The notes under the pieces are model-generated. The model did no database searches. It was not told the DNA's origin and saw nothing but the letters and a program-made list of their open reading frames with translations. The position numbers were made by a program, and so were the translations under genes. A stretch of 55,205 nucleotides of DNA from a virus: IMG/VR virus record IMGVR_UViG_3300009509_000033, positions 1-55,205 of that record. One strand, written 5' to 3'. Of the stretch, positions 1 through 55,205 are shown piece by piece (within the stretch, counting starts at the first letter, position 1; each line of letters begins with the position of its first letter).

Positions 1-182
1 AGGAAGTCCATGATGTAGTCCCATCGGATCGAGTCGCTGACGGCCTCGAAGTTGAGCGAGTTCACCACCTCCTCTTTCTCGAACCAGCCGTGGTCGGATA
101 GGCGCTCTGAGCAGGCGTCGAGCACCGCCGTGTGAACGGGGCACCGCCTCGCCTTCTCCCTCCGAAGGTACCTGGCTCCCAT
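1..182 (-). CDS. Partial hypothetical protein, cut by window edge
   Basis: An open frame runs leftward from an ATG at 182 off the window edge, with at least 60 codons and no stop. It starts MGARYLRREKARRCPVH and continues with a mixed charged sequence. An AAAGGAGGAC Shine-Dalgarno lies about 10 nt before the ATG. The start is one base past the stop of the ParB-like gene, so the two form an operon. No family is recognised from the visible part. Confidence 0.6.
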   Translation of the reverse strand, partial: MGARYLRREKARRCPVHTAVLDACSERLSDHGWFEKEEVVNSLNFEAVSDSIRWDYIMDF

Positions 183-183
183 G

Positions 184-1221
184 TCAGCCGGTCCTCCTTT
201 CCTTCGCCTGCTCAACAAGCGAGATCACCTCAGCCTTCTTCGGCGTGAGGCGCTTCTGCCAGTTGGCCGTCCGCTGACCGAGTTGCTCCAACTCGAAGTC
301 GAGACGCCGGAGCACCTCGGCGTCCTCCGCCATGGTGATGTGCGGGAGAGCTTTCACCACCTCGGCCAGCTTCGTGGAGGTGGCATCGGACGAGAGCATC
401 TTCTCGATGCTGTCGGCCAGCGTCTTCCCGAACGTCTCGAACAGGAGCGTCTTCGGCGCCTTGGATGCCGCCGCAGCACGGTAGGTGTTGGCGTCCACCT
501 CCCCTCGAAGATCCTTCTGGGCGACCTCTCCGCGCCGGGCCTTGCGCGCCGTGACCTTCGCCCCTTGAGCGACCTTGCCCTTCACCGCCTCGACCTCTCG
601 CGGAGGACGGTTGCGGGCTCTCCCGGCCTTCTCGATCCGCTTCATGTGCGCGTTGGCCCGCTGGACGATCTCCTTCGCGGCCTTCACGCTGAGGCCCTCC
701 AGGTCGTCCATGTCGAGGTAGCCGCCCTGAAGGAGCGAGTAGGCCGCCGAGCACGCCTCTGCGGTGGCGTTCATGATGCTCTGAGCGGGACGTTTCCCAG
801 CCCTCTCGCGGTCCCAGCCAAGAAGCCGTGCAATTTCGACAGCATCGGGTGTGTGTTCCTTCGCGGAGGAACAAAACTCCACTGCCCCCTGCCAGGTGTT
901 GAGCATGACGAGGAAGTCGGTCGAGTAGTCCTCGCCGTTCTCCCGGCCCATGAGCTTCAACATCTCCTCGTCGGAGAGGTCTCGGATGATGACCGGAACC
1001 CGCTTCAGTCCCAGCCGACGGGCGGCTTCGAGTCGGTGGTGCCCGAACGCCAGCTCGAACCTCTTGCCGACCGCTCGGACGATGACACCCTCCCAGAAGC
1101 CGACATCCTCGATCGAACGCATGAGCATCTCCACTTTGCTCTCGATCCAAGGATAGGTGTCCAACTTACGATGCGGGTTGGGACCAACTTTGCTAATTTC
1201 CACGTTAGACAGTTGCGCCAT
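184..1221 (-). CDS. ParB/Sulfiredoxin-like nuclease-domain protein
   Basis: 345 residues. The N-terminal 90 residues carry the ParB/Srx fold signature, with FGHHRLEAARRLG near residues 60-72 followed by VPVIIRDLSDEEM. The rest is helical and Lys/Arg-rich. In chromosomes ParB binds DNA and hydrolyses CTP; phage relatives are often DNA-binding or nuclease proteins of unknown role, and no ParA partner is visible here. The start at 1221 is preferred over the upstream ATG at 1239 because GGAGGA sits 4-5 nt before it. It is transcribed divergently from the gene at 1328. A second ParB-like gene lies at 17855. Confidence 0.8.
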   Translation of the reverse strand: MAQLSNVEISKVGPNPHRKLDTYPWIESKVEMLMRSIEDVGFWEGVIVRAVGKRFELAFGHHRLEAARRLGLKRVPVIIRDLSDEEMLKLMGRENGEDYSTDFLVMLNTWQGAVEFCSSAKEHTPDAVEIARLLGWDRERAGKRPAQSIMNATAEACSAAYSLLQGGYLDMDDLEGLSVKAAKEIVQRANAHMKRIEKAGRARNRPPREVEAVKGKVAQGAKVTARKARRGEVAQKDLRGEVDANTYRAAAASKAPKTLLFETFGKTLADSIEKMLSSDATSTKLAEVVKALPHITMAEDAEVLRRLDFELEQLGQRTANWQKRLTPKKAEVISLVEQAKERRTG

Positions 1222-1267
1222 GTTTCCTCCAAATGTCATGAATGGAGCCTAACCCATGATCGACAGA

Positions 1268-1327
1268 AAACTCCACAAAATTCGACAGGTTATTGACTAT
1301 CCCCTCTCTATGTGGTACGACTAGGAT
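1268..1327. promoter_or_regulatory. Divergent promoter region with a rightward TTGACT/TACGAC promoter
   Basis: On the plus strand -35 TTGACT (1293-1298) and -10 TACGAC (1316-1321) are 17 bp apart. The predicted start point is about 1328, the A of the ATG of the next gene. The same -35 and spacer start (TTGACtATCCC) recurs before thyX at 26776. Leftward transcription of the ParB-like gene must also begin here, but no convincing leftward -35 was found. An AAACTC copy lies at 1268-1273. Confidence 0.6.
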
Positions 1328-1669
1328 ATGAGAGCACACCGTGGACTGAGCAAGGCGGATACCCTGCGACTGGCCGTGATCGAGCACTATGTCGAGACCG
1401 GCCAACGGCCCGATGGTCTGCACGTGACCGACGAGTGGATCGACGAGTCGATCAAGTTCCTGACCAAGGAGCTACGGCCTACGCTCGATGCTTGGGCCGA
1501 GATCGCTGACAGGGAAGAGAAGAGTTCCCTCGTCGCGCTCGAAGCCAGGAAGGTGCTCCGCATGTGGAAGCGGAAGCGGAGTGGGAAGCCAGTGGACCCC
1601 GAGAAGCTGGACGCTGCCTTCAACGCGCTCGACCTCGCTGTCGAGGCCGCCAAGACCTCCCCACAGTAG
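1328..1669 (+). CDS. Small hypothetical protein, probable leaderless start
   Basis: 113 residues, predicted mostly helical and rich in Lys, Arg, Asp and Glu (RKVLRMWKRKRSGK near residues 72-85). No family was recognised. There is no Shine-Dalgarno; the ATG coincides with the start point predicted from the TTGACT/TACGAC promoter, so the mRNA is probably leaderless. It stands alone, divergent from the ParB-like gene and followed by about 120 bp without a gene. Confidence 0.7.
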   Translation: MRAHRGLSKADTLRLAVIEHYVETGQRPDGLHVTDEWIDESIKFLTKELRPTLDAWAEIADREEKSSLVALEARKVLRMWKRKRSGKPVDPEKLDAAFNALDLAVEAAKTSPQ

Positions 1670-1755
1670 AAAGATCGGTGCTGTCATGGTAAGGTCTGCG
1701 ACCGTGGATAACGCCTTGCACACCGTTTCCTCACCTCACATCGCATAGACGCTGA

Positions 1756-1769
1756 CCCGGTGTGCCGGG
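1756..1769 (+). other. Small hairpin before the secreted-protein gene
   Basis: CCCGG, a TGTG loop and CCGGG form a 5-bp hairpin just upstream of the AGGAAGGAGG ribosome binding site of the gene at 1789. It could modulate translation or end transcription of the preceding gene, but no U-tract follows. The remainder of 1670-1788 shows nothing I can name. Confidence 0.3.
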
Positions 1770-1788
1770 CTCAGGAAGGAGGTAGCCG

Positions 1789-2856
1789 ATGGCTACGTGG
1801 AGTGGCATGTCGAGCAAACTCAGGGGGGCGGCAGTGATCGGAGCAATCCTGGTCACTGTTGCGGCCGGGGCGTCCGTGACCCCTTTCCTCGTCTCTTGCG
1901 AGGACACTGCGGAGGCTGGACAGAGCCCGGATGCTCGACGCGAGGCCGCCAAAGAGCGGAGGATGCGGGAGGCGGCCGAGTTCCGGGAGAGATGGGAGCA
2001 GCGAGAGCGCGAGAGCGAGGCCCGGTGGAAGCGGCTCGAAGAGGAGTCGGACCGGCAGAGAGCGGCTCTGGAGGAGGAGCTTGCCGCAACGCCCCAAAAG
2101 CATGTCCGCCGTGTTCGTCGGTTCCTGTGGGAGAGCCCTGCCGAGACGCGGGGGAAGATCTGGAATGTGCCCGTCGAGGAGAGCCACGACGCCCTTCTGA
2201 CGGCCTTGCTCCGAGTGTGCATCGCCGAGGCGGACGGGGACCCACAGGACTGCGCGGGCATCTGGCAGGTGGTCAAGAACAACCGCCGCCGGTCATGCGA
2301 CCGAGGGATGATCAGGCGCATCACGGAATGCGTGGAGGGCGAAGGCGAGACCTACATGTCAGCCCTCCGGAGACACCAGCGCCACGTGCTCGGGATGATC
2401 AAGGCCCGGAACAAGCGGGCGGTCTGGATCAGCAAACTCACCCCCGACTGTGAGATGCCAGAGGGCTACCCCGAGTCGGAGAACCACTGGGACTCCCACT
2501 ACGGCTCGAAGGTCTGTCCGCAAGCGGTGGCCGACGTGCGTCAGCTCATCGCCGGGAAGTTGCCGGAGTCGAGGCCAGGGCACCGCGTCCGATGGCTGCC
2601 AGGTCGCCCCGTCACCTGGGGAGGCCGCTGTGAGGCCAACGGAGGAGCCTGTGACGACCGTATCGCCTGCGCCCGAGGGCTCGCACGCATCCCGGGCACG
2701 GACACCCTGAACGCCTTCTGGTGCCGTCCTGGCGCGGCAGGCTGCCCGGATGACATCGACCCGATCTGCATTCAGATGGGGTACCCGAGCCGCCGAGTGA
2801 CAGAAACGGTCACTGCCGCAGAGCCCGAAGGATCTCCCTCCGACGAAAACTCTTGA
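1789..2856 (+). CDS. Secreted or membrane-anchored protein, possible cell-wall hydrolase
   Basis: 355 residues. A hydrophobic segment at about residues 13-32 (GAAVIGAILVTVAAGASVTP) and a following Cys at about 37 suggest a signal anchor or a lipoprotein-like export signal. Residues 45-105 form a charged coiled coil. From about 130 the pattern LLRVCIAEADGDPQD...VVKNNRR recalls SleB/CwlJ-type hydrolases, whose catalytic Glu lies in an AEA(R)GE motif, and several Cys in the C-terminal half suggest disulfides. A role in lysis or envelope penetration is inferred. An excellent AGGAAGGAGG site precedes the ATG. It could instead be an unrelated periplasmic protein. Confidence 0.7.
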   Translation: MATWSGMSSKLRGAAVIGAILVTVAAGASVTPFLVSCEDTAEAGQSPDARREAAKERRMREAAEFRERWEQRERESEARWKRLEEESDRQRAALEEELAATPQKHVRRVRRFLWESPAETRGKIWNVPVEESHDALLTALLRVCIAEADGDPQDCAGIWQVVKNNRRRSCDRGMIRRITECVEGEGETYMSALRRHQRHVLGMIKARNKRAVWISKLTPDCEMPEGYPESENHWDSHYGSKVCPQAVADVRQLIAGKLPESRPGHRVRWLPGRPVTWGGRCEANGGACDDRIACARGLARIPGTDTLNAFWCRPGAAGCPDDIDPICIQMGYPSRRVTETVTAAEPEGSPSDENS

Positions 2857-2881
2857 CCTCGCGCTTTCTGGCGGGCAGTAT
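2853..2881 (+). promoter_or_regulatory. Candidate promoter TTGACC - 17 - CAGTAT
   Basis: TTGACC (2853-2858) overlaps the stop of the preceding gene, and CAGTAT lies at 2876-2881 with a 17-bp spacer. It would transcribe the non-coding stretch ahead of the structured RNA. The -10 is weak. Confidence 0.4.
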
Positions 2882-2924
2882 CGTCAGGCTTTGGTTCGGT
2901 GGTGCCCACTGCTGGACCGAGGAT

Positions 2925-2954
2925 TTGGTCATGACGAGACAATTTCTATATGCT
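2925..2954 (+). promoter_or_regulatory. Promoter for the structured small RNA
   Basis: TTGGTC (2925-2930) and the overlapping -10 candidates TATATG (2947-2952, spacer 16) or TATGCT (2949-2954, spacer 18) lie in an AT-rich patch unusual for this genome. Initiation at about 2960 would begin a few bases before the first stem of the folded RNA at 2969. Confidence 0.5.
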
Positions 2955-2960
2955 ACAGTT

Positions 2961-3102
2961 TGTTTCTGCGCGAGCCCACTCGGAGTACGGGTTCGAGGAT
3001 TGGCGTAGGCGCTCAGTCGCCACGCCCAACAGGCGCACCTAGCGCCACGTCATGACCGTCCTCGTTCTCGTTGGGCCTCCGAGTGGGCTCGCGTTTCCTT
3101 TT
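2961..3102 (+). ncRNA. Candidate structured small RNA, multibranched, 17-bp closing stem
   Basis: Outer stem: CGCGAGCCCACTCGGAG at 2969-2985 pairs perfectly over 17 bp with 3077-3093. Inside it are ACGGG/CTCGT (2987-2991 with 3067-3071, one GU), a 2x2 T loop, and CGAGGA/TCCTCG (2994-2999 with 3059-3064). There are two hairpins: GGCGT-A-GGCG/CGCC-ACGCC (3002-3026) and GGCGC/GCGCC (3032-3046). TTTCCTTTT follows the outer stem, as in an intrinsic terminator. A promoter sits just upstream and the initiator gene begins 33 nt later. No open frame explains it. Roles could include a regulator or primer RNA for replication, a decoy RNA or a host-directed RNA; none is shown by sequence. Confidence 0.65.
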
Positions 3103-3134
3103 GAGCGCGGGCCACGTGAGAGGAAGGTGGTTCC

Positions 3135-4517
3135 GTGCGCGTGGGTCCTGAGCAATTCATCTACCGTGACTTCGCTTTCATCGACGCGATGATCCTGCCC
3201 GTGGTCGGGCCGAAGACGATCGCCATCTACGACGTCCTCCGTCGCTACATCTGGAGGGCTGCCGACCGAGGTGCGAAGAAGTCGCGGGACGCCTTCAAGA
3301 AGGGAAAGCTCTCAGCCTCCATCACCCGGAGCAAGTTGGCCGAGCTGTCCGGCGTCTCGGTCCGCACCGTCCAGCGACACCTCAACCGCCTCAAAGACAT
3401 CCGATGGGTGGAGTGGGAGTGCGGGAACGGGACCGGGGAAACGGTCGTCTACGAGCTGGGCTTCCGCACCCCGGACGGCGTGGAGGTGTTCTACGCCGAC
3501 GCCAGCGCTCGGAGGCTCTGGCTCGGGCTCGAAGAGTTGGCCGTGGAGCAGGGGGCCGAGCGCGTGAACGACCTTCCCTGCGACGTCCGTCTCGCTTTCG
3601 CCCGAGGATGGTTCGACCCGGAGGGGGGTGGTGACAAAAATGTCACCAGGGTGGTGTCACCAGTGTCACCAGGGGTGGTGACAGAAATGGCACCTAGTAA
3701 TAGAGAACCCTTCGGGGAGGGAATAGAGAAGTCCGAGGAATATGCTGGGCGCTCCGCGCCAGCACACACCCCCGGCCCGAAACACTGGGATGCTCCCGCC
3801 GGTCGAGAACGAAGAAGTCCTTCCAAAGACAAAGAACGAGACTCAGAAGGCGCGGAGATTGCTCTTGACATTGCTCTTGACTCCGGCGAGGATGAGGATA
3901 GGTTCGCGCGGGCTGCGGCGGCCGGTGCCGAGGGGAAGGCCAAGGCCGACCACCAGACCGAGGCCAACATCCGGAGAGCGACGCGACGCCTGAAGGAGAA
4001 GAGGACGGAGCAGGTGGAGCGAGTCCAACAGGACGAGCAGAGGGCCAAGAACCTGAAGGGGGGCACACGCTACACGCACGCGATACTTCGAGCAGCACGC
4101 GACGCCTGGGATGTCTACGTCGAGCTGATCAAGGGCGCTCACCCGGCGATGCCCGTCGTGAGGTGGAACGCCGAGGGCAACGCGAAGGCGCGCGGACAGA
4201 TGTGCCGTCTCGTCGACATGTACGGTGGCGAAGCGACGAAGCAAGCGATACGTTATATGGTAGGGAACTGGGACGCGATCAACGCCCGATTCTTCAAGAA
4301 GGGGCCAGGCAGCGTTCCAAACTTCGGGCTGCTCACGTCCATGCACGAGTCCTTGTTCCGGGAGTCGGCGTTGTGGAGAGAGCACCGAGAGGTCATGGAG
4401 GAGTGGGAGGCGTGGCAGAGCGAGCACGCGGACGACGACGAGACCCCTCCTTCAGAGTTGCAGGGGCGCTATGAGAACGCACGCACAGCGCTGGAGTCTC
4501 TTGGGCTCGGGGTCTGA
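3135..4517 (+). CDS. Replication initiator-like helix-turn-helix protein
   Basis: 460 residues from a GTG preceded by AGGAAGG. The N-terminal 100 residues include a winged-helix/HTH (KLAELSGVSVRTVQRHLNRL near 68-87), as in phage replisome organisers. Residues about 165-290 are a variable, charged linker whose DNA carries iteron-like repeats. The C-terminal 130 residues form a helical domain of the kind that recruits helicase loaders. It sits directly upstream of the DnaC-like loader and DnaB-like helicase, the order seen in lambda O-P and many phage replication modules. Initiator function is inferred from context and the HTH. Confidence 0.7.
   Translation: MRVGPEQFIYRDFAFIDAMILPVVGPKTIAIYDVLRRYIWRAADRGAKKSRDAFKKGKLSASITRSKLAELSGVSVRTVQRHLNRLKDIRWVEWECGNGTGETVVYELGFRTPDGVEVFYADASARRLWLGLEELAVEQGAERVNDLPCDVRLAFARGWFDPEGGGDKNVTRVVSPVSPGVVTEMAPSNREPFGEGIEKSEEYAGRSAPAHTPGPKHWDAPAGRERRSPSKDKERDSEGAEIALDIALDSGEDEDRFARAAAAGAEGKAKADHQTEANIRRATRRLKEKRTEQVERVQQDEQRAKNLKGGTRYTHAILRAARDAWDVYVELIKGAHPAMPVVRWNAEGNAKARGQMCRLVDMYGGEATKQAIRYMVGNWDAINARFFKKGPGSVPNFGLLTSMHESLFRESALWREHREVMEEWEAWQSEHADDDETPPSELQGRYENARTALESLGLGV
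3630..3694 (+). repeat. Iteron-like cluster of TGTCACC/GGTGACA heptamers
   Basis: Six heptamers lie in 65 bp: GGTGACA at 3630 and 3677, TGTCACC at 3641, 3655 and 3664, and TGGCACC (one mismatch) at 3688. Two pairs form palindromes with 4-nt A-rich spacers (3630-3647 and 3677-3694). The cluster is inside the initiator-like gene, in the linker-coding part, like the lambda iterons inside gene O. It is probably the binding site of this protein and a candidate replication origin. Confidence 0.55.
3858..3881 (+). repeat. Tandem 12-bp direct repeat
   Basis: ATTGCTCTTGAC occurs twice in direct succession, encoding IALDIALD in the linker of the initiator-like protein. It lies about 165 bp downstream of the heptamer cluster and is relatively AT-rich. 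It could be an origin element or a simple duplication. Confidence 0.5.
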
Positions 4518-4535
4518 CGATGCCCGGAGGCAAGC

Positions 4536-5144
4536 ATGACCAGCCCCGCGCCATTCAGACGCAAGCTCGGTCGTGTGGACTTGGAGCGGATGAACATCCC
4601 GGAAGACCTCTGGCTCGCCAAGATTCAGAGCGTCAGCGAGGACGTGCGCGAGAAGGTCGAGACCTACCTCCGGAACGTGAACGTGGCGGTGGCCAACGGA
4701 GCCGGGCTCGTCATCCACGGCTCGAAAGGTGTTGGCAAGACGGCCATCGCTGCCCTGATCGCGAAGGAGGCCAGGTCGAGAGGCCATACGGCGCTGTTCT
4801 GCCGCATCTGGGAGCTACGAGAGATGATCCGATCTCGCGTCCAGTTCGACGCCGACTCGTCGGTGGCGGAGCGGGCTCGGAGCGTGGATGTGCTTGTGCT
4901 GGACGACCTTCGAGCGGAGGATGCCGGAGAGAAGTTTTTCACCTTGTCAGAGATCAACGAGCTGGTCCGGTATCGGGCGTCACGACGTTGCGTCACGATC
5001 ATCACGACCAGGCTCGACAAGGGGGCGCTCACAGTGCCTCCGATGAACGTCCTGTTGGACGTCTTGCTCCTGTTCAAGGTGTCGGGTCCCGACCTGCACG
5101 ACGAGAAGAAGCGGGCACTGAAGGAAGCGGTCCTGGGGACCTGA
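4536..5144 (+). CDS. DnaC-like helicase loader, AAA+ ATPase
   Basis: 202 residues. Walker A is GSKGVGKT at 62-69 and Walker B is VLVLDD at 120-125, followed by TTR near 160, a sensor-1-like position. Size and motif order match DnaC/IstB-like ATPases that load the replicative helicase. It lies between the initiator-like gene and the DnaB-like helicase, with CGGAGG before the ATG at 4536. It should act in the cytoplasm at the phage origin. Some small AAA+ proteins of this type serve other roles, but the context favours a loader. Confidence 0.85.
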   Translation: MTSPAPFRRKLGRVDLERMNIPEDLWLAKIQSVSEDVREKVETYLRNVNVAVANGAGLVIHGSKGVGKTAIAALIAKEARSRGHTALFCRIWELREMIRSRVQFDADSSVAERARSVDVLVLDDLRAEDAGEKFFTLSEINELVRYRASRRCVTIITTRLDKGALTVPPMNVLLDVLLLFKVSGPDLHDEKKRALKEAVLGT

Positions 5145-5165
5145 TAGCGTAGGCGGGGGTAGGGC

Positions 5166-6551
5166 GTGGACCTCGACACCATCTTTGTCGCCAGTGTGCT
5201 GAAAGGCGGCCGTGAGGCCGTTCGGTTCGCCATCGAGCGCGGGGTCGATGAGGACTGCCTTGGCGGCAAGGGGCTCACGGCGTGGAAGTTCGTTCTCGAC
5301 TACCTGAAGCAGTACCACGACGTCCCTGACCCTGGCGTGGTCGAGGGGAAGACCAACGTCAAACTCCCGGACCCGGACAAGCAGCACCCGCCCGCGTTCT
5401 GGGTGGACGAGGTGCTCAACCGCCGACTCCACAACGCCATCGGCGACAAGTTGCTCGCCATCACGGCGCACTTCAAGGCACGCGACCCGCAGGCGGCCTT
5501 TCAGGAGTACGCGGACGGGCTCCATGACCTTCGGAAGCTGGGAGCTGGCGTAGCCAAGACGGTCAGCCTCTTCTCTCTCGGCCCGGAGTTCCTGGACTAC
5601 TACGACAAGATCAAGGCCGGCTATCGAGGCATCCTGACACCATGGCCGACGATCAACGAAGCGACTCTCGGCTTCTGGCCGGAGGACTTCGTGCTCTACG
5701 TCGCGCGCCTGGGAGTGGGCAAGACGTGGGCGCTTGCCATCCTCGCGAACCACGTGTGGACGGTCCAGAAGAAGCGCGTGCTGTTCGTCACGACGGAGAT
5801 GTCGCAGCTAGCGATCGTCCGTCGGTGGATCGCCATCCACTACAAGTACCCCTACAACGATCTTCGGAAGGGGATGCTGAGCGCGTTCGCCGAGCAGCGG
5901 ATGAGGGACGACCTCTCGGAGAAGGCGAAGGAGGAAGGGCTCTACCTCATCGGAGGAGATTTCGACTTCCGGATCGAGTCCATCGAAGGGGCCATCGAGG
6001 AGAGCGAGCCGGACGTCGTGTTCGTGGATGGGGCGTACCTGCTCAAGGTGAAAGGCGAGGGCCGGATCGAGAAGGCGGCCAACTCGTTCGACGAGTTGAA
6101 GCGGGTGGCCAAGCGCAACCACCTTCCTCTCGTAGCCTCGACCCAGTTCAACCGTGAGGTGAAGGGGAACAAACTCTCGACAGCCGGCCCGGAGAAGATC
6201 GCCCTGTCGGACGCCGCCGGGTGGAACGCGGACCTCATCTTCGGTCTCGTGCGGACCGACGACATGAAGCGCGACAAGCGCATGATCCAGCTACCCTTGA
6301 AGTTCCGAGAGGGGGAGGGGGACGAGATCGAGACGCACTGGGACTTCGATACCATGAATTTCGATGAGCTACCCAAGGGCGCTGCGGCGGCTACAGCGGG
6401 CGCTGGAGGCGCTGGAGGCGCTGGAGGGGGTCAGGGCGGTGGAGCTGGCTCTGGGGCCTCTGGAGGCGGCACAGCCCCCGACCCAGACCCCTACGGGACC
6501 GGGCTCCTGTTCGGCGATGACGACGACACGAAGGACCAGGTGCCATTCTGA
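5166..6551 (+). CDS. DnaB-like replicative helicase with SSB-type C-terminal tip
   Basis: 461 residues from a GTG. It has an N-terminal helical domain, then a RecA-fold motor with Walker A ARLGVGKTW at about 181-189, a TTEMSQ segment near 213-218, Walker B DVVFVDGAY near 283, and a STQFNRE sensor region. After the motor come a Gly/Ala-rich linker (tandem GGCGCTGGA codons near 6405) and an acidic tail ending DDDDTKDQVPF. The tail resembles the SSB tip and the acidic, Phe-ended tail of T7 gp4. It should unwind DNA at the fork after loading by the DnaC-like protein. The following gene overlaps as TGATG. Confidence 0.88.
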   Translation: MDLDTIFVASVLKGGREAVRFAIERGVDEDCLGGKGLTAWKFVLDYLKQYHDVPDPGVVEGKTNVKLPDPDKQHPPAFWVDEVLNRRLHNAIGDKLLAITAHFKARDPQAAFQEYADGLHDLRKLGAGVAKTVSLFSLGPEFLDYYDKIKAGYRGILTPWPTINEATLGFWPEDFVLYVARLGVGKTWALAILANHVWTVQKKRVLFVTTEMSQLAIVRRWIAIHYKYPYNDLRKGMLSAFAEQRMRDDLSEKAKEEGLYLIGGDFDFRIESIEGAIEESEPDVVFVDGAYLLKVKGEGRIEKAANSFDELKRVAKRNHLPLVASTQFNREVKGNKLSTAGPEKIALSDAAGWNADLIFGLVRTDDMKRDKRMIQLPLKFREGEGDEIETHWDFDTMNFDELPKGAAAATAGAGGAGGAGGGQGGGAGSGASGGGTAPDPDPYGTGLLFGDDDDTKDQVPF

Positions 6552-7012
6552 TGCCGGCGAAGCAGATGCCAGTCCTGGTCAAGCACTGCGCGCTCGCGAT
6601 CTATAAGAGCGGGTACTGCTCTGGGACCGAGGTCGAGAAGGTCCAACAGGCCCTCGACATCGCGGTGAGCCGGCTCGTTCAGTACGGGTTCCTGTGGAAG
6701 AACGCTGGGAAGGTCTCTCCGGAGAAGATCAAACTCCGGGCCAAGGGTCAGAAGGCCGAGTCTAGGCACCGTCGGGAGAAGGACGGGAGCGTGAAGACGA
6801 AGGAGTGGAACGCGCTCTACAAGCTGATCCAAGAGGAGGCCGAAGAGGACGAGGGTGCTGGGGCGACGTCCGAGGACGCCGAGCCCGAGACGATGGAGCC
6901 AGTGGAGAACAAGCCACTGCAACGACGGAGACGGCTCGCGAAGACAGCCCGCGCCTCAGCGCGTCGGAAGCCGAAGCGCGTGAAGAGGGCCAAGCGAGCG
7001 AAGCGACGGTGA
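6551..7012 (+). CDS. Hypothetical basic-tailed protein in the replication operon
   Basis: 153 residues. The first 75 residues look like a small helical or winged fold (VQQALDIAVSRLVQYGFLWK). The middle is acidic, and the last 35 residues are strongly basic (RRRRLAKTARASARRKPKR), which suggests nucleic-acid binding. Translation is coupled to the helicase through a TGATG overlap, and the primase follows after 4 nt. It may be a helicase/primase accessory factor; no family is recognised. Confidence 0.7.
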   Translation: MPAKQMPVLVKHCALAIYKSGYCSGTEVEKVQQALDIAVSRLVQYGFLWKNAGKVSPEKIKLRAKGQKAESRHRREKDGSVKTKEWNALYKLIQEEAEEDEGAGATSEDAEPETMEPVENKPLQRRRRLAKTARASARRKPKRVKRAKRAKRR

Positions 7013-7016
7013 GACG

Positions 7017-8108
7017 ATGGACGTTGGCGAGATACGACAGTTCCTCCACGCGCTAGGGTGCCAGAAGATTTCAGTAGGATCGAAGTGGGTGCGATCGACG
7101 TGCCCGATGGGGCACCTTCACGCGGGCGGGAAAGACAGGCAGCCCTCATTCGCCATCTGTATCGACCCCGGTGATGAGAGCAACTGCCGGTGCCAGGCGT
7201 GTGGCATCTACGGAGGGCTTCTTCAACTCGTGTGGCGCATCTCGGCAGACGGACGACGCCCACGCCCCGACCTGTTCGACTACCTCGTCGAGCACAATCA
7301 GATCAACGTGGAGAAGTTCAACCTGGACGAGCCGGAGCCGGCAGAGGACGACATCGAGGGACAGATACGGGCCGCGAGGAAGTACATCCCGGTTCCGAAG
7401 CGGGAGAGCAAGTTCGTCCACCCGGACGATGAGCCACAGGCCGAGGTGCCGGAGGATGTCCTACGGCAGATGATCTCCGACATGCCGGACTACGTGCGCG
7501 AGTACCTCACGCGGCGCTCGGACCCGCTCATGGGGGTCGACGGTCGCGGGCTCGAACCGCTCACGGTCACGGAGTGGGAACTCGGCTGGCACAAGGTCCA
7601 GCGGCGCGTCTGCATTCCCATCCGGGACGAGGACGGCAAACTCGTGGCGATCAGCGGCAGGGCCTTCGATGACAACGCCCGGCCGAAGTACCTGCACAGC
7701 CGGTTCAAGCGGGACCGAGTGCTGTTCGGCGAGCATCGCCACGACGCCAGCATCCGATCCGGGTTCCTCTTCGAGGGGTTCTTTCAGACGATCTACTCAT
7801 GGCAGTACGGCTACGCCAACGTCCTCGCGCGCATGGGTACGCATCTGAGCCGCCAGCAAGCCACGAAGCTAGTCCTCTGGTTCGATCATCTCACCATCGT
7901 TCCGGACGGAGACAAGGCCGGAAGGGAAGCGGCAGAGCGCGATAGGAGGACGCTCTCGGACCTCTCCTACGACTTCAAGACCGGGGAGGCTGGGACTGTC
8001 TCTCGCATCGAGCAGATCGACATCGCCGACATGCCCAACAAGATGGACGCGGACACGCTGAAACCCGATGTATTACGGGCTGTTCTCGGCCCGCAAAATA
8101 CCGCTTGA
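7017..8108 (+). CDS. DNA primase, CHC2-type zinc domain plus TOPRIM
   Basis: 363 residues. The N-terminus has a Cys/His cluster (CPMGH near 29-33, CRCQAC near 57-62), consistent with a primase zinc ribbon. TOPRIM signatures follow: FLFEGFF near 250-256 with the catalytic Glu, and VPDGDKAGREAA near 295-306 with the DxD. Gene position (loader, helicase, accessory gene, primase) fits. It should lay RNA primers for lagging-strand synthesis with the DnaB-like helicase. It is shorter than bacterial DnaG and has no C-terminal helicase domain, which is supplied in trans. Confidence 0.88.
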   Translation: MDVGEIRQFLHALGCQKISVGSKWVRSTCPMGHLHAGGKDRQPSFAICIDPGDESNCRCQACGIYGGLLQLVWRISADGRRPRPDLFDYLVEHNQINVEKFNLDEPEPAEDDIEGQIRAARKYIPVPKRESKFVHPDDEPQAEVPEDVLRQMISDMPDYVREYLTRRSDPLMGVDGRGLEPLTVTEWELGWHKVQRRVCIPIRDEDGKLVAISGRAFDDNARPKYLHSRFKRDRVLFGEHRHDASIRSGFLFEGFFQTIYSWQYGYANVLARMGTHLSRQQATKLVLWFDHLTIVPDGDKAGREAAERDRRTLSDLSYDFKTGEAGTVSRIEQIDIADMPNKMDADTLKPDVLRAVLGPQNTA

Positions 8109-8133
8109 CAATCCGGGCGGTACTAGGTAGTTT
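8105..8133 (+). promoter_or_regulatory. Promoter TTGACA - 17 - TAGTTT
   Basis: A perfect -35 TTGACA (8105-8110) overlaps the primase stop, with TAGTTT at 8128-8133. The start point at about 8140 coincides with an ATG at 8139 opening a five-codon frame (MPCRQ, stop at 8154-8156), a possible leader peptide ahead of the gene at 8182. It belongs to the recurrent TTGAC...GGTAG family. Confidence 0.65.
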
Positions 8134-8181
8134 GCAAGATGCCGTGTAGGCAATGATCGGCCTTGGGCCGGGAGGTGACAG

Positions 8182-8814
8182 ATGACCGTTCGGACGAATG
8201 CGGTCCAGACCTGCGACCGCTGCATGAAGCCTTTCAGCGAGAAGCACCTGAAGTCGGGCGACGCCGTGCCGGTCTTCAAGCAACGCGGGCTCGTCGTCAC
8301 GACCGGGACGAGCACGGGGGACGAGCCGAAGTTCACCGTCCTCTTCTCGTTCGACGACATGTGCCCCGACTGCCAGAAGGCGGTGGACAACCTGCTCGCC
8401 AAGGTGCGTCTCGACGCCAAGCCGGCGGCCGGGAAGAAGGGTCCCGCGAAGAAGCGCGGCTCCAAGAAGAAGAAGGAGGAGGAGAAGAAGCCTCCGACCG
8501 AGGAGTACACCGAAGGGGCTGCCGCCGAGGGCGCGGAGCCAGCCCCCGAGGACAAGGACGCTCCCCCGCCCAAGGAGGAGACCGAGCCCGCCGAGACACC
8601 TCCAGCCGAGGCCAAGAGTGAGGAGCCTACCCCGGAGCCCCCGGCAGAGGAGCCGGCGGAAAGCTCCGGAGGGAACGGCGCGGAAGCGGCTTCCGAGCCG
8701 GACACGTCCAACCTGATCGAGGACCCCTCGACGGGCGACAAGTACGACCCCGAGACCGGCGAGGTCGTGGTTCGAGGAAACAAGGACGGGGCGCCCGAAA
8801 AGCACCCCTTCTGA
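8182..8814 (+). CDS. Zinc-finger protein with long acidic/proline-rich tail
   Basis: 210 residues. Two CxxC pairs (CDRCMK near 11-16, CPDC near 61-64) frame a small zinc-binding domain. A Lys-rich stretch (about 80-100) follows, then about 90 residues rich in Pro, Ala and Glu, probably disordered. The end, APEKHPF, resembles a degenerate SSB-type tip. GGGAGGTGA precedes the ATG. With the SSB-like gene directly downstream it is probably part of the replication or repair apparatus; exact function unknown. Confidence 0.7.
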   Translation: MTVRTNAVQTCDRCMKPFSEKHLKSGDAVPVFKQRGLVVTTGTSTGDEPKFTVLFSFDDMCPDCQKAVDNLLAKVRLDAKPAAGKKGPAKKRGSKKKKEEEKKPPTEEYTEGAAAEGAEPAPEDKDAPPPKEETEPAETPPAEAKSEEPTPEPPAEEPAESSGGNGAEAASEPDTSNLIEDPSTGDKYDPETGEVVVRGNKDGAPEKHPF

Positions 8815-8862
8815 TAGGCCGGGTGGCCAAGTCAACGATCGTGTGATCGGGAGGATGAAGCG

Positions 8863-9657
8863 ATGAGCGGATCATGGTACGAAACTGGTTTCGACGGGAT
8901 CGCCGGAGAGGAGCAGCGCCTCGATGAGGCTCAAGGCCCTCACCGGCTGTGGATTCCCGGCGGGGCGGGCAAGGACGTCGTGTGGGTGGACGACGATCCG
9001 GTGTGCGTCTACGAGCACAACCCCAAGATGAACGGCAACTACCGCAACTGGCTCACCTGCCAGCAGGGAGTTTACGACGAGGTGGTGTGCTGCCAGAAGC
9101 TCGGTCCCAAGAGCCGGTACTACGTCGGCTACCTGACCGGCGTGGACTGCACCCTGTGGAAGGACCAGCGCGGGAACGAGCACCAGTACGAGATGCGACT
9201 CGTGCCGATGAAGCTGAGGTCCCTCAAGAAGTTCCGCCGGAAGAAGGAAGACCGGGGAAAGATGGCCGGCACGATGTGGACGATGAACCGCGAGGACGAC
9301 AACGCGGCCAGCATCGGCGACGACTGGGACTTCCAGCGTGACGTGGACATGGCGAAGATGTTCGATTTCGTCAACTACCGTGGCACGCTCCTGTCCGAGA
9401 TGTGGGACCAGGCTGAGGGAGACCCAGAGGCCATGGCGCGCGTCCAGCGGATCTTCCAGATCAAGCCGGACGAGGAGGGCAAGCTCCCTCGCATCGTGGC
9501 GCCGTTCAACTACATGAAGGTCTTGGAGCCGAAGGCCCCGAAGGACATGCGATTGATCCTCGGCGCCGTCCAAGAGGACGACGACGATGACCGGCGCTCC
9601 TCGGGTTCGTCGGGTGGGCGGGGAGGGGCCGCGAAGCAGGACGACGTTCCGTTCTAG
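8863..9657 (+). CDS. Single-stranded DNA-binding protein-like
   Basis: 264 residues. The N-terminal 200 residues contain many aromatic and charged residues (RLWIPGGAGKDVVWVDDDP, CVYEHNPKMNGNYRNW, several Cys), as in phage-specific SSB folds. The C-terminus is a Gly/Ser linker and acidic run closing with KQDDVPF, the classic SSB protein-interaction tip. It should coat ssDNA and recruit partners at the fork; the DnaB-like helicase has a matching tip. Function is inferred mainly from the tail and neighbourhood. Confidence 0.7.
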   Translation: MSGSWYETGFDGIAGEEQRLDEAQGPHRLWIPGGAGKDVVWVDDDPVCVYEHNPKMNGNYRNWLTCQQGVYDEVVCCQKLGPKSRYYVGYLTGVDCTLWKDQRGNEHQYEMRLVPMKLRSLKKFRRKKEDRGKMAGTMWTMNREDDNAASIGDDWDFQRDVDMAKMFDFVNYRGTLLSEMWDQAEGDPEAMARVQRIFQIKPDEEGKLPRIVAPFNYMKVLEPKAPKDMRLILGAVQEDDDDDRRSSGSSGGRGGAAKQDDVPF

Positions 9658-9978
9658 GCCCCGAAGGACGACGGTGATAGAGGTGGCGCTCTCCCACCTT
9701 CCCCGGCCCGGCCATTCGGGGAGAAGCCGTAGGCAGGGAGCGAATACAAATGGCGCAAGCCCCCGCGCCTTCCACGGATCGGCCATTCGAGGAGAAGCGG
9801 GATACCGCAGGGGGCACTTGGAATCGGGCAGGAGTCGAGGGCGAGGAACAGTGGTGGGGCAACCGCGCCATGGAGCGGCCACCCGGCCCCCTCGCTAGCG
9901 GGGATCACTGGGCGACTCCAGCGGTGGGTCCGGGTGGAGGCACCGCACCCCTAGCGACAATTGGTCGCAGGAGAGACA
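9658..9978 (+). other. Intergenic region with a repeat, hairpin and palindrome
   Basis: About 320 bp without a certain gene. It contains a direct repeat GGCCATTCGrGGAGAAGC at 9708-9725 and 9780-9797 (72 bp apart), a small TCCCCG/CGGGGA hairpin after the SSB-like gene, and the palindromic GCGACAATTGGTCGC at 9954-9968 just before the next ATG. An open frame upstream of 9979 (from ATG 9750) exists but has poorer codon character. It is probably a control region. Confidence 0.4.
9954..9968. promoter_or_regulatory. Palindromic operator candidate, copy 1
   Basis: GCGAC-AATTG-GTCGC lies 10 bp before the ATG at 9979, adjoining an AGGAGAG ribosome binding site. The identical 15 bp occurs in opposite orientation at 40693-40707 before another gene. 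It may be a repressor site or a translation-controlling hairpin. Confidence 0.4.
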
Positions 9979-10217
9979 TGGACGACTCGGCTCCCAAACT
10001 CCAGTTCGTCCGGCTCCACCTTGGAGAGCACCGGATGGATGTGGTCCTACACGATCCTGTCCTCGGAGATCGTCGGCTGATTCGCTACGAGTGGCACGCC
10101 AAGGAAGCGACCGATGTGCCTCCCGATGGCTGGTACAACACCGTGCTCGGAGAGGTTCGGTTCCAGCGGGGCCAAGAGTTGCAGAAGCGGACCGGGCGAT
10201 TCATCCCGAGGGGGTAG
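9979..10217 (+). CDS. Small hypothetical protein before the SF2 helicase
   Basis: 79 residues from ATG 9979, chosen for the AGGAGAG site just upstream; an in-frame ATG at 9750 would give 155 residues with a low-complexity Pro/Gly-rich extension. The body (VRLHLGEHRMDVVLHDP...YNTVLGEVRFQRG) looks like a compact beta-rich domain. It ends three bases before the GTG of the helicase gene, so the two are co-translated. Function unknown. Confidence 0.6.
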
Positions 10218-10219
10218 CA

Positions 10220-11560
10220 GTGGACGTTACGGTAGACGGGTGGGCGTGGCTCCCCAAGTCAGACCTCACCCCTGACCAGATCGTGAACCTGGAGCAGATG
10301 CTCACGGTTCACCCTCAGAAGGTCGGGGACTATCCGGGCGATGAGCCCCTTCCCATTCCCCTGTACGCGCATGATGGGAAGGAACGATTCGGAGTTCCGC
10401 GCGAGTTCTTTTTCAGCAACCGTAGGGCCGTCCACAACGTCCGCATGGATGTCACCGAGGGTTCGACGGAGTGGTGGCCAGCGGAGTTTGTCGGCACCCT
10501 TCGTTCGGAGCAGCGTGTGGCTGTGAACGAGGTCGTCTCCTTGTTCCGGGCAGGGCGGCTCGGAGGCATCGTTCAGGCGAAGCCAGGGTGGGGAAAGACG
10601 GTCGCCGCGCTCGCCATCGCTGCGGAGATGGGCCTCCCCACGCTCGTCGTGGTCCACAAGGAGTTCCTGATGGACCAGTGGACCGAGCGCATCGAGAAGT
10701 TCCTTCCGGCTGCGAAGATCGGCCGCGTCCAACAGAACGAGTGCGACTTCCTCGGGAAGACCATCGTCATGGGCATGGTGCACTCGCTTGGAGGGGACCA
10801 GCCCTATCCTGACGCTCTGTGGGAGTGGCCAGGGCTCCTCATGGTGGACGAGTGCCACCGCATCGGAGCCCGCACGTGGGCGCCCGTACCACCACGATTC
10901 TCGGCCAAGTACAGGCTCGGCTTCACTGCGACGCCTCGGCGCAAGGACGGAGCTGACAACGTGTTCTGGCAGCACATCGGCCCGATCGTCTTCGCCGGGA
11001 AAGAGGAGCGACTGAAGCCGGTGATCAAGCGGGTGTGGACCAAGTTCAAACTCGTGAAGACGGACCGCTTCAATCCGCATCTCGCTCCGAAGGCCCTCAT
11101 CACGAGGTTCTTGGTCAAGAGCCGACACCGGAACGACCTGATCATCGAACAGCTCATCGCCGCTGTGACGGCTGGCAGGAAGATCCTCGTGCTCAGCGAA
11201 CGGCTTCAGCATCTCCAGGACATGGAGAACCTGCTTCGGAAGCTGTGGCCGGCGGTCGTTGGGCCTGTCTCCATCGGACAGTACGTCGGAGGTCGAACGA
11301 AGGAGCAACTCGAACGAGCGGCGCAGGCCCGGGTCATCTTCGCCACGATTCAGTACGCGGCAGAGGGGCTCGACATTCCGGCGCTCGACACGCTGTTTCT
11401 CACGACCCCGATGAGCGATGTGGAGCAGGCTGTGGGTCGAATCCAGAGGCCGTTTCATGACAAGAAGGACCCGATCGTCGTGGACTTTCGAGACGACGCT
11501 ATCCCCATGTTCGAGGCGATGGGAGGAAAGCGGGATCGCTTCTACAGGAAGGTGACTTGA
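10220..11560 (+). CDS. Superfamily 2 DNA helicase, XPB/UvsW-like
   Basis: 446 residues from GTG 10220 with GAGGGGG upstream; this start is preferred because a longer frame from 10091 overlaps the previous gene. Motif I is AKPGWGKTV near 119-127, motif II VDECHR near 210-215 (DECH), motif III FTATP near 235, and motif VI QAVGRIQRP near 398-406. This is an SF2 ATPase like XPB/RAD25 and phage UvsW-type branch-migration helicases. Next to the RecA-like, RuvC-like and nuclease genes, a recombination or fork-remodelling role is likely. Confidence 0.88.
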   Translation: MDVTVDGWAWLPKSDLTPDQIVNLEQMLTVHPQKVGDYPGDEPLPIPLYAHDGKERFGVPREFFFSNRRAVHNVRMDVTEGSTEWWPAEFVGTLRSEQRVAVNEVVSLFRAGRLGGIVQAKPGWGKTVAALAIAAEMGLPTLVVVHKEFLMDQWTERIEKFLPAAKIGRVQQNECDFLGKTIVMGMVHSLGGDQPYPDALWEWPGLLMVDECHRIGARTWAPVPPRFSAKYRLGFTATPRRKDGADNVFWQHIGPIVFAGKEERLKPVIKRVWTKFKLVKTDRFNPHLAPKALITRFLVKSRHRNDLIIEQLIAAVTAGRKILVLSERLQHLQDMENLLRKLWPAVVGPVSIGQYVGGRTKEQLERAAQARVIFATIQYAAEGLDIPALDTLFLTTPMSDVEQAVGRIQRPFHDKKDPIVVDFRDDAIPMFEAMGGKRDRFYRKVT

Positions 11561-11584
11561 CAATCGGGGCTTATTTGGTAGAGG
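11557..11584 (+). promoter_or_regulatory. Promoter TTGACA - 16 - TAGAGG
   Basis: TTGACA (11557-11562) overlaps the helicase stop, and TAGAGG lies at 11579-11584. The predicted start is about 11591, next to the ATG at 11592, so the transcript would be leaderless or nearly so. The -35 and spacer start (TTGACAATC) match the promoter at 8105. Confidence 0.55.
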
Positions 11585-11591
11585 TTCTGGT

Positions 11592-12413
11592 ATGCCTCGG
11601 GCCTCGAAAGCTCAGGACTACTTTCAGGAGTGGTACGACGACAACCGCGATGAGTTGAACCAGCGGCGCCGCGAGAGGTACGCGAAGGACCCCGAGTACC
11701 GGCAGAAGGTACAGCAGTGGAACAGGGAAGCCAGAGCGAGGCGTCGGAAGGAGTCCGAGAAAGAGGATCGGAAGGCGAAGAGGGCTGTGAAGATCGGAAC
11801 GATAGGGGCGTGGAAGACCGTCGAGATCGAGGTGGACGGCGTGAAGGTCCGCATGTTCACCATCGGAGCCCTGGCCCGAGCGACCGGGAAGGGCATCTCC
11901 ACGATCCGTGTCTGGGAGAGGAATGGGACGCTCCCAGAGACCCCGTACCGCTCGAAGAAGGGCGACCGGCTCTACACCCTGGAGATGGTCGAGGCGATTC
12001 AACGGGCGCTTCGCCAGGCTGGAAAACTCGACATCGGCGTTCTGAAGGAGAAGAGGCGCCCGACCTACGTGGAGAGAGCCGTCCGGTTCAAGGGCAAGAA
12101 GAAGCCAGTCCGGATGAGGCTCTACAAGGTCGGGACGCTCGCGAAGGCTGTCAACCGGACGGTGGTGGCGCTCACGCAGATGGAGAAGCGCGGGGTGCTG
12201 CCGAAGACACCGCTCGCCGCATCCTCTCTGGAGTACCGACTCTACACGCTCGACATGATCGAGGTCGTGCAGAAGGCGTTCGACAAGAGAGGAGGTGTGA
12301 TTCGAGGGCAGTCCGAATGGGAAGATTTCCACGATGAGATCGTGGATGGATGGACGAGACTAGGAGTCATGAGCGCGAGGTTGGACGATGAAAGCGAAGG
12401 CAGTCAAGGATGA
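11592..12413 (+). CDS. DNA-binding protein with two MerR-like HTH domains
   Basis: 273 residues. The N-terminal 65 residues are highly charged and helical. Two winged HTH domains of MerR type follow: FTIGALARATGKGISTIRVW at about 90-109, ending LYTLEMVEAIQRAL, and YKVGTLAKAVNRTVVALTQM at about 178-197, ending LYTLDMIEVVQKAF. The repeated GxLAxAxxxxxxxxxxxExxGxLPxTP...YRLYTLxM pattern indicates an internal duplication. It is probably a transcription regulator or DNA-architecture protein; it has no sensor domain. It overlaps the next gene by 26 bp. Confidence 0.75.
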   Translation: MPRASKAQDYFQEWYDDNRDELNQRRRERYAKDPEYRQKVQQWNREARARRRKESEKEDRKAKRAVKIGTIGAWKTVEIEVDGVKVRMFTIGALARATGKGISTIRVWERNGTLPETPYRSKKGDRLYTLEMVEAIQRALRQAGKLDIGVLKEKRRPTYVERAVRFKGKKKPVRMRLYKVGTLAKAVNRTVVALTQMEKRGVLPKTPLAASSLEYRLYTLDMIEVVQKAFDKRGGVIRGQSEWEDFHDEIVDGWTRLGVMSARLDDESEGSQG

Positions 12414-12837
12414 CCACCCCACGGTGGAGGGGCAGGTCGAGAAGGACCGTGAGTCCGTTCAAGAGACGTTGACGGAGGCCGTCGGAGGCCCTGTCCACAT
12501 GGAGCCGATCGTGCTCACGGTGCGTCGGCAATACAAGCACAGTGGGGACCTGGTGGTCGACCCCGAAGAGGAGGTCGAGGAGATCGCGGTGCAGGACTTC
12601 CACGTGGACCCTGCCCATGCGAGCCTCCGGGTGAACCACACGCTGAACCTCGGGAACTTCTGGTCCCTGTCGGTTCAAGTCGGGCTCGACGCGCCCCACT
12701 ACCGCGAGGAGCACAAGGAGGCGTGGGAGTTTGTGGCCAAGACGGTCGCCGAGCGTCTCTTGGAGCAGATCGAGGCCGGCAAGGAACGTGCTTCTGAACT
12801 CCGGAAGAAGCGTGGGACGGGCTCGAACCTGTTCTAG
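12388..12837 (+). CDS. Hypothetical protein upstream of the RecA-like gene
   Basis: 149 residues. The N-terminus is acidic and helical, the middle beta-rich (HASLRVNHTLNLGNFWSLSVQVG near 75-97), and the last 40 residues helical and basic, ending in GTGSNLF. It starts inside the end of the MerR-like gene and ends 9 bp before the recombinase gene, so all three are co-expressed. It may be a recombination mediator or accessory factor by position only. Confidence 0.65.
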   Translation: MKAKAVKDDHPTVEGQVEKDRESVQETLTEAVGGPVHMEPIVLTVRRQYKHSGDLVVDPEEEVEEIAVQDFHVDPAHASLRVNHTLNLGNFWSLSVQVGLDAPHYREEHKEAWEFVAKTVAERLLEQIEAGKERASELRKKRGTGSNLF

Positions 12838-12846
12838 GAGGCACGA

Positions 12847-13953
12847 ATGGCGAAGACGGTTGATCGCTTCAAGGCGCTCATGGCGAGCGACCTGATAGCG
12901 AAGATCAAGAAGAAGCACGGGGCGAACATCCTCACGCCGGCCGACGAGTTTCGGATTCAGAGGGTGCCTCGAATCCCCACGGGCATCTTCTTTCTCGACT
13001 ACGCGCTCGGGGGAGGCGGCTTCCCGGCTGGGAGGACGAACATCGTCTGGGGGCACAAGAGCACGGGCAAGACCGTCATCTGCCTTCGGACCATGGGCAA
13101 CGCTCAGAGGCTCTGCGCCAACTGCTACACGTTCCCGGACGAGGAGACGGGGAAGTGCCAGTGTGGCGACTTCCGTGAGACCATCTGCTCATTCCTGGAC
13201 GTCGAGGGCTCATGGGACCAGGACTGGGCACGGCTCCACGGCGTGAACACGGAGAGGGTCATCTTGTCGGTTCCGGAATACGCCGAGCAAACTCTCGACA
13301 TCGCCGAGGCGTTGCTCCGGTCCGGGGAGGTGGACTTCCTCGTCATTGACTCGCTCGCCTTCCTCACGCCCGCGAAGGAGATCGAGGAGTCCACGGCGAA
13401 GGCCCTTCAGGCTGAGCAGGCTCGGGCTCTCGGCCGAGGCATCCGCAAGTTCGTGGCGGCCCTGAATCATATGGGCAATGTGACGGGAAGGCGCCCGACG
13501 CTGATCTTCACGAACCAGATTCGGATGAAGGTCGGGCTCCTGTTCGGGAACCCTGAGACACAGCCCGGCGGGTACGCCCCGGGCTTCTCCGCCACGACCG
13601 AGATCAAGACGTTCGGCGGAAAGTACGAGATGGACGAGGTGACCGGCCGACCCATCCATGTGGACATGAGCTACCGGGTCGAGAAGAACAAGTCCGCCGG
13701 AGCGAAGATCGAAGGTGAGTGGCGACTCATGCTGGCCGACACCGCGATCAAGAAGAAGGGCGAGATCTATGAGGAGCCCGCCATGGTGGACATGGGGATC
13801 AAGATCGGGCTCGTCGAGAAGGACGGGAACGGCTGGGTATGCCTCGGAGAGAAGTACCGATCGAAAGCTCTCCTGGTCACAGCGATGGTGGAGAACGCGG
13901 CCCTGAAGAGGCAGTACGGGGACACGTTGATGGGCGTCTTGACGGCGGGGTAG
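12847..13953 (+). CDS. RecA/UvsX-like recombinase with four-cysteine insertion
   Basis: 368 residues, CTAGGAGG site upstream. It has Walker A GHKSTGKT at about 68-75, Walker B VDFLVIDSLAF near 163-173, and a FTNQIR segment near 221-226 as in RecA. Right after the Walker A helix an insertion carries CANC (about 90-93) and CQC (about 104-106), a probable zinc knuckle absent from E. coli RecA and T4 UvsX as I know them. It should form filaments on ssDNA for strand exchange. RuvC-like, nuclease and SF2 helicase neighbours support a recombination module. Confidence 0.85.
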   Translation: MAKTVDRFKALMASDLIAKIKKKHGANILTPADEFRIQRVPRIPTGIFFLDYALGGGGFPAGRTNIVWGHKSTGKTVICLRTMGNAQRLCANCYTFPDEETGKCQCGDFRETICSFLDVEGSWDQDWARLHGVNTERVILSVPEYAEQTLDIAEALLRSGEVDFLVIDSLAFLTPAKEIEESTAKALQAEQARALGRGIRKFVAALNHMGNVTGRRPTLIFTNQIRMKVGLLFGNPETQPGGYAPGFSATTEIKTFGGKYEMDEVTGRPIHVDMSYRVEKNKSAGAKIEGEWRLMLADTAIKKKGEIYEEPAMVDMGIKIGLVEKDGNGWVCLGEKYRSKALLVTAMVENAALKRQYGDTLMGVLTAG

Positions 13954-13994
13954 ACGGACCGCGACCGAAGACGTTCGACTCCAACTATGACCGG

Positions 13995-14342
13995 GTGAAG
14001 AAGTCGACTCGCGAGGAGCGCAAGGTCGCGAAGCGTCTTGGCGGACGCACGCACAAGCGCTCTGGCGGTCTCCCCTGGTCCAAGCACGACTCGACGACGG
14101 CGCAGGGTGACGTTACCACCCCTGACCTCCACATAGAGCACAAGCGGGCAGAGCCCGACACCAAGTCGATAGGGGTCACCCGGGCGTGGCTCGCCAAGGT
14201 GAGCGAGGGCGCGCGACGGCGGATGAAGACGCCGGCCATGGTGCTCCACTACGAGAAGGCCACTGGGCACGCCGAGGACTGGCTCATGATGCCTCTGGAC
14301 GTAGCCGAGCGCCTTCTGGCGGTGCTCAGGGAGGACGAATGA
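13995..14342 (+). CDS. Small PD-(D/E)XK-type nuclease candidate
   Basis: About 115 residues from the first in-frame start after the recombinase stop (GTG 13995). The core GDVTTPDLHIEHKRAEP near 36-52 has the P-D...E-x-K arrangement of PD-(D/E)XK nucleases. A basic N-terminus (RKVAKRLGGRTHKRSGG) recalls resolvase-like phage nucleases. No good Shine-Dalgarno lies before 13995, and the frame is open upstream into the recombinase gene, so a frameshifted fusion or unusual start is possible. It ends with ATGA into the next gene. Confidence 0.6.
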   Translation: MKKSTREERKVAKRLGGRTHKRSGGLPWSKHDSTTAQGDVTTPDLHIEHKRAEPDTKSIGVTRAWLAKVSEGARRRMKTPAMVLHYEKATGHAEDWLMMPLDVAERLLAVLREDE

Positions 14343-14689
14343 CGGGCAAGCCCATGCTGCTCCGGGACCTTGAACGGCTGCGCCCACACCTCCGGGTCCC
14401 GGCTTTCGATCGTGTGCGAGTGATCCTCGGAGCCAGCGAGAGCAATCTCCGTGTGGACTTAGAGTGCATCGCCTGTGAGGAGTTGCTAGAATGGGACGCT
14501 CACAAAGGGTGGTGGGTGTGTCCCGGCTGCCAACAGGAGACGACGGACCGGGAGGGCGCCGACCTCCTTCGGGCCTGCCATAAGGGGCTCGGAGAGGTTC
14601 TGGGCGAGACGGATGGTGGTGGGACCAAGGATGAGGGAAGGGGTATCGGACGATGGCTACGGAAAGCGATGGGGATCTCCGACGACTGA
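14339..14689 (+). CDS. Zinc-ribbon hypothetical protein
   Basis: 116 residues; the start overlaps the previous stop (ATGA). The middle holds CIAC and CPGC pairs about 20 residues apart (C-x2-C...WWVCPGC), a zinc ribbon. The C-terminus is Gly/Lys-rich. Position between two nuclease genes suggests DNA metabolism, but no family is recognised. Confidence 0.7.
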   Translation: MTGKPMLLRDLERLRPHLRVPAFDRVRVILGASESNLRVDLECIACEELLEWDAHKGWWVCPGCQQETTDREGADLLRACHKGLGEVLGETDGGGTKDEGRGIGRWLRKAMGISDD

Positions 14690-15498
14690 TCAGTGAGGCT
14701 ATCCCAGAGGAGCGGGACAAGCCTCCGCTCACCAAGGACATGTGGATTCGGGTCTCCGGGCTCGCGATGGTGTGCGGGCGGGAGGAGGTGCTCTGCGCTC
14801 GCGACGGGCGCTCTCGTGAGGACAACGTAGACGCTGACCTCATGATGATCTTCGAGCACGGGCACGGGCTCCACTGGGACCTCCAGAACCGCATCCTCCC
14901 CCTGACGAAAACTCTCTACGGACGTTGGCTCTGCGGACATTGCGGGTCGTACCACGGCGGTCGAGACGAGTGGGACACGACCGAGATGGCCGAGTTCGCC
15001 GAGTCGCAGATCCTCCGGCCGGCTACGTGTCCGACCTGCGGGGCGGCCATGACGCCGGACATGAGCCTCTACCACGAGCAGTGGATCAAGGACCCGAAGT
15101 ACCGTCTCGCGGGCCACCCAGACGGCTTCCTGCGGCTCCCAGGGATGCCTGGGCTCGGGGTCCTGGAGGTGAAGTCGATCAGCCCTCGGGGCGCCTATGA
15201 GGTCCGCAACTGCGCGAAGCTCGACCATGTGGTGCAGGCGCAGTGCTACATGTGGATGACCGGGTGCCGCTGGGGCAAGGTGCTCTACTGGGACAAGGGC
15301 ACGGTAGGGATGAAGGGCCTCATCGAGCACACGGTCGAGTACGACGAGGACCACGTGGAGGCCATGCAGAACCTCGTTCGGGACATCTGGGCCGGCATCG
15401 AGGGAGGAAAGCTCCCTGAGCGCATCTGCGGCTCTCCGGATTGCAAGAGGGCCGACCTGTGCTCCTCGGTCGCGAGGTGTTTCGAGGAGCCGGCATGA
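14653..15498 (+). CDS. Cas4/RecB-like PD-(D/E)XK exonuclease
   Basis: 281 residues. The core GHPDGFLRL...LGVLEVKSIS at about 155-178 supplies the D, E and K of the RecB-family nuclease, with QAQCYMW downstream as the conserved Gln motif. Cys pairs (CGHC near 94-97, CPTC near 126-129) and C-terminal Cys residues (CGSPDCKRADLC) could bind zinc or an Fe-S cluster as in Cas4. It starts 36 bp inside the previous gene. It probably resects DNA ends for recombination. Confidence 0.78.
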   Translation: MATESDGDLRRLISEAIPEERDKPPLTKDMWIRVSGLAMVCGREEVLCARDGRSREDNVDADLMMIFEHGHGLHWDLQNRILPLTKTLYGRWLCGHCGSYHGGRDEWDTTEMAEFAESQILRPATCPTCGAAMTPDMSLYHEQWIKDPKYRLAGHPDGFLRLPGMPGLGVLEVKSISPRGAYEVRNCAKLDHVVQAQCYMWMTGCRWGKVLYWDKGTVGMKGLIEHTVEYDEDHVEAMQNLVRDIWAGIEGGKLPERICGSPDCKRADLCSSVARCFEEPA

Positions 15499-15905
15499 AG
15501 ACGATCATCGACGACCCGGCCTTTCTCCAAGTCCAGCCCGTTCGGCCCGTCTACCTGGACCCGCTGCTCCTTCGTCCGCTTGCCCCGGCCCTGTGGGGCA
15601 TCTCCTGTTCGATGTGCGACAAGCGGCAGTCGGTCTGGGAACTTCCTTCCGTCAAGCGTGGGGAGCCCGTCTGCTCTCTGTGCTGGCTCTACGAGTCGGA
15701 GTGGGGGAAGGGCGTTCGTGAGGACATCGACGCACTCGTTCGCGCTGTCGAGGTCCACAAGGGGGAGATCTTCAGGAAGACAGACGACGGCCGCCTCTGG
15801 TCCTGTCGGGACGCGGATCGTATCCTCGGGTCGATAGCGGTGACCTCGCGCATCGTTCGGCAACGGGTGAGGTTAGACATGCTCGGAGGGGACGATGAGC
15901 CGTGA
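15495..15905 (+). CDS. Hypothetical protein with zinc-binding CxxC pairs
   Basis: 136 residues from ATG 15495 (ATGA overlap, GAGGAG upstream). A CSMC...CSLC pair set near 37-62 suggests a treble-clef or ribbon. The rest is helical and basic. It sits between the RecB-like nuclease and RuvC-like genes and overlaps the latter by 11 bp. Function unknown; probably part of the recombination module. Confidence 0.68.
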   Translation: MKTIIDDPAFLQVQPVRPVYLDPLLLRPLAPALWGISCSMCDKRQSVWELPSVKRGEPVCSLCWLYESEWGKGVREDIDALVRAVEVHKGEIFRKTDDGRLWSCRDADRILGSIAVTSRIVRQRVRLDMLGGDDEP

Positions 15906-16455
15906 AGTTTTCATCTTGGGGGTGGACCCCGGCTTCGCCTCCTTCGGCTACAGCATGGTGCACCTCCTCCCGTCGATCGAGGAGGTGATGTTGACCGATG
16001 TGATTCGCACTCAGAAGTCCCCGAAGAAGCTGAACGTGAAGGCGGCCGACGACAACTTTCGGAGGTCGCAAGCCATCGCGGCTGTGCTCCACGAGGTCGT
16101 GAAGAAGTGGCAGCCGGTGGCCATCGCAGCCGAGGCCATGTCGTTTCCTCGGAACGCCAGCGCGGCGGCCAAGGTCGCCATGGCGTGGGGCATCCTCTCC
16201 GACATCTGCTACGTCTACCAGTTGCCGATGGTCCAGGCGACTCCACAGGAGATCAAGAAAGCTCTCTGCGACAACAAGTCGGCCACCAAGTCGGATATTC
16301 AACGCGCCTTGGAGGACCGCTACCCGAACCAATTCCTGCGGTTCACTCAGACTGTGCCGGCAGGACAGTGGGAGCACGGGTTCGACGCGGCCGGGGCGGT
16401 CGTGACGTGCCTGGACAGCGACGTCGTTCGTATGGCACGAGGGATGGCAGCATGA
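15895..16455 (+). CDS. ruvC: RuvC-like Holliday junction resolvase
   Basis: 186 residues, close to the length of bacterial RuvC. An RNase H-fold nuclease is shown by GVDPGFASFGY (Asp11), AAEAMSFPRNASAA near 79-92 (catalytic Glu), and HGFDAAGAV near 161-169 (final Asp). It should cut four-way junctions and so resolve recombination intermediates and branched replicating DNA before packaging. It lies between nuclease and SSB genes in a series of overlapping ORFs. Phage RuvC-like proteins can differ from RuvC in sequence preference. Confidence 0.88.
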   Translation: MSREVFILGVDPGFASFGYSMVHLLPSIEEVMLTDVIRTQKSPKKLNVKAADDNFRRSQAIAAVLHEVVKKWQPVAIAAEAMSFPRNASAAAKVAMAWGILSDICYVYQLPMVQATPQEIKKALCDNKSATKSDIQRALEDRYPNQFLRFTQTVPAGQWEHGFDAAGAVVTCLDSDVVRMARGMAA

Positions 16456-16763
16456 GAGGTATCAACAAGGCCGTCATCTCCGGGAACGTGTCGAGGGAGA
16501 TCAACTACGGCAAGATGCCCGACGGCTCGCCCGTCCTCTCGTTCACGATGGCATCGGATCGCCCTGCGAACGGGGTCGTCATCACGGCGTGGGTGAAGGT
16601 GAACGTCTACATCGACACGCTCGTCGAGCAGTGCAGGGAGCACCTTCGATGTAGCGGGTACGTCATCGTCGAGGGCGAACTCATGAATCGAGAAGGGCGC
16701 CACGGAAAGCTCACGGAGGTGAGGGCGAAGGAGATCATCTTCGTGAAGGAGGGCAGGAAGTGA
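16452..16763 (+). CDS. ssb: Small OB-fold single-stranded DNA-binding protein
   Basis: 103 residues. MRGINKAVISGNVSREINYG, VLSFTMASDRP and VKVNVYIDTLVEQCREHLR followed by GYVIVEGELMNRE follow the classic SSB OB-fold order. It stops at VKEGRK, without the acidic tip found on the larger SSB-like protein at 8863. ATGA overlap links it to ruvC and a GTGA overlap to the next gene. It may act in recombination rather than at the main fork. Confidence 0.8.
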   Translation: MRGINKAVISGNVSREINYGKMPDGSPVLSFTMASDRPANGVVITAWVKVNVYIDTLVEQCREHLRCSGYVIVEGELMNREGRHGKLTEVRAKEIIFVKEGRK

Positions 16764-17626
16764 GCACGATGCTGGCGATGGTCGAGGCCCCAGGCTCAGA
16801 GGCGTGGGGAACGAAGATCAGGAAGCGCGCCCGGACGCTCGTGAAGGTGATCAACCAAGGCTACATGGAGCTGGCCGAGATCATCCACACGGTCTGGAAC
16901 ACGACGATCAACGGAGAGCCTCACAACGCCTGCGTGACGGTGGCGTGGGGGTACGAGAACTACAAGCAATGGGGAGAGGAGGAGCTGGGCCTCCACCCGC
17001 GCAAGGTCGAGCGACTGAAGGCCATCTGGCACCACCTCCATGTTACGCTGGAGGGAAAGCTCGACCGCCGCATCCGAAACAAGGTCATCGACCTCGGGTG
17101 GACCAAGGTCCGTGAGCTGATCCGGGTGATCGACGCGAACAACGCGGAGCAGTGGGTAGAAGTGGCCGAGAACCTCAACTACAACGAGCTGTGCGAGGTC
17201 ATCCGCCGCGCGCTGGAGGACCAAGAGAAGAAGGACCAAGCGGCGGCGGTCGGCACGGCCGATGACGACGACGAGGAGGAATTCCGGGGGCACGACCCTC
17301 CTCCCGACATGGACCGCTTCAAACAGGTCGGGTTCATGCTCACTCCGGAGCAGAAGGCCAACGTCGAGTTGGCGTTGGAGCGAGCCGAGCAACTGGCAAA
17401 CTCCAGCAAGCCTGGGCACCTTCTCGACCTCATCTGCACCGACTTCCTCGCTACCAACGACTTCCGAAAGAAGGACGATCCCCTCCGCCATCTGAAGTTC
17501 TTGGCCAAGTTCGAGCCCCTCATGGGCAAGCGTCTCGTCGTGATCGACGCGACGAATTGGGTGATCGAGTACGGGATGGAGGCCCTGTCTAGGGTCGCCG
17601 AGGTCTTGGAGGCGGACGGTGACTGA
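16760..17626 (+). CDS. Hypothetical protein of the recombination operon
   Basis: 288 residues from a GTG overlapping the ssb stop. The N-terminal 150 residues are helical with many Trp and His (VAWGYENYKQWGEEELGLHP). Then there is an acidic hinge (ADDDDEEEF near 168-176) and a helical C-terminal domain. No family is recognised. Two-domain architecture and location suggest a regulator or adaptor in DNA metabolism. An 8-bp overlap with the following gene indicates translational coupling. Confidence 0.65.
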   Translation: MSTMLAMVEAPGSEAWGTKIRKRARTLVKVINQGYMELAEIIHTVWNTTINGEPHNACVTVAWGYENYKQWGEEELGLHPRKVERLKAIWHHLHVTLEGKLDRRIRNKVIDLGWTKVRELIRVIDANNAEQWVEVAENLNYNELCEVIRRALEDQEKKDQAAAVGTADDDDEEEFRGHDPPPDMDRFKQVGFMLTPEQKANVELALERAEQLANSSKPGHLLDLICTDFLATNDFRKKDDPLRHLKFLAKFEPLMGKRLVVIDATNWVIEYGMEALSRVAEVLEADGD

Positions 17627-17858
17627 TCCGAGCATGACGCTGCCCATCACGCCCGACAACATCCACACCGAGTTGGAGCACGTCGAGCAGATCGTGAAGA
17701 AGTGGCGCGAGTTCGTTGGGACGGGCATCCCCGGTATCGACATGCCGGCACAGGATTCCGAGGCGAAGCTGGACTCGTTCCTCCGGCAGTTTACCGGAGA
17801 GATGCTCTACGTGGCCGGCAAGTGTCAGAACCTCGCCGTGGTGTTGTCCGAGCGATGA
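17619..17858 (+). CDS. Small helical hypothetical protein
   Basis: 79 residues from a GTG, predicted as two or three amphipathic helices (HTELEHVEQIVKKWREFV; AKLDSFLRQFTGEMLYVAGK). It overlaps the genes on both sides (8 bp upstream, ATGA downstream). No family recognised; it could be a small partner of the ParB-like protein that follows. Confidence 0.65.
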   Translation: MTDPSMTLPITPDNIHTELEHVEQIVKKWREFVGTGIPGIDMPAQDSEAKLDSFLRQFTGEMLYVAGKCQNLAVVLSER

Positions 17859-18661
17859 AACAGAAGACGGCGAAGACCAGGTTCGAGATGCTCGACCCTG
17901 GACTGTTCGATCCGAACCCATGGAACCCGAACACCATGGACCAGGACGACTACAACCGCCTCGTGCGTGAGATCGACGAGGTTGGTTTCATCGTCCCGGT
18001 CCAGGCGGTCCCAATCGAGGGCGGACGCTATCGGCTCATCGGTGGGGAGCATCGAATCGACGCCGCGAAAGACCTCCTCTTGAAGGAGGTTCCGGCGATG
18101 GTGCTGGACGGCCCTCGCTGGCAGGACGAGGAGCTACAGCAACTCGTCACGGTGCGCCTGAACGTGCTGAACGGGAAGATGAATCCCGAGAAGATGGCGA
18201 TCCTCTACAACCGCTACGCGAAGAAGTACGGGGAGGACGCTCTCCAGAACCTCTTCGCCTATACGGACAAGCACGCCTGGGACAAGCTGGTGAGCGGGAT
18301 CAAGCGCGGGCTATCGAAGGCAGCGCTCCCGAAAGAGAAGCAGAAGGAGTTTGCGGATCGGGCGAAGGAGGCCAAGACCCTCCAAGACCTCGAACGCATC
18401 CTGAATGAGCTGTGGTCCAGCTACGGCGACACGGTGAACCTCTCCTTCATGATCTTCACCTACGGCAAGCGAGAGCACTTCTACGTGGCCATGGACAAGA
18501 AGACCAGGGAAGCGGTCAAGCGCATCGGCGCGCACTGCAAGGGCCTCGCGAAGGACATCAACACGGTCCTCGGTCCGGCTCTCCAGGCCCTCGCTGACGT
18601 CCTCGACAAGTCCGATTCGGAGCCGAAGCAACAGCCCGAGCAGGATGACGTTGGCTTCTGA
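17855..18661 (+). CDS. Second ParB-like nuclease-domain protein with SSB-like tip
   Basis: 268 residues. The N-terminus has the ParB/Srx fold: NPWNPN near 22-27, VREIDEVGFIVPVQAVP near 37-53 and LIGGEHRIDAAKDL near 62-75. A helical middle and C-terminal domain follow. The last residues, PEQDDVGF, resemble the SSB-type tip of the helicase and SSB-like proteins. It shares only the core motif with the ParB-like protein at 184-1221. A role in DNA binding or nicking is inferred. Confidence 0.78.
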   Translation: MKQKTAKTRFEMLDPGLFDPNPWNPNTMDQDDYNRLVREIDEVGFIVPVQAVPIEGGRYRLIGGEHRIDAAKDLLLKEVPAMVLDGPRWQDEELQQLVTVRLNVLNGKMNPEKMAILYNRYAKKYGEDALQNLFAYTDKHAWDKLVSGIKRGLSKAALPKEKQKEFADRAKEAKTLQDLERILNELWSSYGDTVNLSFMIFTYGKREHFYVAMDKKTREAVKRIGAHCKGLAKDINTVLGPALQALADVLDKSDSEPKQQPEQDDVGF

Positions 18662-18701
18662 CCTGTGGTACTCATAAACTCGACCTAGATCGGTCGGGTA
18701 G

Positions 18702-21700
18702 GTGGCCATGGGTATGATGAGCGAGACCATCTCGAATCGGGCTCGACCTCTCTGGGAGGCGCAGCAAGAGCCAGACCCGGAGAAGTTCGTTCCCGTCTTC
18801 TCTTGGGACAGCAAGCACGTGTGGGTGTGGGTGAAGAAGCCGGGCGGGAAGGTCGTCGGCCCGGTAGAGGTCCCGCACGATCAGGTGCACAAATACAAGG
18901 GAAAGCTCGGTTGGCTGGCGAAGAAGACCGAGTACACCGCGCTCCTCGACCCCGGCTGGTACGCCGGAGTGGAAGACCTTTACCCCGCGACGTGGAAGCC
19001 GGGGGACTCGCTCGCCATCGGCCAGCTCCCATCTGAAAAGATCACGGCAGCGTTCAAGCCCTTCACCGTCACTCCGGAGAAGGCCGCGAAGAAGCCGAAG
19101 ACGATCCCTCCCGAGTTCACTCTGACCGGCAAGAAAGACCCCCACGGGTACCAGACGGTCGAGGATGAGGCGACCGGAGAGGAGTATTCCCTTCTCCCCG
19201 ACGACAAGATCGGCCAGTGGACTCCAGAGGAAGGCGTCTACTACATCGCGAAGAAGTTGCCTGGAGAGGATTGGGCGGTCCACCTCGACTCGCCGGTCTA
19301 CAAGCCGCACGAGTTGGAACCGAAGACGTCTCTGCCGCCTATGGACCCTCCCAAGGACTTCGAGCTACCCCCCAACTACACGATCAAGAAAGTCGCGCCG
19401 TCCTATGTCCTCGCCACGACCCCGGACGGCACGGACGTGAAGTGGATCAAGGCGACGGACCACTGGGTTCACGCCGACGACCCCACCAAGGAGCACGAGC
19501 CTCTTCAAGCGGCAGTTCCGAAGGTGAAGAAGTACCCGAAGGTGCCGAAGAAGAAGGCGGCCCCAAAGGCACCTCCAGCCGGCAAGCCATCGACTCCGAA
19601 GCCGGAGGAGAAGAAGGTCGTCTCGAAGACGGCGGAACCTGCTCCGCACATGACCAAGTACCTGGGGCAGGTGGACGACAACGGGCTTCCGCTTGTCGAT
19701 GAGGTCCCAGAGGGAGATTACGAGGAGGAGGAGGTCGCGAAGGGCCTCACCTTGCTTCCCGACGATCGGGTGGCCCGGTGGAGGCCGACCGAGGGCGTCT
19801 ATCTCATCTACGACTACGACCCCTACTTCGGCTTCATGTTCTCCAAGAGCGGTGAGACGGTCACGCCTGACGAGGCCAAGCAACTCATGGCCGCGCTGCA
19901 TCTCACGGTGCACGCTGGTCGGTATCACAAGTACGACGTGGCCGGGGCGGAGGCTCCTCAGCCGACAACGTACAGCGCCCCTCTCCCGGACCACTGCAAG
20001 TCCATCTCGGGCACGGATGTGAACGGCCTGCCCATGGTGCTGACGGTTCCGGAGGACCCCTACGATGAGGCTCACAAGCTCACTGTATTCCCGAACGCTC
20101 GCGTGGGCAGGTGGGACTCGCTCTCGAAGAAGTACCTGTACTGGGAGTGGCGAGAGATCCTCGGGGACTACAACTACTACCCGACGCATCCGGCCGAGTA
20201 CGTCTCCTTGAAGGAGATCCAGAAGATGCAAGCTCAGGCCGGCGGGGGGCCGGTTCCGGCGCCGGCTCCGGCGGTGATCACAGGGCTGATATGGCCCACG
20301 AAGCAGAAGCCGAAGCCGAAGGTCAGCAAGCCGAACGCTCCTCCCCCGAGCCCAAGCACGACGGCGGCAAAGCCTCCTCCCGTTCCCGCGAAGCCTCCAG
20401 TGCTCGCTGGCGCTCTGAAGCCGACAGGGAAGGACGACCCGCTCGGCTACCACATCGGCTCCTACAAGGGCAGCACCTACTCCATGCTGCCGGACAAGAA
20501 GGTCGGTGTCTGGTCTGCCGTGAGCGGGGCCTACATCCTCTACGACTACGACCCTCTTGGGGACGCCTTCTTCAACACCGGCTACACCTGGACGCCTCCA
20601 GGGAAGCACAAGGCGCTGGCCTACGTGTCGCTTGTCGGGCTCGACCACGCCCAGTTGGAGGACAGCACCGGGAAGAGTGTGGTCGTCCTCGCGAATGGGA
20701 AGTTTGCTCGACACGAGAAGGGGGCGTGGTTCGCCTACAAGGTGGACCCGGCGCAGGGGAAGAAGTTCGTTCCCACTGGCGAGGAGATCAGCTCCGAGAC
20801 GATGGCGGCCATCGCCAAGACGCCGAGCTACAAGACGATGAAGCCGACGGGCGAGGTCGATGAGAATGGCCTCCCCACCTACAAGATCGTCAAGGGTCCC
20901 ACGAAGGGGAAGGTCTTCACGATGCTCCCAACCGGGAGCCTCGCGCACTACAACCCGAAGTCCAAGTCCTACCGCCTCATGTCTTTCGACCCCGACATCG
21001 AGGGGTGGGAGCTGTCCTGGCCCAAGGAGACGTTCACCCTCAACGACATCAACGCGATGTACCTGAAGGTTGGCTCCGAGCCGATGGAGCCGAAGGAGAC
21101 GGCCCCGACCGAGAAGCCCGCTCCGAAGGTTCCGACGGAGCCGCAGACCCCGGTGTTCGTCACGCCTCAAGGAAAGCTCCCGGACCCCAAGACGCTCAAA
21201 GACCTGGGAGGTGTGGGGCTGTTGGGGGCAGGACCGGACAAGACGGTTCTCCAGGACCCGAAGACAGGGCAGCGCTACCTCTTCAAGCCGGCCCTTCCGA
21301 AGGGCGGAGCGAAGGTCGTGCAGCCCTACAAGGCGAAGTCGCAAGAGGGCTTCGCGGCAGTCGCGGCCCTTGTCCGTCCGGATGCCCACGTCCCAGTCGA
21401 GACCGTCACTCACAATGGGAAGTTGGGAACGATCCAGCCGATGCTGGACCTGGACCCGAACCAGCCGGACCTGAACGGCGTGAACCCGGCAGACCTCACG
21501 GATCAGCAGAAGCTCGACGTGGCCGATGAGCACCTCCTTGACTGGCTCATGTCGCAGCACGACTCGTTCGCTTCAAACTTCGTGATCACGAAGGAGGGGC
21601 GCGTCGTCGGCATCGACAAGGAGCAGGGCTGGAGGTACGTCAACGACCCGAAGTACCCAGACAGGTTGGCCACGGACTACAAGCCCAACTCGGAGATCTA

Positions 21701-23750
21701 CGGGGAGCAGGAGCCCTACTACAACAAGTTCTGGAAAGCCTTCGCGGCCGGGAAGATGGACTTCGATCCGACCCAGATGGCTCCGGCTCTGTCTCGTGTC
21801 GAGGCGATGGACCCGCTCGTGCTGGAGAAGGCACTCTCGGAGTACGCTGACACGGTGAAGCGGATGCAGGGGCCGGCGAAGGCATATGACCGCTACGCCT
21901 TCATGAAGCAGATGCTCAGCCGCAAGAACACCCTCCGGTACGACTTCGAGAAGTTCATCACGGAGCAGTACGAGAAGCGGACCGGGAAGAAGGGCGTGTT
22001 CACCTTCAAGGCCGGGTGGAAGCCGGAGGGGGTCGAGGAAGGGCCGAAGTACGAGACCATCTCTCAGTCGGCCCGGGACTGGGCTCTGAAGGAGTTTGGT
22101 CCGAAGGCCCTGAAGCCTCACAAGGACTTCCCGGAGCTGATCCTCGTGCGCGTGCAAAACGACGAGCCGATCACAAAGGTGCAGGAGTTCCTGAGCAAGA
22201 TGGGCGTCGAACCGGCAACGACGGACCCGGACGGGAACCCGCTTCCCATGAACCCGATCCTCGGCTCCAACTACAACAGCGTCATCGTGAAGGTGTCCGA
22301 CCTGGAGAAGGTGGTCAAGCGCAAGGTCGAGATCAAGAAGGACCCGGGGCAGAAGTACGCCGACCACACTGGGGTTCCGACCTACCAGGCACAGGTTCTC
22401 GCGCCCCCGGACGCGCCTGGGAACGTGGACGGCCTCGCGACGGCGCACAAGGAGCACCTCGGCCCGCTCGGGAAGGACTTCACGCTCGACTCGGATGCCG
22501 TGGAGCAGCAGACGGCCTCGGTCCAGCGAGTCATCGGCCAGGACGGAGAGACCTACTACCGGGCTCACTTCAAACTCCGCCGGCCGTACTGGGAGCCGCT
22601 GGTTCACACGGGCAAGTCCGGGACCTTCACGTGGCCGCTCGGGGCCTACGAGCCGGACAAGGACGCGCTCGTGATCAGCAGCTACCAATCGGGAGCCCAC
22701 TCTGAGCCAGCTCGCGTCTTCAAGTCCGGCAAGGACGAACTCTACCTCATCACGGGCGAGACGAACTGGGCGTTCATGGGATCGGTCTACGTGCTCATCC
22801 GATCTGGCGAGGGGAAGGTCAAGGCGGCCCTCACGAAGCTGTTGAAGGAGCTGGGTCTCGACAAGAAGGTGCTGACAGACCCGACGTCGGAGGACATCCG
22901 GCTCTACAACCTCACGCAGGCCCTCTGGTACCTCTCACCGAAGGCGCACAAAGAGCTGGCCGACTCAGGGGACCTCACGCTCGATGCCGTGACCAAGCGG
23001 TTGAAGGGGCGCCTCACCAAGGAGGAGATGGAGGGGATTCGCCAGGTGACCGGCACGGTGGGACGCGGGTCCGCGATGGTTCCTGGTCTCTGGAGAAAAC
23101 TCGGAGGAGGGACCCCGGAGAAGCCGGTCATCCGCTTCGTGTTCTGGAACGTCCGAACGACGAGCGTCCCGAAGATCCTTCGCTCGGCTGCCACAGGCGT
23201 TCACGAGCGGGTCCGAATGGGGCTGCCGGGCGGGGCGACGGGGCACGGGGCGTCGGAGGAGCAGGACATGGCGACGGGTGGCGCCGATACGACCACGATG
23301 CGTATCTCGACAGCGCAGGCCGGCAATGTGCCGATCAGCGTCGTTGGGAACATCCATCGGGAGGTGCGGATCATCATCGCTCCTGAGCTACTCGATCGTC
23401 TGGACATCTCGCTGGCGACTGGTGACGCCTTCGGGTGCCAACGCTACTCTGGGTACAAGAGCGAATACTTCCGTCAACGCCAGGGCATGAGCAACGCGAT
23501 CAAGACCTTCGATGGAGGTGGGGCGTCCACGCATAAAGGCAACACCGAGATTCAGATCCGACGTGGTGTCCCACCGAATCTGATCAAGAGGGTGTGCACG
23601 ACGTCCGAGCACCACCGCAAGGAGGTGCTGGCGAACTGCGAGAAGGTCGGCATCACGGAGCACAACAAGGTGCCCATCGAAGATTTCGTCGTGGTTGAGG
23701 ACAACGCCGGGACCATCTATAATAAGTACATAAAGCCTTTGGGGTACTGA
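18702..23750 (+). CDS. Giant multidomain protein: beta-module repeats plus kinase-like core
   Basis: 1,682 residues from GTG 18702; ATGs at 18708 and 18714 are alternatives, 18714 having the best spacing to AGGTGG. Residues 140-770 hold about six related modules, each with a TG/GxDxxG turn, xxLPDxKVGxW and a closing YxLYDYDP-like strand (about 139, 320, 433, 572, 643, 713), joined by Pro/Lys-rich linkers. Residues 820-1000 look like a HipA/PI3K-type kinase: YLFKP (Lys862), HDSFASN (His953-Asp954-Asn959) and VGIDKEQG (Asp972). The C-terminal 680 residues are unassigned. Possible roles are an injected virion enzyme or host-modifying kinase; both are inference. Confidence 0.75.
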   Translation: MAMGMMSETISNRARPLWEAQQEPDPEKFVPVFSWDSKHVWVWVKKPGGKVVGPVEVPHDQVHKYKGKLGWLAKKTEYTALLDPGWYAGVEDLYPATWKPGDSLAIGQLPSEKITAAFKPFTVTPEKAAKKPKTIPPEFTLTGKKDPHGYQTVEDEATGEEYSLLPDDKIGQWTPEEGVYYIAKKLPGEDWAVHLDSPVYKPHELEPKTSLPPMDPPKDFELPPNYTIKKVAPSYVLATTPDGTDVKWIKATDHWVHADDPTKEHEPLQAAVPKVKKYPKVPKKKAAPKAPPAGKPSTPKPEEKKVVSKTAEPAPHMTKYLGQVDDNGLPLVDEVPEGDYEEEEVAKGLTLLPDDRVARWRPTEGVYLIYDYDPYFGFMFSKSGETVTPDEAKQLMAALHLTVHAGRYHKYDVAGAEAPQPTTYSAPLPDHCKSISGTDVNGLPMVLTVPEDPYDEAHKLTVFPNARVGRWDSLSKKYLYWEWREILGDYNYYPTHPAEYVSLKEIQKMQAQAGGGPVPAPAPAVITGLIWPTKQKPKPKVSKPNAPPPSPSTTAAKPPPVPAKPPVLAGALKPTGKDDPLGYHIGSYKGSTYSMLPDKKVGVWSAVSGAYILYDYDPLGDAFFNTGYTWTPPGKHKALAYVSLVGLDHAQLEDSTGKSVVVLANGKFARHEKGAWFAYKVDPAQGKKFVPTGEEISSETMAAIAKTPSYKTMKPTGEVDENGLPTYKIVKGPTKGKVFTMLPTGSLAHYNPKSKSYRLMSFDPDIEGWELSWPKETFTLNDINAMYLKVGSEPMEPKETAPTEKPAPKVPTEPQTPVFVTPQGKLPDPKTLKDLGGVGLLGAGPDKTVLQDPKTGQRYLFKPALPKGGAKVVQPYKAKSQEGFAAVAALVRPDAHVPVETVTHNGKLGTIQPMLDLDPNQPDLNGVNPADLTDQQKLDVADEHLLDWLMSQHDSFASNFVITKEGRVVGIDKEQGWRYVNDPKYPDRLATDYKPNSEIYGEQEPYYNKFWKAFAAGKMDFDPTQMAPALSRVEAMDPLVLEKALSEYADTVKRMQGPAKAYDRYAFMKQMLSRKNTLRYDFEKFITEQYEKRTGKKGVFTFKAGWKPEGVEEGPKYETISQSARDWALKEFGPKALKPHKDFPELILVRVQNDEPITKVQEFLSKMGVEPATTDPDGNPLPMNPILGSNYNSVIVKVSDLEKVVKRKVEIKKDPGQKYADHTGVPTYQAQVLAPPDAPGNVDGLATAHKEHLGPLGKDFTLDSDAVEQQTASVQRVIGQDGETYYRAHFKLRRPYWEPLVHTGKSGTFTWPLGAYEPDKDALVISSYQSGAHSEPARVFKSGKDELYLITGETNWAFMGSVYVLIRSGEGKVKAALTKLLKELGLDKKVLTDPTSEDIRLYNLTQALWYLSPKAHKELADSGDLTLDAVTKRLKGRLTKEEMEGIRQVTGTVGRGSAMVPGLWRKLGGGTPEKPVIRFVFWNVRTTSVPKILRSAATGVHERVRMGLPGGATGHGASEEQDMATGGADTTTMRISTAQAGNVPISVVGNIHREVRIIIAPELLDRLDISLATGDAFGCQRYSGYKSEYFRQRQGMSNAIKTFDGGGASTHKGNTEIQIRRGVPPNLIKRVCTTSEHHRKEVLANCEKVGITEHNKVPIEDFVVVEDNAGTIYNKYIKPLGY
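23695..23723 (+). promoter_or_regulatory. Sigma70-like promoter TTGAGG - 17 - TATAAT inside the giant gene end
   Basis: TTGAGG (23695-23700) and a perfect TATAAT (23718-23723) with a 17-bp spacer lie in the last codons of the giant gene. It is the best match to the housekeeping consensus that I found here, and would start RNA at about 23730 for the gene at 23750. Confidence 0.6.
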
Positions 23751-24157
23751 TGATTCCGTTCAACCGCGTCTACCGCATGAAACCCTACGGTTCAGACATC
23801 TGGACCGTCGTGATGGGGCTGACGCCGTACCCAGATGGAAGCGGGCTGTGGATGGCCGTCGCGAGTGAGGCGAAGCCGGCCACGACCGTCCTCGGGAAGG
23901 TGTTCGAGGGCGACGATGGCCGGGTTGTCGTCGTCGGGAAATACGATCGCTGCCTCTTCGAGCCGCTGACGCTGAGCCGGTTCGACGAGATGCGAGACAG
24001 CATCTCCGGCTTCGATGCGATCCGTGGGGCGTTCACGACGGACGACTTCCTCCAGTCCTGGTACTGGGACGAGTTCGCCCACAATGGAGAGGGCGACCCT
24101 CTCGATCAAGCGGACATCGCTCGCAGACTGGCGGCGCAGGTCCAACCCACCGAGTAG
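23750..24157 (+). CDS. Small protein coupled to the giant gene
   Basis: 135 residues; its ATG overlaps the giant gene stop as TGATG. It is rich in aromatics and Asp/Glu (DDFLQSWYWDEF near 103-114) with a beta-rich first half. A consensus promoter in the end of the giant gene can also transcribe it alone. It may be a chaperone, inhibitor or subunit of the giant protein; no family recognised. Confidence 0.68.
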   Translation: MIPFNRVYRMKPYGSDIWTVVMGLTPYPDGSGLWMAVASEAKPATTVLGKVFEGDDGRVVVVGKYDRCLFEPLTLSRFDEMRDSISGFDAIRGAFTTDDFLQSWYWDEFAHNGEGDPLDQADIARRLAAQVQPTE

Positions 24158-24159
24158 CT

Positions 24160-24438
24160 GTGCAAGACCGATCGTTGGTAGCTGTCGTCCCGTCTCCGAG
24201 AGTCTCGTCGGAGGAGTTTGTCGGCATCCTCGCCGACAACGGGATCGAGGCATCCATCCTCGGCCGAGGTGTGGCGACGGTGACCACGCCGCTCGGTCAA
24301 AATAGGGTTGCGGGCGTGCTGGTAGTTGCTATCCTGTCCCCCGATCTGCGGCGCTCGAAAGCGCACGCGAGACTCTGCGGGGTATCTCTCGCCCCTCTCG
24401 AAATTGAGGGGTGCACATCAAGAGCAAACGTGATATAG
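24160..24438 (+). CDS. Doubtful small ORF
   Basis: 92 codons from a GTG two bases after the previous stop. The first 45 residues (LVAVVPSPRVSSEEFVGILA) have codon use like the neighbours; the second half overlaps two hairpins and a promoter and reads like non-coding DNA. No clear ribosome binding site. It may be a truncated or frameshifted gene. Confidence 0.3.
   Translation: MQDRSLVAVVPSPRVSSEEFVGILADNGIEASILGRGVATVTTPLGQNRVAGVLVVAILSPDLRRSKAHARLCGVSLAPLEIEGCTSRANVI
24392..24411 (+). terminator. Possible terminator/attenuator hairpin
   Basis: CCCCTC pairs with GAGGGG across an 8-nt AT-rich loop, just downstream of another 5-bp hairpin at 24351-24364. No U-tract follows, so the call is tentative. 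Confidence 0.3.
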
Positions 24439-24439
24439 T
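24431..24439 (+). promoter_or_regulatory. Extended -10 promoter TGATATAGT
   Basis: TG-A-TATAGT is an extended -10 element (TATAGT at 24434-24439); the -35 region is weak (TGCACA, 16 bp upstream). RNA would start near 24446, within inverted and direct repeats (CCATGGAT twice, TGGGAG/CTCCCA) that could be an operator for autoregulation by the DNA-binding protein at 24491. Confidence 0.55.
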
Positions 24440-24490
24440 CCCCCCATGGATGTTGGGAGTGATCGCTCCCATGGATAAGGAGATCGGACG

Positions 24491-24967
24491 ATGGCTGACG
24501 AATCCAAGGTTGCTGGTGTGGCTGAGGCGGTGAAGGCGGCGAAGGGGAAGACCGCGAAGAAGCGCGGCACCAAGACCAAGGCGAAGCCGCACAAGACCCC
24601 CGTCCCGCGCAAGCGCAAGGGCGCCAAGACCTCCAAGCCGAAGGCACCTCCCAAGACGACGGCCGAGAAGACGACCCCCACGAGCGGGCAGAGCGGTCCT
24701 CCCTTGGAGCTTTCCGTTGAGGGGCTCAACACGAAGGAGGCCAAGATCTTCGAGGCCCTGAACGGCACCGGCTCCGGTGTTCGCGAGATCATCTCGATCG
24801 AAGACCTCGCCTCGACCTGCTTCAAGTCGCGCGGGAAGAAGCAGGCCAACTCGTGGGTCCGGAACTCGCTTCGCCGGCTCGTGCAGGGTGGTCTCGTCGA
24901 GAAGGTCGAGCGGGGCAAGTACCGCGTCTCCGAGGCCGGCAGGAAGAAGCTGGCTCGCGCGGCGTAG
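24491..24967 (+). CDS. Linker-histone-like protein: Lys-rich tail plus winged helix
   Basis: 158 residues. Residues 1-65 are a Lys/Pro/Thr-rich tail (KKRGTKTKAKPHKTPVPRKR), like histone H1 or bacterial HctB-type tails. Residues 75-155 form a winged helix (TKEAKIFEALNGTGSGVREI, then NSLRRLVQGGLVEKVERGKY, with a wing ending RVSEAG). This mirrors linker histone H1, which joins a winged globular domain to a basic tail. It should bind and compact DNA or regulate the polymerase gene that follows after 3 bp. Confidence 0.72.
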   Translation: MADESKVAGVAEAVKAAKGKTAKKRGTKTKAKPHKTPVPRKRKGAKTSKPKAPPKTTAEKTTPTSGQSGPPLELSVEGLNTKEAKIFEALNGTGSGVREIISIEDLASTCFKSRGKKQANSWVRNSLRRLVQGGLVEKVERGKYRVSEAGRKKLARAA

Positions 24968-24970
24968 GTC

Positions 24971-26767
24971 GTGCTCGACTACGACTTCATCACGCGGGCG
25001 GACGACCTCGACCGCATCGCGACGGACGTCCTGCAAGCGGACGTCCTCGGTCTCGACATCGAGACCACGGCCCTCGACCCCCGCTACGGGGACATCCGAC
25101 TCGTCCAGTTGATCGTCCCCGGCGTCGAGAACGACGGCAGGGGCCGCATCTACGTGATCGACCTCTTCGAGACGAAGACCCTCGGCCCTGTCCTCGCAGC
25201 CATGCGCGAGACGAAGGCAATCTTCGTGGTCCACAACGCGAAGTTCGAGCAGAAGTGGTTCTGGTGGAAGTTCCGCTTCCGCATGTGGCCGGTCTTCTGC
25301 ACGTTCCGAGCAAGCGCGATCATCTACAACGGCAAGAAGGGTCTGCGGCACGACCTCGATTCCGTGGTCATCCGCGAAGTGGGTGAGCACCCTGTGAACG
25401 TCGGGCAGGGCGCGTCGGACTGGACCGGGACGCTCAATCAGGCGCAGAAGGACTACGCGGCTGAGGACGTTCTGAGGCTCCTTCGGCTTCGGGTCGCGTT
25501 GAAGAAGAAGCTGACCGAGTACGGGCTGCTCACGACGGCGCTCGTGGAGTTTGGTGTCGTGTTCGCCGAGGGCCGCACCGAGTTGAACGGCTTCGCGCTC
25601 AACAGCAAGAAGTGGACGACGCTCGCCGAGACCAATATGGCGGCTCGGGCGACGGCTCGCGAGGAGCTACTCTACGAGCTACCACATCCCAAGGACCAAC
25701 TCGCGCTTCCGGGGATGGGCGGCAACTGGAACATCGACTCGCCTCAGCAGATGCTCGCCTCGCTCCGTCGGCTCGGGCTGGACATCGACAAGACGCCAGA
25801 GATCGTGCTCGCTCAGCACGCGAGCCGATACCCGCTCGTCAAGAAGGTGCTCGACTATCGGCACATCGCCCAGCGCGTCAAGACGTTCGGAATGACGTTC
25901 CTGCGGCACCTCGACTCGGACGGTCGCATCCACCCCGAGTATTTCGGGCTGCTCGTGACGGGGCGGTACAGCGCGAACAAGTCCATGCAGCAGATCCCGA
26001 GGGCCTACGAGTTCCGCGACTGCTTCGAGGCCCCCGAGGGCCGGAAGCTGGTAGGCGGCGACTACTCCGGGATCGAGATGGTCCTCTGCGCCGAAATCTC
26101 CGGCGATCCGGTTCTCACTGCGGTCTTCGTGAACGGAGAGGACGCGCACCGGGCGACGGCAGCCGTCATCATGGACGTGCCGGTCCACCTCGTGACGAAG
26201 GACCAACGCCAGAACGCGAAGCCAGTGAATTTCGGGTTCATCTACGGAATGATGCCGGAGAAGTTCGTTCTCTACGCGATGGCCAACTACGGCGTCATCG
26301 TCACGCTCTCGCAAGCGAAGAAGTACCGAGAGCGCTACTTCGAGAACTACAAGGGCATCGAGCAGTGGCACCGCCGAGTGCTTCGCGACGGACAGCGGAA
26401 CGGCTTCTCTCGGACGCTGTGCGGGCGCATCCGATACCTCGACCCGAATGAGGCGTTCAACGAGTTCTACAACACCCCAGTGCAAGGGTCCGGCGCCGAT
26501 GCTCTGAAGACCTCCCTCGGGATCGTGCAGGACAACCTGGACAAGCGCTTCGGCATCACCCCGGCGGAAACTCCGGATGGGCCTGTCCCCATCGTCCACC
26601 ACGTGCATGACGAGATCATACTGGAGGCGGACGACGACCACGAGATGATCGCCGAGGCCGAGACGATTCTCCACGACAGCATGAAGGAGGGGATGGAGCG
26701 GTATGTGAAGAAGGTCCCTGTCGTGGTAGACCCGTCGAACGGAAGGTCATGGGCTGAGATACACTGA
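24971..26767 (+). CDS. polA: Family A DNA polymerase with 3'-5' exonuclease
   Basis: 598 residues from a GTG. Exonuclease motifs: DIETT near 30, HNAKFEQK near 88 and YAAEDV near 162. Polymerase motif A is GGDYSGIEMVL near 362-372 (Asp present; Gly replaces the usual Gln of DYSQIE), motif B RQNAKPVNFGFIYG near 415-428, and motif C HHVHDEI near 543-549. There is no 5'-3' nuclease domain, as in T7-like and mycobacteriophage enzymes. It should be the phage replicative polymerase, acting with the helicase, primase and SSB. Confidence 0.93.
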   Translation: MLDYDFITRADDLDRIATDVLQADVLGLDIETTALDPRYGDIRLVQLIVPGVENDGRGRIYVIDLFETKTLGPVLAAMRETKAIFVVHNAKFEQKWFWWKFRFRMWPVFCTFRASAIIYNGKKGLRHDLDSVVIREVGEHPVNVGQGASDWTGTLNQAQKDYAAEDVLRLLRLRVALKKKLTEYGLLTTALVEFGVVFAEGRTELNGFALNSKKWTTLAETNMAARATAREELLYELPHPKDQLALPGMGGNWNIDSPQQMLASLRRLGLDIDKTPEIVLAQHASRYPLVKKVLDYRHIAQRVKTFGMTFLRHLDSDGRIHPEYFGLLVTGRYSANKSMQQIPRAYEFRDCFEAPEGRKLVGGDYSGIEMVLCAEISGDPVLTAVFVNGEDAHRATAAVIMDVPVHLVTKDQRQNAKPVNFGFIYGMMPEKFVLYAMANYGVIVTLSQAKKYRERYFENYKGIEQWHRRVLRDGQRNGFSRTLCGRIRYLDPNEAFNEFYNTPVQGSGADALKTSLGIVQDNLDKRFGITPAETPDGPVPIVHHVHDEIILEADDDHEMIAEAETILHDSMKEGMERYVKKVPVVVDPSNGRSWAEIH

Positions 26768-26775
26768 GTTTGCCA

Positions 26776-26804
26776 TTGACTATCCCTTGCCTTGCTGGTA
26801 GTGT
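26776..26804 (+). promoter_or_regulatory. Promoter TTGACT - 17 - TAGTGT for thyX
   Basis: TTGACT (26776-26781) and TAGTGT (26799-26804) lie between polA and thyX. Spacer start ATCCC and end CTGG closely match the promoter at 1293. RNA would start near 26811, leaving a short leader with a GGGAGGGG ribosome binding site. Confidence 0.65.
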
Positions 26805-26825
26805 CACGACGCTGGGAGGGGAACC

Positions 26826-27473
26826 ATGCCAGAGTTGATCGCGCCTCAATACATCATCCTGGAGTGCCCGGAGAACGCCGCGCTCAGCATCGAGCGCGCG
26901 GCCCGGACCTGCTACAAGAGCGAGGACAAGATCACGGAGGGCTCGGCTGAGAAGATGACCAAGGGGCTCATCGAGCGTGGCCATCACGCGATGGTCGAGT
27001 TCGGCGGGTGGATCGTGGTCAAGTTCTTCTCGAACCGGGGCTTCACGCACGAGTTGGTTCGGCATCGCATCGCCAGCTTCGCGCAGGAGAGCACCCGCTA
27101 CTGCAACTACTCGAAGGGGAAGTTTGGTGGGGCGATCACCTGCATCGACCCGTCGTCCATGCTGGAGATGCGAGTCCAGGACCCGGAGAAACGCGCCGAG
27201 TTCAAGGCGCACCTCATCGAAACGTGGGCCATGTGCGAAGCGAGGTACATGGACCTCGTGGAGAAAGGGTGCCCTGCCGAGATCGCCAGAGAGGGGCTGC
27301 CCATCGGACTGAAGGCCGAGATCGTCATCGGGGCCACGGTCCGGGAGTGGCGGCACATCTTCACGCTGCGCTGCTCCAAGAAGGCTCACCCACGCATGAG
27401 GGAGCTGATGATCCCGTTGCGCGAGGAGCTACGCGAACGCCTGCCGGTCGTGTTCGATGACCTCGGAGAGTAG
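26826..27473 (+). CDS. thyX: Flavin-dependent thymidylate synthase ThyX
   Basis: 215 residues. The ThyX motif RHRxxSxxxxSxRY is seen as RHRIASFAQESTRY near 80-93, and the N-terminus (AARTCYKSEDKI) and C-terminal REWRHIFTLRC fit the family. It methylates dUMP to dTMP using FAD, NADPH and methylenetetrahydrofolate, supplying thymidylate for phage DNA synthesis. GGGAGGGG precedes the ATG, and it has its own promoter. The bS21 gene starts right after its stop. Confidence 0.95.
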   Translation: MPELIAPQYIILECPENAALSIERAARTCYKSEDKITEGSAEKMTKGLIERGHHAMVEFGGWIVVKFFSNRGFTHELVRHRIASFAQESTRYCNYSKGKFGGAITCIDPSSMLEMRVQDPEKRAEFKAHLIETWAMCEARYMDLVEKGCPAEIAREGLPIGLKAEIVIGATVREWRHIFTLRCSKKAHPRMRELMIPLREELRERLPVVFDDLGE

Positions 27474-27770
27474 ATGAGCCTCGACTACCAGGAAGACCTC
27501 CTGCCCCCGGAACCAGGGGCGCCACGGTATCCGGACAAGCACGGCCCCGTCATCTTGAAGCCGTGCGAGGTGTTCGTCGGAGATGCCAAGATCGACAAGG
27601 CGCTCCGAAAACTCAAACGGAAGATGGCCGCAGAGGGTATCCTGAAGGAATTGAAGAGGAGGCGACGCGCGACCAAGCCGAGCGATCAGCGGCGAAGGAA
27701 GCGCATCGACGCGGCACGGAGACGACGGAAGCGCGAACGCGCTGCCGAGAAGGCGAGGAGAAAAGCGTGA
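27474..27770 (+). CDS. rpsU: Phage-encoded ribosomal protein bS21
   Basis: 98 residues. Residues 39-85 match bS21: DKALRKLKRKMAAEGILKEL followed by KRRRRATKPSDQRRRKR, comparable to E. coli [20 protein letters not shown] and the following KPTTERKR. An N-terminal 38-residue extension is not part of the family core, and the C-terminus is very basic. bS21 binds the 30S platform near the anti-Shine-Dalgarno and helps initiation; other phages are known to carry bS21, presumably to bias host ribosomes. It starts directly after thyX and overlaps the next gene by GTGA. Confidence 0.85.
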   Translation: MSLDYQEDLLPPEPGAPRYPDKHGPVILKPCEVFVGDAKIDKALRKLKRKMAAEGILKELKRRRRATKPSDQRRRKRIDAARRRRKRERAAEKARRKA

Positions 27771-28234
27771 GAGGGAACGGGAAGAGTTCGGAGTGCACAC
27801 CGATCAAGCACTGGGAGACGCTTGAGGTGCTCCACAGCGACACGCGGCGCGTTGGTCGGGACGACCTTGGGATCGTGATCGAGGTCCAGCGCCCCGTGTT
27901 CGAGGACGGTCGTACCGGCCGGGTGTCCATGGGGATGGTGATCCGCCGAGGCGAGAGGATGCTCCGCCTGTTCTGCCGAGACGGCTCGACGGACGAAATC
28001 TCCGCGCTTCGGGAGATGCTGGACGGGGTGCACGGGCTGGACGGGTTTACGGACCGCTTCGCTGAGCTACGAGCGGAGAACGACCCTCCCCCGCGCGAGC
28101 GTGAGAGCCGTCGGGAACGAGGTTCTGGACCGAAGCCAGGCGAGGTTGGCGGGGGCCTCAGTCGGTTCTCCGGTGAGTCCAAGCGGGACAAGCGCCGGAG
28201 GAAGCGTGAGGCTCGGGAGCGCGACCACGGATGA
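27767..28234 (+). CDS. Hypothetical protein coupled to bS21
   Basis: 155 residues from GTG 27767, overlapping the bS21 stop. The N-terminal 100 residues look like a beta-rich domain (RRVGRDDLGIVIEVQRPVFE, MVIRRGERMLRLFCRDG). The last 45 residues are Arg/Lys/Glu-rich and probably disordered. It might bind RNA or the ribosome by association with bS21 and DUF3850, but nothing shows this directly. Confidence 0.62.
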   Translation: MRGNGKSSECTPIKHWETLEVLHSDTRRVGRDDLGIVIEVQRPVFEDGRTGRVSMGMVIRRGERMLRLFCRDGSTDEISALREMLDGVHGLDGFTDRFAELRAENDPPPRERESRRERGSGPKPGEVGGGLSRFSGESKRDKRRRKREARERDHG

Positions 28235-28506
28235 AAGAGCACGACCTCAAGACCTGGCCCAATGAGTTTTCCGCCGTGGCGCACGGGGAGAAGCGGTTCG
28301 AGTGGCGCCGGGACGATGGTCGGGGCTTCGAGGTCGGGGACGTGCTCATCCTACACGAATGGGAGCCGACTCCGGGGGAGTACACTGGGCGCGTCCTCCG
28401 GGCTCACGTGACCTACCTGCTCCGGGGGCCTGCCTTCGATGTGCCTCCCGGCTACGTGGTCATGTCCATCCTGCCCGATCCAATGGGGGAGCCATGGGTA
28501 ACATAG
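28231..28506 (+). CDS. DUF3850 (ASCH/PUA-like) protein
   Basis: 91 residues covering the whole family domain: HDLKTWPNEFSAVAHGEKRF, FEVGDVLILHEWEP, EYTGRVLRAHVTYLLRG and GYVVMSI follow the DUF3850 pattern. ASCH/PUA-like folds typically bind RNA or modified nucleotides. It is common in phages; the exact role is unknown. Start ATG overlaps the previous stop. Next to bS21 it may be part of a translation-modifying cluster. Confidence 0.82.
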   Translation: MKEHDLKTWPNEFSAVAHGEKRFEWRRDDGRGFEVGDVLILHEWEPTPGEYTGRVLRAHVTYLLRGPAFDVPPGYVVMSILPDPMGEPWVT

Positions 28507-28733
28507 GACCGGACCTCACCCCCGAGGAGATGAGGCGGGAGTACGCGGAAGCGATCCGAGTCATCGCCCAGCTTCGGGCTGAGGCCGACGCTGCCAAGAG
28601 CAAGGCTGCGCGGTGGAAGGAGCTGTACGAGTCAGCCCTCACCATCGTTCGCCGCTACCAGGCCGAGCGGGAGAGATTTCTGGCCCGCGTCGAGGCCGCG
28701 CTCCTCGGGATCGCCTCCACCTCTGAGGACTGA
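28494..28733 (+). CDS. Small coiled-coil protein
   Basis: 79 residues from ATG 28494 with GGGGGA upstream. Residues 10-75 form one or two long amphipathic helices (EAIRVIAQLRAEADAAKSKA, ARWKELYESALTIVRRYQAE), a likely coiled coil. It overlaps the DUF3850 gene by 13 bp. Function unknown. Confidence 0.65.
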   Translation: MGNIGPDLTPEEMRREYAEAIRVIAQLRAEADAAKSKAARWKELYESALTIVRRYQAERERFLARVEAALLGIASTSED

Positions 28734-28782
28734 CATGCACCTACACTATCCGACAAAAATGCACGAGGGGCAACGTTTGCTC

Positions 28783-28811
28783 TTGACGGGGCTCCGGGGC
28801 TGAGGTAGGCT
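28783..28811 (+). promoter_or_regulatory. Promoter TTGACG - 17 - TAGGCT
   Basis: TTGACG (28783-28788) and TAGGCT (28806-28811) lie in the 119-bp gap before the gene at 28853. The GGTAG join matches the other promoters of this class. An AT-rich stretch with CAAAAATGCA (28753) precedes it; the same 10-mer occurs before the HNH/RHH gene at 50743. Confidence 0.6.
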
Positions 28812-28852
28812 GGTACTCAGATGGCGGATGGGTTCCGCCAAGGAGGCCGAGG

Positions 28853-29575
28853 ATGCAGGCACAGACGAACCACGACGAGCCCTACAAGTACCAGCCGGTG
28901 ATCCGCCACATCACGAACGAGAACGTGCACAAGCACGGAGTGTGGGCCGTCGTCATCCACACGATGATCATGAACGCGCGACGCGCGATGAGGCGTTGGG
29001 AGGAGGCGGCGTTCGACGCGGCTCACGCGGCGGGCGCGAAGGGGCTCGACGAGTCGGAGGACCCGATCGCTGTTCGGACGTACTCCACCCTTCGTCGGTA
29101 CAGGAAGGACGTTGGTCGTCTGGAGATGATGCTCGCTCTGGAAGTCGCCAAGCGCGACATGGCCCATCTCGACGACGAGATCGTCTCGTGCTTCAAGAAG
29201 GACACGGCGCACATGGAGGACACGATCGTCCGTCGCCTCTTCAAGAGTGGGCCGTGTAGCGTCGACTGGGACTGGACGCGCTTCGTCCAGGCACGCCTGG
29301 AGAGGATGCGGAAGGCCGGACGGCTCGACATGAGCTACGGCTTCGGCCGCGAGCAGACCAAGTGGTATGTGGTCACTCCCAAGGTGCTCGCCGACCGGAA
29401 GGCCGCGAAGGAGCGACGCGCGAAGGAGGCGGCCAAGCGGGATGTCCGTCGGGCGCGCGAGAAGGCCGTGGTGGCGTTCTTGGAGGAGAAGGGCATCCGC
29501 GCGACGGCCGAGTACGGGCAGGTCACGCTGAACCTGAAGGCCATGGAGACGCTCCTCGGTCTCACGGGGAAGTAG
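28853..29575 (+). CDS. Hypothetical helical protein
   Basis: 240 residues, AAGGAGG upstream. The first 170 residues are mainly helical with several Trp and His (MRRWEEAAFDAAHAAGAKGL; WDWTRFVQARLERMRK). A basic coiled-coil linker (about 180-205) leads to a small C-terminal beta segment (ATAEYGQVTLNLKA). No family recognised. It has its own promoter, and a GCCCCG/CGGGGC hairpin follows at 29591-29608. Confidence 0.65.
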   Translation: MQAQTNHDEPYKYQPVIRHITNENVHKHGVWAVVIHTMIMNARRAMRRWEEAAFDAAHAAGAKGLDESEDPIAVRTYSTLRRYRKDVGRLEMMLALEVAKRDMAHLDDEIVSCFKKDTAHMEDTIVRRLFKSGPCSVDWDWTRFVQARLERMRKAGRLDMSYGFGREQTKWYVVTPKVLADRKAAKERRAKEAAKRDVRRAREKAVVAFLEEKGIRATAEYGQVTLNLKAMETLLGLTGK

Positions 29576-29590
29576 GGGCGTGTAATCTTC

Positions 29591-29608
29591 GCCCCGGGAG
29601 GCCGGGGC
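29591..29608 (+). terminator. GC-rich hairpin after the gene at 28853
   Basis: GCCCCG pairs with CGGGGC across a GGAGGC loop, 15 bp after the stop. No U-tract, so termination is uncertain; it may also protect the RNA end. Confidence 0.3.
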
Positions 29609-29652
29609 TCGTCTGATGAACGTGTGGCCGAAGTGTCGGCCAAGGAGGAGAG

Positions 29653-30312
29653 ATGCCGCGAGTCAACACGGTGCAGAAGGCGCGCAAGGCGCAGGGCAGG
29701 TGTGGTCGCTGTGGGGCCGAGATCGGCGTGGGCGACGGGTACAGGTGGATCAAGTTCCGTCACGGGGGCCGGCGCGTGCGGTGCCTCAAGTCCGAGTGCC
29801 GGTTCCGCGAGAGCGACCTCACGCAGTCCAAGATGTCGGCCGTCTACGCCGCGCAGGAGAACGTGGAGGACAGCATCGGCGACTGCGAGTCGATCGCCGA
29901 CCTGAAGGCGCTGGCCGAGGAGACCGCCGAGTCCGTCCGCGAGGTGTCGCAGGAGTACCAGGAAGCGGCCGACAACATCCACGACTCGTTCAGCGAGTCC
30001 GCGACCGCCGACGAGTGCGAAGAGAAGGCGCAGGAGTTGGAAAGCTGGGCTGACGAGATCGAGAACGCCCTGGACGAGTTCGGGGACGAGTTCGAGCCGA
30101 CCCAGGTGGACGACCCCGAGTGCCCCAAGTGCGGCGGCCCCATGACCGAGCGCGAGGGCGACGACGGGACGTGGGACTGCAACGACGCGGAGTGCGGGAA
30201 GCGCGGCATCACCTTCGAGAACGACAAGGACGACGAGGGCCGGACCGAGGACGAGTGGCTGGACGCCGCTCGTGAGACCCTGGAGAGCATCGTCTCCGAG
30301 TGCCCCATCTGA
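29653..30312 (+). CDS. Acidic protein with two zinc-ribbon motifs
   Basis: 219 residues, AAGGAGGAG upstream. The N-terminus carries CGRC...C...C (GRCGRCGAEIGVGDG; RCLKSECRF), a first zinc ribbon. The middle is an acidic coiled coil (about 65-150), and the C-terminus has CPKCGGPM...CNDAEC, a second ribbon. It lies just before the terminase genes and may be an adaptor or late regulator; no family recognised. It is strongly acidic, so nucleic-acid binding is less likely than protein binding. Confidence 0.65.
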   Translation: MPRVNTVQKARKAQGRCGRCGAEIGVGDGYRWIKFRHGGRRVRCLKSECRFRESDLTQSKMSAVYAAQENVEDSIGDCESIADLKALAEETAESVREVSQEYQEAADNIHDSFSESATADECEEKAQELESWADEIENALDEFGDEFEPTQVDDPECPKCGGPMTEREGDDGTWDCNDAECGKRGITFENDKDDEGRTEDEWLDAARETLESIVSECPI

Positions 30313-30399
30313 CCCCGCCCCGAGCCCTTCGAGCCCTCCTAGACCCCTCTCAGCCTCACGACGAGCCCCTCTAGCTGGCCACGCCTGCCAGGTTGCTCT

Positions 30400-31065
30400 A
30401 TGATGGTCAAGATGGGCAAGAGACGATCGCACAAGCCTCCGGGCCGAGACACCAGGTTCAAGAAGCTGAGGGCGCTCGCCTGCTACCAAGAGGTCTACGA
30501 GCGCATCTGCGCCGGCTGGCCGCTGGCACAGGTGGCGAGGTTCGTCCAAGAGGAGCGCCGCGAGTACACCTCAATCTCCCGTCACGGCCTCGAACAGCAG
30601 TTGGCCGACTTCCGGAAGACGATGCCTCCGGGGGACCTCGTGGCCAAGCGCTTCCCCGAGGTCTTCGATCAGGCCAAGGAGGCGGTCGAGAAGGGCATCG
30701 ACGAGCTGGCCGAGTTGGAGGAGCTGTACCGACTCCAGATGCACCGCATCGGGATCGACTTCGCCACGGAGAAGGGGATCGGCAAGCTCATGCCGTCGAT
30801 GACGGCGGAGATCCGGGAGGCCCGGAACCTTCTGGAGAGCATGGCCAACCTGAAGATGGAGATGGGCGTCCTCTCGCGCGCACCCAAGGGCGTGGACGTG
30901 AGTGTCGGTGTCGAGGTGGAGGCCACGCTGAGCGACGACCTCATGGCGCGCTTCGGGGACGGGGCTGTCGGGAAGGTGCTTCAGGACCCGGAGTCCCGCC
31001 GCAAGGTGATGGGGGTCGTGGAGCGCTTCCTGAAGTTGCCCGCTGCCTCCGAGGAAGTCCACTAG
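30400..31065 (+). CDS. Probable terminase small subunit
   Basis: 221 residues. A basic N-terminus is followed by an HTH-like segment (YERICAGWPLAQVARFVQEE near 34-53) and then long helices for oligomerisation (FDQAKEAVEKGIDELAELEE). It is directly upstream (9 bp) of the large terminase, where small subunits usually lie, and would bind the packaging site. There is no diagnostic motif, so the call rests on position and shape. Start could also be ATG 30403 or 30412. Confidence 0.55.
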   Translation: MMVKMGKRRSHKPPGRDTRFKKLRALACYQEVYERICAGWPLAQVARFVQEERREYTSISRHGLEQQLADFRKTMPPGDLVAKRFPEVFDQAKEAVEKGIDELAELEELYRLQMHRIGIDFATEKGIGKLMPSMTAEIREARNLLESMANLKMEMGVLSRAPKGVDVSVGVEVEATLSDDLMARFGDGAVGKVLQDPESRRKVMGVVERFLKLPAASEEVH

Positions 31066-31074
31066 GCTCTCCTC

Positions 31075-33093
31075 ATGATCGAGTACGAGAACGGCCACTG
31101 GCGGTCGGCACGGACGCCGCAGGAGAAGACCGGGCTCCTAGAGCGGGACCTGGAAACTCTCACGCCAGAGGAGCGCACGACGATCGAACTCATCATGCAG
31201 GAACTCGCCAACCCGGAGGAGTCGGCCGGGCTCCTACGGACGATCGGCAACCTGGAGTGGGTTCGGACTCCGGTGGACATGCAGACGTTCGTGATGGACC
31301 CCTACTACCTGGGGAACACCTGCGACAACCTGTACCCGCTCCTCCTCGAAGACCTAACGACCCTTTTCGACGAGGGCTACAGGGAGGCGATCTTCACGGG
31401 TGCCATCGGGTGGGGAAAGACGTTCGGGGCGTCCATCGGCATCTGCCGGCTGCTCTACATCCTGTCGTGCATGAGGGACCCTCACCGCTCGTTCGGGATC
31501 GCGGCCAACTCGAACATCTCCATCGTCTGCCTCTCGGTCAACGAGATCCTGGCCACCAAGGTCGCCTACGAGAACATCGCCACCAAGATCGAAGCGAGCC
31601 CCTACTTCCAGGAAAACTTCCCTTTCGAGAAGACCAAGAAGGAGCTTCGGTTCCCTCGGAAGGTGTGGGTTGCGGCTCGGGCCTCGAATGACGGCTCCGT
31701 GCTCGGTCTGAACGTGATCGGCGGGCTGCTCGACGAGACCAACTTCATGCCCAAGGCGTCCAAGGGGCAGGACCCTCGGTTCAACCTACAGGACCGGGCC
31801 GAGGTGCTCTACAACGCCATGCAGCGCCGGATGAAGTCCCGGTTCGAGCGCAAGGGGCGACTCCCTGGCATCCTGTTCGTCGTCTCCTCGAAGCAGACCA
31901 ACGACGACTTCACGGCGAAGCGGATCAAGGAGTCGATCAAGGACCCGACGGTGTTCGTTCGGGACTACGCTCTGTGGGACGTGAAGCCGGACATCTACTA
32001 CTCCGGGGACTGGTTCCACGTTGTCGTTGGAAACGAGCAAGCTCCTAGCCGAATCATCGACACGGACGAGGACTTGGACGAGGTTCGGGTCACCCTCCCC
32101 GAGGACTGTGTGATCATCTCCGTCCCCGAGGACTTCCGAGGGGACTTCGAGAACGACCTCGAAGGGGCCATTCGCGACCTTGCTGGAGTGGCTACTGTCT
32201 CGGTGAGTCCCTACATCCAACGCCGGACCAAGATCATCGACGCCATCCGGAAGGACTTGAGACACCCATTCAGCACGGAGATCTACGACCCCTCTCAGCC
32301 TGGCCGGTTCTACTGGCACAAGATGTTGCGCCCGGCGAAGGATGCGGAGGCCGGTCAACGGCCGATCCTGAACCCATACGCTCCTCGGCATATCCACATC
32401 GACCCGTCCCTGACAGGCGACTCGACAGGCTTCGCGATGGGACACATCTCCGGCTGGCGAGAGGTGGTCCGTCGCGACGACGAGGGGAACAAGTATCCCG
32501 AGCGCGCCCCCGAGGTGACGTTCGATGTGATACTGAAGATCGTCCCACCGATTGGAGGGGAGATCATCCTTGGGGAGGTCCGAAAACTCGTCTACCAGTT
32601 GAGCAAGCACGGGTACATGATCACCTGCGTCTCGATCGACTCGTGGAACTCGGCTGACGCGATCCAGAAGTTGAACCAGCGTGGCTTCAACGCGATGCAG
32701 TTGTCTGTGGATCGGACGATGGGTCCCTACGACCTGCTCAAGACCGGGCTCTATGAGGACCGGGTGTACTACTACGAGTACGAGCCCCTTCTTCAGGAGC
32801 TACGCGAGTTGGAGCACGACCGCTTGAAGCGGAAAGTGGACCACCCCTTGAGAGGCTCGAAGGACGTCGCGGACGCGGTGGCCGGGGTGATGTGGACGCT
32901 CACAGAAAACTCCTCGGCGCTCCCGTTGGCGATCCTCCGCAGCGCGCGGGACGATGGGGATGCGTGGATGCAGGAGCACCAGCAAGCGGCACTAGCTCGG
33001 AGCTATGGGAGCGAGGACGTGGCCGAGATGTCTGAAGACGTTACGGCTTTGCCTCCATTTCTGATAGGCTCTGGGGGCAGTTGGGGAGACTGA
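31075..33093 (+). CDS. Terminase large subunit
   Basis: 672 residues. ATPase: Walker A GAIGWGKT near 109-116 and Walker B LLDE near 218-222. RNase H-like nuclease: HIDPSLTGDSTG near 441-452, CVSIDSWNSAD near 518-528 and SKDVADAVAG near 596-605 give the acidic triad. It drives DNA into the prohead and cuts the concatemer; it docks on the T4-type portal encoded downstream. Length is a little above T4 gp17 (610). Confidence 0.92.
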   Translation: MIEYENGHWRSARTPQEKTGLLERDLETLTPEERTTIELIMQELANPEESAGLLRTIGNLEWVRTPVDMQTFVMDPYYLGNTCDNLYPLLLEDLTTLFDEGYREAIFTGAIGWGKTFGASIGICRLLYILSCMRDPHRSFGIAANSNISIVCLSVNEILATKVAYENIATKIEASPYFQENFPFEKTKKELRFPRKVWVAARASNDGSVLGLNVIGGLLDETNFMPKASKGQDPRFNLQDRAEVLYNAMQRRMKSRFERKGRLPGILFVVSSKQTNDDFTAKRIKESIKDPTVFVRDYALWDVKPDIYYSGDWFHVVVGNEQAPSRIIDTDEDLDEVRVTLPEDCVIISVPEDFRGDFENDLEGAIRDLAGVATVSVSPYIQRRTKIIDAIRKDLRHPFSTEIYDPSQPGRFYWHKMLRPAKDAEAGQRPILNPYAPRHIHIDPSLTGDSTGFAMGHISGWREVVRRDDEGNKYPERAPEVTFDVILKIVPPIGGEIILGEVRKLVYQLSKHGYMITCVSIDSWNSADAIQKLNQRGFNAMQLSVDRTMGPYDLLKTGLYEDRVYYYEYEPLLQELRELEHDRLKRKVDHPLRGSKDVADAVAGVMWTLTENSSALPLAILRSARDDGDAWMQEHQQAALARSYGSEDVAEMSEDVTALPPFLIGSGGSWGD

Positions 33094-33097
33094 TCGG

Positions 33098-33126
33098 TTT
33101 CCAGGTCTCTCGGCACGTGGTATTAG
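33098..33126 (+). promoter_or_regulatory. Candidate promoter TTTCCA - 17 - TATTAG
   Basis: TTTCCA (33098-33103) and TATTAG (33121-33126). The GTGGTA join resembles the other promoters of this phage. The predicted start, about 33133, equals the ATG of the next gene, which has no Shine-Dalgarno. Confidence 0.45.
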
Positions 33127-33132
33127 AACAAC

Positions 33133-33471
33133 ATGGACAGCCTGCTCCAACAACTCACAGAGGTCTTCGGAGGCGACATGAACGTGGCCCCCGGAGGTAC
33201 GGGTGCTGTGCTGACTCGGCCCTCAAAGCTGTCCTTGGAGGTGGCGCAGCAAGCCGTTCGGTCCATGCCGATCGACGGTCTGTACCGGGATGTGGGAGCT
33301 GTTGCAGCGCGGGTCCTGGCCGACGAGTTGGAGAGCCGATCTCTCCGGCCGGCGGACTACGCTAACCTCCCCGACCTACCGAAGGTGGTGGCGAAGAGGA
33401 TCGTCGGCTACCTTCTCCGGTCGGAGGAGTTTGCTCGGTCGTTCTCCGAGCACCTTGCCGCGAGGGGATAG
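33133..33471 (+). CDS. Small protein between terminase and portal
   Basis: 112 residues, mostly helical (KLSLEVAQQAVRSMPIDGLY; PKVVAKRIVGYLLRSEEFAR). No ribosome binding site is visible, and a promoter places the transcript start at the ATG, so initiation may be leaderless. It ends one base into the GTG of the portal gene. Function unknown, probably head-related by position. Confidence 0.65.
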   Translation: MDSLLQQLTEVFGGDMNVAPGGTGAVLTRPSKLSLEVAQQAVRSMPIDGLYRDVGAVAARVLADELESRSLRPADYANLPDLPKVVAKRIVGYLLRSEEFARSFSEHLAARG

Positions 33472-35255
33472 TGGGCGCCGTACAGAACGTCATCGATCGC
33501 CTCCGTGGCGCGTTCATCGCCGACAAGGAACGGGGAGGGGAGCTACTCGCCAAGGGAAGCACCTCTCCGACCTACCCTGATTCTGGGTACGACCTGCTCC
33601 AAGCCTACGGGTACGACGCCCTCTCGGACTACCTTCGGTTGGAGCACGATCTCCTGTCCCGCTACGTGGACTACGAGGAGATGGACGACTACCCGGAGAT
33701 CGCCTCCTCCATCGACATCTACGCCGACGACGCTTCACAGCCCGACACGCAACTCCAGCGGACGGTGTGGGTGTCGAGCCCAGACAAGACCCTTCAGGGT
33801 GTGCTCGACGACCTGTTCCACAAGCGGCTTCGCCTGGACGAGGAGATCTGGGAGATTGTCCGCTCGCTTGTGAAGTACGGGAACGACTACGAGGAGATGC
33901 TCGTCACCCAAGAAGGTGTCGTCGGGCTGAACTTCCTTCCGGCGCCGACCGTGCGCCGCGTGGAAGGCCCACGTGGGGAGCTGTACGGGTTCGTGCAGGA
34001 CTTCAAGGGCCGGTTCGGCTACTCCCCGCAGGAATTCCAGAAGATCCTGGCTCAGCGGACCGACGCCATTCGCCAGACGCTTCAACCCGGGGTCGCGCGT
34101 GTGCCCGGGAACATCCTCCAGCGCGTCTCTGCGTTGGAGCCGTGGGAGGTGGCCCACTTCCGTCTGCGAGGGAAGCACCGCCGCAGCGTGTACGGCTACT
34201 CGGTCTTGGAGCCGGCCCGGTGGATATGGAAGCGGCTCATGCTGCTCGAAGACGCTGCGATGATCTACCGACTCCAGCGCGCTCCCGAGCGGTACGCCTT
34301 CTATGTGGACGTCGGCGACCTTCCCCCTGGGGAGGCTCTGGCGTTCGTGAACAAGATCCGGCAGCAGCACAAGAAGAAGCGCTACGTCAACCCCTCCACT
34401 GGAAAACTCGATCTGAAATTCGAGCCCCTGTCCCAGGACGACGACTTCTGGGTCCCTGTCCGGAAGGGAGTAGAGGGGACGAGGATCGAGGTGCTCGGCG
34501 GCCCGTCCTGGCAGCACATGGACGACGTAGAGTATTTCCAGACCAAGTTGTTCACCGCAGTGAAGGTGCCCAAGGCGTACCTGGCTCAGGATGAGAATAC
34601 GGCTCGGGCCGTGCTCTCCAGCGAAGACGTCCGGTTCGCCCGCTCGGTGCTTCGCGTTCAGCGAGAGGTCCGCAACGGCCTTCGCAAGGTGACCCGGACA
34701 CACCTCGCCGCGCTCAACATCGACCCCTACGCGACCGAGTACACCATCCACATGACCGTGCCCTCGGCCATTTTCGAGTTGGCCCAGCTTGAGGTGCGGA
34801 ACGCGCGAGCCGACCTGGCATCTCGGATGCGAGAGCACGTCTCGCTTCGGTGGGTGCTGGAGAACGTCTACCAGCTCTCGGATGAGGATATCAAGATCAT
34901 CATCCAAGAACGCTCGGAGGATGTCATTCGGGAGGGGAAAGCGCAGGCCGAGGTCGAAAAACTCAGCGCCATGGCCCAGGCTGCCGCAGAGCGGGGCGCC
35001 GGAGGGGCACCTGGAGTGGAGTCCCTCGGCGCTCCTTCTGGGATGAGGGTTCTCGAACGGAAGCTGGCCGCCATTCCGCGTCAACTGCGCGGCATGATCA
35101 CGGAGAAGGAGCTTCTGAGAGGGAGTCGCGAAGCCGAGAAGAGGGCAGAGGAGAAGCTGAATCGCATCCTCCGATCGAACGACGTGAACACCCGTCGTCT
35201 GAAGGAGAGCATCTCTCTGCTCCGCGAAGTCGTGGCGGCCGGTCGAGGTCGCTGA
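33471..35255 (+). CDS. Portal protein, T4 gp20-type
   Basis: 594 residues from GTG 33471 overlapping the previous stop. The segment APERYAFYVDVGDLPPGEAL near 277-296 with NKIRQQHKKKRYVNPSTGKL after it is the gp20 signature. The C-terminal 130 residues are helical and charged, as in the portal barrel and crown. The dodecamer would nucleate prohead assembly, form the DNA channel and bind the terminase. Length is similar to T4 gp20 (524) with a longer C-terminus. Confidence 0.92.
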   Translation: MGAVQNVIDRLRGAFIADKERGGELLAKGSTSPTYPDSGYDLLQAYGYDALSDYLRLEHDLLSRYVDYEEMDDYPEIASSIDIYADDASQPDTQLQRTVWVSSPDKTLQGVLDDLFHKRLRLDEEIWEIVRSLVKYGNDYEEMLVTQEGVVGLNFLPAPTVRRVEGPRGELYGFVQDFKGRFGYSPQEFQKILAQRTDAIRQTLQPGVARVPGNILQRVSALEPWEVAHFRLRGKHRRSVYGYSVLEPARWIWKRLMLLEDAAMIYRLQRAPERYAFYVDVGDLPPGEALAFVNKIRQQHKKKRYVNPSTGKLDLKFEPLSQDDDFWVPVRKGVEGTRIEVLGGPSWQHMDDVEYFQTKLFTAVKVPKAYLAQDENTARAVLSSEDVRFARSVLRVQREVRNGLRKVTRTHLAALNIDPYATEYTIHMTVPSAIFELAQLEVRNARADLASRMREHVSLRWVLENVYQLSDEDIKIIIQERSEDVIREGKAQAEVEKLSAMAQAAAERGAGGAPGVESLGAPSGMRVLERKLAAIPRQLRGMITEKELLRGSREAEKRAEEKLNRILRSNDVNTRRLKESISLLREVVAAGRGR

Positions 35256-35267
35256 TTTGACTTTCGT

Positions 35268-35297
35268 TTGACAGAGGGTTCGAGGAGCAGCTAGTGT
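35268..35297 (+). promoter_or_regulatory. Promoter TTGACA - 18 - TAGTGT
   Basis: A perfect -35 TTGACA (35268-35273), preceded by another TTGACT at 35257, and TAGTGT (35292-35297). The predicted start of about 35304 lies two bases before the ATG at 35306, so the mRNA should be leaderless. Confidence 0.6.
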
Positions 35298-35305
35298 CGG
35301 CCAAG

Positions 35306-36187
35306 ATGATCGAGCGTTCCAACAAACTCCTTCCCGGGACTGAGCTACGGAGGCTCCGCATGGGGAGCTACGAGTCTCGGATCGAGGAGACGGTTCGCAC
35401 GGTCCGGGCCTTGTTGGGGGAGACGCCGTTCGAGGTCGTTTCCACAAGGGACGATGGGGCGATTGTCTTCTCGGATGGGAAGTTCCTCCGGTTGGAGCTG
35501 ACCGAGGAGGGACCGACGCTCTCCGATCTTGACGTCGAGATGTTCGACACGACCACCCTCTACGCATTCGTGGAGCGCGAGGCCGAGGTCGTGGCCGATC
35601 TGTTCCTTCACGGGTCGATGAAGTCGGCCGTTTCGCGACTTGAGAACCTGGTTCCGTTGGCGGCGATTCCGGACAGAGAGGTCGCTCGGGCTGAGGCCCT
35701 GATCGCGGCTCAGCGTCCATGGAAGCGCCTCTTCGAGGCCCGACGTGAGGCCATCATGGCTTTCCTGGGGGACGCGACCGTAGTGCTCGAAGAGGGCCGG
35801 TTGCGCCTCAAGTTGGGGAAGTTGTATGATGAGTCGATCGAAGAGGGCAAACTCGATGGCTTCGAGGATCGAGTAGCAGAGGTTCTTAGGATCGTGGTCG
35901 AGAGAATCGAAGAGGCTCGGGACGAGGTGGAGGCGGCACTTCTGGCAGCAGAGGCCCCTCTCTCCGAGGCCACGGAGCCCGTCTCTGTCACATTCAGGCA
36001 GTTCGCCCACGACCTTCTCGCCGATCTGCGTGTGCTATGCGACTCAAGTTCCCATGCAATCGAGGTGGTGGACGATATCCGTGCTCGTGGTAAACTCTGC
36101 GACACGCTTGTCGAGGGGTTGTACGATCGTGAGGTCGCCAGCCGCTTCGTCGTCGTAGTGGCCGATAGAATGGTCGAGGCCAGCTAG
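35306..36187 (+). CDS. Hypothetical head-region protein, probable leaderless start
   Basis: 293 residues from ATG 35306; a GTG at 35294 lies inside the -10 and cannot be the start if the promoter is right. The N-terminal part is mixed alpha/beta (FEVVSTRDDGAIVFSDGKFL), and the remainder is helical and rich in Ala, Glu and Arg. It lies between portal and scaffold genes, so a head-assembly role is likely. No family recognised. Confidence 0.65.
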   Translation: MIERSNKLLPGTELRRLRMGSYESRIEETVRTVRALLGETPFEVVSTRDDGAIVFSDGKFLRLELTEEGPTLSDLDVEMFDTTTLYAFVEREAEVVADLFLHGSMKSAVSRLENLVPLAAIPDREVARAEALIAAQRPWKRLFEARREAIMAFLGDATVVLEEGRLRLKLGKLYDESIEEGKLDGFEDRVAEVLRIVVERIEEARDEVEAALLAAEAPLSEATEPVSVTFRQFAHDLLADLRVLCDSSSHAIEVVDDIRARGKLCDTLVEGLYDREVASRFVVVVADRMVEAS

Positions 36188-36197
36188 GAGGATCGAG

Positions 36198-37127
36198 ATG
36201 ACTTTGCTCAGGCACCCGGTGGTGATCACCTCCCTGGAGGAGGACTTCCGGAAGATCGGCCTCATCACGGAGGCCCGCGACGAGAACGCCGACGTGGAGG
36301 ACGTGGAGGACGACGCCGAGGACACCGAAGAGGTGGACGAGTCGTCGTGCGGGTCCAAGAAGGGCAAGAAGGGCAAGAAGCCCCCCATGTCCATGGAGTC
36401 CGAGGACGACGAGGACGACGAGAGCGTCGATGAGTCCGAGGGCGAGGACGACGAGGACAACGAGGCCATGGCCGAGGCCGTCGCCTTCCACGAGAGCGCG
36501 AAGCAGATGTGGGAGGAGATGGGAGCGGCCGGTGTCGAGACCATCACGCTCGACGAGGAGGACATGGCCGAGTTGGAGTCCATGGCCGGCTCCATCACGG
36601 AGCTTCCCCTCGAAGTCATCGGCGAGGATTCCTTCGGCGATGAGGACGGGGAGGAGTTCGTCGAGGACGAGGGCGAGGAGGACGACGAGGCGTCGCCGTC
36701 TCCCTTCGAGTCGGTCGCCGAGGCCATGAGCACCATCGAGTCCATCCTGGACGAGGACACCGCTCCCCCGTCGTCGCTCGAAGAGGCGACCCCGGCGTTC
36801 GCCAACCTCGCGCTCATCTCGGAGAAGCTGTTCGGCTTCTTCGCCGAGCTGTCCGAGGCCCAAGAGGACGCGGAGTACGGGGAGATTGCCGAGGCGTACA
36901 AGAACATCGCGCAGTACGCGGCGGCGATCGTGGACACCCTCCAGAAGGAGGACGAGTCCACCATCAACTTCGATGCGCTCACCGAGACCTTCCAAGAGTA
37001 CCTCGGGACGGTCCTGCAAGGACTGGAGACCTACGCCATCCTTCGGGAGGCGGACGAGGGAGACGAGGAGGGCGAAGAGGGCGAGGAGCAGGACGAGGGC
37101 GAGGAGCAGGACGAGGGAAACGAGTAG
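36198..37127 (+). CDS. Highly acidic head-core-like protein
   Basis: 309 residues with very high Asp/Glu content (DDEDDESVDESEGEDDEDNE near 75-94 and an acidic C-terminus), and only one short basic patch (KKGKKGKK near 55-62). A helical segment lies at about 195-285. The position between portal and prohead protease corresponds to T4 core proteins, so it may be an internal scaffold or DNA-mimic-like protein. Single Cys near 50. Good AGGAGG site before the ATG. Confidence 0.62.
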   Translation: MTLLRHPVVITSLEEDFRKIGLITEARDENADVEDVEDDAEDTEEVDESSCGSKKGKKGKKPPMSMESEDDEDDESVDESEGEDDEDNEAMAEAVAFHESAKQMWEEMGAAGVETITLDEEDMAELESMAGSITELPLEVIGEDSFGDEDGEEFVEDEGEEDDEASPSPFESVAEAMSTIESILDEDTAPPSSLEEATPAFANLALISEKLFGFFAELSEAQEDAEYGEIAEAYKNIAQYAAAIVDTLQKEDESTINFDALTETFQEYLGTVLQGLETYAILREADEGDEEGEEGEEQDEGEEQDEGNE

Positions 37128-37207
37128 AGCGGCGACGGCCGCTCCCGCCTCATAAGGGTGGGTCGTGGCGCCGCCGCAGAACAGCGTATTCCTCGGGGAG
37201 ACGAGAA

Positions 37208-37360
37208 GTGATCGGAGTCGAGAAGAGTCCAGTGAAGCGGAAGACGCGGACAGTCGGTCCGGCCGGCTCCGTGCTCGACCGTCCTGGGCTCGGGGGCGTG
37301 CTCGACACCATCGTCGGCCGCACCCCGTTCCGGTCCAACTTCCGATGGAAGAGGTCGTGA
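37208..37360 (+). CDS. 50-residue basic protein before the prohead protease
   Basis: It runs from a GTG (GGGGAG 8 nt upstream) to a TGA that overlaps the ATG of the protease gene as TGATG, the coupling style used throughout this genome. The product starts MIGVEKSPVKRKTRTVGPAG and is basic, ending RTPFRSNFRWKRS. It may be a head-core peptide; T4 also has small core proteins here. A hairpin AGCGGC/GGCCGCT lies just after the acidic gene, upstream. Confidence 0.55.
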   Translation: MIGVEKSPVKRKTRTVGPAGSVLDRPGLGGVLDTIVGRTPFRSNFRWKRS

Positions 37361-39042
37361 TGGGCGATCAGACCAATTCCCCGACCCCTACCCAGTTGAT
37401 CGACGAGCAGGTTCACCACTGCAAACTCGAACTGGTAGAAGGGGAAGGCGAGAAGAAGGGCCGCGTTTTCGCACGCGGCGAATTCGGCCACGCGGCCAAG
37501 CCGACCGCGAACGGCCGTTTCTATCGGCACAACATCTGGGAGAGCAACATCTCTCGGCTCCGGCCGAACCTGGAGTCGCGGAAGGTGCTCGGGGAACTCG
37601 ACCACCCCACCGACGGGCGCACGGCTCTCCAGCGCGCCTCGCACGTCATCACCGACCTTCGGTTGGAGGGCGATCAGGTGATGGGCGAGGCGGAGATCCT
37701 CGACACGGCCAAGGGGCGCGACCTCAAGGCCATCCTGGCGGCTGGCGTGCCAGTCGGCATCTCGTCGCGCGGCTTCGGGAGCACCAAGCCGAATCGTGAA
37801 GGTGTCGAGGAGGTCCAAGAGGACTACAAACTCGTCACCTTCGACTTCGTGGCGGAGCCGGCCGACCCGACGGCCTATCCAGAGGTCGTCTTCGAGAACG
37901 TCGAGCAGGGCGCGACACTCATGTTCGAGGGGATGGCGTTCGAGGCTCAGGAGCCGGAACCTGCTTCCGAGCCAGAGCCCGAGCCCGAGCCCGAGCCCGA
38001 AGGCGGCGAAGGCGGCGAAGGCGACGAGGACGGAGACGACCCGGCAGAGGAAGGCGTGGCCCCGAACGTAGGGTCCGCTCCTCCGGGAGAAGCCGAGATG
38101 GCCAAGCGTTTCGCCGCGCGTGTGCTGGCGGACGCGGAAGGCAACGAGATCGACGTCGAGGCACTCCGCCAAGAGTTTGCGGACCAGATCGTCGCACGCA
38201 TCGCCGCTCTCCGCGCGGACGTCGAGAAGCAGGTTCGTGCAGAGATGGCGGCCGACCCGACTGTTGCGGACGCCCGTGCGGCGTTGGAGCAGGTCCAGAG
38301 GGCACTGCTCCCGTTCTCGCTGACGGAGGACGCCAACGCGCTCCTTTCCGAGCGCGATGCGGAAATCCGTGTGCTGCGCTCTCAACTCGAAGAGGCGGAG
38401 CAGCAGATCGAGCAGAGCGAGACGCTGATCGAGACGCTGACAGCGGCGGCTCGCGAGGCGGGCTACAGGTACCACCTGGAGTGCCTGCTCCACGAGGACG
38501 ACTCGGACACCGAACGGCTTCGGACCATCGTGGGTGACGTGCTGCAATACGAGAGCCCGGACGCGCTTCGCGAGCGTGTGGAGGAGGCGTACCAAGAGTT
38601 GCAGACGTTCCGCCTCGAAGAGGCCCGCGTCGAACAGCGCCGGTCTGCGATGGCCGATCAACTTCGATCCAAGAACCGCGAGTTGGCGGAAGGGCTTGAG
38701 CAGGCCCTCGTCGCCAATCGGGACCTGGCTCTCCAGGTGTACGCATCGGAGAGGTTGCAAACTCACCCACAAGGTGCGAAGATCCTCCGGATGCTCAGGC
38801 GATCTGGAATCCAGTCGCGTGAGCAAGTGGACGCCATGATCGAGGACTTCCGAGAGCCGGTCCGGGACGCTGACGATCTTGAGCAGGTGCGAGCGAGGGT
38901 TCGTGCGCGCCTGCATGGTGGTCAGGAGTACCTGGCAGAAGACGCACAGCCCGCGCGTGGCCGGGGGGCCAACGCGAGCAACTACAACGGTCTCGGAGCG
39001 TCCCTGGCAGATCTGAAACACCTGGCAGGGATGGGCGACTGA
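37360..39042 (+). CDS. Prohead protease fused to scaffold protein
   Basis: 560 residues from ATG 37360 (GGAAGAGG upstream), preferred over the longer frame from 37165. Residues 1-190 are a T4 gp21-like (U9/S78-type) protease: NGRFYRHNIWESNISRL, GELDHPTDG near 79-87 (His) and VGISSRGFGS near 131-140 (Ser). A Pro/Glu linker (repeated GAGCCC codons) leads to about 350 residues of coiled coil like a gp22 scaffold. It should direct capsid assembly and then cleave itself and other head proteins. Confidence 0.88.
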   Translation: MGDQTNSPTPTQLIDEQVHHCKLELVEGEGEKKGRVFARGEFGHAAKPTANGRFYRHNIWESNISRLRPNLESRKVLGELDHPTDGRTALQRASHVITDLRLEGDQVMGEAEILDTAKGRDLKAILAAGVPVGISSRGFGSTKPNREGVEEVQEDYKLVTFDFVAEPADPTAYPEVVFENVEQGATLMFEGMAFEAQEPEPASEPEPEPEPEPEGGEGGEGDEDGDDPAEEGVAPNVGSAPPGEAEMAKRFAARVLADAEGNEIDVEALRQEFADQIVARIAALRADVEKQVRAEMAADPTVADARAALEQVQRALLPFSLTEDANALLSERDAEIRVLRSQLEEAEQQIEQSETLIETLTAAAREAGYRYHLECLLHEDDSDTERLRTIVGDVLQYESPDALRERVEEAYQELQTFRLEEARVEQRRSAMADQLRSKNRELAEGLEQALVANRDLALQVYASERLQTHPQGAKILRMLRRSGIQSREQVDAMIEDFREPVRDADDLEQVRARVRARLHGGQEYLAEDAQPARGRGANASNYNGLGASLADLKHLAGMGD

Positions 39043-39100
39043 GGAAGGATTCTGGCGGGCGACGACGATCCGCCGTGGAAGGAAACTAAGGAGGCAAGCC

Positions 39101-40597
39101 GTGGAAGCTCGACAGATGCTTCAGGAAGAGGGTCGTCGAACGATCGCCGACCAGAGCTACGTCGGGGCCTTGATCCGGAAGTGGGGAGACTTCCTGGAGG
39201 GCCTCGCGGACCGAAGCGAGCAGGACAGGTACATCCTCGGATGCACCGCCATGCTCATGGAGAACGAGTCGCTGTGGCTCCAGAGCCTCACGGAGGAGAC
39301 TCGGACGGTGAACGTCGGATCGTTCACCAAGTTCATCTTCCCCGTGTTGCGGCGAGTTTTCCCGAACCTGATCGCGAACGAGATCGTCTCGGTCCAGCCG
39401 ATGACGGCCCCGATCGGCGCGGTCTTCTTCCTCGACTACGTGTACGGCTCGACCAAGGGCGCCACGACCGAGGGAGCCGTGTTCCCGCGCGACTTCGATC
39501 GGGACTACTCCTCGGAGTACGTCAACGGCGAGCCGCTCGTGACCGGCGATGGCGTCAACTTCGGCGGAGGTGGCACACCGCTCGACGCCGTGCTGGCGTG
39601 GACGCCGGTTCGTCCGCTCGACGCGGCGCGTGGCTTCCAGGTCGCGATCCGTGAGATCGACTCCTCGACCGGAGCGACCCTGAAGGAGATCGTCTTCGAT
39701 GCGGCCGGGACTGGCTCGGCTTCGGCGGACTACTCCGCCGGGTCGATCAACCACTCCAACGGCTCGATCACCGGGCTCCTGTTCACGGCGATTCCGGCGC
39801 TGGGGAACCAGATCAAGGCGTTCTACTACTTCGATGGCGAGCTGAACACCAAGGTTCCCGAGGTGAAGCTCGACGTCAAGAAAGCTCCCGTGGAAGCCGT
39901 GCCGCGTCGGCTCAAGGCTCTGTGGTCGAGCGAGGCAGCGGAAGACCTCCGCGCCTTCCACGGCCTCGACGCCGAGACCGAGATCGTGTCGATCATCGCG
40001 CAGGAGATCGCGCTGGAGATCGATCGCGAGATCATCCAAGACCTGTTCCTGTCCTCGACGGGGACCACCGGCACGTTCGATCGCATCCCGCCGGGCGGCA
40101 TCGCCGAGATCGACCACATCCGCGCGTTCATCACGCAGATCAGCACGGTCTCGAACCTCATCCACAAGAAGACCCTCCGCGCGCCGGCCAACTGGATCGT
40201 CACGAGCCCCGAGATTTCGGCGCTCCTGACCCAGCTCACCACGCACGGCGACTTCAAGCCCATCTGGTCGGCGGACATGAACCCGAACTCGCCGACCGAC
40301 ATCATGCGGCCCCGGACGGCCCACGGGCAGTTCTCGATCTACAAGACCGGGACGCTCATGAACAAGTGGGTCGTCTACGAGGACCCCTTCTTCACGACCA
40401 ACAAGATGATGGTCGGTCTGAAGGGCGGGAGCTTCCTGGAGTCCGGCTACTGCTGGGCGCCCTACGTGCCCCTCCAGGTCACCCCGACGTTCCTCGACCC
40501 GAGCGACTTCAGCTTCCGCAAGGGCCTCCGGACCCGGTACGCGAAGAAGCTGCTTCGCCCGGACTTCTACGGTCAGATCACGGTCAACAACCTGTAG
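39101..40597 (+). CDS. Major capsid protein, T4 gp23-type
   Basis: 498 residues from a GTG with AAGGAGG upstream. NESLWLQSLTEETRTVNVGS, FPNLIANEIVSVQPMTAPIG and GAVFFLDYVYGS near the start, followed by EIALEIDREIIQDL and the C-terminal SFRKGLRTRYAKKLLRPDFY, follow the gp23 HK97-fold family. It forms the icosahedral shell. A GGCGG/CCGCC hairpin lies in its leader (39054-39074), and a strong terminator follows. The upstream protease is expected to trim its N-terminus. Confidence 0.92.
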   Translation: MEARQMLQEEGRRTIADQSYVGALIRKWGDFLEGLADRSEQDRYILGCTAMLMENESLWLQSLTEETRTVNVGSFTKFIFPVLRRVFPNLIANEIVSVQPMTAPIGAVFFLDYVYGSTKGATTEGAVFPRDFDRDYSSEYVNGEPLVTGDGVNFGGGGTPLDAVLAWTPVRPLDAARGFQVAIREIDSSTGATLKEIVFDAAGTGSASADYSAGSINHSNGSITGLLFTAIPALGNQIKAFYYFDGELNTKVPEVKLDVKKAPVEAVPRRLKALWSSEAAEDLRAFHGLDAETEIVSIIAQEIALEIDREIIQDLFLSSTGTTGTFDRIPPGGIAEIDHIRAFITQISTVSNLIHKKTLRAPANWIVTSPEISALLTQLTTHGDFKPIWSADMNPNSPTDIMRPRTAHGQFSIYKTGTLMNKWVVYEDPFFTTNKMMVGLKGGSFLESGYCWAPYVPLQVTPTFLDPSDFSFRKGLRTRYAKKLLRPDFYGQITVNNL

Positions 40598-40646
40598 GCG
40601 GCGACGCCTGCGACGAGTGACCTGATCGACCTCGGTTCGTTCTCGA

Positions 40647-40685
40647 CGGCCGCTGGCTCCCAAGGGGCCGGCGGCCGTTTGCTTT
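40647..40685 (+). terminator. Intrinsic terminator after the capsid gene
   Basis: CGGCCGCTGGC (40647-40657) pairs with GCCGGCGGCCG (40667-40677) over 11 bp with one GU, across a 9-nt loop, followed by TTTGCTTT. It is the clearest terminator in the window apart from the ncRNA stem and closes the head operon. Confidence 0.8.
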
Positions 40686-40689
40686 GAGG

Positions 40690-40710
40690 GGTGCGACCAA
40701 TTGTCGCACC
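40690..40710. promoter_or_regulatory. Palindromic operator candidate, copy 2
   Basis: GGTGCGAC-CAATT-GTCGCACC (8-bp arms) lies between the capsid terminator and the next gene. Its core is the reverse complement of the 15-bp element at 9954-9968. A GGTAAGGTAGGG stretch before the ATG could hold the -10, but no good -35 is seen outside the palindrome. Confidence 0.45.
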
Positions 40711-40726
40711 TGGTAAGGTAGGGACG

Positions 40727-41341
40727 ATGGCGATGGCAAAGAAGACGGACGATGTGTTGGCCGACCTCAAGAGAGTCGGCGCAGTAGGCGGCTCACCGAA
40801 AACTCCATCAATTTCCGAGGCTATTGTCACGGAGGTCGAGATCGAGCAGGGTGCCCCAGGGGCGGTCCTACGCGATCTTCGTGGGGAGCGAGCGGTCGAG
40901 GCCATAGACGACGCGGTGCGGCATCTGGACGATGCGATGCGCGCGTTCGAGGGGCTTCGAGAGTCTCTCGTGCACCTCAGACGGGTGTGGGAGCCGGTCT
41001 CTGGGGACGAGGTTCCCTCTTTCCAGGCCCCGGAGACGCCTGAGACGGCCCTGGACGGGTTGGAGAGGCCGGGAGCCCCTCCTATGCCTCCGAACCCGCA
41101 GGGGCCGCCAGAGGCCGATAGGGGGCCACAGGACGTCGATCCCGAGGCTATCGCGCGTGCCCGAGAGATGGCGCGGCGGAAGATACTCGGCGAGGACATC
41201 CCCCCGGAGCAGAGGAAGGAGGACGAGGACGACGTTCCCTACGTCGGGCAAACGCGGGCGCTTCCCCCTGGGATGGAGCCCGAAGAAATCACGATCGGCA
41301 CGGTCGGGACGATCAAGCCGAGTTTTCCAGCGGAGGAATGA
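40727..41341 (+). CDS. Head/neck region hypothetical protein
   Basis: 204 residues from ATG 40727 (a second ATG is at 40733). The N-terminus is helical (RAVEAIDDAVRHLDDAMRAF). The middle is Pro-rich and disordered (PGAPPMPPNPQGPPEADRGP), and the C-terminal part short and acidic. No family recognised. It opens the operon of neck and tail genes after the capsid terminator. Confidence 0.65.
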   Translation: MAMAKKTDDVLADLKRVGAVGGSPKTPSISEAIVTEVEIEQGAPGAVLRDLRGERAVEAIDDAVRHLDDAMRAFEGLRESLVHLRRVWEPVSGDEVPSFQAPETPETALDGLERPGAPPMPPNPQGPPEADRGPQDVDPEAIARAREMARRKILGEDIPPEQRKEDEDDVPYVGQTRALPPGMEPEEITIGTVGTIKPSFPAEE

Positions 41342-41343
41342 CC

Positions 41344-41733
41344 ATGGCACGTAGGTTCAGAAAGAAGGCAGGGCTCGGCATCGTGAGTCTCCCCGGACTG
41401 CCCGGCCTCGGAAACGACACGATCGTGGAGGGCGACGAGTACGCTCGGTTCTGCCCGGCCATCCTCGAAGAGGTCTTCGAGAAGGCCCCGCCGAAGCCGG
41501 CCTCGAAGCCGGCCGCCGTCAAGCCCCCGCCCCCGCCTCCTCCCCCGCCCCCGCCGCCTCCAGAGGAGCCGGAGGACGAGCCGGAGGACGACGAGGAGGA
41601 GGAGGTCGAGCCTCCGAACATGTCGTGGCGGAAGGACGAACTCGTGGAGTACGCCGAAGGGCTCGGTCTCGACGTGTCGGGCCTGACCAAGGCGCAGATC
41701 CTCGAAGCGATCGAGGAAGAAGAGGGGGAGTGA
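41344..41733 (+). CDS. Structural protein with polyproline linker and SAP/LEM-like tail
   Basis: 129 residues from ATG 41344; GGAGGA lies about 6 nt upstream, whereas it abuts the ATG at 41338. An N-terminal short beta domain (GLGIVSLPGLPGLGNDTIVE) is followed by a run of 13 prolines, an acidic stretch and a helical C-terminus (MSWRKDELVEYAEGLGLDVS, TKAQILEAIEEEE) like SAP or LEM-type helix-extended-helix motifs. A second protein of the same design is encoded at 45673. A DNA- or protein-binding virion accessory is possible. Confidence 0.65.
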   Translation: MARRFRKKAGLGIVSLPGLPGLGNDTIVEGDEYARFCPAILEEVFEKAPPKPASKPAAVKPPPPPPPPPPPPPEEPEDEPEDDEEEEVEPPNMSWRKDELVEYAEGLGLDVSGLTKAQILEAIEEEEGE

Positions 41734-41737
41734 CGCC

Positions 41738-41902
41738 ATGAAGTGCCCACAGTGCGGCCATCCGGAAGTCCTTGTCGAGAGCAAGCCGAACGGCGACAAG
41801 CACGTGAAGTGTCCGAAGTGCGGCCTGGACGAGGTGCGTGACAGCCAGGGGCGAAAACTGCTCCTCGACACTGTAGGTGGCGGCGACGTCCTGCTATCCT
41901 GA
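41738..41902 (+). CDS. 54-residue zinc-ribbon protein
   Basis: Starts MKCPQCGHPEV and has a second CPKCGLDE pair 19 residues later: a compact four-Cys zinc ribbon with no other domain. It starts 4 bp after the SAP-tailed gene and ends just before the neck gene at 41919. Probably a small assembly or regulatory factor. Confidence 0.65.
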   Translation: MKCPQCGHPEVLVESKPNGDKHVKCPKCGLDEVRDSQGRKLLLDTVGGGDVLLS

Positions 41903-41918
41903 TCAGTGAGAGGTGGAG

Positions 41919-42656
41919 ATGGCGCGGCCCCCTGGAAACAAGTTGATGAACCGGGAGGAGTTGGGGGAGTGGATTCTCCGCCGACTGGGAGCACCCTTCT
42001 GGGACATCGAGCTATGCCAAGAGCACGTCAAGGACGCGGTGGAGATGGCTGTCCGCTGGTTCGCCGCGAAGAAGGGCGTCTCGAAGCTATTCACCATCCG
42101 AACGACTCCGAGCGTCGTGGAGTACACCCTCGACTCAGAGATCGACCGGGTGATCGACGTCGCCTACGAGACGCACAAGCTGGACCTCTCCCTCATCTTC
42201 TCGCCCTTCACGCTGCTCGAAGAGAAGATACCCTACGACACGTTCGCGTCGGGTGGGTCTGGGGGCCTCTACTCCAGCTACGTGCAGGCTCTCCAGTACA
42301 TCGAGATGGCGAAGCGGGTTCTGAGTGCCGAGTTCGAGTGGACTGAGATCAACGACAAACTCTTCATCGCGCCGCCGCCCCAGGACTCTCGGAACCTCGT
42401 TGTCTGGGCGAAGATCAACTTCACGCAGATCGAAGACCTGGAGGAGCGGGATCACGAGCTGGTCAAGCGCTACGCGCTGGCGAAGGCGCAGGTGGACCTC
42501 GCGTGGATTCGTGGGAAGTACGGGGAGTACCCGAGCGCTCAGGGCACAACAACCTTGAACTGGGACAGGCTGCTCGACTCCGCACAGACCGAGATCGAGA
42601 AGCTCGAAGACGAGATCATGGGCGCCGGCTACCCGATGGGCTTCGTGACGGGGTGA
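41919..42656 (+). CDS. Neck/head-completion protein, T4 gp13-like
   Basis: 245 residues from ATG 41919 (GAGAGGTGG upstream). The start NREELGEWILRRLGAPFWDI matches the pattern of T4-type gp13 neck proteins (LR-RRLGAPVIEI...). The rest is mixed alpha/beta with a C-terminal helix. It should join portal and tail after packaging. Assignment rests on the N-terminal pattern and gene order. Confidence 0.65.
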   Translation: MARPPGNKLMNREELGEWILRRLGAPFWDIELCQEHVKDAVEMAVRWFAAKKGVSKLFTIRTTPSVVEYTLDSEIDRVIDVAYETHKLDLSLIFSPFTLLEEKIPYDTFASGGSGGLYSSYVQALQYIEMAKRVLSAEFEWTEINDKLFIAPPPQDSRNLVVWAKINFTQIEDLEERDHELVKRYALAKAQVDLAWIRGKYGEYPSAQGTTTLNWDRLLDSAQTEIEKLEDEIMGAGYPMGFVTG

Positions 42657-42660
42657 GGCC

Positions 42661-43236
42661 ATGGCGATCGTGAAGAAGTGCTCCCGGTGCGAGTTTGCGA
42701 AGCTCAAGCGGAGTGGGCCTCAGACATGTGGGCCGTTCGCACTCGATGGACGTGACGCGGACATGTTCGAGCACTTCGCGCAGGAGCACACGGAGGCGTC
42801 CGGGACGGAGATCCTTCTCTGGCATCAGAACCTCGAAGAGTCACTGCGCGACCCTCTCTACGACGAGCCGATCGACAGGGCGTGGCTCGGCCCATTCAAG
42901 CTCACTGCCTACGTGGAGTACATCGCCGGCTCTCCCCAGATGACCGAGAACGGCATGACGGTCCGATGGGAAGGTCGCATCTGGATCGCCAAGAAGACGT
43001 TGCAGGATACGGGGACACCTGCCCCGCTCGAAGGGGACGTCATCCGGTACTGGGACGATCGCTTCTTCGCGGAGCACGGCGTCAACGCCGAGGAGGGCGT
43101 CCACGGAGGGTACTACTTCGATATCATCAACGTGGACGACGACGGTCACGTGCAGGACTCGGCCAGCTTCGTTGGTCTCACGATCAACGTCCTCCGGCGC
43201 ACGGAGTTTACGCCCGAGCGGCGTCTCGACGGATAA
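42661..43236 (+). CDS. Neck protein candidate with zinc finger N-terminus
   Basis: 191 residues. It starts with CSRC...C Cys residues (residues 7-23). The core (LLWHQNLEESLRDPLYDEPI, FKLTAYVEYIAG) has the LYDE...GPF-x-L/V pattern of T4-like gp14 neck proteins, followed by a beta-rich half (WEGRIWIAKKTL, YYFDIINVDDDG). It lies directly after the gp13-like gene, as in T4-like neck modules. The zinc finger is unusual for gp14. Confidence 0.55.
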   Translation: MAIVKKCSRCEFAKLKRSGPQTCGPFALDGRDADMFEHFAQEHTEASGTEILLWHQNLEESLRDPLYDEPIDRAWLGPFKLTAYVEYIAGSPQMTENGMTVRWEGRIWIAKKTLQDTGTPAPLEGDVIRYWDDRFFAEHGVNAEEGVHGGYYFDIINVDDDGHVQDSASFVGLTINVLRRTEFTPERRLDG

Positions 43237-43253
43237 CGGACAAGGGTGAGAAC

Positions 43254-43712
43254 ATGGACATGGTGAGAGTTGGACAGGCCATTGCGAGCGGCGTGTCCAT
43301 CGTCTGTGCGACGTGCAAGAGGTACTGGGAGGGACGTGAACGGGGGCTACCCGACCCGAAGTGCACGGCAGCCCGGCCTTGTGGGTCGCCTCTCGCTGCG
43401 CTGACGTTCCCGGAGTACGACGGCCCGATGACGGACTTCGCGAGGTGGTGCTTCGTTTGTGGGGGCCACGCCACGAAGGGCGTGAAGGTCCGAGAGGAGC
43501 CCCGCGTCATCGGCATGTGCGATGAGCACGTGCAGTGGCTTGGGAAGGTGGAGCCTGTCGGCCTGAAGTTGAATGGCGAGAACCTGACGGACATCATCGA
43601 TCGAGAGATGGGTCGAGTGTCGCAGGCTCGTTTCTTCGGGCCGGAGAAGAAAACTCTCGGCCAGGCCATCGCGGAGACGGAGGCCGAGCTGGCAGAAGAG
43701 GAGAGTCGTTGA
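43254..43712 (+). CDS. Zinc-binding hypothetical protein
   Basis: 152 residues from ATG 43254. Cys motifs CATC...CTAARPC near 19-47 and CFVC...MCDEH near 66-93 suggest one or two zinc sites. The C-terminus is helical and acidic. It overlaps the next gene by TTGA. It is in the neck/tail-completion set; function unknown. Confidence 0.65.
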   Translation: MDMVRVGQAIASGVSIVCATCKRYWEGRERGLPDPKCTAARPCGSPLAALTFPEYDGPMTDFARWCFVCGGHATKGVKVREEPRVIGMCDEHVQWLGKVEPVGLKLNGENLTDIIDREMGRVSQARFFGPEKKTLGQAIAETEAELAEEESR

Positions 43713-44536
43713 AGGTCGAGGTCCAATCGGCGCAGTTCGATGAGGCGTATGCGCTCGTTCAGCAGTGGCAGAAAAGGGCGAGGGCTGTCCGACGCCAGTT
43801 CTTGTATCTCGCCGTTCAGAAGACCTACGATGACCTCCTCGGCTTCCTTCCCTCGGACAGGAAGGAGCTTCGGACCTCCCTCCGGATGCAGAAGATACGA
43901 GGGCTCCCGGACTCGGTGGATGGGTATGTCATCCGCTCGATTCCGAAGGGGCGTGCGATAGCACAGGCGGAGAGCGAGAACGCCGTCATCTACGTGGCGG
44001 CCAAGAGCCACCTCATGCGCTCTGTTCCGAAGGAGACCGCGCTCCTCGAAGCGTACAGTCCGTGGACATTGGAAACTCTGCCCTACCCTCCGGACCCGAA
44101 GACGGCGAACGTCATCTCTCGGCGAGTGAGCAAGCGGGAGGTGAACCGGGTCCGTCAGATGCGCCTTCGGGACCGCCCAGAGTGGCGGAGGCAGATGATC
44201 AAGGAAGGGATCAAGGTCCATCGGCCGGGACTGGAACCGAAGGCCGGCAACACCCCATCCGTCCCGGACACCGCGTTCGAGTCGCTGCGGCTGGAATTCG
44301 GCCTCGGAGGGGAGCCAGCGAAGCCGCATTGGAGGAAGGCGATCCTCAAGTTGGCTCTACGAGGTGGAACTGGTATGATCGCCCGAAAACGAGAGTTTAC
44401 GAGAGCGATGACCAGTCTGTCCTTCAACGCTTGGGAGCGGTGGCCGAAACGGACCACGGGCTTTGCCACGCTGGCAGAGGCCAAGCGCTACGTCCCGTTC
44501 CAACAGCGGCTCGGGCTCCGATTGGGACGGCCATGA
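43709..44536 (+). CDS. Hypothetical tail-region protein with TTG start
   Basis: 275 residues. The TTG at 43709 overlaps the previous stop and has GAGGAG upstream; no nearby ATG or GTG fits better. It is basic and mixed alpha/beta (AVIYVAAKSHLMRSV near 90-104), with a charged C-terminus (RLGLRLGRP). It may be a minor neck or tail protein. No family recognised. Confidence 0.62.
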   Translation: MKVEVQSAQFDEAYALVQQWQKRARAVRRQFLYLAVQKTYDDLLGFLPSDRKELRTSLRMQKIRGLPDSVDGYVIRSIPKGRAIAQAESENAVIYVAAKSHLMRSVPKETALLEAYSPWTLETLPYPPDPKTANVISRRVSKREVNRVRQMRLRDRPEWRRQMIKEGIKVHRPGLEPKAGNTPSVPDTAFESLRLEFGLGGEPAKPHWRKAILKLALRGGTGMIARKREFTRAMTSLSFNAWERWPKRTTGFATLAEAKRYVPFQQRLGLRLGRP

Positions 44537-44823
44537 GCATGAAGGCCAGGTCTCACGCGCGTGAGATGCAGCGTCGCGAGAACCTCGTTCAAGAGGCATT
44601 CGACAGCTACCTCGACCACACTGTCGACCGCCTCGTTGCTCTCGGCGTGGAGGAGGCGGACGCGATCGAAGCCGTCTTCAACACGGTGGAGTACCTCGGG
44701 AACGAGGGAGTGCTGCCGCCGTTTCCGGAGGGCCGTGTGAGTCATGAGACGATGGGCAGGTGGCTTGTCGAGGCCGCTTCCTTCGGGCTCGTGGACTTCA
44801 TGGTGGAGGCGGCTCAAGCATGA
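44533..44823 (+). CDS. Small helical hypothetical protein
   Basis: 96 residues, ATGA overlap on both sides. Predicted mostly helical (FDSYLDHTVDRLVALGVEEA; DAIEAVFNTVEYLGNEG). No family recognised; its place between two structural-type genes suggests a head-tail joining or chaperone role. Confidence 0.65.
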   Translation: MSMKARSHAREMQRRENLVQEAFDSYLDHTVDRLVALGVEEADAIEAVFNTVEYLGNEGVLPPFPEGRVSHETMGRWLVEAASFGLVDFMVEAAQA

Positions 44824-45659
44824 CACACGACCCACAGATCGCTATCAGCGACTTCGAGGCTCGTGAAGCTGGCGAGGCCCCGAGCGGCATCGTCGGGCTC
44901 AGGAACTTCGATGCGGGGGTCGTGGAAACTCTCGGAGCAGAGGTCCATGAGATCGAGACAGGGAAAGGGCCTCACTCCAACTACTACATCACCCCGAGCA
45001 AGACCTTCCCCGTTGACCCGGCTCCCGGTCTTCCTGGCATCCCGGTGACGTTCTCCCACCCGGAGGACATCTACGCGAGGTACCGACAGCCGGTGATCGT
45101 GGTGCGTCGCGACGACATCTCTCCGGCGATGAATCGTTGGCACCCAGGGCACAAGTCGTGGAAGGCACCGGCACAAGAGGCCAACCCGGTCACTGTCACC
45201 ATCTACCCAGGGACCTTCGGGGAGCTTGTGCTGCAAGGGTTCGACAAGTACGAGACGAAGGACACCGGGGTCCCATTCGACATCACCTACTCGATCCAGA
45301 TCTACGCGAGGCACCGTGGAAAGGGACCTCTCCCGAAGAAAGGGACGCCCACGGGGTTCGTTGATGGGACGGGTGTTCCCGCAGCCGGGTCGCCTCGAAA
45401 CCAGGTGAACGCGGTCCTGGACTACGTTCTCCGCCGGTACGCGCCCTACTGCCAGGTGTTCGTGGAGGACAGTCTCGGGGATCGCCGAAAGTATTCGGCC
45501 TTCATGGAAGCTATTTCTCACTTGGACGAGGTTCCCGAAGTCACCGAGCGTGTGCTAGGATTCGCCGTGACACTGCGAGTCGAGGCAGAGCTAGACCTGT
45601 CCGATCCTGTGGTGCAACGGGCCGCACAGGCATTGACGCTCAGGTCAAAAGTGCTGTAA
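44820..45659 (+). CDS. Tail-completion/terminator-like protein
   Basis: 279 residues. The N-terminal part contains NYYITPSKTFPVDPAPGLPG and RQPVIVVRRDDISPAMNRWH, the C-terminal part VLDYVLRRYAPYCQVFVEDS and TERVLGFAVTLRVEAELDL. The mixture of a long, loop-rich first half and a small alpha/beta second half is typical of tail terminators such as T4 gp15 or gpU-like proteins. The sheath gene follows after the SAP-tailed gene. Assignment rests on context. Confidence 0.55.
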   Translation: MTHDPQIAISDFEAREAGEAPSGIVGLRNFDAGVVETLGAEVHEIETGKGPHSNYYITPSKTFPVDPAPGLPGIPVTFSHPEDIYARYRQPVIVVRRDDISPAMNRWHPGHKSWKAPAQEANPVTVTIYPGTFGELVLQGFDKYETKDTGVPFDITYSIQIYARHRGKGPLPKKGTPTGFVDGTGVPAAGSPRNQVNAVLDYVLRRYAPYCQVFVEDSLGDRRKYSAFMEAISHLDEVPEVTERVLGFAVTLRVEAELDLSDPVVQRAAQALTLRSKVL

Positions 45660-45672
45660 AGGATGGTGGAAT

Positions 45673-46047
45673 ATGGCTAGCTACTTCAATAAAACTCGCG
45701 GTCCGATCACGGTGTCTCTGCGAACGGGTGAGCCGGCTGTCGTCGGCCCGAAGAAGACGCTCCACGTGACGCCGGAGCAGGACCGATCGGCTAGCCTCTT
45801 GTCCAGGGTCAAGAAGGGCCTGCTCGTCGAGGTCAAGGACAAGTCACCGAAGCCGACGCCGGCTACCGCGCCTGAGCCGAAGCCGGTCCCAGCCTCGAAG
45901 CCCCCGGCGGAATCGAAGCCGGAAGCACCTTCCATGGAGTGGACCAAGAGCCGGCTGACGGAGCACGCCGAATCGTTGGGCTTGGAGGTTCCGTCGAGTT
46001 GGACTAAGGTGGAGATCCTGGAGGCGATCGAGGAGGCGAGTCGATGA
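45673..46047 (+). CDS. Second structural protein with SAP/LEM-like tail
   Basis: 124 residues, built like the protein at 41344: an N-terminal beta domain (RGPITVSLRTGEPAVVGPKK), a Pro/Lys-rich linker and the C-terminal motif MEWTKSRLTEHAESLGLEVP-SSWTKVEILEAIEEA. The C-terminal motifs of both align residue by residue (W..x-L-x-E-x-AE-x-LGL-x-V...K-x-x-ILEAIEE). They are likely paralogues decorating head or tail. It directly precedes the sheath gene. Confidence 0.65.
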   Translation: MASYFNKTRGPITVSLRTGEPAVVGPKKTLHVTPEQDRSASLLSRVKKGLLVEVKDKSPKPTPATAPEPKPVPASKPPAESKPEAPSMEWTKSRLTEHAESLGLEVPSSWTKVEILEAIEEASR

Positions 46048-46103
46048 CGATCGCGATCAAGAAAACTTCGAGGCGCAACGGTCGCCAACAGAGGAGGGAC
46101 TAG
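46044..46103 (+). CDS. Possible 19-residue basic micro-ORF
   Basis: ATG 46044 overlaps the previous stop (ATGA) and the frame ends 3 bp before the sheath ATG. The product MTIAIKKTSRRNGRQQRRD is strongly basic. It may be translated, or may only carry ribosomes to the GAGGAGGG site of the sheath gene, which lies within it. Confidence 0.3.
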   Translation: MTIAIKKTSRRNGRQQRRD

Positions 46104-46106
46104 GCC

Positions 46107-48671
46107 ATGGCCGAAATTCTGTCGCCAGGCGTGTTCATCGAGGAGGTGCCGAGCGCCGTCCAGGTCGTGCAGCCGGTCTCCACGTCGAACATGGGAATCG
46201 TCGGCGCGACCAAGCGAGGCCCCACGGATGAGGCCACGCTCGTCACGTCGTTCGCGCAGTTCACGCGCATCTTCGGCGAGTTGATCTCCGACTCGCGGAC
46301 CGGCCTGTCGATGGCCGCGTACTTCGCCAACGGAGGGAGGCGGGCTTTCGTGGTCCGTGTCATGCCGAGCGACGCGGTGGAGGCCGGAACGGACCAGAGC
46401 GGGGCGCCCTCGGCCTACGACAAGGGCCAGCTCACGAGCGCTCGGAGAGATTTCGAGTGCAACGTGGGCGACGGCGTGACGGCCACCGTCACGGAGTCCG
46501 TCCTCTCTGCGACCGCCCTCATCACACCCCTCGTGGCCGAGCCCGGCGTGTCCGGAATCACCTTCCGGTGGCGTTCGGATGACACCGCGCTCGTGGCCGA
46601 CCCGCTCATGCAGCGGGACGGCGTGACCGCTCTCGTGACGGTCATCGCCAAGGCTCTCGTGGAGGGTCGAATCGACCCGACCTCGATCCCGACCGACCTC
46701 GACCTCGCGCTCCCGAGCGTGATGCCAGGGGCCACCATGCAGTTGACGTTCGACCCCGGTGCCGGGGCTGTGAACGTCGCTCTGACTCAGGTCGGCACGT
46801 CGCTGATCGCGACGGGGACCTCGGGTGCCGGCTCCACGTTCACGCTCGACCTCGTGACGGGCTTCCTGTCCATGGAGTTGACGGGCGCGGACATCCCGAC
46901 CGCGAACGGCAACGCCTTCACGCTCGACTTCACCCCAGGCACGGCGGTGAGGTCAATCTCCGATGACGGCAACGGGGCCATCCCGGATGTTGGTCCGATC
47001 CTCACGGCGGCCGGCTCGGTGGACTACATCGGAGCAACGGCCGGGGACTACACGTTCACGGCGGCGGCCGGCTACGAGCCCGGCGACGGGTGCCCGGTCC
47101 TCTGCGACTACGACGTCCAAGCGTGGGACCTCGATCCCATCTCGGTCGGGTCGTGGGCCAACGACATGCTCGTGGAGGTCATCGGCAACGACGACTACTA
47201 CGACGTGGCGACGGACACGTACACCCGGTTCAACGTCAACGTCCGGCTGCTCAACTCCTCGACCAGCCTCTACGACATCGTGGAGACCTACGAGGAGATT
47301 ACCTTCACCGACCCGACCTCGGCGCAGTATTTCCCCGACGTGCTCAACGACCTGTCCGATCTGGTCAACGTCGTCGAGCCGGCGCTCAACGGCGAGGGTC
47401 CGGCGCAACTCAACGGTGAGGCTCGGAGCCAGGTCGTCGCTGGCGGCGACGAGGACGTGGCGAACCGGCAGATCACGGACACCCTCGCCTCGGTCCCCGT
47501 CAACGCCAGGTCGTTCAGCCTGTCCTGGACGGATGACACCGGGACGGCCCGGTCCATCACGGACGACGGGGCCGGCAACCTGATCGGCGACGTGGACGGA
47601 GCAGGCAACAACACGATCGACTACACCACGGGCGCGATCGACGTGCTGCTCTCGAACCCGATCGCCCGCGACTCGCTCCTCTCGGCGACGTGGCGGGAGT
47701 CCTCCGAGGAGGACAGCCACCTCGACGGCTTCGCTGGCGGGGCGGACGGCACCTTCACCAGCACGACCACCTACGGTCGGAACCAGTTCACGGCGATCAC
47801 CCTGGAGCCAAACTTCCAGGGCCTCTACGCCCTGAACAAGATCGAGGAGTTGATGCAGGTGGTCATCCCCGACTTCGCCGGGGACATTCAGATCACCCGC
47901 GACCTGCTCGACTACGTGGACAGCCGAGAGGTTCTGCCCTCGGGCGGAGACCGCTTCGCCATCCTCATGGTCCCGCAGGGCTCGTCGGCGCAAGAGGCGG
48001 TGGACTTCCTCCGCATCGACGTGGGGCAATACTCCAAGTTCGCGGCGATGTACTGGCCGTGGGTCAAGATCGCCGATCCGCTCTCCGACAACCGTCCGGT
48101 CGTGTTCCCGCCGCTGGGTCACATCGCGGGCATCTACGCGCGCACGGACTCGACCCGGAACGTGGGCAAGGCCCCGGCTGGGACCGTGGACGGTGCTCTC
48201 CGCTTCCTCGTCGGGCTGGAGATTGACTCCATCAGCCAGGGCGAGCGCGACCTCGTGTACCCGGCGAGGATCAACCCGCTCGTCTCCGGCCCGCAGACCG
48301 GCCTCGCCGTCTGGGGTGCCAGGACCATCTCGCTTCAGAGCGAGTGGCGCTACATCAACGCCCGGCGCCTCTTCATGTTCGTCGAGAAGTCGGTCTACAA
48401 CGCGACGCACTGGATCGTGTTCGAGAACAACGGTCCGGGCCTCTGGGCGAGGATCAAGGCCCAGATTCAGGGCTTCCTCACCAATCTCTTCAACGACGGT
48501 CTCTTCGCGGGGACGACCCCGGCGCAAGCCTTCTTCGTCACCGTGGACGAGAGCAACAACGATCAGGCGTCCATCGACGCCGGACAGGTCATCATCGACG
48601 TCGGGATCGCGCCGAACAAGCCCGCCGAGTTCGTGCGCTTCCGCTTCCAGCAGAAGACGCTGGACTCATAG
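46107..48671 (+). CDS. Contractile tail sheath protein
   Basis: 854 residues, longer than T4 gp18 (659). The N-terminus LSPGVFIEEVPSAVQVVQPV is the conserved sheath start. The C-terminal 330 residues contain the sheath core (GGDRFAILMVPQ, SKFAAMYWPWVKI, ISLQSEWRYINARRLFMFVE), ending EFVRFRFQQKTLDS. The middle (about 110-500) is an insertion with repeated Thr/Asp/Gly-rich beta segments (SITDDGAGNLIGDVDGAG; SISDDGNGAIPDV), likely exposed on the tail. It contracts to drive the tube through the envelope. It contains no AAACTC copy. Confidence 0.92.
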   Translation: MAEILSPGVFIEEVPSAVQVVQPVSTSNMGIVGATKRGPTDEATLVTSFAQFTRIFGELISDSRTGLSMAAYFANGGRRAFVVRVMPSDAVEAGTDQSGAPSAYDKGQLTSARRDFECNVGDGVTATVTESVLSATALITPLVAEPGVSGITFRWRSDDTALVADPLMQRDGVTALVTVIAKALVEGRIDPTSIPTDLDLALPSVMPGATMQLTFDPGAGAVNVALTQVGTSLIATGTSGAGSTFTLDLVTGFLSMELTGADIPTANGNAFTLDFTPGTAVRSISDDGNGAIPDVGPILTAAGSVDYIGATAGDYTFTAAAGYEPGDGCPVLCDYDVQAWDLDPISVGSWANDMLVEVIGNDDYYDVATDTYTRFNVNVRLLNSSTSLYDIVETYEEITFTDPTSAQYFPDVLNDLSDLVNVVEPALNGEGPAQLNGEARSQVVAGGDEDVANRQITDTLASVPVNARSFSLSWTDDTGTARSITDDGAGNLIGDVDGAGNNTIDYTTGAIDVLLSNPIARDSLLSATWRESSEEDSHLDGFAGGADGTFTSTTTYGRNQFTAITLEPNFQGLYALNKIEELMQVVIPDFAGDIQITRDLLDYVDSREVLPSGGDRFAILMVPQGSSAQEAVDFLRIDVGQYSKFAAMYWPWVKIADPLSDNRPVVFPPLGHIAGIYARTDSTRNVGKAPAGTVDGALRFLVGLEIDSISQGERDLVYPARINPLVSGPQTGLAVWGARTISLQSEWRYINARRLFMFVEKSVYNATHWIVFENNGPGLWARIKAQIQGFLTNLFNDGLFAGTTPAQAFFVTVDESNNDQASIDAGQVIIDVGIAPNKPAEFVRFRFQQKTLDS

Positions 48672-48685
48672 GGAGGTAGGAACCC

Positions 48686-49033
48686 ATGTTGGTCACATTC
48701 ACGAACGCTTCCGCTGAGGACATCTTCGTGAGCCTGCTCTACAAGAACCTCGCGCCCGGGGAGTCCGTCGTGGTCTCCAAGTCGCGCTCGGAGCTTGACA
48801 TGGAGCAGCCTCTCAAGGCGCTCGTTCAGGCCGGAGACATCGTTCTCTCCTTCGCGGAGGAGAACGGCGACAGCGCGGCCGTGGGCACCGAGCCCCACCC
48901 CGCGTTCACCGACCTGACGCGGCCACTGCCGGCCGACTGGCCGCTGTTCGCTGCGATCTGGAACACGGACGACAACGCGCTCAACTGGACCGACGGGACC
49001 AACTGGCGCGACGCGGCGGGGGTCATCACCTGA
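48686..49033 (+). CDS. Small beta-rich protein between sheath and tube
   Basis: 115 residues with GGAGGTAGG upstream. The first 60 residues are beta-rich (MLVTFTNASAEDIFVSLLYK, NLAPGESVVVSKS); the end is Trp/Asp-rich (NALNWTDGTNWRDAAG). It could decorate the tail or act in assembly. No family recognised. Confidence 0.68.
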   Translation: MLVTFTNASAEDIFVSLLYKNLAPGESVVVSKSRSELDMEQPLKALVQAGDIVLSFAEENGDSAAVGTEPHPAFTDLTRPLPADWPLFAAIWNTDDNALNWTDGTNWRDAAGVIT

Positions 49034-49081
49034 TAGGTGCGGTTCCCGAGGTGGGCTCGTCGTAGGTCATGCAAACTCGAC

Positions 49082-49111
49082 TGGACGGGCGCGGGGATCG
49101 TACTGTAGGTT
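49082..49111 (+). promoter_or_regulatory. Candidate promoter TGGACG - 18 - TAGGTT for the tail tube gene
   Basis: TGGACG (49082-49087) and TAGGTT (49106-49111) lie in the 98-bp gap before the tube gene, followed by TAAGGAGG. An AAACTC copy sits just upstream at 49073. Weak match. Confidence 0.35.
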
Positions 49112-49131
49112 TGAGGTAAGGAGGCTGACAC

Positions 49132-49665
49132 ATGGCGCGGCCTGTAGCAGAAGATTTTCTTCACTCGATGCGGTTCCACGTCGAGATCATCGACGGTACG
49201 CGGCCGGATGCGGGCTTCGGCCCGCCCGAGGCTGGCTTCTCCATGTGCTCGGTCCCCGAGGCCACAACCGAGGCGGTCGAGTACAAGGAGGGGACGTACA
49301 TCTACACCCGGAAGCAGCCCGGGAACACCACCTTCGCGGCGATCTCTCTGTCGCGCGGCGTGGCGATCACGGACTCGGCTTTCTGGACGTGGATGAAGAT
49401 CGTCATCGAGGGTGCCGGCGAGTACCGGCAGGACATCCGGATCAAGCACTACCACCGCGAGGAGGCCCTTCCGGGGAGCGGCGACGTCACCGCGAACCTG
49501 ACGGCCATCCCGACGAGCGTCCCGGCGGCGCGCACCTACGAGGTGTTCAACGCCTTCCCGTCTCGGCACAAGGTGGCAGGAGACCTCGACGCCACGGCGT
49601 CCGAAATCTCCATCATGGAACTCGACCTGGAATTCGAGTATTTCAACCTGATCATCAACGCATAG
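49132..49665 (+). CDS. Tail tube protein, T4 gp19-like
   Basis: 177 residues, close to T4 gp19 (163). The order of motifs fits the family: FHVEIIDG near the start, FSMCSVPEATTEAVEYKEGT, TFAAISLSRGVAITDSAFWT and the C-terminal PSRHKVAGDLDATASEISIM with ELDLEFEYFNL. It forms the inner tube under the sheath. It has its own gap with a possible promoter, and a stem-loop follows. A paralogue is encoded at 49735. Confidence 0.88.
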   Translation: MARPVAEDFLHSMRFHVEIIDGTRPDAGFGPPEAGFSMCSVPEATTEAVEYKEGTYIYTRKQPGNTTFAAISLSRGVAITDSAFWTWMKIVIEGAGEYRQDIRIKHYHREEALPGSGDVTANLTAIPTSVPAARTYEVFNAFPSRHKVAGDLDATASEISIMELDLEFEYFNLIINA

Positions 49666-49670
49666 CGAGA

Positions 49671-49704
49671 GGCCGGGACTTGCTGCGGCGAGTGCCCGGC
49701 CGTT
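49671..49704 (+). terminator. Stem-loop between the two tube genes
   Basis: GGCCGGGACT (49671-49680) pairs with AGTGCCCGGCC (49691-49701) with one bulged G, followed by GTTTC. It probably reduces read-through so that the first tube protein is made in excess. Confidence 0.5.
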
Positions 49705-49734
49705 TCGCGGGGCTGGTTACCTAAGAGTTGACAG

Positions 49735-50508
49735 ATGGCGCGCTCGAACCTGACGGACTACCTCCAGAACTACCCGTTCTGGCTCATGGACATCGCGCCG
49801 ATCGAGCCCCTCGCGTTGCCTCTCTTCACGCCCCTTCTCGGGTTCTCGGCGATCACCTCTCCTGAGATCAACGTCGATATCACGGAGATTACCGAAGCCA
49901 ACTGGTTCTTCCGGCGCAAGGTGGTCAAGGGCGGAGACGCCTCGAACATGACGCTCTCCAGGGCCTCGAAGTGGTACGACAACGACTTCTACAAGTGGGT
50001 CTTCTCGGCTCTCGCTGGGAACACCGGAGGCACCCGGACCCTGCACGCCTTTGCTGTCGGAGGGGTGACGCCTCGTCGCGACCTGCTCTTGGTCCATTTC
50101 CTGTCCCGGAACCCGATCAGCCACCCCGGTGGCAACGCATTGGCCGCTTCCTTGGGCCTGTTGGCCCTCCAGGGGACCGCAACGGGTCTGGTGGGGGGTG
50201 CGTCCACCCTCGCATCCGGGGCCTTTGTAGGGGGTGCTACGGCCACCGCAACGTCTATCGGGTTCACGGCTGCCGGAGCCCCGCTCGGGCCGTTCGAGGT
50301 GGCTCCTCGCCTGCCCGCGAAGGCATGGGTCCTCTACGGGTGCGTTCCGTCCCGCTACAAGGCAGCCGGGGACTTCGATGCCACAGACGGGAGCATCTCC
50401 ATTCAGGAGTTGGAGCTTGCCGTCGAGTCCTGGGACGAACTCTCGCTCGGCACTGAAGCGGCTATCGCGGCTTATGGGATAGCCATCGCGGATGCTGTGA
50501 GGAGATGA
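49735..50508 (+). CDS. Second tail-tube-like protein with hydrophobic insert
   Basis: 257 residues. It shares with the tube protein the RKVVKGGDASNMTLSRASKW...FYKWV region and a C-terminal PSRYKAAGDFDATDGSISIQ with ELELAVESWDEL. Between them (about 135-195) lies an Ala/Gly-rich, membrane-like insert (ALAASLGLLALQGTATGLVG; SGAFVGGATATATSIGF). It could cap the tube, link it to the baseplate, or insert in a membrane during injection. Confidence 0.7.
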   Translation: MARSNLTDYLQNYPFWLMDIAPIEPLALPLFTPLLGFSAITSPEINVDITEITEANWFFRRKVVKGGDASNMTLSRASKWYDNDFYKWVFSALAGNTGGTRTLHAFAVGGVTPRRDLLLVHFLSRNPISHPGGNALAASLGLLALQGTATGLVGGASTLASGAFVGGATATATSIGFTAAGAPLGPFEVAPRLPAKAWVLYGCVPSRYKAAGDFDATDGSISIQELELAVESWDELSLGTEAAIAAYGIAIADAVRR

Positions 50509-50510
50509 TC

Positions 50511-50696
50511 ATGGGAAAGGACTGGGAAGACCTCGACACCGAGAAGCTACTTCGCAGGCAGCGAGAGCAGCACGAGCAGACCACCTCCGGAGGCGTTGGA
50601 GGGTACGAGGTTCCGCTCGGAACCCCTCTTCGGCCGCCCATCCCTCCTTACGAGCCCGTCGAGCAACCCAAGAAGAAGCGCCCGAAGAAGGCGTAG
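50511..50696 (+). CDS. Small Pro/Lys-rich protein
   Basis: 61 residues from ATG 50511; GAGGAG abuts the ATG at 50505 and is correctly spaced for 50511. Charged helix (DWEDLDTEKLLRRQREQHEQ), then a Pro-rich basic tail (EQPKKKRPKKA). Likely a tail-assembly accessory protein; no family recognised. Confidence 0.6.
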   Translation: MGKDWEDLDTEKLLRRQREQHEQTTSGGVGGYEVPLGTPLRPPIPPYEPVEQPKKKRPKKA

Positions 50697-50730
50697 CCGG
50701 ACGTTGAGCGGCTCAGGGAGATTGATCCAG

Positions 50731-50759
50731 TTGGCTTTACATCAAAAATGCAGTAAAAG
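50731..50759 (+). promoter_or_regulatory. Promoter and near-palindromic operator before the HNH/RHH gene
   Basis: TTGGCT (50731-50736) and TAAAAG (50754-50759), spacer 17, in an AT-rich patch. TTTACATCA-AAAA-TGCAGTAAA (50736-50757) is a near palindrome (7 of 9 arm positions) across the spacer and -10, a natural site for autorepression by the downstream RHH domains. Confidence 0.5.
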
Positions 50760-50765
50760 GAGCGC

Positions 50766-51350
50766 ATGATGGACGAACGAGCGGAGATCCTGAAGGCGAC
50801 GGTGGACGACAGGAAGGAGTCCTGGACCACGCGAGTATGGGACGCCTGTGGGGGCAAGTGCTCCAACTGCGGCTCGACCTACCGCCTGAAGGTGAGGATG
50901 ATCGTCCCGAAAGAGGCGGGCGGCCAAGAGGTCGTGAGCAACGCTATCCTCCTCTGCCGGACGTGCGAGTTGGCTCGCGAGATCAAGACCAAGGTGCCAC
51001 AGCCCGCGTCTGGTGAGCACACGAGGCCGATCAACTTCTTCGTGAGCCAGGAACTCCACCACAAACTCAAGAACGGGCTCGCGGCGGACTACGGGTTCAG
51101 GAGCGTGTCGGCGCTCGTCCGATACCTCATGGCGAAGTTCGTGGCGGACGCCGACGAGTTCGATGACCTGGAGATGTACCAGGACGGAGGCTCGGATGTG
51201 AAGGTCAACGTCTGGGTTGGGCGGGACGTCTACGCCCGATTCAAGGCGATCACGGACAGGAACGGGACGACGGTGACGGATACCTTGAAGGGCCTCATCC
51301 GGATGTACGAGGCGGAGGCTCGGAGGATCGTAGGGAGGACGAGGGCATGA
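50766..51350 (+). CDS. Degenerate HNH-type zinc domain plus two ribbon-helix-helix domains
   Basis: 194 residues, AGGAG upstream. Residues 28-70 are HNH-like (CGGKCSNCGSTYRLKVRMIV, NAILLCRTCE), with zinc Cys kept but the usual catalytic His replaced (RM in place of HH, CE in place of CH). Two ribbon-helix-helix units follow: RPINFFVSQELHHKLKNGLA near 84-103 and VKVNVWVGRDVYARFKAITD near 145-164. This should be a DNA-binding repressor rather than an active nuclease, perhaps acting on its own near-palindromic promoter. A regulator inside a tail operon is unusual. Confidence 0.7.
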   Translation: MMDERAEILKATVDDRKESWTTRVWDACGGKCSNCGSTYRLKVRMIVPKEAGGQEVVSNAILLCRTCELAREIKTKVPQPASGEHTRPINFFVSQELHHKLKNGLAADYGFRSVSALVRYLMAKFVADADEFDDLEMYQDGGSDVKVNVWVGRDVYARFKAITDRNGTTVTDTLKGLIRMYEAEARRIVGRTRA

Positions 51351-52204
51351 GCGACGAACAGACACTCCAGGACGAGCTGGAAACTTCCGACAGGCCGGAC
51401 CCCTCGGTCGGCGGCGCCATCGAGCGGATTCACACCGTTCGGCAGATGGAGACGCCGAAGGGAGCAAACGGCGTCTTCGAGTTGCCGTGCGGGTATCTCG
51501 ATCCGCGTACACGGGAGCTATGGACGGAGGTGCAGGTCAAGGAGATCACCGGGAACGAAGAGGACATGCTTGCCTCGCAGCAAGTCCCCTCTGCCCAGAA
51601 GATTTCACAACTTCTGGCCGGCTGCGTGACGCGCATCGGGAACGTGACGGACAAGGGGCTCATCGCCGGAATGGTCCAAGACCTCACGGTCGGGGATCGC
51701 GTCTTCCTCATTTTCGCCATCCGCCGCGTCACGCTCGGCGACGAGTTGCCGGTCCGCGAGAAGTGCCCCGAGTGCAAGGTCACCACGCTGTTCATGGTGG
51801 ACCTCGACAAGGATCTCGAACCGAAGCCGATGCCCGATCCGACCAAGCGCGTGTTCGACGTGACGCTTCCGTCCGGGCTCTCAGCTCGATTCCGGGTATC
51901 CACTGGGCAGGACGAGGCGAACATGGCGAAGCTCGTTCGGCGCCAGAAGCACAAGTCCGACGCGCTCTCTCAGGCCATCCTCATGCGATTGGAGATGCTT
52001 GGGGATGAAAAGCCGACGCTCAAGATGGTAAAGTCTCTTGGGATGCGTGATCGGAACTTCCTCCGGGACCAGTTTCAGGCGGTGGAGGGAGGCGTGGACA
52101 CGGCGCTGGAGTTGGAGTGCCCGGCGTGTGGGCACGAGTGGGAGAAAGACCTCGACCTGAGTGCTGCGAATTTTTTCTTCCCTGGGGGTCGGCGGAGGCC
52201 CTAG
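51347..52204 (+). CDS. Tail assembly chaperone, short form
   Basis: 285 residues, ATGA overlap with the previous gene. The N-terminal half is beta-rich (GVFELPCGYLDPRTRELWTE); zinc pairs CPEC near 140-143 and CPACGHEW near 258-265 lie in the second half. It precedes the tape measure and ends shortly after a TTTTTTC slippery heptamer, as in lambda gpG. It should coat the tape measure during tail assembly. T4-like baseplate-hub assembly proteins of similar position also have zinc motifs. Confidence 0.68.
   Translation: MSDEQTLQDELETSDRPDPSVGGAIERIHTVRQMETPKGANGVFELPCGYLDPRTRELWTEVQVKEITGNEEDMLASQQVPSAQKISQLLAGCVTRIGNVTDKGLIAGMVQDLTVGDRVFLIFAIRRVTLGDELPVREKCPECKVTTLFMVDLDKDLEPKPMPDPTKRVFDVTLPSGLSARFRVSTGQDEANMAKLVRRQKHKSDALSQAILMRLEMLGDEKPTLKMVKSLGMRDRNFLRDQFQAVEGGVDTALELECPACGHEWEKDLDLSAANFFFPGGRRRP
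52171..52177 (+). promoter_or_regulatory. -1 programmed frameshift slippery site TTTTTTC
   Basis: The zero-frame codons AAT-TTT-TTC present the canonical X-XXY-YYZ heptamer T-TTT-TTC. Slipping back one base joins the -1 frame that is open to 52383. The zero frame stops 27 nt later at 52204. Confidence 0.75.
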
Positions 52205-52383
52205 AGAAGGAAATCTTCTTTCTCATGGAGGTGTGGTCGGGGCTCTCCTACGAGTCGGTCATGGCGATGCCGGTGACGCGCCGCCACCGTCTCATGCTCG
52301 AAAAGAGCAACCTGGAACGGAGGCGAGCGGAGGAGCACAAGGCGGCGATGCAACGGGCTCGTTCCCGCGCCCGACGACGGTAG
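52177..52383 (+). CDS. Frameshift extension of the tail assembly chaperone
   Basis: In the -1 frame, 68 residues begin LPWGSAEALEKEIFFLMEVW and end with a basic coiled coil (LMLEKSNLERRRAEEHKAAM). Joined to the first 277 residues of the upstream gene the product would have 345 residues, the equivalent of lambda gpGT. The segment has no convincing independent ribosome binding site (ATG 52226 is weak). The extension probably binds the tube or tape measure. Confidence 0.65.
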   Translation, partial: LPWGSAEALEKEIFFLMEVWSGLSYESVMAMPVTRRHRLMLEKSNLERRRAEEHKAAMQRARSRARRR

Positions 52384-52392
52384 GAGGCGGCA

Positions 52393-55205
52393 GTGGCGTT
52401 GAACTTCATGGGGCTGGGCTTTTCGTTCGGTGCGAAAGACACCGGCCTGGACGCCACTCTCGGAGGTGTCGGCGATCAGTTCAAGCAACTGAACGACTCG
52501 CTCAAGGAGTTTCAGGACGCCGCTTCTGTAGGATTCTCGCCAGCCGAAGAGTCGCTCAAGGGGCTCTCTGACAGCCTCTCCTCTTTGGGGGATGCGGCAG
52601 ACGTCGATCCCGGTGGGACGTTCATCAAAGGGCTCTCTGACGAGATCGACACGCTCAAGAAGACCGGCGAGGAGTGGTCGCTTAGCGACCTCGATCTCGA
52701 CATGCCGTCCGACCCGAAGGACCAGGTAGACGACCTCGGCGCGGCGATGGCGGGCATGGCGGGTGAGGCCGCACTCGGCGGGTCCAAGTTCGGCCGGATG
52801 GCAAACTCCGTCCTCGGCGGAGCCGGGAAGATCACAGGAGCCCTCGGGTGGGTCGGCATGGCGCTCGGTCCGATCATCTCCGGGTTCGGGCAGGCTGCCG
52901 AGTCGGCTGGAGGGATGATCGACGCGGTGACCGGGCTTCCTGCCCGCGTCGGGAACCGCATCCACGCTCTCGCGAATGAGGGCATCAACCTGACGAACAG
53001 CCTCGAAGGGGAGGCGGTGGCGCTCGGCCAGACGGCTCGGCAGGTCGGCGTCAACATGGGGTACACCGGGGCCAACCTGCGCCGCTTCATCGGGCAGGCC
53101 ACCGGCATGGCGATGGGCCTCAACATCGGTGCCGACGAGGCGGCCCGCGCTATTCGTGCGTGGGACGAGTCGGCCGATACGTTGGGTGCGACCGGGCTGA
53201 GAAGCGCACAAGACGTGGCGAGGCTGACGGCGGCGTTGGGTATCAACGCCGACGTGCTCCGCAACTCGACTTTGGAGTTGAGAAATCTCGGCGCCTCGGA
53301 TGAACAGATCCACCTCGTCACGTCGGCCTTGGCGCAGATGGGGCGAGAGACCGGCGACGTCTCTGGGGCCTTGAACGAGCTTCCACAGGTCTTGCAGATG
53401 CTCGAACGCCGCCGTGCACTGGGGGACACCCCGGAGCAGATGGCAGCCTTCGCGGCGGACACGGCGGCGGCAGCGCGCGGCCTGTTCGCTTTCACGCAGG
53501 ACTCCGAGCGCGCTCGGTCAATGGCGTCTGAGCTGGCCGGGACCGTCACAGAGAGTCGCGAGGCGTTCCAGAACATGTTCGCGGGCGTCGAGGACCAGCT
53601 ACCTCAGTTGGTCACGGAGCTTGCAGTCACGCGAGGGGAGGTGGACGAGTCGTTCCGTCTCATGCAGGGCGGACCCGGAGGGCTCATCGAGGGGATGGGG
53701 CGCCTCGTTCAGAGCACTCGTGAACGCGGAGGGAACGTCGGGCGGCTCATGGAGTTCATGCGGGGCCGACTGCAACAGGTCTTCGGCCCCGAGATGACGG
53801 CCACGCTGGTCAACTTCTGGGGGACGATGGACGCGGAGACCGTCTCCGCGATGGGGGCCATCCGCAACGCCACGGTGGACCTCGGGGAGATGGGACGCGA
53901 GGCCCACACCACTGGGCGAACGCTCGATGAAGTTTTCGAGCGGATGCGAGCAGGGTTCCAGACCGCTTTCCGTCGAGTAGCTCGCCCGGCCGTGCGCGAC
54001 TTCGTTCGAGACACCGGACGCACGCTTCGCACGCTTCGCACGCGCATGACTGAGGCGTCCCGAGGTGGAGGGGCGCTTGCACAGGTCATGGAGACGCTCT
54101 CCCTGTCATCGCAGATCGGCGGCTTGGCGCTCATGCCTCGGGAACTTCGTTCCACGACGATCGCAGCCGACGAGCTACAGGGGATGGTGACTCCGCTCAT
54201 TCAGTCGTTCTCGACGTGGGGAGGCATCGTCGAGACCGTCGGGTCCTACATCGCCCTGTTCGTGACGGAGGTCATTCTCGCTCGAAGGGCTGGGGAGGAC
54301 TGGTCCGATGCGATCGGGAGGGTCGCGAGCCGGTTCGCTGACATCTTCGTGAACTGGATCAACGACGCAGAGAGGTTCATCGTCCAGATCGTCGATGCCT
54401 TCGCCTCTTTCAACTGGGACGACCTCTTCGGGCCGGAGCAGGGTGAGGGGAGCATTGCTGGGGCGCTCGGTCGTGTCATCCGACGTATCGGAGAGATGGA
54501 CTGGGGTCACATCTGGAAGCAACTCCAGACCGGCTTCGACAATCTCTTCGAGCGCGTTCGCCCGTGGCTTGAGCAGAAGGTGAACGAGGTGAAGGCCCTT
54601 CTCGGCCAGATGCTCGAACAGTGGTGGAACGAGATCGACTGGGGACAGGTCTTCCGTGGTATAGGGAGCCTCGCAGCCGGTCTCTGGGAGGCTGTGCAAC
54701 CGGCTCTGGCGCAACTCGCGACGATGATCGGGACCTGGCTCCAAGACCACTGGCTCGACATCGTGATGATCTCCAACGCCGCTCTGTCGGCCGCGCTACT
54801 CTTGCTGATCGTCGGCGCTGTCGCGGCTGTTGTCGCGCTGGCGTTGCTCCCGTTCATCTCCATGTTCGCGATGATCTCCGAGGCGTGGGATCGCTGGGGC
54901 GACGACTTCATGGAGTTCATGGGAGGGATCGGTGAGTGGTTCGTTGAGCAGTGGGAGAGCCTGACCGGGTGGTACACCGATCAGTGGAACGAAACGATTG
55001 ACGACCTCGCTCAGATCTGGAGATTGGCTCGGAACGCCCCCACCATCTTCATGAACTGGCTCCGAGGCTTGTGGGACGGGTTCATACAGTGGTTCCGGCA
55101 GAGGTTCCCTCAGACGACGCAGGCTATCGCCGAGGTGCTTCCGCAATGGCAGGCCCGGTTCGAGGCTCTCCGAGAGACGATCGTCAACATCTGGAACTCG
55201 ATCTC
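52393..55205 (+). CDS. Tape measure protein, 3' end outside the window
   Basis: At least 937 residues from GTG 52393 (TAGGAGG upstream), open to the window edge. Long helical stretches with Gly/Ala-rich segments (GGAGKITGALGWVGMALGPI; AALSAALLLLIVGAVAAVVA as a membrane-like segment near 795-815) and Trp-rich repeats later (WNEIDWGQVF; WDRWGDDFMEF) are typical of tape measures, which set tail length and enter the envelope. It follows the chaperone as expected. Confidence 0.88.
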   Translation, partial: MALNFMGLGFSFGAKDTGLDATLGGVGDQFKQLNDSLKEFQDAASVGFSPAEESLKGLSDSLSSLGDAADVDPGGTFIKGLSDEIDTLKKTGEEWSLSDLDLDMPSDPKDQVDDLGAAMAGMAGEAALGGSKFGRMANSVLGGAGKITGALGWVGMALGPIISGFGQAAESAGGMIDAVTGLPARVGNRIHALANEGINLTNSLEGEAVALGQTARQVGVNMGYTGANLRRFIGQATGMAMGLNIGADEAARAIRAWDESADTLGATGLRSAQDVARLTAALGINADVLRNSTLELRNLGASDEQIHLVTSALAQMGRETGDVSGALNELPQVLQMLERRRALGDTPEQMAAFAADTAAAARGLFAFTQDSERARSMASELAGTVTESREAFQNMFAGVEDQLPQLVTELAVTRGEVDESFRLMQGGPGGLIEGMGRLVQSTRERGGNVGRLMEFMRGRLQQVFGPEMTATLVNFWGTMDAETVSAMGAIRNATVDLGEMGREAHTTGRTLDEVFERMRAGFQTAFRRVARPAVRDFVRDTGRTLRTLRTRMTEASRGGGALAQVMETLSLSSQIGGLALMPRELRSTTIAADELQGMVTPLIQSFSTWGGIVETVGSYIALFVTEVILARRAGEDWSDAIGRVASRFADIFVNWINDAERFIVQIVDAFASFNWDDLFGPEQGEGSIAGALGRVIRRIGEMDWGHIWKQLQTGFDNLFERVRPWLEQKVNEVKALLGQMLEQWWNEIDWGQVFRGIGSLAAGLWEAVQPALAQLATMIGTWLQDHWLDIVMISNAALSAALLLLIVGAVAAVVALALLPFISMFAMISEAWDRWGDDFMEFMGGIGEWFVEQWESLTGWYTDQWNETIDDLAQIWRLARNAPTIFMNWLRGLWDGFIQWFRQRFPQTTQAIAEVLPQWQARFEALRETIVNIWNSI

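Follow-up and report, generated by a model that had tools for sequence, protein, structure and literature searches.

A structured element before the replication initiator gene of a T4-like phage, possibly an RNA-only switch that restrains the phage's replication genes

The window, that is, the whole stretch of 55,205 nucleotides analysed here, is a 55-kb viral record representing a genome fragment, and its gp20-type portal, gp23-type capsid, tail sheath and gp19-type tube mark it as a T4-like tailed phage. The element under study sits in a 278-nt gap between a conserved, function-unassigned gene (1789-2856) and a replication operon; unless otherwise stated, all features described below lie on the plus strand. 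The operon opens with an HTH initiator-like gene (3135-4517), with PHROG matches to HTH DNA-binding and O-like initiation families, followed in order by genes for a DnaC-like loader, a DnaB-like helicase and a primase. Elsewhere in the window, two separate ParB-domain proteins are encoded at 184-1239 (minus strand) and 17702-18661 (plus strand), one of which is near the PHROG 'ParB-like partition nuclease'. Between the ParB-like nuclease gene and that of DNA polymerase A lies a gene (18702-23750, plus strand) for a 1682-aa protein with repeated proline-rich segments and a large globular C-terminal part, which had no Pfam or PHROGs matches, and an HNH-endonuclease-like protein is encoded amid the tail and baseplate genes (50766-51350, plus strand). 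Three intergenic stretches (16536-16675 and 29576-29652 on the minus strand, 40598-40690 on the plus strand) show modest folding (z about -3), far weaker than that of the RNA at 2961-3102, and are possibly terminators.

Within the gap, positions 2969-2985 and 3077-3093 form a perfect 17-bp inverted repeat, the sole perfect one between 2600 and 3500. The corresponding helix, P1, comprises 17 Watson-Crick pairs and one G.U pair (5' strand 2968-2985 with 3077-3094) and encloses a broken second stem, made up of P1b and P2, together with two GC-rich hairpins, P3 (TTGGCGT..ACGCCCAA, 3000-3029) and P4 (GGCGC..GCGCC, 3032-3046). The 5' strand of P2 is CGAGGA (2994-2999), and its 3' strand (3059-3064) forms part of a longer block, X' (TCCTCGTTCT, 3059-3068). 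X' is preceded by a2 (CGTCATGACC, 3048-3057), a hypervariable, guide-like loop, and followed by GTTGGGC (3070-3076), in which UGGGC is a bulge in the predicted short-RNA fold. The 3' strand of P1 and a T-rich run (3094-3102) together form a terminator (3077-3102), and a consensus scan is terminator-like at 3072-3091. The fold energy of the segment is -83.7 kcal/mol, compared with -51.1 +/- 4.0 in dinucleotide shuffles (z -8.26), with none of 200 shuffles as good. The minimum-energy fold of the window sequence alone rearranges P3 and P4, which the relatives give as separate hairpins. The original prediction, made from the sequence, had described the perfect closing stem as unlikely to arise by chance and had named the broken second stem, the two GC-rich hairpins, an AT-rich -10 shortly before the stem and a T-rich run after it, all of which were borne out, the -10-like TGCTACAGT ending 9 bp before the stem. 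It had also held that no ORF covers the region; short mechanical ORFs do overlap it, but the region does not look coding because the relatives differ by indels that are not multiples of three. Its remark that the RNA matches no familiar RNA family agrees with the Rfam scans, which gave no match at the gathering threshold in the whole window and only irrelevant matches at E<=10 for 2840-3140. Neither a tRNA nor a tmRNA was found in the window, and blastn of the RNA region, or of its homologue in the divergent lineage L028, gave no match among annotated phages and plasmids.

Relatives were found in IMG/VR via the initiator and the helicase and represent five independent lineages: the window, L001, L002 (with L003 identical), L007 and L028, the last being much changed. 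The element was found before the replication-initiator gene in all five, and a covariance model built from the four lineages other than L028 recovered the L028 element in its own record (E 3.8e-7). In the four-sequence alignment, 95.8% of cells pair, and changes on both sides occur in 7 of 42 pairs, against 3.4 +/- 1.3 in shuffles and 0-1 with the partners slid, few sequences entering this comparison. Both sides change in 4 of the 18 pairs of P1 and in three of the six pairs of P2. P1 is a perfect 17 bp in L007, and in L028 a wholly different sequence again forms a perfect 16 bp; a T run follows P1 in every lineage. P4 is invariant in four lineages, and P3 is nearly so, with another hairpin in its place in L028; because neither varies, conservation is the whole of their support. 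GTTGGGC is likewise invariant in four lineages and reads GGTGGGC in L028. The homologues were checked for uncompensated changes in the arms, which would have counted against the original prediction, and this check did not refute it. Conservation, compensatory changes, a promoter-like element and a terminator together give good support to a structured RNA upstream of the replication initiator that looks as if it is transcribed.

Beyond these five lineages, the covariance model found no convincing copy in other related records, two weak matches having been read and rejected. Scans of the genome collection with the helicase alignment and with the RNA core pattern yielded no relatives, and three pattern matches score weakly by the model; the pattern matches L012, L013 and L015 and the model matches L051 and L052 were read and judged to be chance. 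The whole records of looser helicase relatives (L030-L038) and of upstream-gene relatives (L018, L020 and L021) were also searched, with no convincing copy. The contigs of L006 and L008 start too near the initiator to show the presence or absence of the RNA; in the AT-rich L006, whose contig begins 78 bases before the initiator, a terminator-like hairpin (AGCCCAC..GTGGGCT) with a T run is found there. A small HTH-like gene lies between the RNA and the initiator in L002 (about 4849-5018) and L007 (2333-2788) and resembles the N-terminal part of the initiator, as if duplicated. In L028, the gene after the RNA (4077-5345) encodes an HTH protein whose N-terminal half is of another sequence type than that of the window initiator, and the loader and helicase stay related to those of the window despite this changed HTH gene.

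About 120 nt upstream of the 3' half of the RNA, the same strand carries three blocks that are complementary, in inverted order, to a2, X' (including the P2 3' strand) and GTTGGGC. Block K (GCCCACT, 2904-2910) is the partner of GTTGGGC, and its GCCCA is kept in all five lineages. Block X (GGACCGAGGA, 2914-2923) pairs with X' through 8 Watson-Crick pairs and one G.U pair of 10 in the window and through 11 of 11 in L007. Block a1 (GGTCATGACG, 2927-2936) is the complement of a2 in every lineage, although its sequence differs in each: over the five lineages, a1 and a2 form 49 Watson-Crick pairs and one G.U pair with no mismatches, whereas partners swapped between lineages form only 1-5 of 8-10 pairs. 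The length of a1/a2 ranges from 8 to 13 nt. In L007, for example, the leader reads GCCCAAC..GAACCAGGGGC..GCTAACCGA and the RNA reads TCGGTTAGC GCCCCTGGTTC TC GTTGGGC. The computed stability of the complete leader:RNA duplex lies between -36 and -54 kcal/mol; depending on the lineage, between 0 and 12 shuffles out of 2000 do equally well. In a swap matrix, the lineage's own partner ranks first in four rows out of five and comes within 0.4 kcal/mol of the best in the fifth. No other exact target of a2 exists in the window, the few one-mismatch copies lying kilobases off. The 3' part of X resembles the P2 5' strand; the P2 3' strand is complementary to the leader X as well and therefore has two conserved partners, P2 5' and X, and both pairings, inside the RNA and with the leader, are kept by compensatory changes in the five lineages. 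An unguided search of 20 sequences for a long inverted repeat with a loop complementary to a stretch 10-60 nt upstream returned all five lineages, reverse-strand mirror images and few others.

The leader also contains a hairpin, P0 (2889-2922, loop GCCC(A) at 2904-2908), which forms in every one of the five lineages and includes G.U pairs in three of them. P0 folds better on the plus than on the minus strand in the window, L002 and L007, equally well in L001 and in the reverse order in L028. Inverted repeats before an initiator gene might also serve a rapidly evolving DNA-binding protein, such as the HTH initiator, as paired operators or as repeats of an origin, with RNA folding being incidental; a1 is indeed palindromic in the window (GTCATGAC) and in L001 (CATAGCTATG), and the initiator diverges quickly among the relatives (47-83% identity). 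However, a1 is not palindromic in L002, L007 or L028, the spacing of the blocks varies, and the compensatory changes in P1 and P2, the T run of the terminator and the G.U pairs need RNA, so that we consider this DNA-level explanation unlikely. The G.U pairs of P0 and those of the leader duplexes speak for an element that acts as RNA, not as DNA. In addition, the exposed pieces (a1 and the P0 loop on one partner, the a2 loop and the UGGGC bulge on the other) look like the contact points of antisense RNAs, with exchangeable stems between them.

Two promoter-like signals accompany these structures. The upstream signal, P_up (2853-2881), consists of TTGACC (2853-2858), a 17-nt spacer and CAGTAT (2876-2881), with a predicted start of a long transcript at about 2889. 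TTGAC(C/T) is found 74-77 nt before a1 in four lineages and 86 nt before it in L007; the -10 that follows after some 17-18 nt is weak. The motif overlaps the stop codon of the upstream gene in four lineages; in L028 it lies inside a longer reading frame, and therefore coding does not explain the conservation of the motif there. The internal signal, P_int, is the extended -10 at 2951-2959, with a predicted start of a short RNA at about 2967. The motif TGnTAnnnT is present between a1 and P1 in all five lineages (TGCTACAGT, TGATATAGT, TGATAGAGT, TGATATTGT and TGCTACGAT), and the linker that holds it otherwise varies. A simple consensus scan scores neither P_up nor P_int; the same scan found no minus-strand promoter at 2700-3300, although it also misses the plus-strand candidates. 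As for the extent of the element, the conserved, co-varying unit reaches beyond the 2961-3102 first proposed and spans about 2853 to 3102.

The a1 block falls in the -35 zone of P_int, 13-19 nt before its -10 in all lineages, a position that would suit RNA-guided DNA control, in which the short RNA and a protein read a1 in the RNA's own promoter and either repress it or prime replication. Long-form tracrRNA of type II CRISPR systems and TnpB-derived repressors act in this way; furthermore, 8-13 nt is a guide-like length, and a1 is the sole exact match to the a2 complement in the window. Nevertheless, pairing extends to blocks X and GCCCA, an R-loop would be interrupted by the linkers of 0-14 nt, P0 forms a hairpin containing G.U pairs, and a Pfam search of the window's proteins showed no family of RNA-guided proteins, all of which makes RNA-guided control quite improbable in our view.

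In the window and in L001, the initiator begins about 30 nt beyond the terminator made up of P1 and the T run. Since this leaves little room for another promoter between the terminator and the initiator in these two, the replication operon is likely read through the terminator. The closing stem is thus probably a terminator through which the replication operon is transcribed, and the RNA, which had been taken as self-standing, would be so in its predicted short form but not only so. The position directly before the initiator gene might instead suggest a ColE1-like primer, in which phage DNA synthesis starts from the RNA or its precursor and is tuned by the upstream tract. The strong terminator hairpin at the RNA end leaves no obvious 3' end in the DNA, however, and the co-varying partner is the leader rather than downstream DNA, and a priming role therefore seems very improbable.

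To follow the competition between leader pairing and P1, partial chains were folded at equilibrium, without pseudoknots. In the growing long chain (from about 2889), leader pairing forms from the moment a2 emerges, reaches 24-30 bp at most and remains the best fold until P1 lacks only its last 9 nt in the window or its last few in L001, L002 and L007, whereas in L028 it is favoured throughout; at full length, the long chain of the window prefers the terminator. When the leader tract is held single-stranded in silico, P1 forms with 16-18 bp in all five lineages, and the short chain from about 2967, which has no leader, adopts the terminator fold only. As the leader pairing scarcely overlaps the P1 arms, any hindrance of P1 would act by topology and timing and by the loss of P1b and P2, not by direct masking.

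Given the structures, complementarity, covariation and computed stabilities described above, we infer two transcripts, a direction of switching, an action in trans and a biological purpose as follows. A long transcript from P_up, or read-through from the preceding gene, would form the leader pairing and delay P1, so that the polymerase enters the replication genes. A short transcript of about 135 nt from P_int, or a processed piece, would end at the terminator. The free short RNA would make first contact with a new leader at two points, the a2 loop meeting a1 and the UGGGC bulge meeting the P0 loop, and then zip through X; with the leader thereby taken out of cis pairing, P1 would form and transcription would stop before the initiator. 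More phage genomes would yield more short RNA and hence less initiator. The device would thus govern how much or when the phage replicates, and it could exclude close relatives by sequence match. We regard it as somewhat more probable than not that the element is an RNA-only attenuator for the phage's replication operon that brings its own antisense form, acting in trans on the leader. The conservation of the extended -10 and of TTGAC even in the divergent L028 counts for this attenuator. Against it count the scant overlap of the leader pairing with the P1 arms, the preference of the window's complete long chain for the terminator, the weak -10 of P_up, the failure of either promoter to score, the preference of the L028 P0 for the minus strand, the small gene between the RNA and the initiator in L002 and L007, and the genome fragment's showing no sign of lysogeny, which makes a need for immunity-like control less evident.

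The same complementarity could also act purely within a single long leader, where a1:a2 and the remaining blocks would build a pseudoknot about P1 that serves as a conditional terminator or is bound by a protein, with no trans-acting short RNA and with TGnTAnnnT coincidental or minor. All the complementarity does fall within one possible transcript, the spacing from a1 to a2 is nearly constant (121-131 nt), and a pseudoknot should be sterically possible at these loop lengths; such a cis-only structure would be the reading to stand if the short promoter is unused. It is nonetheless doubtful, since the extended -10 is kept in all five lineages inside an otherwise variable linker, the two exposed pieces per partner look like antisense contact points, and a plain cis structure leaves the fast change of a1/a2 unexplained. 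Of the roles listed in the original prediction, antisense is the closest to the attenuator favoured here, with the difference that the likely target, the RNA's own upstream leader, had gone unnoticed; for the packaging RNA, the anti-defence RNA and the 6S-like decoy, nothing was found in support. The 6S family gave no Rfam match, and the fold is that of a closed stem whose loop branches, without the single large central bubble of a 6S-type stem.

More tentatively, and with rather less confidence than in the attenuator itself, one strand may encode both the leader target and a short RNA bearing its inverted copy, with the closing stem as attenuator and the 8-13 nt loop as an RNA-only exclusion code in T4-like phages, which would make this a previously undescribed class. 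If so, the fast-changing loop would set which phages recognise each other, and the presence of such a same-strand, self-contained design with its hypervariable loop in a T4-like group would suggest that other phages too use RNA for replication control and kin recognition. Swaps of a1/a2 between lineages are a sharp and directly testable prediction, and the lineages would between them supply attenuators of natural origin, perhaps orthogonal to one another.

Plasmids, and temperate or satellite phages such as P4 and P1, are known to control replication operons by antisense RNA. In P4, the CI RNA pairs with seqA on its upstream side and with seqC on its downstream side and so ends transcription of the replication genes (PMC4825925). 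Like it, the element described here would be a short RNA from a replication-operon leader, with its complement upstream in the same leader and a bearing on premature termination (PMC4825925). A seqA-like complement is present in five lineages (a1/X/K to a2/X'/GTTGGGC); as to a seqC-like downstream target, no further exact copy of a1 was found in the window, and termination by the short RNA is here predicted, in that a blocked leader lets P1 form. In contrast to the CI RNA, which is processed from the leader, our RNA seems to be transcribed from a promoter of its own and is closed by a stem that doubles as an intrinsic terminator; the two have no sequence or Rfam relation.

C4-like RNAs carry a variable target loop of 7-11 bp on a fixed scaffold (PMC5320573). 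Judged by its sequence, the element resembles the C4 antisense RNA of P1/P7 and relatives in its fixed scaffold, its hypervariable loop (8-13 nt here) and its target, which would lie in the same transcript; C4, however, is a processed 77-nt RNA that acts on ant expression, whereas the present RNA would be about 135 nt, has another architecture and lies before replication genes. The C4 covariance model (Rfam RF01695) had no match at the gathering threshold in the window, nor at E<=10 in 2840-3140. In pT181 and pIP501, an antisense RNA switches the initiator leader from an antiterminated to a terminated form, starting by loop contacts (PMC4878617, PMC5703833). The present leader similarly belongs to an initiator gene and has mutually exclusive terminator and antiterminator folds, as computed by equilibrium folding, but the antisense RNA of these plasmids comes from the opposite strand, whereas here an inverted copy on one and the same strand would supply it, and the short RNA's own closing stem acts as the terminator. 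By analogy, rather than by demonstrated membership in any of these groups, the element would work like P4 CI, C4 and pT181/pIP501. The most fitting place for it is an RNA family of its own, as a new form of antisense attenuation.
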